Shown here: positions 1-28,744 of the stretch, one piece after another
Layout of the letters: every line of letters begins with the position of its first letter
Position numbering within the stretch: the first letter of the stretch is position 1
From: a virus
Virus record (IMG/VR): IMGVR_UViG_3300004461_000154
Coordinates: 1 to 28,744 of that record
Direction: 5' to 3' (one strand)
Length of the DNA stretch: 28,744 nucleotides
Program-made: the position numbers and the translations under genes
Notes under the pieces: model-generated
Database searches by the model: none
What the model saw: the letters and a program-made list of their open reading frames with translations, nothing else
What the model was told of the DNA's origin: nothing

Positions 1-47
1 CAAATAATACACTCATATTACTGAAGAATTACTAAAAAAACAGAAAT

Positions 48-109
48 TACGTGTAATCACGTATAATCATATTATTTCGATAATTATTTAAATTTAATAA
101 TATTTCTAT
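48..109 (+). promoter_or_regulatory. Leader of the lysis arm with -10-like box
   Basis: A perfect TATAAT lies at 62-67, preceded by TTACGTGTAATCACG. No convincing -35 is present at 17 bp. The rest is very AT-rich up to the ATG at 110. There is no Shine-Dalgarno sequence before that ATG. The promoter call is an inference. Confidence 0.35.
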
Positions 110-110
110 A
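99..110 (+). promoter_or_regulatory. Candidate operator, copy 1 (AATATTTCTATA)
   Basis: This 12-mer is identical to the one at 11085-11096 and is one mismatch from the inverted copies at 10378-10389 and 11135-11146. It overlaps the first base of the start codon of the metallophosphoesterase gene, so a bound protein could block initiation. Operator function is inferred from recurrence in control regions only. Confidence 0.4.
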
Positions 111-820
111 TGGCAAATCAAAAATTACTTCTTTTAAGTGATACTCACTTTCCAGCAGAACACCCAGATTATTTTAAATGGATTAAAAAAATAAAATCTT
201 TAACTAAGTGGACACAAGTTATCCATCTTGGTGACCTTGCAGATATGGGAAGTCTTAGCTTCTATGACAGCTCGGCCGAAATGGATTCACCTGTTATAGA
301 AATAAATAAAGCTAAAAAATCTATTCGTAAATTAGAAAAGCTATTTCCAAAAATGGATATCTTATATGGTAATCACGATATAAGAGTTACTAGAAAAGCT
401 GAGAAGTATGGAATACCAAGAGAATATATAAAAGACTTAAATCACATTTTAGATATTAAGGCTGATTGGAATTGGCATGAAAAATTAATTGTAAAACTTG
501 CTAATGGTAACAGAGTTTTTTTTACACACCATTTTAAATCAAGTGTTTTGCAAAGCTCTAAAGAATTAGGTTGCTCTCTAATTGTCAGCCACCAGCATAC
601 TAAGGCTGAAGCATTTTATTGGTCATCCCCAACAAGCTTAAATTTTGCGCTCGTCATTGGGAGTTCTATAAACCCAAAACATGAAAACTTTAGATATCAA
701 AAGCATTTTATAAAAAGACCAATAATCTCAGTAGCTAGCATTGGCTATAGTGGTTATTGCCAGCCTTGTATTCATACAATGCCTCTTGATAGTAATGGTC
801 GCTGGACAGGTCAAACATGA
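110..820 (+). CDS. Calcineurin-like metallophosphoesterase
   Basis: A 236-aa protein carrying the ordered metal-binding motifs of the calcineurin-like phosphoesterase superfamily: DTH at 11-13, GDLAD at 41-45, GNHD at 87-90, a histidine pair at 140-141 and SHQH at 160-163. All expected metal ligands are present, so it is probably an active, dinuclear-metal phosphoesterase in the cytoplasm. The substrate (nucleotide, nucleic acid or phosphoprotein) cannot be read from sequence. It is the first gene of a plus-strand run that continues with lysis genes, and its TGA overlaps the ATG of the next gene. The start has no Shine-Dalgarno sequence and lies inside a candidate operator, so translation may be leaderless or controlled. 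No later in-frame methionine before the DTH motif offers a better start. Confidence 0.85.
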   Translation: MANQKLLLLSDTHFPAEHPDYFKWIKKIKSLTKWTQVIHLGDLADMGSLSFYDSSAEMDSPVIEINKAKKSIRKLEKLFPKMDILYGNHDIRVTRKAEKYGIPREYIKDLNHILDIKADWNWHEKLIVKLANGNRVFFTHHFKSSVLQSSKELGCSLIVSHQHTKAEAFYWSSPTSLNFALVIGSSINPKHENFRYQKHFIKRPIISVASIGYSGYCQPCIHTMPLDSNGRWTGQT

Positions 821-990
821 GAATAGTTTATCAAGGCGGTAAGCTCTATGTATCTTTTACTAGAGATGAATACAAAGATTTAAAAGAAGGCGTTCCAAAT
901 GAGATTGATATTACTTGGTTACCTCATTTATTAAAAGATGTATCGGAAGCAAATTATCAAAGATTAAAGGATTTTACAAAAAATGATTAA
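817..990 (+). CDS. Small hypothetical protein, 57 aa
   Basis: A short gene starting MRIVYQGGKLYVSFTRDEYK and ending KDFTKND. Its ATG overlaps the stop of the phosphoesterase gene (ATGA), and its own end overlaps the start of the endolysin gene by 8 bp. This tight packing on both sides is the main evidence that it is translated. The N-terminus reads as a short beta hairpin followed by an acidic, helix-prone tail. No membrane segment or known motif is visible and no function is proposed. Confidence 0.6.
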   Translation: MRIVYQGGKLYVSFTRDEYKDLKEGVPNEIDITWLPHLLKDVSEANYQRLKDFTKND

Positions 991-1444
991 TTATGAAGAA
1001 ATAAAACAGCATATAAGAGACGCAGAAGGGTATAGTTCGGTGCCCTATAAACTAAGTTATAACTATATAAAAAGCAGTGGTGAAGAGACAGAAGTTCAAG
1101 AGGACTTTTGGACAGTTGGTCATGGATTAAATATAGGAAAAGAAAAACGAGATTTTACTGAGTCAGAGCTGGAAGACATGTTCCAGGAAGCTTTTGAAAA
1201 ATGTGTTAAAGGCTGTGAAGAAATATTAGACGGAACCGAGCAACCTCAAGCTGTACACTTTGTGTTGATCTCTATGATTTATAATATGGGATTATCTGGT
1301 ACAAAACTTTTTAAAAATATGATTCAGTGTATTAAAGATGGCCGATATCCTGACGCAAGCAACGAATTAAAAGACTCTAAATATTATCGTCAACTTACAT
1401 CAAGAGTTCAGCATTATGTAGATATGTTAGGGGTGTGTAGATGA
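983..1444 (+). CDS. Phage endolysin, T4-lysozyme-like (GH24)
   Basis: A 153-aa protein matching the T4-type lysozyme pattern. A catalytic glutamate lies in the first helix (E15 in DAEG), and a beta hairpin ends in FWTVGHGLNIG (residues 42-52), where the family has its Asp/Thr pair (D41, T44 here). The C-terminal helical domain includes IYNMG near residue 100. Length is typical for the family (about 150-165 aa). It would cleave peptidoglycan glycosidic bonds at the end of infection. There is no signal peptide, so export would depend on the holin-like protein encoded next, whose ATG overlaps this stop. The loop between E15 and the hairpin is longer than in T4 lysozyme, so the exact Asp assignment is less certain. 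Confidence 0.85.
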   Translation: MINYEEIKQHIRDAEGYSSVPYKLSYNYIKSSGEETEVQEDFWTVGHGLNIGKEKRDFTESELEDMFQEAFEKCVKGCEEILDGTEQPQAVHFVLISMIYNMGLSGTKLFKNMIQCIKDGRYPDASNELKDSKYYRQLTSRVQHYVDMLGVCR

Positions 1445-1815
1445 TAAATATTTTATTAGGTGTAGCTAGCCAAGCTGTTAAAGGTTTTGTTGAAACCAAA
1501 AAAGCAAAAGCAGAGTTAGCTGTTACTGAAATCAAAGCGGCAACAAAATTAAAAGAAGACCAGATAGCGGGTAAGGTTGCTTGGGAAGCCTCAGCAGTAG
1601 ATCAGATGAAAGGTTCCTGGAAAGATGAGGTAAGTTTAGTAGTTTTACTTTTGCCAGCGGTACTAGTATTCACACCTTGGCAAGAACATATCCATAAAGG
1701 CTTTGTCGCCTTACAAGATTTACCATCGTATTATCACAATTTATTGTATATCGCTATTTCTGCGAGTTTTGGAATTAAGGGCGCACAAGGTGCAGCTAAG
1801 CTATTTAAAAAATGA
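1441..1815 (+). CDS. Holin-like membrane protein
   Basis: A 124-aa protein with a charged, helical N-terminal half rich in Lys, Ala and Glu, then two hydrophobic segments: about residues 63-79 (VSLVVLLLPAVLVFTP) and about residues 98-112 (NLLYIAISASFGI). The short C-terminus is basic (KLFKK). This layout and its position directly after the endolysin, sharing ATGA, fit a holin that permeabilises the inner membrane. It resembles the holin families of alphaproteobacterial phages and gene transfer agents, where the membrane helices follow a cytoplasmic helix. Assignment rests on topology and context, not on a diagnostic motif. Confidence 0.65.
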   Translation: MINILLGVASQAVKGFVETKKAKAELAVTEIKAATKLKEDQIAGKVAWEASAVDQMKGSWKDEVSLVVLLLPAVLVFTPWQEHIHKGFVALQDLPSYYHNLLYIAISASFGIKGAQGAAKLFKK

Positions 1816-2105
1816 GTACAGTCAAAGAAGTAGAAGCAAGAGTAAGAAAAGAAAAAAAAATCAATAAAGACTTACTCAAACAAATTGAAGAAAAAGACTT
1901 ACATATAAAATTTTTAACAGATCGTCTTGATAATTGGGCAGAAAAAAACGCTGAACTAAGAGAAAAAATAAGATCAATAACTGTTGATGATGTTGTTGCT
2001 TTACAAAAGTCTAAGGCAGATTTTTTTGCAGATCATAACCTTGGTGAACAATTAGAAAAACAAGAGCAAGTAATTCTAAATTCATCAGGAATAACAAATG
2101 AGTAA
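1812..2105 (+). CDS. Coiled-coil protein next to lysis genes
   Basis: A 97-aa, highly charged protein with heptad-like spacing over about residues 5-55 (KEKKINKDLLKQIEEKDLHI and following), so probably a long coiled coil. It has no signal peptide, lipobox or membrane segment, so it is not a typical spanin despite its place after holin and endolysin. Its start overlaps the holin stop (ATGA) and its end overlaps the next gene by 8 bp, so it belongs to the same transcript. Function unknown. Confidence 0.65.
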   Translation: MSTVKEVEARVRKEKKINKDLLKQIEEKDLHIKFLTDRLDNWAEKNAELREKIRSITVDDVVALQKSKADFFADHNLGEQLEKQEQVILNSSGITNE

Positions 2106-2358
2106 AGATGCCAGGCTCGAAAGAGCTGGTGTAAGTGGCTTTAATAAACCTAAAAGAACTCCAGGTCATAAAACAAAATCTCACATTGTAGTTGCTAAAG
2201 ATGGCGACCAAATAAAAACAATTCGTTTTGGTCAGCAAGGTAAGACCGGTGATAGAAAGATGACTGCAAGAGCTAAGTCATTTAAAGCTCGTCATGCAAA
2301 AAATATAGCTAAAGGAAAAATGTCCGCAGCTTTTTGGGCAAATAAAGTTAAGTGGTAG
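2098..2358 (+). CDS. Small basic conserved phage protein (DUF6321-like)
   Basis: An 86-aa basic protein. Recognisable stretches are LERAGVSGFNKPKRTPGHKT near residues 7-26, IKTIRFGQQG at about 39-48 and the C-terminal FKARHAKNIAKGKMSAAFWA. I recognise this combination from many marine phage genomes, annotated as a domain of unknown function (DUF6321 from memory; the name should be verified). The strong positive charge suggests contact with nucleic acid or capsid, but that is inference. It is the first of four consecutive lysine-rich mini-genes. Confidence 0.75.
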   Translation: MSKDARLERAGVSGFNKPKRTPGHKTKSHIVVAKDGDQIKTIRFGQQGKTGDRKMTARAKSFKARHAKNIAKGKMSAAFWANKVKW

Positions 2359-2368
2359 AAAGGCAATC

Positions 2369-2539
2369 ATGAAAAAAAAGGAAGTCTGGGATAAGAAAAG
2401 ACCTAAAGCATTAGGCAAACCTAAGAAGTTAAAAGGTAAAAAAGGTTACGCAGCTGCCAAAAAATCAGCTGATAAAAAGTTTGGTAAAGGCACAAGTCTT
2501 GTCAAAAATATGTTTATATCAAAAAAGATGAAAGGATAA
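2369..2539 (+). CDS. Very small lysine-rich protein, 56 aa
   Basis: A start MKKKEVWDKKRPKALGKPKK preceded by AGAAAGG at a suitable distance, which supports translation. About a third of its residues are Lys, with no acidic cluster and no membrane segment. The composition is like a nucleic-acid-binding or condensation peptide. It lies between two other basic mini-genes in the same direction with gaps of about 10 bp. I do not recognise a family. Confidence 0.6.
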   Translation: MKKKEVWDKKRPKALGKPKKLKGKKGYAAAKKSADKKFGKGTSLVKNMFISKKMKG

Positions 2540-2545
2540 ATAATT

Positions 2546-2641
2546 ATGCCATACGGAAAAGGAACATACGGAAGTAAAAAAGGTAGACCACCAATGAAAC
2601 CTACTGTTAAGAAAAAGAAAAACAAGAAGAAGAAAAAATGA
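2546..2641 (+). CDS. Mini-protein 'MPYGKGTYGSKKGRPP' type, 31 aa
   Basis: A 31-aa peptide starting MPYGKGTYGSKKGRPP and ending in a run of lysines. Peptides starting MPYGKGTYG..GRPP recur in marine phage genomes as far as I recall, which is why I call so short a gene. Its stop overlaps the next ATG (ATGA). The aromatic and glycine-rich N-terminus plus polylysine tail suggests binding to a polyanion or to another virion protein, but its role is unknown to me. Confidence 0.55.
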   Translation: MPYGKGTYGSKKGRPPMKPTVKKKKNKKKKK

Positions 2642-2790
2642 AGGGTGTAAAACATTACACTAAAGATGGTAAGGAGTGGAAAGGTAGTACCCACAAAATG
2701 TCTGATGGCTCACTTCATACCGGAAAAATCCACACTAAAAATAGTAAAAAGTTAGTACACAAAAAAGATTTAAATAAAAAGAAAAAATAA
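2638..2790 (+). CDS. Very small basic protein, 50 aa
   Basis: Starts MKGVKHYTKDGKEWKGSTHK and ends in HKKDLNKKKK. Both ends are fused to neighbours: its ATG overlaps the preceding TGA and its TAA overlaps the next ATG (TAATG). A repeated [H/G]-[YTWL]-x-K-x-G style pattern (HYTKDGKEWKG, HKMSDGSLHTGK) suggests short beta strands with basic tips. No family recognised. Confidence 0.6.
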   Translation: MKGVKHYTKDGKEWKGSTHKMSDGSLHTGKIHTKNSKKLVHKKDLNKKKK

Positions 2791-3056
2791 TGTCTATCCC
2801 TCATATGGTCAATGTTGTGTGGTATGACACCAATGAATGTAGTGTTTCAGTCTGGCAGACAAAAGCAGAACTACTAGAGAGCAAGCCTTGCATCATTGAC
2901 TCTATGGGTTATCTGATTACAGAAAATGAAGACTACTTAATTATATCAGCAGATAAAGATTTTAATAATGAAGACGATATTTTTGGTCGTTCTCAAGTAA
3001 TTCCAAAAGGTGTAGTGAAAGAAATACAATATTTAACAAAAATCAATGATAACTAA
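2790..3056 (+). CDS. Conserved small phage protein, 88 aa
   Basis: An 88-aa acidic protein. The central part (about residues 37-56: DSMGYLITENEDYLIISAD) is followed by SQVIPKGVVKEIQYL. This 'S.GyLi.E..Dyi..a...IPk..i..I..L' pattern resembles a small family seen in marine phages, apparently a compact beta barrel. It follows the basic mini-genes by a TAATG overlap and overlaps the next large gene by 11 bp. Function unknown. Confidence 0.6.
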   Translation: MSIPHMVNVVWYDTNECSVSVWQTKAELLESKPCIIDSMGYLITENEDYLIISADKDFNNEDDIFGRSQVIPKGVVKEIQYLTKINDN

Positions 3057-5427
3057 TTTAATAGGACAAGGCTTATTAGGCCTTATAAAAAAACCACAAC
3101 TAATGAACTCTCTTTTAGCTGGTGGAGCTGCAACAGAAGCAGTTAATCAAGGTCTATTAAGTAAAGACAATCTCATAAATACAGGAAATTTTTTATACAA
3201 TAACCTACAAAATCCATCTATAAGTGCTTTTAGAGATGTTATAGAAACACCTTCCGGAGAAGTATATGCGCCAGATGCTGCGGATATCGAAAGAGAAGCT
3301 GAGTATAATAGAGGATTAGGAACTAATAAAACATTTGCTGATGACATAAAATCAGATCCTTTAATAACTCCTGAAACTGAAAAACTTTCAGGACTTTTAT
3401 CTACTCCAGAAGTAGAGCAGATTGATTACAGTAATGTTACACCTATACCTGAGTCTAGCAAACCTTCTGATTTTATTACAAATTTAGAATCCGATAACAA
3501 ACAACCTAGTTTACTTTTAGATAGGCCTTCATTAGTTGGAGTTGTTGATCAAAAAGAAAATGTAAAACCATCTGACTTATTAAATATATATGAAGTAAAC
3601 AAATCTAGTCAACCTACTGATTGGGAAGAAACAGAAGTTTTAAAAGTTGTAGATGATAAGCCGGTGTATAAAAAAATACCTTATGGTTACAACAATCCTC
3701 CTGAAGATTATGTAGGATCAAATGAAGATTATTTTAATGACATGGTAAATTCTGTTGTTAAGGAAACACAAGATATTTATTTAAGAGCAGAAAGCGGTGA
3801 CAAAGAAGCAATAGCAATTTTAAAACAAAAAAATTGGTATGATAGTCAGGTTCAACAAGGCAGAGAAGAGTTTGGTGGCATGTATGATTTATTAGCTGAC
3901 GTTCTTGGAACTACTTCTGCCAATACTAATGTTCGAGATAATTTTGCAAATGCTACACAAGTTTTAGAAAATTATTCAAAAGGTAAGTATGATGAAGTTA
4001 TTGAAAAATATATCAAAACTTTAGAAAAAGAAAATATTACACCTTTCCAATATGCAAATAAACATATTCAAATTAAAAATAAAAATGGAGCAGAGGCAGC
4101 ACAAAAAAAATATCCTTTATTAAGAAAAATTAATGAAGATGGGTCATTTGGAGCATTGTTTGGCATCAACTCCCCACCAACTATGACTGCCTTGTTAGAT
4201 AAATTCAGAATTTTAAAACAAGGTGGATCTGCTAAAACAATAAATTACACACAGAATTTAGCCGGAGCTGGAAATAATGCTGTTATTGATCTTTGGATGG
4301 CTAGGTATTTAAGAAGATTATCTGGACGAGGTAAAATACCTGTACATGCTGAGAATACTGTCAGTGGAAAAGTTTTAAAAGATAATAAAACTGTTGGTGG
4401 TGAATACGGATTTGGTCAAAAAGTTTTTAATGAAGCAGTTAATAAACTTAAAGAAATAGGTGTAGAAATAGATGCAAAACAGTTACAAGCCTTAAATTGG
4501 TTTAAAGAAAAAGAACTGTGGGCAAAAAATGGCTGGTCACCAGCTTCAGGTGGTTCAATTGAATTTGAAAAAATGTTCTTTGGGTTACCTAAAGAGCTGC
4601 AAGATGAAGTTACAATTAATAGAAAAACAATAGACAGTAGTAAATCCACAGTTGATGAAAAATTTTCAGCTATGGCCAACTTAGATGAAGTCTATTTAAG
4701 AGCTGGTACTGATAGATATATTGTTGGTCTTTCTGGAACTAGACCTTTATTAGAACAAACTTCAGAGCAAGCACTCGATATTAAACAAAGCTTTATTAAT
4801 TTTTTAAAAGATGATCAGGATGTCAGAGCTGTAAAGGTTGTACCTACATTTGGTAAATACTTGGGGAGTAGTGAAACTTCAGTAGATGTTGAGATCGTAA
4901 CTAATAAAAATTATGATAAGAACAAAATTGTTACTAATGCGGTAGGGCAAGCTAAAAAATACGATCAAGACTCAACTTTTGTTTCTAGAGTTATATCAAA
5001 AGATAATTATTCAATAGATGACAACAAAGAAAATTTAAGACCAGGTACTGAAATATATTTTAGTGAAAAATATGATGAAAAAGCTGTTGATGAAATTATT
5101 ACAGTTTTAAATGAAAAAGGTTTTCCTGGTTTTACTTTTATTAAAGATATGAAAGTGCAAGATAATGTAAATCCTGTATTAGGTTTTACAGGAAGAGATG
5201 AATATGTTGGAATTAGAACACAATATATTCCAGAGTACGATGGTTATGAAAATTATAATGAATTACCGAAAGAAGAAAAAGATAAAATTTTTGATGCTCA
5301 ATTAAAAAATTACTCTAATTTAATAGAATTTATAAATGAGAATTATGAAGGTATTTCGTTTTCAGATTTAATGTTTTATGATACAATGATAATAAATAGG
5401 GATAGATACAATGAATATATACGATAA
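3046..5427 (+). CDS. Large 793-aa phage protein, possibly virion-delivered (polyvalent-like)
   Basis: The N-terminus (residues 1-45) is rich in Leu, Gly and Ala (GLLGLIKKPQLMNSLLAGGA), followed by a low-complexity, Pro/Ser/Glu-rich linker to about residue 190. A globular region at about 255-500 contains LADVLGTTSANTNVRDNFAN and NNAVIDLWMARYLRRLSGR (about residues 405-425), then QALNWFKEKELWAKNGW (about 478-495). These stretches resemble a helical domain found in phage 'polyvalent' proteins that are thought to enter the host with DNA. The I-D-x-W-M-x-R context is also weakly like the catalytic loop of HhH-GPD DNA glycosylases; that likeness is speculative. The C-terminal 240 residues are unrecognised. 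It overlaps both neighbours and is the largest gene in the window. Confidence 0.7.
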   Translation: MITNLIGQGLLGLIKKPQLMNSLLAGGAATEAVNQGLLSKDNLINTGNFLYNNLQNPSISAFRDVIETPSGEVYAPDAADIEREAEYNRGLGTNKTFADDIKSDPLITPETEKLSGLLSTPEVEQIDYSNVTPIPESSKPSDFITNLESDNKQPSLLLDRPSLVGVVDQKENVKPSDLLNIYEVNKSSQPTDWEETEVLKVVDDKPVYKKIPYGYNNPPEDYVGSNEDYFNDMVNSVVKETQDIYLRAESGDKEAIAILKQKNWYDSQVQQGREEFGGMYDLLADVLGTTSANTNVRDNFANATQVLENYSKGKYDEVIEKYIKTLEKENITPFQYANKHIQIKNKNGAEAAQKKYPLLRKINEDGSFGALFGINSPPTMTALLDKFRILKQGGSAKTINYTQNLAGAGNNAVIDLWMARYLRRLSGRGKIPVHAENTVSGKVLKDNKTVGGEYGFGQKVFNEAVNKLKEIGVEIDAKQLQALNWFKEKELWAKNGWSPASGGSIEFEKMFFGLPKELQDEVTINRKTIDSSKSTVDEKFSAMANLDEVYLRAGTDRYIVGLSGTRPLLEQTSEQALDIKQSFINFLKDDQDVRAVKVVPTFGKYLGSSETSVDVEIVTNKNYDKNKIVTNAVGQAKKYDQDSTFVSRVISKDNYSIDDNKENLRPGTEIYFSEKYDEKAVDEIITVLNEKGFPGFTFIKDMKVQDNVNPVLGFTGRDEYVGIRTQYIPEYDGYENYNELPKEEKDKIFDAQLKNYSNLIEFINENYEGISFSDLMFYDTMIINRDRYNEYIR

Positions 5428-5605
5428 AGCGATTGCAAGTTTAGAAAAACAAGGTCTTGGTGATGGTGCATTTGCAAAACAATTAAAGAAAAATAAAGAA
5501 CTTGGTTTGCAAAATAAAGGTAAGTCTTTTAGAGAAGTCTATGCTGAAAGAGATTATTTTGAAGTGGGCCACAAAAATAAAAAAGTCAAAAAAAGTCTTT
5601 TATAA
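5411..5605 (+). CDS. Small hypothetical protein, 64 aa
   Basis: A 64-aa basic, helix-prone protein (MNIYDKAIASLEKQGLGDGA at the start, a KKVKKSLL tail). It overlaps the end of the 793-aa gene by 17 bp in another frame and is the last gene of the rightward lysis arm before the convergent junction. No membrane segment or motif is recognised. It might assist the large upstream protein, but only position suggests this. Confidence 0.6.
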   Translation: MNIYDKAIASLEKQGLGDGAFAKQLKKNKELGLQNKGKSFREVYAERDYFEVGHKNKKVKKSLL

Positions 5606-5632
5606 TTAAAAATACTATATATATGTTTACTT

Positions 5633-5675
5633 AGGGGAGCCTCCTTTGTGTTTGTTACTATGAGGTTGCTCCCCT
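5633..5675 (+). terminator. Convergent-junction hairpin whose loop is antisense to two phage leaders
   Basis: An 8-bp stem AGGGGAGC (5633-5640) pairs with GCTCCCCT (5668-5675), with a 3-bp inner extension (5641-5643 with 5662-5664). The loop runs 5644-5661. It lies between the ends of the rightward and leftward gene runs, as expected for a bidirectional terminator, but the following tract (TTATTTACG) is a poor U-run. The 5' arm and loop contain 5639-5657, identical to 10311-10329 and nearly identical to 6255-6272. Those two copies are the ribosome-binding leaders of minus-strand genes, so a plus-strand RNA here would be complementary to them. Confidence 0.5.
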
Positions 5676-5689
5676 TATTTACGCAACTT

Positions 5690-5887
5690 TCAGTTAGACT
5701 CCATCGGAAAATGTATAGCTGGATGATGAAAAGTTACTTTACCATTATCACTGCTAGGCGCATTTTTCCTTTCGAGTTCTCTTAATTTTATTTGCAGTCT
5801 TTCTAATAGTAATAATAAGTTATCAATCTTTTCATCTTGCTTATTTAATTTTTCTTGAATTGCCAGAGGTAAATGCATAGCTCTCAT
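5690..5887 (-). CDS. Small coiled-coil protein, 65 aa
   Basis: The start is MRAMHLPLAIQEKLNKQDEK, followed by a leucine-rich, heptad-like stretch (about 18-40, IDNLLLLLERLQIKLRELER), so it is probably a short oligomeric coiled coil. The tail contains FHHPAIHFP. A strong GGAGG lies 9 bp before its ATG inside the end of the preceding gene, and only one base separates the two genes, so the pair is co-translated. It is the last leftward gene. Function unknown. Confidence 0.6.
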   Translation of the reverse strand: MRAMHLPLAIQEKLNKQDEKIDNLLLLLERLQIKLRELERKNAPSSDNGKVTFHHPAIHFPMESN

Positions 5888-5888
5888 T

Positions 5889-6248
5889 TTATATTACCTC
5901 CGCAAATCCAAATGCTGCCACTACGTGTTTCTTACCCTGGGGATCAACAACAATGTCACCAACAGAAGCAGAACTCATATTAGAAAATCTTTCGATATTC
6001 TCTTCAGGTCCAATATTGCCTACTTCAAAAACACCATCTAAACCTTTGTCTGTTTTAATGTTTGAAACATGTGTGTAATAATTTTCAGCTAATGCTTTTT
6101 TAACCATTGTAATTAATTCTTCGTTAGCCAGAGTAAACTGCATATCTAAACGCAATTTGTTTTTGTCAAGAGCGTCATGATTTTTTGCAGCATTAAGATA
6201 ATCAATCTCTGTTTGAGTTAATTTTATTTGATGTAGTTCGTATTTCAT
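5889..6248 (-). CDS. Hypothetical protein led by a repeated ribosome-binding leader, 119 aa
   Basis: A 119-aa protein. Residues 1-75 look helical (LTQTEIDYLNAAKNHDALDK). The C-terminal 35 residues (SSASVGDIVVDPQGKKHVVA then AFGFAEV) form a short beta module of a kind common in small phage proteins ('vGDiv...g....v...GF'). It has its own promoter candidate (TATAAT at 6278-6283) and the leader AACAAACACAAAGGAG shared with the gene at 10307. No established function is known to me. Its separate promoter beside the attachment region suggests expression independent of the integrase. Confidence 0.65.
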   Translation of the reverse strand: MKYELHQIKLTQTEIDYLNAAKNHDALDKNKLRLDMQFTLANEELITMVKKALAENYYTHVSNIKTDKGLDGVFEVGNIGPEENIERFSNMSSASVGDIVVDPQGKKHVVAAFGFAEVI

Positions 6249-6254
6249 TAGTGT

Positions 6255-6272
6255 CTCCTTTGTGTTTGTTAC
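6255..6272 (-). repeat. Leader repeat, copy B (ribosome-binding leader)
   Basis: On the minus strand this reads GTAACAAACACAAAGGAG and provides the Shine-Dalgarno sequence for the gene starting at 6248. Seventeen bases are shared with copies at 5640-5657 and 10312-10329. The predicted transcription start from the -10 at 6278-6283 falls at its first bases, so the repeat would be the 5' end of the mRNA. Confidence 0.7.
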
Positions 6273-6277
6273 AACTT

Positions 6278-6306
6278 ATTATACACAATTACACGTTAGA
6301 ACAAAG
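6278..6306 (-). promoter_or_regulatory. Promoter of the 119-aa leftward gene
   Basis: On the minus strand a perfect TATAAT occupies 6283-6278. A weak -35 (CTTTGT, 6306-6301) lies 17 bp upstream; TTGTTC at 15 bp is an alternative. The spacer holds AACGTGTAA, close to TTACGTGTAA in the leader at 48-57. A GCACATAATTGCAC element abuts the -35 at 6306-6319. Confidence 0.55.
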
Positions 6307-6319
6307 CACATAATTGCAC
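6306..6319. repeat. GCACATAWTTGCAC element, copy 1
   Basis: GCACATAATTGCAC here and GCACATATTTGCAC at 6411-6424 differ at one base. Both are in the non-coding stretch between the tRNA and the 119-aa gene. They may bind integrase, excisionase or a regulator; copy 1 touches the promoter -35. Binding is inferred. Confidence 0.4.
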
Positions 6320-6379
6320 TTTATCTATTATTTTTTATGTTTAGGTGGGTTGACTCTTTATTACCAAGGAAGGAAAATC

Positions 6380-6392
6380 GTTGATTATCAAC
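6380..6392. repeat. 13-bp perfect palindrome GTTGATTATCAAC
   Basis: The two 6-bp arms are exactly complementary around a single central T. It lies in the non-coding attachment region. The overlapping minus-strand sequence AATCAACGATTTT is one base off the IHF core pattern WATCAANNNNTTR, so a bending-protein site is possible. Confidence 0.4.
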
Positions 6393-6410
6393 AAAACCCC
6401 CATTCTACGT

Positions 6411-6427
6411 GCACATATTTGCACATA
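6411..6427. repeat. GCACATAWTTGCAC element, copy 2, with 10-bp-phased octamer
   Basis: TGCACATA occurs at 6410-6417 and again at 6420-6427, exactly 10 bp apart (one helical turn). The overlapping GCACATATTTGCAC matches copy 1 at 6306-6319 in 13 of 14 positions. This fits arm-type protein-binding sites near an attachment core, but no protein is assigned. Confidence 0.4.
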
Positions 6428-6502
6428 AAGAAACGTTATTTCCCAATACTTTTGTAAGCATGTGTCCTTACGTGTTTTTAAAACTAGCACAAATTTAGCA
6501 CA

Positions 6503-6546
6503 CTCGGTATTGATTATTAATACCCTCGGTATCGATTATTAATACC
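6503..6546. repeat. Two tandem 22-bp repeats, each with an internal dyad
   Basis: Units 6503-6524 and 6525-6546 are adjacent and differ only at the ninth base (T in the first, C in the second). Each contains inverted arms GGTAT and ATACC around an AT-rich spacer; in unit 1 the arms extend to GGTATT/AATACC. A 22-bp period places the sites on about the same DNA face. Their place about 40 bp from the 3' end of the tRNA and near the integrase gene suggests integrase arm-type or excisionase sites. A related dyad, TACCGG/CCGGTA, follows at 6543-6560. Confidence 0.55.
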
Positions 6547-6560
6547 GGGGAATGCCGGTA
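6543..6560 (-). terminator. Hairpin downstream of tRNA-Thr
   Basis: TACCGG (6543-6548) and CCGGTA (6555-6560) form a 6-bp stem with a 6-nt loop, about 26 nt past the tRNA 3' end on the minus strand, followed there by UUAAUAAU. It could stop or protect the tRNA transcript, but the U-run is weak and a DNA-binding role is equally possible. Confidence 0.3.
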
Positions 6561-6585
6561 ACAGTTTGTCCTTTATTCCCTAATC

Positions 6586-6660
6586 TGGTGCTGATGAGAA
6601 GAATCAAACTTCCTACTTCCATATTACCAATATGGCACTCTACCAATGAGTTACACCAGC
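6586..6660 (-). tRNA. tRNA-Thr(GGU), complete, CCA encoded
   Basis: Read on the minus strand it folds into a full cloverleaf of 75 nt: acceptor GCTGGTG with CATCAGC (one G-U pair), D stem ACTC/GAGT with loop ATTGGTA, anticodon stem CCATA/TATGG with loop TTGGTAA (anticodon GGT), variable loop AAGTA, T stem GGAAG/CTTCT with loop TTTGATT, discriminator A and CCA at 6588-6586. All arms are intact, so this is a whole gene and not only the 3' piece that phages usually carry in attP. The T loop begins TTTGA where TTCGA/TTCAA is usual. Its 5' end is 5 bp from the integrase stop. Confidence 0.92.
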
Positions 6661-6665
6661 ATAGC

Positions 6666-7598
6666 TTATAAATGATTTATTGCCTGTATTTTTCTTTCAT
6701 TAACAACTTTAGCATAACGTAATGCCATTTTTTCTGTTTGCCAACCACCTACTGCCATCATAGTTTTTAGATCTGTATTTTGTATCATCTTAGTAGCAAA
6801 CGTATGTCTAAACTTATGTGGATTAGTTTTTACCCCAGATAGATCTTGCATTTTTTTCCAAGGCCTTTTGATCGTATGTCTAGATGAGTATGGAAATACT
6901 TTTCCTACAGCTGGCGTACCCAGCTCTAATTTTAATTTAGGATGGATTGGAATGTATTTATATTTTTTTGTTTTTGTCATAAAGACTGCAATTTCTTGTT
7001 TATCATAATTTATATCTTTCCACTCTATATTGACAGCTTCGGATATTCTGCATCCCGTATAATATAAAAAGCATACTAATGGTTTTATCTTGCCGGAATG
7101 TTCTATTAATTTATAAACTTCTTCATCAGTATGATAAGTAATTAAAGATTCATCTTCTGGATATTTTTGTATTGTTAAAGTATTTAGTTTTAATTTTCTA
7201 AGTTGGACATTAACAATTGCTTGTATAGAAGCTGTGCATCGATTAATGCTAGAGTTTTTTAAGCCTGACGATAAGCATGCTTTAATATTTTCATTAAAGT
7301 TTGGTGTAACCTTATCAATCAATAAATGTCCATATACATCTGTAACTTTTTTAATTTGTACTTGTAGGTCACTGTCAAGATTTTTTATATTGATATATTC
7401 GCTTGCAGACTTTTCAAGATTAGGTAAATGTTTTTTTATACCTTTAGATTGATTAAGATATTCATTTTCTTCTTCTCTTAATTTTTCTTCGGCTAATTTT
7501 TTTATCGTCTCTCCTGAAGATATTCTAATTTGCTTTCCGTCAATTGATCCTGTGATTTGCCAGACTTTTCCACCAGGTCTTCTTTTGAGTTTAAACAT
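6666..7598 (-). CDS. int: Tyrosine site-specific recombinase (integrase)
   Basis: A 310-aa phage integrase. The N-terminus (1-50) looks like a small arm-binding beta domain. A core-binding helical region follows (about 60-145), then the catalytic domain from about 150. The visible catalytic set is R184 (TGCRISEA), K209/K211 (TKTKK), H261 and R264 (HKFRH), W286 in the His/Trp position (GGWQTEK) and the nucleophile Y295 (LRYAKV). All are present, so it should be active for integration and excision. It lies 5 bp from tRNA-Thr, its likely target. Its start overlaps the excisionase candidate by 97 bp and lacks a strong Shine-Dalgarno sequence, so translation may be coupled or a slightly later start used. 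Confidence 0.93.
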   Translation of the reverse strand: MFKLKRRPGGKVWQITGSIDGKQIRISSGETIKKLAEEKLREEENEYLNQSKGIKKHLPNLEKSASEYINIKNLDSDLQVQIKKVTDVYGHLLIDKVTPNFNENIKACLSSGLKNSSINRCTASIQAIVNVQLRKLKLNTLTIQKYPEDESLITYHTDEEVYKLIEHSGKIKPLVCFLYYTGCRISEAVNIEWKDINYDKQEIAVFMTKTKKYKYIPIHPKLKLELGTPAVGKVFPYSSRHTIKRPWKKMQDLSGVKTNPHKFRHTFATKMIQNTDLKTMMAVGGWQTEKMALRYAKVVNERKIQAINHL

Positions 7599-7789
7599 AC
7601 TATTATCTTGTTTATATGATTTTTATTAAAACGTCTATGAATTGGTAATTTAATATAAAATTCTTCTTCAGGATATTTATCTTCACATCTTTTAAGCATT
7701 GTATATAGGGTCTTTTTTTGGACCTGAAACAGTTTCATAAGGTCTTCAATTCTATATAATTGTAAATCACTATCTTTTTCTATGTTCAT
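7502..7789 (-). CDS. Small HTH protein, excisionase candidate
   Basis: A 95-aa protein with a predicted helix-turn-helix near the N-terminus (YRIEDLMKLFQVQKKTLYTM, about residues 12-31) followed by a basic wing (PIHRRFNKNHINKI). The layout resembles the winged MerR/AlpA-like DNA-binding domains of phage excisionases. Its position directly upstream of, and overlapping by 97 bp, the integrase gene supports a role in directing excision. A regulator of integrase expression is the alternative. It shares a 4-bp overlap with the preceding gene. Confidence 0.6.
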   Translation of the reverse strand: MNIEKDSDLQLYRIEDLMKLFQVQKKTLYTMLKRCEDKYPEEEFYIKLPIHRRFNKNHINKIIVCLNSKEDLVEKSGKSQDQLTESKLEYLQERR

Positions 7790-8145
7790 TTATACATACC
7801 TCTCTCTTTACTAGCCAATTTATTCATAGAATTTTGACTAATTTCTTTCATTTCCAATGCTTTTAATTCTATTTGTCTCTCATTTGCAGCAAGTGTAGCT
7901 TCACCTAAACTCTTTAAATGTTGCTTATATTCCTTTGATGCATAAGCAATAACCTCGCTAGCGCCTAAGCTCTTACCTTCCTTTAGAAGTGGAGCTTGCA
8001 CTTCGGATTTAACTACTTTTTTTAAATCATCTAAAAGTCTGCGTTTATGGTCTTGCATGGCCCAAGCTTTACCTACATCTATAAATTGTTGTATTCTTCC
8101 GTTTGAGTCTCTCGATAACTCAAATATGCTTTTTGGATTATTCAT
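7786..8145 (-). CDS. Hypothetical helical protein, 119 aa
   Basis: A charged, mostly helical 119-aa protein (IQQFIDVGKAWAMQDHKRRL near 18-37; LAANERQIELKALEMKEISQ near 83-102). No cysteine cluster, membrane segment or known motif. It sits in the recombination operon between the HNH protein and the excisionase candidate and overlaps both by a few bases, so it is probably co-expressed with them. Function unknown. Confidence 0.6.
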   Translation of the reverse strand: MNNPKSIFELSRDSNGRIQQFIDVGKAWAMQDHKRRLLDDLKKVVKSEVQAPLLKEGKSLGASEVIAYASKEYKQHLKSLGEATLAANERQIELKALEMKEISQNSMNKLASKERGMYK

Positions 8146-8425
8146 TAAATTCCCTTCTTAATTTTTCTGCATAGTTATAAGGATCACCTAAATACTCAGC
8201 ATCCCAAAATCTATCCTCTGAAGAATTTGGTTGATGCAACCTAGAATGACAAGAATGACAAAGAGGTACTGTAAATTCATCACTAACTTTCATACCCATA
8301 GCTTTTGGGTAATTGTCTTTTTTTTTTCGTAAGTGATGTGCATGTACTCCAAAGTCATTTTCACAAATCATACAAGGATGACTTCTAACAAAGCCTAAGT
8401 ATTTAGTTGACCTTAATCTTTTCAC
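8138..8425 (-). CDS. HNH-type zinc protein (DUF968/recombination nuclease-like)
   Basis: A 95-aa protein with HPCMIC (C18, C21), VHAHHL (H30, H31), VPLCHSCH (C56, C59, H60) and SRLH (H64). The two Cys pairs can hold a structural zinc, and the AHH histidine plus the later His/Asn positions make an HNH active site. The pattern 'YLgfVRshpC..C......aHHlr...  plC..CH..lH' is typical of phage HNH proteins linked to recombination (DUF968 or Ref/Rap-like). Located beside ERF and a nuclease gene, it probably acts on recombination intermediates. The exact DNA substrate is unknown. Confidence 0.8.
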   Translation of the reverse strand: MKRLRSTKYLGFVRSHPCMICENDFGVHAHHLRKKKDNYPKAMGMKVSDEFTVPLCHSCHSRLHQPNSSEDRFWDAEYLGDPYNYAEKLRREFNE

Positions 8426-8793
8426 TGATTGTGTATGATATTTCCATATCTATCATAATTTGGATTATCTCGAGCTGCATCGTTTTCTCTTTCTGCTCTT
8501 AAATCAACTTCATTATTTGCAGCTGGACTATCATTAGATTTGTTAATTTGTGTTATCTCTGGATGATTATTTATATAATCAATAATTACAACTTGTAATC
8601 CACGATCAACAATATTTAAATAACAACTTTCAGTACCATGTAATGTTTCTTGCATTTTTAAACTAAAATATTTTTTACCGGATTTACTTTCGTTGATGTA
8701 CATCTTACCAAAAGATTTATTAAATCCATTTACGTCTTTTTCATCTTTGGACACTATGTTAAATATTGGTTTACTTGGTATAAAATCAGTCAT
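8422..8793 (-). CDS. Hypothetical protein in recombination operon, SSB candidate
   Basis: A 123-aa protein. The first 70 residues look beta-rich (FGKMYINESKSGKKYFSLKM, YLNIVDRGLQVVIIDYI) and the last 45 are disordered and acidic (EVDLRAERENDAARDNPNYD). A small beta domain with an acidic tail next to an ERF annealing protein fits a single-stranded-DNA-binding role, but no SSB motif is definite. Its ends overlap the HNH gene (ATGA) and the ERF gene by 8 bp. Confidence 0.5.
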   Translation of the reverse strand: MTDFIPSKPIFNIVSKDEKDVNGFNKSFGKMYINESKSGKKYFSLKMQETLHGTESCYLNIVDRGLQVVIIDYINNHPEITQINKSNDSPAANNEVDLRAERENDAARDNPNYDRYGNIIHNQ

Positions 8794-9472
8794 TCTTTAC
8801 TCCTTTTGGTGTGCTAACGTTTACTACTGTTTTTTCTTGTTCTTTGTATCTGGTTGAATAGCCTGTCTTCTTATCTGTCTCACTGTCAAGACTTTCTACT
8901 TCAACTTTTTCGCCTGTCGCAATTGAAAATCTTTTTCTATAATATTGCTTTAGCATATAGCTTTGTGCAGTACCTTTAGAAACTGCTCCATTATATGGCA
9001 CAGTCTGATACTCAGTACTTACATATTGCCAAGTGTCTTCACCGCAAGATAAAATTACTTTGTAAATCATATGTAGGTCCATGCCCTTACCAGATACAGG
9101 TACAATTTTATGTTCTACTTCATCAACAGTAACAACTAATCCTGACTTCGCTAGTAAAGGACCAACCATTGCTAAAACGCTATCTACAGACATGTACTTG
9201 TAGCCTTGAAAAGTATTACTACCATCTTTAGGTATTGGCTTAATTCCTTCTGTAACTTGTTTAATAGCATCAGAAATTGATTTAGGCATTGAAGGAATAG
9301 TATTAGACTTTGGTCTTCCATGAACTTCAGCTTCTACTAACTCTTGCCAATCCATCTTTAGTCTTTCGTAATCGTACTTCAATCTTGCATTATCATTCTT
9401 ATGAGCTTCTATTTTTTGCTCTAAGACATACACTTCATCTTCTGCTGTTTTTTTGTGTTGTAAGTCTATCAT
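8786..9472 (-). CDS. erf: ERF-family single-strand annealing protein
   Basis: A 228-aa protein. An N-terminal coiled coil (about 5-50) leads to the ERF core at about 60-190: ISDAIKQVTEGIKPIPKDGS, FQGYKYMSVDSVLAMVGPLL, then KGTAQSYMLKQYYRKRFSIA. The 'yky.s.d.v...v.p.L...gl' and 'S.gt.aqsY..Ry.l...f.i.tge' signatures are those of P22 Erf-like recombinases, which anneal complementary single strands during phage recombination or circularisation. It directly follows a PD-(D/E)XK nuclease gene (4-bp overlap), its likely exonuclease partner. Confidence 0.88.
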   Translation of the reverse strand: MIDLQHKKTAEDEVYVLEQKIEAHKNDNARLKYDYERLKMDWQELVEAEVHGRPKSNTIPSMPKSISDAIKQVTEGIKPIPKDGSNTFQGYKYMSVDSVLAMVGPLLAKSGLVVTVDEVEHKIVPVSGKGMDLHMIYKVILSCGEDTWQYVSTEYQTVPYNGAVSKGTAQSYMLKQYYRKRFSIATGEKVEVESLDSETDKKTGYSTRYKEQEKTVVNVSTPKGVKND

Positions 9473-10134
9473 TTAACTTTTGATCCTTTCTTTTTTAAAA
9501 GTTTTTTTACTTTGTTTTTTGAATTTAATGTTTGAAGCATTAATAAAAAATGATCAAAACATTTGTTTAGGTCGGATTTGTCATAAGCTCTTATTTCAAA
9601 ATCCTTGTCGTCTTCTTTTTTACCAAACCTGGCAAGTAAAAATTTATCTACAATTATATTTTCTGAAATTTGTAGTAAATGTGAGTAAGCGCCAGCTTGC
9701 AAAATATTGTCTAATTTAATTTGTGATGAAGTTTTGTAATCCACTAATATAAATTCATTATCTTTTTTTAATAATAAATCTAAGGTGCCTCCAAAACGAT
9801 AAGTTGGTGATACTAGTGACAGCTCTGTGTTAACAATTTCATACTCAGTCATATCTGCATCCCACCATTTTTTAAATTTACTAAAACAATGAGATGTCTC
9901 TACATGTTGAAAATCATTTAATATTTCACTGTCCTTAACATAAGCCTCAGCAGCATCATGAAATTCTGTTCCAATAGACTGCGCAGTTTGTAACTCAGAA
10001 AAGTAATCTATGTCTTGTTTTCCAAGCCTGTTGGCCCAGATAAGTAGACCTTTAGACTCATTAATAGCATCATTTAAAATGTCGGTTGTTCTATAACAAG
10101 CTTCACCATCAACTTGATATTCTATTTGTGCCAT
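9469..10134 (-). CDS. PD-(D/E)XK exonuclease (RecB/Cas4-like)
   Basis: A 221-aa nuclease. Motifs in order are GTEFH (55-59), E104 in a strand, GGTLD (115-119, D119), ILVDYKTS (129-136; D132 and K134) and QAGAY (146-150). These match the RecB/Cas4-type PD-(D/E)XK fold with the QxxxY motif. Together with the ERF protein it probably resects double-strand ends and hands the single strand to the annealing protein, like the lambda Exo/Beta pair. The C-terminus is very basic (KNKVKKLLKKKGSKVK). No Cas genes or CRISPR array are nearby, so a CRISPR role is not supported. It is coupled by TAATG to the small gene upstream. Confidence 0.85.
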   Translation of the reverse strand: MAQIEYQVDGEACYRTTDILNDAINESKGLLIWANRLGKQDIDYFSELQTAQSIGTEFHDAAEAYVKDSEILNDFQHVETSHCFSKFKKWWDADMTEYEIVNTELSLVSPTYRFGGTLDLLLKKDNEFILVDYKTSSQIKLDNILQAGAYSHLLQISENIIVDKFLLARFGKKEDDKDFEIRAYDKSDLNKCFDHFLLMLQTLNSKNKVKKLLKKKGSKVK

Positions 10135-10307
10135 TAACTAACTACGAACCTTAAAAGTTGAAACAACATAATTAAAAATAGTGAGTAGAAAACAAATTTT
10201 AAAATACTATCCGCATTAAAAAGTCTTTTAAATTTGTGATTATCCTTATAAATATAAGGTTTTATTGCATTGGTCGTCTGTGCAATATGAAGATTAATAT
10301 ACTTCAT
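10134..10307 (-). CDS. Small single-span membrane protein, 57 aa
   Basis: Starts MKYINLHIAQTTNAIKPYIY. One strongly hydrophobic stretch near the end (about 36-55, ILKFVFYSLFLIMLFQLLRF) is probably a membrane helix with a charged N-terminal cytoplasmic part. AAAGGAGG lies 4-5 bp before the ATG within the repeated leader. The stop overlaps the nuclease start (TAATG), so it is the first gene of the recombination operon and may couple its translation. Role unknown; a superinfection or membrane-anchoring function would be a guess. Confidence 0.7.
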   Translation of the reverse strand: MKYINLHIAQTTNAIKPYIYKDNHKFKRLFNADSILKFVFYSLFLIMLFQLLRFVVS

Positions 10308-10310
10308 GGT

Positions 10311-10329
10311 GCCTCCTTTGTGTTTGTTA
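10311..10329 (-). repeat. Leader repeat, copy C (ribosome-binding leader)
   Basis: On the minus strand TAACAAACACAAAGGAGGC forms the ribosome-binding leader of the small membrane-protein gene. All 19 bases are identical to 5639-5657 and 17 match 6255-6271. As with copy B, it lies directly downstream of a predicted -10 element. Confidence 0.7.
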
Positions 10330-10336
10330 AGAGGAC

Positions 10337-10365
10337 TTTATGTTTTTTTTCGTTTCCTTACAAGA
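10337..10365 (-). promoter_or_regulatory. Weak promoter candidate before the recombination operon
   Basis: On the minus strand CATAAA (10342-10337) lies 17 bp from TCTTGT (10365-10360), the same geometry as at 6278-6306. A second possibility upstream is TTTACG and TATAAA, also 17 bp apart; its TATAAA lies within or next to the candidate operator at 10378-10389. Which is used cannot be told from sequence. Confidence 0.35.
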
Positions 10366-10377
10366 AATTTTTAACTT

Positions 10378-10389
10378 TATAGAAATATA
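10378..10389 (-). promoter_or_regulatory. Candidate operator, copy 2
   Basis: Minus-strand TATATTTCTATA is 11 of 12 identical to the copies at 99-110 and 11085-11096. It overlaps a possible -10 element (TATAAA) for the recombination operon, a position that would allow repression. Confidence 0.4.
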
Positions 10390-10417
10390 TTTTATATACG
10401 TAAAGAAACATTATTAC

Positions 10418-11029
10418 TTATGCTATCTTTGGAGCAAATGAACAATCTATTGGATATACCGCTATAACTTCATCAAAATTTAAATCAACAATTTCAAAAG
10501 TAATTTCATTGACTAAAACTTTCTTGCTAGTAAGAATGTTTGCAGAGCTGTAAATACCCATCATAGGGTGTTTATCTTTAAAAAATACAATACTTGGTGC
10601 TTTATAAACATCTTTTAATAAAATATTATTCTTTTCAGACTCTTTATATAAACTAATCCAACCTTCATATGGTGAATATTTACACAAAACAGCTTGATGT
10701 TTCCTCCATTGTTTATGTCTTAATGAACTGCTTACGTCACCCATACTTAAAGGTTTAAGAATACCATCCTCACCATACTGATAGTTAATTTTAACATATG
10801 TTCCTGGATCATTTTCCGCTAATTCATTATATAAAAGACTATATAAATCTATGTCTACTGATTTTAAAATTTCTGATAAAGATTTATCAGTTAAAGCATA
10901 ATCAGCATCTTGCATAAATTTTGAAAATTTACTCTCTGATACTGCATTATTTAAGAACTTAGCTGAGCTTAAACCACTTTCGTTTTTCTTCAATTGTAAT
11001 AAGTCTAAAAATTTTTGTTTATCTTTCAT
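10418..11029 (-). CDS. CI-like phage repressor candidate
   Basis: A 203-aa protein transcribed away from the early genes, the usual place of a lysogeny repressor. Residues about 18-65 (SSAKFLNNAVSESKFSKFMQ then DKSLSEILKSVDIDLYSLL) read as a helical HTH-type domain. The C-terminal half is beta-rich (KAPSIVFFKDKHPMMGIYSS, LTSKKVLVNEITFEIVDLNF), similar in outline to an S24/LexA-type dimerisation domain. A clear Ser/Lys catalytic dyad is not evident, so self-cleavage is doubtful. The call rests more on position and domain outline than on a definite signature. It would bind the operator candidates at 11085-11146. Confidence 0.5.
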   Translation of the reverse strand: MKDKQKFLDLLQLKKNESGLSSAKFLNNAVSESKFSKFMQDADYALTDKSLSEILKSVDIDLYSLLYNELAENDPGTYVKINYQYGEDGILKPLSMGDVSSSLRHKQWRKHQAVLCKYSPYEGWISLYKESEKNNILLKDVYKAPSIVFFKDKHPMMGIYSSANILTSKKVLVNEITFEIVDLNFDEVIAVYPIDCSFAPKIA

Positions 11030-11084
11030 TTTAACTCCATTTATTTCGACACCAAGATAACACGTTTAATACACAAAAGTAAAC

Positions 11085-11096
11085 AATATTTCTATA
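11085..11096 (+). promoter_or_regulatory. Candidate operator, copy 3
   Basis: Exact AATATTTCTATA in the divergent region between the repressor candidate and the LexA-type HTH gene. With the inverted copy at 11135-11146 (11 of 12 matching) it brackets a possible rightward promoter; the two centres are 50 bp apart. Confidence 0.45.
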
Positions 11097-11119
11097 CGTA
11101 CATAAATAAGCTATATTAA
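11091..11119 (+). promoter_or_regulatory. Possible early rightward promoter
   Basis: TTTCTA (overlapping the candidate operator) and TATATT near 11114-11119 are separated by 17 bp. The -35 is weak. An alternative, downstream, is the extended -10 TGTTATAGT at about 11202-11210. Confidence 0.3.
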
Positions 11120-11134
11120 TCCTATATTTTTCAA

Positions 11135-11146
11135 TATAGAAATAAT
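11135..11146 (-). promoter_or_regulatory. Candidate operator, copy 4 (inverted)
   Basis: Plus-strand TATAGAAATAAT is the reverse complement of the copy at 11085-11096 with one mismatch. It lies just before the 32-codon leader ORF. A partial copy (TTTCTATA) follows at 11160-11167. Confidence 0.4.
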
Positions 11147-11147
11147 T

Positions 11148-11246
11148 ATGCGAAGTTATTTTCTATATGATGTTCTCCGAGTCCTCCTAATAGCTTCGCT
11201 ATGTTATAGTCATAATGTCATGAGGTCGTGTAGTAGGGCCTCATGA
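11148..11246 (+). CDS. Possible 32-aa leader peptide
   Basis: An ORF starting MRSYFLYDVLRVLLIASLCY and ending 17 bp into the following hairpin. Its TGA overlaps the ATG of the LexA-type gene (ATGA). The Shine-Dalgarno sequence is weak. If translated, ribosomes would open the hairpin at 11217-11247 that buries the next start codon, so it may act as a coupling leader. It may equally be chance. Confidence 0.35.
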   Translation: MRSYFLYDVLRVLLIASLCYSHNVMRSCSRAS

Positions 11247-11247
11247 C
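11217..11247 (+). promoter_or_regulatory. Hairpin burying a start codon
   Basis: GTCATGAGG (11217-11225) and CCTCATGAC (11239-11247) form a perfect 9-bp stem with a 13-nt loop. The ATG at 11243-11245 lies inside the 3' arm. Such a structure in mRNA would hinder initiation unless it is melted or bound. A smaller dyad, ATAGC/GCTAT, precedes it at 11190-11202. As DNA either could also be an operator. Confidence 0.55.
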
Positions 11248-11521
11248 TGAGCACAGAAAATTCCAGATTTATGGAAGAGCAATAGAAATTGAAGAAACAT
11301 TAAAAGAATACAGAAAAAAAAAGCCATTAACGAAGTGTCAAGAGAAACTACTCAACATTTTAACTTCATATCACGCAAACCATAAGCAACCAACATATCA
11401 AGAATTAGCTGACAGCTATGGTTGTGTTAAGAGCAATGTAGCTATGTTACTCCAAAGATTGAAAACAAAAAATTGGGTATATTTTACCCCCGCATCTAAA
11501 TCCGGAATACAAATTTTATAA
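11243..11521 (+). CDS. LexA-type winged-HTH regulator without peptidase domain
   Basis: A 92-aa protein. From residue 29 it follows the LexA DNA-binding domain closely: PLTKCQEKLLNIL, HKQPTYQELADSYGCVKSNV and a wing ending SKSGIQIL. LexA continues into an S24 peptidase after this point, but here the protein ends, so it cannot self-cleave. It would be a small DNA-binding regulator (Cro-like role, early activator or decoy of host LexA sites). It is the first gene of the rightward early run. Its start codon is in a hairpin and it has no good Shine-Dalgarno sequence. Confidence 0.75.
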   Translation: MTEHRKFQIYGRAIEIEETLKEYRKKKPLTKCQEKLLNILTSYHANHKQPTYQELADSYGCVKSNVAMLLQRLKTKNWVYFTPASKSGIQIL

Positions 11522-11525
11522 ACAT

Positions 11526-12290
11526 ATGAGCAATATGGAATTACCCTGGTTCAAGCTGTACGCATCCAATGAACTAGCAGAAACAATTTGCTTAAACAAT
11601 GGTGAAGCTGGTCTTTACTTTAAACTGATGTGTAAATATTGGTGTGATAACCACTCTGGCTTTGATCAAGAGTCTATAGATAGATTGTGTGTAACTAATG
11701 AAGACTTTAATAATATGAATTATGTAATAGAAAAATTCTTTATTTTAATAAATGGAAAATATCATCATAAAGGTTTATTAGATCAGATTGAAAAACAAAA
11801 ACAAAATAGTGCAGCACAAAAAAATATTAAATTAAAGGTTACTTCTAAGTCACCTGAAGGTAACCTCAAGGTTAAAAAGAGCCAACCTCTCTCTTCTTCT
11901 TCCTCTTCATCTTCATTTACATATTCTTCTATTAAATTATTTAATAAGTTCTGGGATAATTGTATTAATAAAAAATCTAAAGGTCAGGCAATAAAAAACT
12001 ATAGCAAGCTAGATAAGGAATGGTTAGAACAACCAGAAAAACTATCTGAGCTTTACAACAATTATTACAATGCATTAGAAGATAAAAACTTTGCTGCATA
12101 TCCAAGCAGTTGGTTAAGTAATCTTAGCTTCTTAGATGAATCAAAAGTAGTGAACATTAACTCACCAGACGAAATTAAAAAGACTGAAGAAATATTAGAA
12201 AAGAGTAGGTATCAAATGAGTGTGAACGCTGGAAGACCTATTGGTATTACACAATCTAAGTTTGATGAACTGAAGGAAAAATATGGATAA
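11526..12290 (+). CDS. DUF1376 (YdaU-like) replication protein
   Basis: A 254-aa protein. The N-terminus MELPWFKLYASNELAETICL, then GEAGLYFKLMCKYWC, is the DUF1376/YdaU signature of phage replication initiators. The N-terminal winged-helix region spans about 1-90. A serine-rich linker (about 120-131) follows, then a helical C-terminal domain (FNKFWDNCINKKSKGQAIKN onward) that probably recruits a helicase or loader. The linker DNA contains spaced heptamers and a pyrimidine run, which may be the origin, as in lambda O. Its end overlaps the next gene by 8 bp. Confidence 0.8.
   Translation: MSNMELPWFKLYASNELAETICLNNGEAGLYFKLMCKYWCDNHSGFDQESIDRLCVTNEDFNNMNYVIEKFFILINGKYHHKGLLDQIEKQKQNSAAQKNIKLKVTSKSPEGNLKVKKSQPLSSSSSSSSFTYSSIKLFNKFWDNCINKKSKGQAIKNYSKLDKEWLEQPEKLSELYNNYYNALEDKNFAAYPSSWLSNLSFLDESKVVNINSPDEIKKTEEILEKSRYQMSVNAGRPIGITQSKFDELKEKYG
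11835..11950. other. Possible replication origin inside the DUF1376 gene
   Basis: AAGGTTA at 11835-11841, AAGGTAA at 11857-11863 and AAGGTTA at 11868-11874 are spaced 22 and 11 bp apart, that is, in helical phase. AGGTTAC (11836-11842) and GTAACCT (11860-11866) also form an inverted pair. A 23-nt pure pyrimidine run follows (11886-11908), then an AT-rich stretch to about 11950. Iterons plus an unwinding element inside the initiator gene is the lambda-type arrangement. The pyrimidine run also encodes polyserine, so coding alone could explain it. Confidence 0.35.
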
Positions 12291-12780
12291 GAAATCAAAA
12301 GTTAAAATTTCAGATTTTGGAGCACAACAAATTGAACGGGGTGAGAATGGCAAATACTATAGAGCTGGTGATGGCCTGGAGGTTGCATATATTGAACAGG
12401 CCAAAGAACCAAAAAGATTGGAGCTTGTCTATAAAGATCTACTCCATTGGTATTATAAAAAGAATATTTTATATCCAAAAGATAAAGACATAAATCTGGA
12501 CCTTTATGTATGTGGAGTTAAGTATCAACAAATCTACCATAAATCACATTATGAACAGAAAGTTACAGCTGTTATAGAAAAAGATATTATTCAGTCAGAC
12601 TTACAAGACACATTAAATGCTATAAACGATGCACAAACACAGCTTAGAGATATCAACAGAACTTTAGGTGATTATCATAAAATTGTAATGCTTGTACTCA
12701 TAGATAATCAACCAGCTAGAAAGAAGCTTGTTAAGTTTAGAGAAGGTTTATTAACCATAAGAGATTATTATAATTTATAA
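12283..12780 (+). CDS. Hypothetical early protein, 165 aa
   Basis: A 165-aa protein with an N-terminal ISDFGAQQIERGENGKYYRA, then helical segments (LELVYKDLLHWYYKKNILYP; LQDTLNAINDAQTQLRDINR). It follows the DUF1376 gene with an 8-bp overlap and is the last gene before the late promoter. A role as a late regulator or replication accessory would suit the position, but no motif supports either. Confidence 0.55.
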   Translation: MDKKSKVKISDFGAQQIERGENGKYYRAGDGLEVAYIEQAKEPKRLELVYKDLLHWYYKKNILYPKDKDINLDLYVCGVKYQQIYHKSHYEQKVTAVIEKDIIQSDLQDTLNAINDAQTQLRDINRTLGDYHKIVMLVLIDNQPARKKLVKFREGLLTIRDYYNL

Positions 12781-12810
12781 AATAGTTCACTGTTCTCTTT
12801 TTGTTTACCA

Positions 12811-12837
12811 TTGATGGCATGGCTTATGTGTTATACT
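12811..12837 (+). promoter_or_regulatory. Late promoter with extended -10
   Basis: TGTTATACT (12829-12837) is a good extended -10. TTGATG (12811-12816) lies only 15 bp upstream, short for a -35, though extended -10 promoters tolerate this. It is the only clear gap before the packaging and head genes. The gap 12781-12886 holds no other signal apart from the AGAGGA ribosome site at its end. Confidence 0.55.
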
Positions 12838-12886
12838 GCAAGTACAATCAAGAATTGTGTCTAGAAATCGGGGTGAATAGAGGAAT

Positions 12887-13153
12887 ATGTTTATACCTGA
12901 AGAAAGTTTATATATCGCAGTAATATCCCAGGCAATGAAAGACGCTATTGGAATTGCCGGTGATCCTGATATCAATAATCATCCAGAACGAAAAGAACAA
13001 GCTGAGAATTGGTTTAACTTACAAGATGATGATTTCCTTTATATATGTGAAACACTAAGTGTAAAACCAACAAATATTATCAATATGTTAGAAGAACTTC
13101 GTACTGAAAAAAAAAACTTCAATCAACGTTTCAAGATCAGCCGGACATATTAG
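12887..13153 (+). CDS. Conserved small phage protein before terminase, 88 aa
   Basis: An 88-aa protein preceded by AGAGGA. It contains ISQAMKDAIGIAGDP, WFNLQDDDFLYICETLSVKP and NIINMLEEL. The pattern 'A..DA.g......r.eA..WF...d.DF..iC...g..P..v...l' is a recurrent small phage protein near terS whose role I do not know. It is compact, helical and probably cytoplasmic. Confidence 0.65.
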   Translation: MFIPEESLYIAVISQAMKDAIGIAGDPDINNHPERKEQAENWFNLQDDDFLYICETLSVKPTNIINMLEELRTEKKNFNQRFKISRTY

Positions 13154-13168
13154 ACAAGATGTTATACA

Positions 13169-13348
13169 ATGCCATTAAAAGATCACAAATATATAATCAT
13201 TAAAAACAAAGATGGTAAGTACGCTATACTAATGTGTCTCGGTACGTATGAAACAAAGCAAGAGGCAGAGATCTTTTTAGATACATTTGCAGAAACTTTA
13301 GATTATGAAAGAGAACAAGAAGAATATGAAGAGTTCACTGTCCACTAA
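13169..13348 (+). CDS. Small hypothetical protein, 59 aa
   Basis: Starts MPLKDHKYIIIKNKDGKYAI and continues MCLGTYETKQEAEIFLDTFA to a Glu-rich tail. The first 40 residues resemble a tiny beta-beta-alpha fold ('GkYai...GtyeTkqEAe.fL') like small SPOR- or AP2-type repeats. It overlaps the terminase small subunit gene by 23-44 bp depending on that start. Shine-Dalgarno is weak. Confidence 0.55.
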   Translation: MPLKDHKYIIIKNKDGKYAILMCLGTYETKQEAEIFLDTFAETLDYEREQEEYEEFTVH

Positions 13349-13757
13349 AAAATTAGGTAGGCCCAGCGTCTACAACAAAACACGCATCAATCAGATCTTT
13401 GAAGATTTAGAGAGTGGTATGTATGCAAAGGATGCACTAAAGAAAGCTGGTATATCTTGGTCAACATTTAGATCTTACTTAAAAAAAGATGAAGAGTTAA
13501 ATAAGAAATACTATGAAGCAAGAGCTGTGGGTATTGACTACTCATTGTCTACTGTAGATGAGAAGCTTGAGCAGCTAATAGTAGATAGCAAGACAAGAAA
13601 GCTAACGTTACCTGAGATTAAACTCTTAGAGCTCTGGGTTAAGCAGAAACATTTCAGTGCAAGCAAGATCAGTTCCAGGCTGTATGGCACAGATAAAGAT
13701 AGAATGGCAATCAAAACCGCAGACGACACACAAATTATAATTGAATGGCAGAAGTAA
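13305..13757 (+). CDS. terS: Terminase small subunit
   Basis: A 150-aa protein. LGRPSVYNKTRINQIFEDLE leads into an HTH (DALKKAGISWSTFRSYLKKD, about 44-63), followed by a helical oligomerisation region and a short C-terminus. This is the layout of the Sf6-type terminase small subunits, which recognise phage DNA and direct the large subunit. The position upstream of terL and the length support this. ATG 13326 (eighth codon) is an alternative start; neither start has a strong Shine-Dalgarno sequence, though the bases before 13326 are purine-rich. Confidence 0.78.
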   Translation: MKENKKNMKSSLSTKKLGRPSVYNKTRINQIFEDLESGMYAKDALKKAGISWSTFRSYLKKDEELNKKYYEARAVGIDYSLSTVDEKLEQLIVDSKTRKLTLPEIKLLELWVKQKHFSASKISSRLYGTDKDRMAIKTADDTQIIIEWQK

Positions 13758-13830
13758 GTAGAACTCTAAGGTCCTAGTTTATCTTAGATATATATAGAGA
13801 GATAGAGAGGTAGTAGTAATAGATCGAATT

Positions 13831-13989
13831 ATGATGAAATTGTATTTAAACATTGTTGAATATGTAGAAAAGCTTATGGTTGTATTGCATAAGCTATGTC
13901 TTAAAACCATTGAGTTTATTAAGAAGGTTATGAGTTTTCTCTTTTCTGTCATCAAGTCTATATATAGTATGTTATTCAATCGCCTATAA
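13831..13989 (+). CDS. Possible 52-aa amphipathic peptide
   Basis: Starts MMKLYLNIVEYVEKLMVVLH and ends FSVIKSIYSMLFNRL. Hydrophobic and lysine residues alternate through the whole peptide, suggesting one or two amphipathic helices that could lie on a membrane. GAGAGG lies about 24 bp upstream, too far for a normal ribosome site, so translation is uncertain. It fills part of the 387-bp gap between terS and the next clear gene. Confidence 0.35.
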   Translation: MMKLYLNIVEYVEKLMVVLHKLCLKTIEFIKKVMSFLFSVIKSIYSMLFNRL

Positions 13990-14029
13990 TGAATATTATG
14001 CGACAATCTAGAATCGTTGTATATCAAGG

Positions 14030-14103
14030 GTTCTGACTGTTGCATTTTTGCAACATCTAAGGCATACTACATATGGTATGCAACCCCATCGGGGTCGTAG
14101 AAC
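14030..14103 (+). ncRNA. Compact four-way-junction (cloverleaf-like) element
   Basis: A closing stem GTTCT(14030-14034)/AGAAC(14099-14103), extended by AC(14036-14037)/GT(14097-14098) with one bulged G, encloses three hairpins. Arm 1 is TGTTGCA/TGCAACA, 7 bp with a TTTT loop (14038-14055). Arm 2 is GCATAC/GTATGC, 6 bp with an 8-nt loop (14062-14081). Arm 3 is ACCCC/GGGGT, 5 bp with a 3-nt loop (14083-14095). It is 74 nt, tRNA-sized but not a tRNA. It may be a structured RNA, a control element for the gene at 14145, or a DNA packaging site, given its place between terS and terL. Confidence 0.55.
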
Positions 14104-14144
14104 AGCACAGGGAACCTATTTCTTGTCAGAAAGGATTTTTCATA

Positions 14145-14360
14145 ATGTTTTTTCCACTCAAGAAGAAAGATATCCCGTCTAGTGCTCTCTATAGCATGCA
14201 GCAAGTCATCAATTGGTCCAGAGATGAGCAAAAAAGAAATAGATCATGCTTATTTTGTGATGATTGGGGAAATTTAGGAATTACACCAGAAGATACAGCT
14301 GGGGAAGTCTACTTCCTTTGCTATCACCATTATAACAATGAAAAAAAAACAGACATCTAA
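14145..14360 (+). CDS. Small Cys/His (zinc-finger-like) protein, 71 aa
   Basis: The start at 14145 is chosen because AAAGGA lies 9 bp upstream; an earlier in-frame ATG at 14073 lies inside the cloverleaf element and has no ribosome site. The protein has CLFCDDWGNLGI and later FLCYHHY, giving a C-x2-C ... C-x2-H set that could bind one zinc. Such small zinc proteins near terminases are sometimes packaging or HNH-like accessories. The gene overlaps the next by 23 bp. Confidence 0.6.
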   Translation: MFFPLKKKDIPSSALYSMQQVINWSRDEQKRNRSCLFCDDWGNLGITPEDTAGEVYFLCYHHYNNEKKTDI

Positions 14361-14523
14361 AAAAAATAAAAAACCAATTCATGATCCTTTTGCAGCATTT
14401 GTGCAAGCCATGAATGAAAAAACAGTGGTACCTGACTACAAAGGTAAAGGCATTGTTAAAGGTAATACATTAGGAAGAATGCAAGACTTCTTAAATCAAA
14501 AGAACGAGGAACCTGGGGAATAG
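14338..14523 (+). CDS. Small basic protein, 61 aa
   Basis: Starts MKKKQTSKKNKKPIHDPFAA, with a basic N-terminus and helical middle (DPFAAFVQAMNEK), ending acidic. It overlaps the zinc-finger-like gene by 23 bp and ends 11 bp before terL. No family recognised. It may be a packaging accessory by position only. Confidence 0.55.
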   Translation: MKKKQTSKKNKKPIHDPFAAFVQAMNEKTVVPDYKGKGIVKGNTLGRMQDFLNQKNEEPGE

Positions 14524-14534
14524 AAAGCTAATGA

Positions 14535-15791
14535 ATGAAAGTTACTATACCTTACAAGCCACGACAGCATCAATTAGATGTTCATAATAGTTTAAAAAGA
14601 TTTAACGTTCTTTGTTGTCATAGAAGATTTGGCAAGTCTACATTAGCTGTTAATCACCTTATAAGAAGTGCATTAACAAACCCATTACCAAGGCCCAGAA
14701 ACTATCTTATTTGCACAACCTATAGCAGTGCTAAGCGTATAGCCTGGGATTTTTTAAAGCATTACACTTCCGTAATACCTGAAATGCAATATCACGAAAC
14801 AGAACTTCGTGCAGACTTTCCTAATGGAGCTAGAATACAATTACTAGGTGCTGAACGTCCAAATTCATTAAGAGGAATTTACATTGATAGTATCGTATTA
14901 GATGAATATCAAAATTTTCCGCCTAACATGTTTGCTGAAGTCATTAGACCAGCATTATCGGATAGGCCAAACTCTAACGCAATCTTTACAGGTACTCCTA
15001 ACGGATTTGGTGGCCCTTTATACGACATATACCAACAAGCTTTACAAAATGATAATTGGTTTGCTAAAATCTATAAAGCTAGCGAAACAGGAATTATAGA
15101 TCCTGAAGAACTTGAAGAGGCAAGAAAGATTATGCCTCCAGAAGTATTCGCAGCTGAGTATGAAGTAAGCTTTGAAGCCAATGCTATTGGATCTATTTAC
15201 TCAACTTCATTAAATAAAGCTGATGAAGAAGGACGAGTAACAAAAGTTCCTCATGACGATCAATTAAAAACAGAAGTATTTCTAGATCTTGGAATGGCTG
15301 ACAAAACAGCTATGTGGTTTGTACAGAAAAAAGGTACAGCTCTACACATTATCGATTATTTTGAAGACTCTGGTGAGTCTCTTCGTTACTACGCAAATAT
15401 TTTAGAAGAAAAAGGCTACATGTATAACACTATCTGGCTTCCACATGACGCGAAAGTTCGAGAGCTGGGAACAGGTGTTTCTAGATATGAAACCGCATTG
15501 TCTTTGGGAATGCCGGCACAGATTGTACCTAAATTACCAATATTAGATGGCATAAATTCCGTAAGAATGACTATGTCAAAATGTTGGTTTGATTATGAAA
15601 AAACAAAAGAAGGACTCAATGCTCTTAGACAATATCGATGGGCAACAAATGATAAAGGACAAGCAAAAGATAGACCAGAACATTCCTGGGCAAGTCACGC
15701 AGCCGATAGTTTTAGATATATGTGCACAGCAATATCATCGTCTACTAGCTGGGAAGCAAAAATTCAGTATCCAAAAATGGCAATAATATAA
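14535..15791 (+). CDS. terL: Terminase large subunit
   Basis: A 418-aa packaging motor with all key elements. Walker A is CHRRFGKST (28-36), Walker B IDSIVLDE (117-124) and the coupling motif TGTP (152-155). A C-terminal RNase-H-like nuclease has D251 (FLDLGMADKT), D305 (PHDAK) and D391 (SHAADSFRY). It hydrolyses ATP to translocate DNA into the prohead through the portal and cuts concatemers. Length is normal for a short-form large terminase. It is followed after 1 bp by the portal gene, as in P22-like head modules. Confidence 0.95.
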   Translation: MKVTIPYKPRQHQLDVHNSLKRFNVLCCHRRFGKSTLAVNHLIRSALTNPLPRPRNYLICTTYSSAKRIAWDFLKHYTSVIPEMQYHETELRADFPNGARIQLLGAERPNSLRGIYIDSIVLDEYQNFPPNMFAEVIRPALSDRPNSNAIFTGTPNGFGGPLYDIYQQALQNDNWFAKIYKASETGIIDPEELEEARKIMPPEVFAAEYEVSFEANAIGSIYSTSLNKADEEGRVTKVPHDDQLKTEVFLDLGMADKTAMWFVQKKGTALHIIDYFEDSGESLRYYANILEEKGYMYNTIWLPHDAKVRELGTGVSRYETALSLGMPAQIVPKLPILDGINSVRMTMSKCWFDYEKTKEGLNALRQYRWATNDKGQAKDRPEHSWASHAADSFRYMCTAISSSTSWEAKIQYPKMAII

Positions 15792-15792
15792 A

Positions 15793-17787
15793 ATGGCAAA
15801 AAAAATTAATAAACACACACTTACAACTTTAATAGGACAAGAAATAGCTAATTCATTTGGCTTTTATTCTGGTGAATTAAGTAAACATAGAAAAGATGCT
15901 CTAAGATATTACTTAGGCCAACCTCTTGGTAATGAAGTCGAAGGATCAAGCGCTGTAGTCTCGCAAGATTTACAAGAGCTCGTAGACTCTACTATGCCAA
16001 GTCTTATGAGAGTTTTTACACAAGGTGAAAGCATTGTAAGATTTCAACCTACAGGACCTGAAGATGTAGAATATGCTGAACAAGCTAGTGATTTTATCAA
16101 TCATATTTTCTTAAAAGATAACTCTGGCCATAGCATTCTACATACTATGTTTAAAGATGCTTTAATTAGTAAAAATGGTTTTGTTAAATACTATTGGAAA
16201 ACTTCTAAAGAACAAAAAAAAGAAAGATATAAAAATTTAACAGAAATAGAATATCAATCGTTACTTGTTGATGATGAAGTGGATGTTGTAAAGGTTGAAG
16301 AAAATAATGAAGGTGAAGAGCTACTCTATGATGTAGAAGTGAAGCGCGTAAAAGAGTATGGAAGAATTGCAATTGAAAATGTTGCTCCAGAAAATATTTT
16401 AGTTTCTAAAAAAGCTACTAGCTTAGATGATTGTAATTTTATTGCACAAAGATGTTATAAAACAAGAAGTGAACTCATTGACATGGGTTTTAAAAGAGAT
16501 GATGTCGAAGATTTAGCAGCTGCTGATGAAGATGTTTATAATACAGAATCGCAAGAAAGACGTTCTTATGATGATGACACAACAGATTTTAATTACTCTA
16601 ATATAGATCCATCCCAGACAGTAGTCATAGTTACTGAATGCTACATGAAAGTAGATATGGATGGTGATGGTATTGGTGAATTAAGAAAAATTACAGTTGG
16701 CGGTAATGGATCTAGCAATATAAAAATTTTATCTAATGAAGAAATAGAAATTATTCCTTTCGCAATGTGTGTAGCCAATCCTATGCCACACAGATTTTTT
16801 GGTTTATCAATGTACGATCAAATAGGTGATATACAGGCCATAAAGACTACTGTGATAAGACAATGCCTTGACAATATGTATAAGCTAAATTCCGGTAGAC
16901 TTATCGTTCAAGACTCTATGGCAAATCTTGATGACGTAATGGTTTCAAGACCAGGCGGTATTATTAGAGTTAAAAGTCCAGACGCAATCAAGCCTTTAGT
17001 AACTCCTAACTTTATTCCAGACGCATTACAAATGCTTGCAAAGCTTGATGATATTAGAGAAGCAAGAAGTGGTATTTCAAAAGCCACCATGGGTTTAAAT
17101 GCTGATCAAATTAACAAATCTCATACAACTGCTTCTAGTGCTAACATTATGATGAATGCTAGTACTCAAAGACTAGAATTGATTGCTAGAAATTTTGCTG
17201 AAGGTATTAGAAGAATGTTCCAGGGCCTTCTACAGTTAACGTGTACACATCAAGAAAAAGAAAGAATTATTCGTCTAAGAGGAAAATTTATTACTATGAA
17301 TCCTAGAGAATGGCACGACAGATATAATGCAACAGTGCAAGTAGGACTAGGAACAGGATCACAAGATCAACGTTTAGAAGTTTTAACAAGAGTTTTAAAT
17401 GTACAAGAAAAAATTCTAAGTAAAGGTGGAATGGGTATTGTTAAAAATCAAAATGTTTACAACACACTTGCCAAATATTTAGAAAATGCTGGCTATGCTG
17501 ATGCTACACAATTTTTTAATAATCCTGAAAATGAACCTCCTAAACAACAAAAACAAAAACAACCTGATCCAGCTATGGTTCTAGCACAACAAGAACTACA
17601 AATGAAACAAGCAAAAGATCAAGCTGACATACAATTTAAACAACAAAAATTACAATCTGATAATAGATTTAAAGAAGAAGAATTAGAATTGAAACAAGAA
17701 AAACTCGCTAACGAAATTATTAGAAAAAAAAATAATGAACAATATGCTAATGAAAAACTAGCATCAGAAATTTTAAGAGGTAAATAA
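15793..17787 (+). CDS. Portal protein (P22-like)
   Basis: A 664-aa protein following terL. It has the N-terminal pattern of P22-type portals (SKHRKDALRYYLGQPLGNEV, then STMPSLMRVF), a central region with VAPENILVSKKATSLDDCNF and PMPHRFFGLSMYDQI, and a wing/stem region (RSGISKATMGLNADQI). A long Gln/Lys/Glu-rich helical tail (about 575-664) probably forms the barrel-like extension seen in P22. It would form the dodecameric DNA gate at one capsid vertex. The stop overlaps the next ATG. Confidence 0.9.
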   Translation: MAKKINKHTLTTLIGQEIANSFGFYSGELSKHRKDALRYYLGQPLGNEVEGSSAVVSQDLQELVDSTMPSLMRVFTQGESIVRFQPTGPEDVEYAEQASDFINHIFLKDNSGHSILHTMFKDALISKNGFVKYYWKTSKEQKKERYKNLTEIEYQSLLVDDEVDVVKVEENNEGEELLYDVEVKRVKEYGRIAIENVAPENILVSKKATSLDDCNFIAQRCYKTRSELIDMGFKRDDVEDLAAADEDVYNTESQERRSYDDDTTDFNYSNIDPSQTVVIVTECYMKVDMDGDGIGELRKITVGGNGSSNIKILSNEEIEIIPFAMCVANPMPHRFFGLSMYDQIGDIQAIKTTVIRQCLDNMYKLNSGRLIVQDSMANLDDVMVSRPGGIIRVKSPDAIKPLVTPNFIPDALQMLAKLDDIREARSGISKATMGLNADQINKSHTTASSANIMMNASTQRLELIARNFAEGIRRMFQGLLQLTCTHQEKERIIRLRGKFITMNPREWHDRYNATVQVGLGTGSQDQRLEVLTRVLNVQEKILSKGGMGIVKNQNVYNTLAKYLENAGYADATQFFNNPENEPPKQQKQKQPDPAMVLAQQELQMKQAKDQADIQFKQQKLQSDNRFKEEELELKQEKLANEIIRKKNNEQYANEKLASEILRGK

Positions 17788-18767
17788 TGGTTCCTTTTAT
17801 GCAAAGCTCAACAGCTAAAGATATTATAGCAAACAATAAAGATGAGTATGCTTATAACACTAACTCTGCCGGTATGTTCCGTAATCCTATGTATGATATC
17901 AGAACACAACAAGAGCTAGCTGGAGAATTAGATCCAACCGCTTTATATCCTAATCCTATTACAGATACTATTTATCCTAACGAACCAGAACCAGATCCCT
18001 ATGCATGTGGACTAGGTGAAACATATGATCCTTATTTACAAAAATGTGTTCCTATAGTAGACGATCTAGATAACAGTCGTGATCGTGAAGAAACTAAAAC
18101 ATTTAGTGAAAGAGCTTATGATAGGATGGCAAGAGATGTTACTGATCCTTATGGAGCTGGTAACGAAATTGATAAATATTTTGAAAGTGAAGATGCTGAT
18201 GGAAAATATTATAATTTTGATCCTTCTGTAGGTGCACCACCACCGATATTCGGTTTAGGTTTACTTGACAAATTATTTGGTGGACCAGAAAGAAGAGAAG
18301 ATAGATTTAGAACAGCAGTTGATACTATATACGATCAAACTAGTTTTAAAAATCGACCTCCATATTATGTTAAAGGGCCTTGGCCATATTTAAATAACCC
18401 TTTAGGAACAAATCCTTTCGCGTTTGGACAAGTTTTAGATAGTAACTTATATCAGATGTTTTCACCAGAAAAGTACTTAGACAGAGTTGGCAGTACTAAA
18501 GTTCTAGGAAACAATCAAAGTACAGTTGATGATCTTTTAAGAAGTATGGAAAATGCAGAATCAAACAGATCAAATCAACAAGGAACACCAATAGCAGTAG
18601 ATATGACAGGATCTACCCCAACAGGCAACAGTCTAAGAAATGATGATGGCTCAAGAAATGACACAAACTACAAAGCGACTGTTGCTAAAAACATTGGAAG
18701 AAATATCGGATCATCTAATACAAGTAAATTTTCTGAAAAACTAGGTGGTTTTTATGGCGGCAGATAA
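17787..18767 (+). CDS. Hypothetical head-module protein, 326 aa
   Basis: A 326-aa protein rich in Asp, Asn, Pro and Tyr, probably partly disordered. Visible pieces include MYDIRTQQELAGELDPTALY, DPYACGLGETYDPYLQKCVP (two cysteines) and GAPPPIFGLGLLDKLFGGP at about 150-170. It lies between portal and scaffold, overlapping both neighbours, so it is presumably a structural or assembly protein. Family not recognised. Confidence 0.6.
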   Translation: MVPFMQSSTAKDIIANNKDEYAYNTNSAGMFRNPMYDIRTQQELAGELDPTALYPNPITDTIYPNEPEPDPYACGLGETYDPYLQKCVPIVDDLDNSRDREETKTFSERAYDRMARDVTDPYGAGNEIDKYFESEDADGKYYNFDPSVGAPPPIFGLGLLDKLFGGPERREDRFRTAVDTIYDQTSFKNRPPYYVKGPWPYLNNPLGTNPFAFGQVLDSNLYQMFSPEKYLDRVGSTKVLGNNQSTVDDLLRSMENAESNRSNQQGTPIAVDMTGSTPTGNSLRNDDGSRNDTNYKATVAKNIGRNIGSSNTSKFSEKLGGFYGGR

Positions 18768-18999
18768 TGAAATCCAAAGAGGATTAATAGCAAAAGAAAT
18801 TTTACAAAATGATATTTTTGTAGAATCAATAAACAAAATTAGATCTGAACTTATGAACGAATGGATAAATTCAGATACACAAAATTCAGAACAACGAGAA
18901 GACATTTGGAAAATGAGAAAAATGTTAGAAGTTGTTGTGAACGAATTGCAAACTGTTTTAGAAACAGGAAAACTTGCAACAAAAAACAACAAATCATAA
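18754..18999 (+). CDS. Small helical head-module protein, 81 aa
   Basis: The ATG at 18754 is chosen because AGGTGG lies 5 bp upstream; a GTG at 18745 is a less likely start. The protein (MAADNEIQRGLIAKEILQND, then a charged helix to LETGKLATKNNKS) resembles a small helical protein commonly found between portal and scaffold in podophages. Role unknown to me; an assembly accessory is plausible. It overlaps the preceding gene by 14 bp. Confidence 0.65.
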   Translation: MAADNEIQRGLIAKEILQNDIFVESINKIRSELMNEWINSDTQNSEQREDIWKMRKMLEVVVNELQTVLETGKLATKNNKS

Positions 19000-19012
19000 A
19001 TAAGGAGTTAAG

Positions 19013-20053
19013 ATGTCAGAACAATCCCAAGTGGACTCTGCAACTGATAATCCCGTTACACAGGAAACAGTTGAGCGTAAAATATACAATAACCCAAGTG
19101 ATGCAGTAGGTGACTTGAAAAATCTGTTAGGATTAGATCCTAATGCCTCAAGAAATCAAGAAACCGAAAGCGATGTGTCCAAATCTGAAGAAGTCACTTC
19201 TGAAAAGAACAATGATGAATTAGGTGAAGATGCTGAGCTTATTGACCTATTGGATGAGGAAGTGCCAATTGAGAAAACTGAAGACTTTATCAACATTGAT
19301 GGTGAGCAAGTACCTTTAGAAGATCTTAAAAAGCAAAGACTTATGCAAAAGGATTATACTCAAAAAACTCAGAAACTTTCGGAAGAAAAAAAAGAGATAG
19401 ATTCAATTAAAAATAATCTTACAAAAGAGTATCAAGAGGCTAAGCAAAAAAGAGATTTATACGAAGCAAATCTTAATGATGTTATAAACTTTTTAAATAG
19501 TACCCAAACTCAAGAAGCTGAACTCGATAAACTTCTACAAACTAATCCGAATGAATATATTCGTGCAAAAGCTGAATCTGATAAAAAGAAAGAAGCTCTT
19601 GTAGAAGCTCAAAGAGAACAAGCTCGCGTCTATCAAGAAAAAAAAGGTGAGCAAGATCGTATCTACGATCAGTACATTAGTTCTGAAAGAACTAAATTGG
19701 AAAACGCTTTACCTATTTATGCAGACGTAAATAAAGGACCAGCATTTAGAACTGAATTGGTTGAATTTGCAAAATCTCAAGGTTTCACTACCGAAGAGAT
19801 TGGCATGTTAGTTGACCATCGTTCAGTCTTATTACTTGCTAATGCTATGAAGTATCAAAGACTTCGTGATAGCAAAATCAAAAGTAAAAAAGTTAATGCA
19901 GTTCCAAAAACCATGAGTAGTACTAATCAAGTGGAAGACATCGCTGAAGGTTCTAAACGTATGAAATCAAAAATGGACAGATTGAAGAAATCGGGCAGTG
20001 TAAAAGATGCTACATCGGTTTTAGAAGATCTTTTAAATAACAATAAACTTTAG
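19013..20053 (+). CDS. Scaffolding protein
   Basis: A 346-aa acidic protein preceded by AAGGAG. Residues 1-85 are disordered and acidic (SDVSKSEEVTSEKNNDELGE). INIDGEQVPLEDLKKQRLMQ (about 93-112) is followed by a long coiled coil (about 115-225) and a basic C-terminus (AEGSKRMKSKMDRLKKSG). The acidic coiled-coil body with a basic C-terminal helix, directly before the capsid gene, is the classic internal scaffold that guides prohead assembly and is then lost. Confidence 0.82.
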   Translation: MSEQSQVDSATDNPVTQETVERKIYNNPSDAVGDLKNLLGLDPNASRNQETESDVSKSEEVTSEKNNDELGEDAELIDLLDEEVPIEKTEDFINIDGEQVPLEDLKKQRLMQKDYTQKTQKLSEEKKEIDSIKNNLTKEYQEAKQKRDLYEANLNDVINFLNSTQTQEAELDKLLQTNPNEYIRAKAESDKKKEALVEAQREQARVYQEKKGEQDRIYDQYISSERTKLENALPIYADVNKGPAFRTELVEFAKSQGFTTEEIGMLVDHRSVLLLANAMKYQRLRDSKIKSKKVNAVPKTMSSTNQVEDIAEGSKRMKSKMDRLKKSGSVKDATSVLEDLLNNNKL

Positions 20054-20092
20054 ATAAATCTATCTATAAAAAAAGGAGATAAATATGGCAGT
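20048..20092 (+). promoter_or_regulatory. Strong ribosome site and hairpin before the capsid gene
   Basis: TAGATA/TATCTA forms a 6-bp hairpin with an AATC loop just after the scaffold stop, followed by AAAGGAG 7 bp before the capsid ATG. It is the best Shine-Dalgarno sequence in the window, matching the need for much coat protein. The hairpin may protect the capsid mRNA. Confidence 0.45.
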
Positions 20093-21059
20093 GCCATCAA
20101 ATACCTTTGAGACTTTTGATTCCAACTCAATGAAAGAAAGTTTTGAAGACATTATTTACAATATCGCGCCTACAGAAGTTCCATTCCTTTCAGGAATTGG
20201 TAAGACCTCTGTAAGCCAAACATTACACGAATGGAGCACAGACTCACTTGCTGATGCTGCTTCAAACGCACAAAAAGAGGGTGATGACTATGCAGCTCTA
20301 GACAGATCTGCAACTGTTAAACTTTCAAACAGAACAGTTATATCTGCAAAAGCAATCACTGTTTCTGGAACTGTAGACGCAGTGGATCAAGCTGGAAAAA
20401 GCGGCACAGAAATGGCCTACCAACTTTCTAAAGCTGGTCGTGAGCTAAAAAGAGACATGGAGCTTATGCTTGTTGGTCTTAATACAGCTGTAGCTAATGG
20501 TTCATCAGGAACAGCCAGGAATACCGCCTCCCTATCTTCGTGGTATGGCGGAAACATTCCAGGCACAAGTACTGCTGCTGCAAACTTTTCTGGAAACTCA
20601 AACTCAGCTAGTCCCAATGGAGCTGGCGGTGTCGCATTCGCGGGAGGTACAAATAGAACTTTTACTGAAGCATTACTAAAAGCTGGTGTTCTAAAAGCAT
20701 ACACTTTGGGCGGAAATCCAGAGGCAGTATTAATGTCACCATCACATAAGCAGATTGCTAGTGGTTTTACCGGTGTTGCCTCTAAGTATCAGCCAGCATC
20801 TGAAATGACTACAACCGGTGCTGTAGATTTGTATATCTCAGATTTCGGAACTTTAAGCTTCGTGCCAGATAGATATCAAAACGCAAATCGTGTGGACATA
20901 TTACAGATGGACACATTTTCGCTTGGCCAATTGCGCCCTTTTGCGACTAAAGATCTAGCAAGCGCTGGTGATAACGAGAAAAAGCTACTTACAACTGAGT
21001 GGTGTTTAATTGCTCAATCACCTAACGCAAACTACGGAATATTTAACTTAACTGCATAA
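20085..21059 (+). CDS. Major capsid protein (SU10/DUF5309-like)
   Basis: A 324-aa protein with the pattern FETFDSNSMKESFEDIIYNI, then APTEVPFLSGIGKTSVSQTL and VDAVDQAGKSGTEMAYQLSK (about 95-120), as in the DUF5309/SU10-type major capsid family with HK97 fold. The helix AGRELKRDMELMLVGL (about 116-131) would be the spine helix. Base composition is richer in GC and codon use is more even than in neighbours, consistent with high expression. It is followed by a strong terminator. Confidence 0.88.
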   Translation: MAVPSNTFETFDSNSMKESFEDIIYNIAPTEVPFLSGIGKTSVSQTLHEWSTDSLADAASNAQKEGDDYAALDRSATVKLSNRTVISAKAITVSGTVDAVDQAGKSGTEMAYQLSKAGRELKRDMELMLVGLNTAVANGSSGTARNTASLSSWYGGNIPGTSTAAANFSGNSNSASPNGAGGVAFAGGTNRTFTEALLKAGVLKAYTLGGNPEAVLMSPSHKQIASGFTGVASKYQPASEMTTTGAVDLYISDFGTLSFVPDRYQNANRVDILQMDTFSLGQLRPFATKDLASAGDNEKKLLTTEWCLIAQSPNANYGIFNLTA

Positions 21060-21081
21060 TTTACTTGCAGAATAAAGGACT

Positions 21082-21109
21082 GGGAGGGTTTTCATGCCCT
21101 CCCTTTTTT
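21082..21109 (+). terminator. Rho-independent terminator after the capsid gene
   Basis: GGGAGGG (21082-21088) pairs with CCCTCCC (21097-21103) around an 8-nt loop, followed by six T. It probably reduces transcription into the tail genes so that coat protein is made in excess. Confidence 0.9.
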
Positions 21110-21131
21110 CATTAACACAGGAGTATAAATT

Positions 21132-21479
21132 ATGTCAATACTAGAAAATGAATTACCTGATAATCTATTAGGTAGCACTTCAACTATGAAATTTACATTA
21201 GATGAAACTGGATATGCAAAGGTTTCTAAAAGTTGTGCATCAGGTGGATGGGATGTAGATGTTACTGGAACAATTACTGATCCTGACGGAACAACTTGGA
21301 AAATAGAAGTAAAAACTTCTGGTGGTTCAGATCATACTAAATCAGGAGTAGCGACAGGACAATCAGAAAAGTTTTCACTAAAAACTGATCCGATTAGTAC
21401 AGATGTAACTTTAAAAATTTGGGCAGAAAATGGTGCAGCTTCTGCGGGCGCTGTTGGGCACATAACTATACAATACTAA
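21132..21479 (+). CDS. Small beta-rich virion protein, decoration candidate
   Basis: A 115-aa protein with an Ig-like or beta-sandwich look (YAKVSKSCASGGWDVDVTGT, then DPDGTTWKIEVKTSGGSD). The ribosome site AGGAG lies 9 bp upstream. It follows the capsid gene, where head decoration proteins often lie. No membrane segment or signal peptide. Decoration is inferred from place and fold type. Confidence 0.6.
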   Translation: MSILENELPDNLLGSTSTMKFTLDETGYAKVSKSCASGGWDVDVTGTITDPDGTTWKIEVKTSGGSDHTKSGVATGQSEKFSLKTDPISTDVTLKIWAENGAASAGAVGHITIQY

Positions 21480-21495
21480 TTAAAAGGAGAAAAAA

Positions 21496-21696
21496 ATGTT
21501 ATTCAAACCAGGAAAAAAAAATTATAAACCAGGTAAAAGTAATCTTGTAAAATCAGTAGGTAGCAATAAAAACAAAAATAAAAAAATTGCTAGTGGTATG
21601 AAAGTTTTTAACCCAATGCAAAAAGCTATGGGATCACAAGGACTAGAAACAAGAGACTTTTTAGATCAACAAATAGACGCAGCGATTAAAGGTTAA
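21496..21696 (+). CDS. Small basic protein, 66 aa
   Basis: Preceded by AAAGGAG. The N-terminus is very basic (GKKNYKPGKSNLVKSVGSNK), with a C-terminal helical part (GSQGLETRDFLDQQIDAAIK). It may contact DNA or the capsid interior. One base separates it from the next gene. Confidence 0.55.
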   Translation: MLFKPGKKNYKPGKSNLVKSVGSNKNKNKKIASGMKVFNPMQKAMGSQGLETRDFLDQQIDAAIKG

Positions 21697-21697
21697 T

Positions 21698-22042
21698 ATG
21701 ACTACAAAGTTTAACGTAGATGGTAATGCAAATGCCGCTGTAAAATCAATCATACATTATGATGAAGTTGAAAAAAAACTGCATGTTGAAAATACTCAAG
21801 ATGTAGAAAAAGTTCTTGAACAAAACGTTAAGGATCAAAATAATCAAAATTTTAGACTTAATGGTTTTGAAGATATGAAAATGCGAAGACTTGCTAGCAT
21901 TCCAATGATTGAATTTGAAAGGTTAGCTAAGATGGGAATTATGTGTTACTCCGGAAAAGTATTAGACAGAGCAAGATTATTTAAATACTTGGATGACTCC
22001 AATAATGAAAAACTTAGAATTTGGAAAGGTAGACTATCCTAA
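21698..22042 (+). CDS. Conserved podophage neck-region protein, 114 aa
   Basis: A 114-aa protein with IIHYDEVEKKLHVENTQDVE (about 18-37), then MRRLASIPMIEFERLAKMGI and a C-terminal LRIWKGRLS. The pattern '...QDve..L..n......k..Rr.AsIP......  Ln......lR...Gr.' recurs as a small protein before the neck/adaptor gene in podophage genomes. Its biochemical role is not known to me. Its TAA abuts the next ATG. Confidence 0.65.
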   Translation: MTTKFNVDGNANAAVKSIIHYDEVEKKLHVENTQDVEKVLEQNVKDQNNQNFRLNGFEDMKMRRLASIPMIEFERLAKMGIMCYSGKVLDRARLFKYLDDSNNEKLRIWKGRLS

Positions 22043-22672
22043 ATGTCTATAGACACTTACACGAATTTAAAAACAACAATTGCTAACTATCTAAATAGAA
22101 GTGACTTAACTTCCTACATTCCAGATTTTATTAGCTTAGCAGAAACACGTTTAAATAATGAACTTCGTGTACGTGAAATGGAAACGATTGATGACACAAC
22201 AAACACAGTAAGTGGAACTCAAGATTATTCTCTACCTACAGGTTTTATAGAAGCTATTTATGTTTTATATAAAAGTGATCCCTATATTACCCTTAGATAT
22301 AAATCGAATTTTGATTTCTTTAGTCAATTAAATGCAAGCGTATCTTCAGGTGTTCCTAATTTCTTTTCAATAGTAGGATCAAAGATTTATTTAGGACCAA
22401 AACCAGATACAGCAACAAATTTAGAAATAGCTTTTTACAAAAAAATTGCAACCTTATCTGAAACTAATACAACAAATGATATTTTACAAAACTATCCAAA
22501 TTTATACTTATATGCAGCTTTAGCTGAAAGTGCTCCGTTTATACATCAAGACGAAAGATTAACGATTTGGTCAACTTTATATAAAGAGTCAATACAAAGA
22601 GCAAATGAAACTTCTGTGAATGGAAGAACAGCTTCACATGCTCTTCAAATTTCTTCTAGATCGGTGATCTAA
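22043..22672 (+). CDS. Head-to-tail adaptor protein
   Basis: A 209-aa protein, helical at the N-terminus (TYTNLKTTIANYLNRSDLTS, IPDFISLAETRLNNELRVRE), beta-rich in the middle (YSLPTGFIEAIYVLYKSDPY; VGSKIYLGPKPD) and helical at the end. This is the pattern of phage adaptor proteins ('..i..wlnr.dl....pdfI..aE.rin..Lr...'), which bind below the portal dodecamer. It overlaps the tail-hub gene by 1 bp (TAATG). Confidence 0.75.
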   Translation: MSIDTYTNLKTTIANYLNRSDLTSYIPDFISLAETRLNNELRVREMETIDDTTNTVSGTQDYSLPTGFIEAIYVLYKSDPYITLRYKSNFDFFSQLNASVSSGVPNFFSIVGSKIYLGPKPDTATNLEIAFYKKIATLSETNTTNDILQNYPNLYLYAALAESAPFIHQDERLTIWSTLYKESIQRANETSVNGRTASHALQISSRSVI

Positions 22673-24156
22673 TGATTGATTTCGGGGATTTACAAGCAGA
22701 TCTTCCTAGTTATAAAAACCAAGGATCAGTTGCTATAGATAATGTTATACCTTTAGCAAAAGGCTATAAAAGTTTTCCAAGTTTCGTAAAACTAAGTGAT
22801 ACAGCTTTGGCTAGTCAGCCGGTTGGATTGTTTACATCTTTTGGTGCAGCTGGAACTGTTAATTATTCTGGTGATCAAACAAAATTATATCAGATGAATA
22901 CATCTGGTAATTTTATAGATAAATCGAAATCAGGCGGTTACAACAACAGTACTACTGAAGGTAGTAAAGATTTTTGGTCATTTGTAAAATTTGGTGACAA
23001 TGTTATAGCAAGTAATTTTGCTGATAACATTCAAGTATTTAATGAAGCAAGTAGTAGTGCTTTTGCTGACTTAGTTTCCATAAAAGCAAAATACTTAGCA
23101 ATTATTAGAGAATTTGTTTTTACAGCTTATACAGTTGAATCTGGAACTTCTTACTATCAAAGAGTTAAATGGAGTGGTCTTAATAACTCTTCACAGTGGA
23201 CTCCATCACAAAGTACACAAAGTGGTTTTCAAGATATACCTGGTAGTCATGGTGCTATAACCGGAATTGTTGGAAATGAAAGTTTTGGAATAATATTTTT
23301 TGAAAGAGCGATTTACAGATGTGATTATGTAGGTACTCCATTAATTTTTACGTTTAGTAAAATAGCTGACATAGGTGCTTTTTCACCAAAGTCTATTGTA
23401 TCTTTTGGTAATACAATTTACTTTTTAGCACAAGATGGATTTTACTCTTTAACAAATGGTTCTGATATTAAGCCAATTGGCTCAGGACGTATAAATGAAT
23501 TTTTTTACAATGATGTAACTTCTAATTTTGAAGGTATTACAAGCGCTACTGATCCTAATAATTCTATAGTCTTATGGAGCTATAGAGGTTCTGGTGCTAC
23601 AAGTGCTGGATCAATTAATAATAAATTACTAATTTATAATTATGCTATTGATAAATGGTCTACCGGATCAGGATTATCTTTACAGTTTATTAGCACAGCT
23701 TCACAACAAGGTTTTACAACTTTGGAGTCTTTAGATGTTTTAGGAAGTCTAGACACACTACCAAAAAGTTTAGATAGTTATTTTTATGGCAGTGGTATCG
23801 TAGGGTTATCAGGCTTTGATGAAAATAATAAATTTGGTAAATTTTTAGGTGCTTCTCTATCAGCTACAATAGATTCAAGCGAGTTTGAAGGCATAGAAAA
23901 TAAAAGATCAACATTAATTAATTGTAGGCCTATTGTAGATCTTGATGGTGAAACATCAGTAATTACAGTAACTCCAATATCTAGAGATTCTCAAGCTGCT
24001 TCTTTAAATGTAGGAACAGCAGTTGCATTAACAGAAAGTGGCGATTGCCCACTAAGACAGACTAGTAGGTACCATAGACTAAGAGTTAAAGTTGTTGGAA
24101 ACTTTTCTACACTTCTTGGAATTGACGTAGAGGCTAGACCAGAAGGTAAAAGATAA
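22672..24156 (+). CDS. Tail hub, P22 gp10-like DNA stabilisation protein
   Basis: A 494-aa beta-rich protein beginning MIDFGDLQADLPSYKNQGSV, then VIPLAKGYKSFPSF. Later blades include IIFFERAIYRCDYVGTP, SIVSFGNTIYFLAQDGFYSL and LLIYNYAIDKWSTGSG. These propeller-like repeats and the N-terminal sequence resemble the P22 gp10 packaged-DNA stabilisation family, which plugs the portal and carries tail fibres. The length is close to P22 gp10 (about 470 aa). It overlaps the next gene by TAATG. Confidence 0.82.
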   Translation: MIDFGDLQADLPSYKNQGSVAIDNVIPLAKGYKSFPSFVKLSDTALASQPVGLFTSFGAAGTVNYSGDQTKLYQMNTSGNFIDKSKSGGYNNSTTEGSKDFWSFVKFGDNVIASNFADNIQVFNEASSSAFADLVSIKAKYLAIIREFVFTAYTVESGTSYYQRVKWSGLNNSSQWTPSQSTQSGFQDIPGSHGAITGIVGNESFGIIFFERAIYRCDYVGTPLIFTFSKIADIGAFSPKSIVSFGNTIYFLAQDGFYSLTNGSDIKPIGSGRINEFFYNDVTSNFEGITSATDPNNSIVLWSYRGSGATSAGSINNKLLIYNYAIDKWSTGSGLSLQFISTASQQGFTTLESLDVLGSLDTLPKSLDSYFYGSGIVGLSGFDENNKFGKFLGASLSATIDSSEFEGIENKRSTLINCRPIVDLDGETSVITVTPISRDSQAASLNVGTAVALTESGDCPLRQTSRYHRLRVKVVGNFSTLLGIDVEARPEGKR

Positions 24157-24482
24157 TGTCTAATCAGTTTTTAAATGTGCCCTTACAAATGGGTGATAAT
24201 ACACAACATTTAAGACTTGTTGCCCAGGCTCTAAACAGCACGATTGATGGTAAACTAAATTCAACCGGTTCTATTACTTTAAGTGCATCTGCAACATCGA
24301 CAACATTAACAGACGCAAGACTTGGTGGTAATTCTATAATTCTATTTATGCCCATAACTGCTAATGGCAGAACAGCTTTAAATGGAATGCATATTTCTGC
24401 TAGAGCGTCCGGGAGCGCAACATTAACACATGCAAGTTCAAGCAACTCAGACCAAAACCTCGCCTACTGCATTATTGGATAA
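24156..24482 (+). CDS. Small beta-rich tail protein, 108 aa
   Basis: A 108-aa protein. The core SITLSASATSTTLTDARLGG, then ILFMPITANGRTALNGMHIS and GSATLTHASSSNSDQNLAYC, is a repeat-like beta pattern seen in small podophage virion proteins downstream of gp10-type hubs. Probably part of the tail tip or fibre attachment. Its end overlaps the next ORF by 53 bp in a different frame. Confidence 0.65.
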   Translation: MSNQFLNVPLQMGDNTQHLRLVAQALNSTIDGKLNSTGSITLSASATSTTLTDARLGGNSIILFMPITANGRTALNGMHISARASGSATLTHASSSNSDQNLAYCIIG

Positions 24483-24879
24483 TGTTTGTACACGAGTACC
24501 CGTTAAAGATATCTATTTAATCTGGGCTCAAGTAGCTCCATTACTAGAAAAAGCATTAGACGAAACATATGAAATTAAAGATATTTTGTATGGTTTAATT
24601 AATAAGAAAATGCAGCTTTTTATAAGTTGGAATGACAATAAAGTTGAAAGTGCTGTTGTCACTGAAATTTGCGAATACCCAAGAACTAAAACACTAAGAT
24701 ATTTTTTAGCTGGTGGAACGAATTTAAATAATTGGCTATCAAGAATACAAGAAGTCATAGAAGAATTTGCTAAGAGAAATAATTGTACTCACCTTGAAGT
24801 CGCTGGACGTAAAGGATGGGTAAGAAAATTAAAAGGATTTAAAATGAAAGTAATAATATTAAGTAAGGAAATAAAATGA
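24430..24879 (+). CDS. GNAT-fold-like phage protein, start uncertain
   Basis: A protein of up to 149 aa. From about residue 19 it reads VCTRVPVKDIYLIWAQVAPL, then KTLRYFLAGGTNLNNWLSRI and CTHLEVAGRKGWVRKLKGF, resembling the GNAT-like small proteins of P22-type tail modules. The acetyl-CoA site is not clear, so enzyme activity is uncertain. The ATG at 24430 gives an unusual 53-bp overlap and no Shine-Dalgarno sequence. The family-like part begins near 24484, and TTG at 24475 is the better candidate by homology pattern. The ATG at 24482 is out of frame. Confidence 0.6.
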   Translation: MQVQATQTKTSPTALLDNVCTRVPVKDIYLIWAQVAPLLEKALDETYEIKDILYGLINKKMQLFISWNDNKVESAVVTEICEYPRTKTLRYFLAGGTNLNNWLSRIQEVIEEFAKRNNCTHLEVAGRKGWVRKLKGFKMKVIILSKEIK

Positions 24880-25694
24880 GTAAAGGCAGTAATCCAAGTA
24901 ATGTAACTACAACGAGCACAAATGAGCCTAGTGAATATATACAACCATATTTAACTCCAGCTCTAGATGATGCTCAAAATTTATATGAATCATCAGCTCC
25001 TAATTTTTATCCTGATGCTACATATGTTGGCTTTGCTCCAGAAACTGAACAAGCTTTAAAACTTGCAGAAGCAAGAGCTATTCAAGGAAATCCATTATTA
25101 GGATCTGCACAAACAGAAGTTAATAATATTTTAACCGGACAATATTTAAATCCAGGATCAAATCCTTATTTACAAAATCTTTATTCTGATATGGCTGGTG
25201 ATGTGACTTCACAAATTAATTCTCAATTTACAAATGCTGGTAGATTTGGAAGCGGTGCTAATCAAGAAATCTTAGCAGACTCTTTAGGGCAATTAGCAAA
25301 TGAAGTTTATGCAAACAATTACAATACTGAAAGAGCTAACATGGTAAACTCTACGCAACTTGCACCAGGATTAGCTGATGCAGATTACACAGATATTCAA
25401 GCTTTAGCTGGCGTAGGCGCTGAACGTGAAAATTTATCAACTGCAATGTTAGAAGATAGTTTAGGACGTTTCAATTATGAGCAACAGAAACCATATATGA
25501 AACTCAACCAATATTTAGGAGCGCTTGGAGCGCCTGTTCCACAAACTACTATAGAAAATAAGCCTGTCTTTAGAAATGTAGGTGGATCTTTACTTTCAGG
25601 TGCATTACAGGGTGCAGATTTAGCCGGTAATTTCAATTCAATATCACCCGGAATGGGAGCAGTTGGAGGAGGCCTTTTAGGCTTGTTAGGTTAA
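24876..25694 (+). CDS. Virion protein, ejection or tail component, 272 aa
   Basis: A 272-aa protein. The N-terminus is disordered (SNPSNVTTTSTNEPSEYIQP), followed by helical segments (ALKLAEARAIQGNPLLGSAQ; MAGDVTSQINSQFTNAGRFG) and a Gly/Leu-rich C-terminus (MGAVGGGLLGLLG) that could insert in a membrane. This composition is common in marine podophage proteins next to ejection proteins. It overlaps both neighbours by a few bases. Exact role unproven. Confidence 0.6.
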   Translation: MSKGSNPSNVTTTSTNEPSEYIQPYLTPALDDAQNLYESSAPNFYPDATYVGFAPETEQALKLAEARAIQGNPLLGSAQTEVNNILTGQYLNPGSNPYLQNLYSDMAGDVTSQINSQFTNAGRFGSGANQEILADSLGQLANEVYANNYNTERANMVNSTQLAPGLADADYTDIQALAGVGAERENLSTAMLEDSLGRFNYEQQKPYMKLNQYLGALGAPVPQTTIENKPVFRNVGGSLLSGALQGADLAGNFNSISPGMGAVGGGLLGLLG

Positions 25695-26944
25695 TGGTAC
25701 AAATATTTAAAAATAAAAATAGAAGTGTTTTAAACTCAGGTCAATTACCACCAGATCCTTTTCAATTATTAACAAATACTCAAAATAGTAAACCAGGACT
25801 TTCACAAAATGGATTACTAAATGCAGAGCTTCCTACAGCTACAACAGGATCAAATTTATTAAATCAACAAAAAGGTTTTGCAAGTAGTAATCCTGGTAGA
25901 GCTTTTGCAACAGCAATAGGACAAGCTTCAGGATATTCAGATAGACCTGTTAGTTTTACTGAAGTTTTATCTCAAGGTATGGCAGCAAAAAATAAAGCGG
26001 AAGCATCACAAGCTGCATTAGAACAACAAAAATTCAATGACGACAGAACTTATAATCTTGCTTTAGGTGATGCATACACCAATAGAATAAAAGCTTTAAA
26101 TACAGATGGTAGAATAAATTTAGAAAAACAAATGGACTTACTACATCCCAATTTAATAAAAGGAACACCTGAATATTTAAAACAAGCTATGAATATCATG
26201 GAATCTGGTAGTACAAAATTTGGTCAAAACATCGATGATATAATATTTGAAGAACAATATAAAATAGATGTAGCAACTGTCAATGGATTTCTTGAAAAAG
26301 CAAACAACGAAAAAGATTTAACAAATGCTTATGCGGTATTAGAAAGAATTATAGAGTCAAATCCTGATATGAAAACAGGACCTCTTACTGAGACTATCTT
26401 ACCTTTTAAACAATTAGCGTTGGAATTAGGAATGTTAACAAAAGATGAAGCTGCTGAAGTAGATGCTCAAAAGTTAATACAAGCATATGCAAGTTTCTTA
26501 ACACCAAGAATGCGTCCTGTTGGTTCTGGTGCATCATCTGATTTTGAACAAAAACTTTATGGACAAGCAACACTTCAACTTTCAAATTCTCCAACAGCTA
26601 ACTTACTTCTTGTCAAAGCTAGAGGTTCTTATGCTAGAATGAATGTAGACTATGCATTATTTGCAGATCAATATTTAAGAAAAAACCCAAAAGGTTTCAA
26701 TTTTGCAGATTTAGAAGAAGCATACAACCAAGCGTTGTTTAGTGATAGAGAAAGATTCGAAAGAATTATGGGAACCAAAAATATCTTTGATAATGATGAT
26801 CAAATGATATCTGCCATTAAAGATGGAAGTTTAAAAGAAGGTGATCTCTATGTGGATAATGACAGAGAAAATATAACTTTTGGATCTTATTTGTATGTTA
26901 ATGAAAATCAAATAAATGCAGTAGAAAATGAGGTAGAAGCGTAA
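25694..26944 (+). CDS. Internal virion (DNA ejection) protein candidate, 416 aa
   Basis: A 416-aa, largely helical protein rich in Gln, Asn and Ala, with a disordered first 90 residues (LLNQQKGFASSNPGRAFATA) and helical repeats after it (ASQAALEQQKFNDDRTYNLA). LTPRMRPVGSGASSDFEQKL at about 270-289 resembles a segment seen in internal virion proteins that travel with DNA. Positioned between two similar proteins, TAATG-coupled downstream. Call based on context and composition. Confidence 0.6.
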   Translation: MVQIFKNKNRSVLNSGQLPPDPFQLLTNTQNSKPGLSQNGLLNAELPTATTGSNLLNQQKGFASSNPGRAFATAIGQASGYSDRPVSFTEVLSQGMAAKNKAEASQAALEQQKFNDDRTYNLALGDAYTNRIKALNTDGRINLEKQMDLLHPNLIKGTPEYLKQAMNIMESGSTKFGQNIDDIIFEEQYKIDVATVNGFLEKANNEKDLTNAYAVLERIIESNPDMKTGPLTETILPFKQLALELGMLTKDEAAEVDAQKLIQAYASFLTPRMRPVGSGASSDFEQKLYGQATLQLSNSPTANLLLVKARGSYARMNVDYALFADQYLRKNPKGFNFADLEEAYNQALFSDRERFERIMGTKNIFDNDDQMISAIKDGSLKEGDLYVDNDRENITFGSYLYVNENQINAVENEVEA

Positions 26945-28515
26945 TGGGTAAAATTACATCCCTCGGTAATGATGCCGAGACTATAATCAAACAAGAAACC
27001 CCTGTAGATATACCTAAAGAAAATAATGAATTTCAAAATACCAGAAGCGAGGCCGGAAATTTAATTCAAGCTGGAGCTCAAGGTCTTACTTTAGGATTAC
27101 AAGATGAAATCGATGCGTTTCTTCAGTCTACTCTTCAAGCAGATGTCAAATTTTCTGATGCGCTTGAAAATCAAAGAAATCAATTTGAAAGTTATAGAAA
27201 AGAAAACCCTATAAAATCTTTTGGTGCTGAAATTGCTGGATCTCTTCCTTTTGGTTCAGCCGGTATCGGCAGAACTTTAAAATCAACTTTTGCAAGAAAT
27301 GCAGCATTAGGTGGTTTATATGGATTCAACACAGGTGAAGATGGTCTTGAGAATAGAGCTAAAAACGCTGCAATCACTGCTCCAATTACCGGAACATTTG
27401 GAACTATTTTACAAAAAATCTTACCTACAACTAATGTAGATGCAAAAAAATTAATGGACGCTGGTATTGAAGTTACACCAGGACAAGCTAATAAAGGAAC
27501 AGTAATTGGTAATGTTTTAGATTATTTAGAGAAAAGAGTAACGTCTCTTCCTATTCTTGGTGATATGGTTGCATCAGCATTTAATAGAGGAACCAAAGAT
27601 TTTCAATTAAAAATTTACAAAGACTTTGCAGAAAAAGCTGGTATCAAACTTCCTAAAGATTTTGAACTATTAGATGGTCCTAGTTTATTTAATGATGTAA
27701 GCGCTGAATTTTCAAAAAAATATGATGATGTTGTTAGTAAATTGCGTCTTAATAAAAACCAATACATTGATGGTATAAAAGATTTTGGATCACAAAATGG
27801 TCTTACAAAAAATCAAATTGATGATCTTGTTAGAAGAGCTACAGCAAAAATGGTAAACCAAAAAGATAATTTTGTTTCAGGAACATCTTTACAAGAAACA
27901 GAACAATTATTAAAAAAATTAAGTTCTGATATGTCTTTAGACGTGACCATGAGAGATTATTTTAAAAGTATTACTGACACTGTATTTAAAACAAATATAA
28001 AAAAACATAGTCTCACAGATGCATACATAAATTATGAAAAAGTAGCAAAATCGTATCCTTTTATGTTAGCTCTAACAAAAGCTACTGCAAAAAATACAGA
28101 AGGATTATTTACACCAAGTAATGTTTTACAAGCTACAAAAACTACTAGTGGAGCAAAAAACTATGCTAGTGGTAAAGCTCCATATCAAGATATTTCAAGA
28201 GCAGCTGCTAGAGTATTGGGCCAACCTGTTGGTGACTCTGGTACACAATCAAGAAGTTTAGTAGGAGGAATGATGTTAGGTGGCGCTGGAGCTACTGCTG
28301 CTGGAGCTGATGCTGGTGTTACTTTAGGTGGAGCGGCAATGGGTTCATTACCATTTTTATCTTATTCCACACCTCTAACTAATAAATTTATGACAAAAGC
28401 TGCACTACCTTTTTTTGGAGCTTATGGTAGAGGATCAAATAGGCCTTTAAGTGGACAGATTGAAAATAGAGCAAACATAGTAAGAAACAATTACGGATTA
28501 TTAGGAGATAATTAA
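26944..28515 (+). CDS. DNA ejection protein candidate, 523 aa
   Basis: A 523-aa protein. GAQGLTLGLQDEIDAFLQST and FESYRKENPIKSFGAEIAGS (about 78-97) are followed by a Gly/Ala-rich, weakly hydrophobic region (about 97-150), a helical middle and a second Gly/Ala-rich region at about 437-470 (LVGGMMLGGAGATAAGADAG). Amphipathic Gly/Ala-rich stretches in a large late protein just before the fibre gene fit an ejection protein that forms part of the trans-envelope DNA channel. Length is near that of P22 gp16/gp20-class proteins (about 470-610 aa). No lytic transglycosylase motif is seen. Confidence 0.65.
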   Translation: MGKITSLGNDAETIIKQETPVDIPKENNEFQNTRSEAGNLIQAGAQGLTLGLQDEIDAFLQSTLQADVKFSDALENQRNQFESYRKENPIKSFGAEIAGSLPFGSAGIGRTLKSTFARNAALGGLYGFNTGEDGLENRAKNAAITAPITGTFGTILQKILPTTNVDAKKLMDAGIEVTPGQANKGTVIGNVLDYLEKRVTSLPILGDMVASAFNRGTKDFQLKIYKDFAEKAGIKLPKDFELLDGPSLFNDVSAEFSKKYDDVVSKLRLNKNQYIDGIKDFGSQNGLTKNQIDDLVRRATAKMVNQKDNFVSGTSLQETEQLLKKLSSDMSLDVTMRDYFKSITDTVFKTNIKKHSLTDAYINYEKVAKSYPFMLALTKATAKNTEGLFTPSNVLQATKTTSGAKNYASGKAPYQDISRAAARVLGQPVGDSGTQSRSLVGGMMLGGAGATAAGADAGVTLGGAAMGSLPFLSYSTPLTNKFMTKAALPFFGAYGRGSNRPLSGQIENRANIVRNNYGLLGDN

Positions 28516-28744
28516 TGGGTATTAAAGATTATAGCACAACAGCTAATTCAAACACATCAATTAGTGGAATTAGTATCGCTGATGGAATGCCACCACGAAA
28601 TGTGAATGATGCACAGAGACAGGTAATGGCTGACACTAGAACTGCCTGGAACACAAAAGAATTTTTTATTGTTGGTGATGGTGATGGCCCAACAACATTT
28701 ACAAGAGCAAGTAGTACTACTATAACAGTCGGTGCAGACATTAC
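28515..28744 (+). CDS. Tail fibre/appendage protein, N-terminal part (truncated by window end)
   Basis: Starts MGIKDYSTTANSNTSISGIS, then IADGMPPRNVNDAQRQVMAD and TRTAWNTKEFF. The pattern 'yst.a..N...n.isiaEG.pP..vNda.R.mMAd.r.' is typical of the virion-anchoring N-terminus of podophage tail fibres or spikes, which bind the tail hub and then extend to a receptor-binding part. Only 76 codons are inside the window; the receptor domain is beyond it. Coupled by TAATG to the ejection gene. Confidence 0.8.
   Translation, partial: MGIKDYSTTANSNTSISGISIADGMPPRNVNDAQRQVMADTRTAWNTKEFFIVGDGDGPTTFTRASSTTITVGADI

Follow-up and report, generated by a model that had tools for sequence, protein, structure and literature searches.

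The locus at positions 5633-5675 of this viral genome raises the question of why the leader that precedes two leftward operons recurs a third time, with no gene behind it, in the loop of a strong hairpin between two convergent operons. The window, a stretch of 28,744 nt analysed in full, comes from an IMG/VR viral contig. This contig has capsid and portal genes of the SU10 type, and its TerL shares about 45% identity with the TerL of HTVC010P-type pelagiphages; the rightward arm carries metallophosphatase and lysozyme genes. The leftward operon from 10307 is ordered 57-aa ORF, Exo, Erf, small genes and integrase (Table 1). As the stop codon of the 57-aa ORF overlaps the start of exo (TAATG), translation of this ORF probably drives that of exo.

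Several other elements were noted around these operons. Directly behind the integrase gene stands a complete tRNA-Thr (GGT) with encoded CCA (6586-6660), a possible attP or phage tRNA; a search of the genome contigs with its 3' end gave no match. Adjoining both tRNA and integrase, tandem 22-nt repeats around TCGGTATNGATTATTAATACC (6495-6550) may represent arm sites for the integrase or the binding site of a regulator. The divergent control region holds a perfect 9-bp inverted repeat, GTCATGAGG...CCTCATGAC (11217-11247), whose right arm includes the start codon (11243) of a LexA-type HTH gene, making it a candidate operator or start-sequestering hairpin. Further right, the 315 nt that precede the ORF at 14073 (13758-14072) have no gene assigned and are well structured, with a plus-strand fold of -75 kcal/mol; the 50-nt window starting at 13996 ranks among the most stable.

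Table 1. Coordinates of the leader copies, the hairpin and the neighbouring genes
Feature	Position	Strand	Remarks
64-aa ORF, last of rightward lysis/late arm	5411..5605	+	convergent with cassette
Hairpin 5' stem arm, AGGGGAGC	5633..5640	+	from fold; strongest local structure
Third leader copy, TAACAAACACAAAGGAGGC	5639..5657	-	then TCCCCTAAG, no start codon
27-nt loop	5641..5667	+	first 18 nt = leader copy; weak inner pairing CCUU/GAGG
Hairpin 3' stem arm, GCTCCCCT	5668..5675	+	from fold
Weak U-tract after stem, TATTTACG	5676..5683	+ only	from sequence
65-aa gene, last of cassette before hairpin	5690..5887	-	no family match
119-aa gene, first of leftward cassette	5889..6248	-	no named family
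Leader of gene starting at 6248, GTAACAAACACAAAGGAG	6255..6272	-	TATAAT upstream at 6283-6278
Tyrosine integrase, last gene of leftward operon	6666..7598	-	
Erf-type single-strand annealing protein	8786..9472	-	
PD-(D/E)XK exonuclease (Exo)	9469..10134	-	
57-aa ORF, hydrophobic C-terminal stretch, first of recombination/integration operon	10134..10307	-	
Leader of gene starting at 10307, TAACAAACACAAAGGAGGC	10311..10329	-	weak -10-like TAAAGT at 10340-10335

Three copies of a ribosome-binding leader

Sequence comparison confirmed both repeat identities that the initial annotation had reported: GCCTCCTTTGTGTTTGTTA is present at 5639 and 10311 (5639-5657 and 10311-10329, 19 nt identical), and CTCCTTTGTGTTTGTTAC at 5641 and 6255 (5641-5658 and 6255-6272, 18 nt identical). 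All three copies share one orientation, those at 5639 and 6255 being direct repeats that flank the two-gene cassette encoding the 119-aa and 65-aa proteins. No exact repeat in the window exceeds this leader family in length; the family includes the sole 17-mer present three times and accounts for all repeated 18- and 19-mers. Across the whole 29,093-nt record, the 17-nt core TAACAAACACAAAGGAG (minus strand) occurs exactly three times, and allowing two mismatches revealed no further copy. Shine-Dalgarno (SD) leaders are alike in composition, and a chance repeat of one purine-rich leader might be imagined; it is very improbable and was rejected, given that random sequence of the same composition is expected to hold 0.09 repeated 18-mers and 0.03 repeated 19-mers per sequence (100 Markov-1 sequences) and that the next most similar annotated leader agrees at only 13 of 17 positions.

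Two of the copies are indeed, as annotated, the SD leaders of minus-strand genes starting at 10307 and 6248. Each of these leaders begins roughly at the putative transcription start and extends to the SD; they have the 17-mer plus RCAC in common, while their upstream sequences and genes differ. Since the flanks of the repeat carry no convincing similarity, the shared unit, as far as the sequence indicates, is the leader itself. The transcription starts predicted near both leaders found partial support: by eye, a perfect TATAAT precedes the one and a weak TAAAGT the other (Table 1), but a promoter scan with a threshold of a 9-of-12 match lists neither.

The copy at 5639 does not have the form of a functional leader, for which we expected a start codon 5-9 nt after the SD: its GGAG is followed by GCTCCCCTAAG, without a start codon, and the promoter scan gave no recognisable -10 or -35. 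That no minus-strand promoter or gene follows this copy had been claimed before and is borne out, and a minus-strand gene behind it was rejected because the start codon is missing. Beyond the repeat, we found no similarity to the 6248 start. Behind the copy, 7/11 bases agree with the start of the 10307 gene (CC...AAGTA), a likeness with a P of only about 0.02-0.04 without correction for the several comparisons made; it would fit a duplicated leader, and we do not rely on it.

Recurrence of the same 17 nt in two leaders despite different promoters and genes could also mark a recognition site, bound by a phage or host factor that is either a DNA-binding regulator acting just after the start site or an RNA-binding translational regulator. 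The third copy would then serve as an additional site or as a decoy, acting either at the DNA level or within the 3' UTR that the cassette operon has on the minus strand, and candidate regulators lie close by, namely a 203-aa gene in repressor-like position and the LexA-type HTH gene. We nevertheless regard such a site as unlikely. The element is not palindromic, the SD inside it is enough to account for part of its conservation, and there is no copy at the divergent control region (11030-11242), where the main operator would be expected.

Hairpin at the convergent junction and its possible antisense role

Folding bore out the annotated hairpin with an 8-bp stem at the end of the rightward lysis arm and the copy mainly in its loop. 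It occupies the 84-nt gap between the rightward lysis/late arm and the leftward cassette. The stem (5633-5640/5668-5675) consists of eight Watson-Crick pairs and takes in bases 5639-5640, with which the 19-nt copy opens, the remainder of the copy lying in the loop. With predicted energies of -22.8 kcal/mol on the plus strand (z -5.2) and -19.8 on the minus strand (z-scores about -5), the hairpin is the most stable 50-nt stretch in the window. Judged as an intrinsic terminator, it has the G+C-rich stem, a loop of 27 nt and a weak T-tract, TATTT. Intrinsic terminators between convergent phage operons likewise place a G+C-rich stem in the gap, but they combine a short loop with a T run, and our terminator scan, whose criteria admit loops of 3-8 only, missed the 5633-5675 stem. 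The hairpin is most likely a terminator-like structure between two convergent operons.

The initial annotation had proposed that a plus-strand transcript could act here as an antisense switch. In the scheme as we develop it, the hairpin forms the 3' end of the rightward late transcript or of a short RNA cut from that end, and the hairpin loop base-pairs with the complete 5' leaders of the 6248 and 10307 mRNAs and blocks their ribosome sites; the cassette would be shut off late in infection, as would the exo/erf/int operon via translational coupling, for which the TAATG overlap between the 57-aa ORF and exo provides. We consider a trans-acting antisense RNA of this kind a serious possibility, though not the favoured one. 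Its anatomy stood up well: complementarity to the two leaders is perfect over 19 and 18 bp and includes the SD, both leaders are mostly unpaired in their predicted folds, the third copy has no leader function of its own, and the hairpin, the strongest in the window, folds better on the plus strand and has its T-rich tail there only. Identity is also limited to the leader and excludes promoter and coding DNA, as expected for a constraint at the RNA level. In the RNA-RNA interaction prediction that had been suggested, the plus-strand loop pairs with both leaders, with duplexes of -36.9 kcal/mol for the 10307 leader and -29.4 kcal/mol for the 6248 leader against -19.0 kcal/mol for the next best among 45 gene starts. 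These energies follow from the identity of the sequences and so do not separate a functional antisense RNA from a relic.

Other features argue against such a switch. We found no convincing dedicated promoter on the plus strand just upstream of the hairpin. The complementarity of the loop is exact as claimed, but its exposure is only partial: in the plus-strand RNA, CCUU (5643-5646) is predicted to pair with GAGG, which partly closes the loop and hides most of the anti-SD part. Among Rfam families, including C4, only the tRNA matched at the gathering score; sub-threshold matches to microRNA and Listeria families at a loose cut-off were taken as chance.

Phage RNAs with comparable action are known. 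The c4 RNA of P1 and P7 blocks translation of a target whose ribosome-binding region it complements, with the pairing sequences probably in loops (PMC12197685), and an RNA from the hairpin studied here would resemble it. The target of c4 is, however, the antirepressor gene ant, whereas here there would be two unlinked targets of other function, and the RNA is putative and has no Rfam match at the gathering score. The sar RNA of P22, 68/69 nt long, binds ant mRNA by base pairing and hinders the initiation of its translation (PMC12197685); the putative hairpin RNA could be similar in size, but again it would have other targets, and two of them. Phage Phi24B encodes 24B_1, a 20-nt RNA that apparently arises by cleavage of a longer transcript and is reported to influence lysogeny (PMC4426718); unlike the putative RNA considered here, 24B_1 was experimentally detected.

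Relatives and the 119-aa gene family

Close relatives covering the regions around positions 5.6 or 10.3 kb were found neither in the viral contigs and genome contigs nor among the phages searched. The exact core occurs in 25 stretches of IMG/VR, none of them from a related phage. Queries with the integrase (viral and genome contigs), Exo and Erf returned no relative, the 793-aa protein gave relatives of about 30% only, and blastn of the hairpin region against phages produced insignificant matches only. The TerL query retrieved contigs of the same species (L052 and L053), which end short of the hairpin/leader region.

For the 119-aa gene, the query returned only relatives of 57-58% identity, lacking this leader. 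Overall, 106 homologs were confirmed among viral contigs, which reach 221 kb in length, and identity across the 80 loci retained is 48-65%; the family (L057-L135) has no match in Pfam, PHROGs or NCBIfam. In many of the homolog loci that were read, the gene is preceded by a brief promoter-like stretch and by an A-rich leader, also short, that contains an SD; none of these leaders has the exact sequence seen in this phage. Ordinary short-loop terminators stand behind the gene in two homolog loci. Given that this first gene of the cassette is widespread and has different flanking genes in other marine phages, the 119-aa/65-aa cassette is probably mobile. No relative with an empty cassette site was found.

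Sharing of a leader between genes was seen elsewhere. In L033, an identical 20-nt leader plus start codon, TTTAAGGAGGTAGCATAATG, precedes two genes 764 nt apart (1455-1474 and 2219-2238), an arrangement also present in L071, and 16 nt of leader are common to two genes in L081 and L083. None of these four contigs has a loop copy, so shared leaders by themselves are unremarkable; such leader-to-leader sharing fits a copy produced by recombination. A search of a few distant relatives (four pelagiphage genomes and six partial viral contigs) for 13-mers of gene leaders that recur in a hairpin loop elsewhere found none, which counts against an antisense role. Hairpins do occur at the convergent junctions of some relatives, e.g. 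L137 and L139, in keeping with a terminator that happened to capture a leader.

Origin of the third copy and its significance

The explanation we tentatively prefer is that the 5639 copy was left behind by module recombination and caught in a convergent terminator. It would be a promoterless, start-less duplicate of the leader that serves the two leftward operons. Recombination at the leader would have accompanied gain or loss of the 119-aa/65-aa cassette, or of a gene formerly behind the third copy, and would have retained only the leader at 5639, without its promoter or start codon. Late transcription of the rightward arm would terminate at the hairpin, and pairing of the resulting transcript with both leaders would be a by-product. 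We infer a recombination origin and a terminator role, with no selected antisense role.

Several observations favour this origin: the common orientation of all copies, two of which flank one two-gene cassette; the probable mobility of the first cassette gene; the absence of a start codon and promoter match at the third copy; and the presence of Exo and Erf in the phage. Relaxed recombination by Rad52-like phage recombinases is the topic of a published study (PMC3945230). The boundary or linker sequences of mosaic temperate phages are similarly short identical sequences at module edges, although the repeat in this phage consists of a gene leader and has one of its copies in a hairpin. Against a relic stands first the loop copy itself, which is perfect over 18-19 nt between flanks without convincing similarity, where an old relic should have drifted. 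The long loop and weak U-tract make a poor intrinsic terminator, no donor was seen among the 119-aa homologs, which lack the exact leader, and of all places in the 84-nt gap the leader would have to lie in the loop by coincidence.

On balance, we place a recombination relic slightly above a trans-acting antisense RNA, the two being nearly tied. The orphan leader and module-boundary repeat that the initial annotation had offered as alternatives to its switch fit the data equally well. The full regulatory claim, in which late transcription of a temperate marine phage itself silences integration/recombination and the accessory cassette in trans through the loop antisense, appears to us somewhat doubtful.

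If the leader copy is a relic, it would be a neat footprint of leader-mediated module exchange in an otherwise ordinary junction. If the antisense RNA is real, a phage that infects uncultured marine bacteria would have a simple RNA link from late transcription back to its genes for integration and recombination, with one loop acting on two targets.
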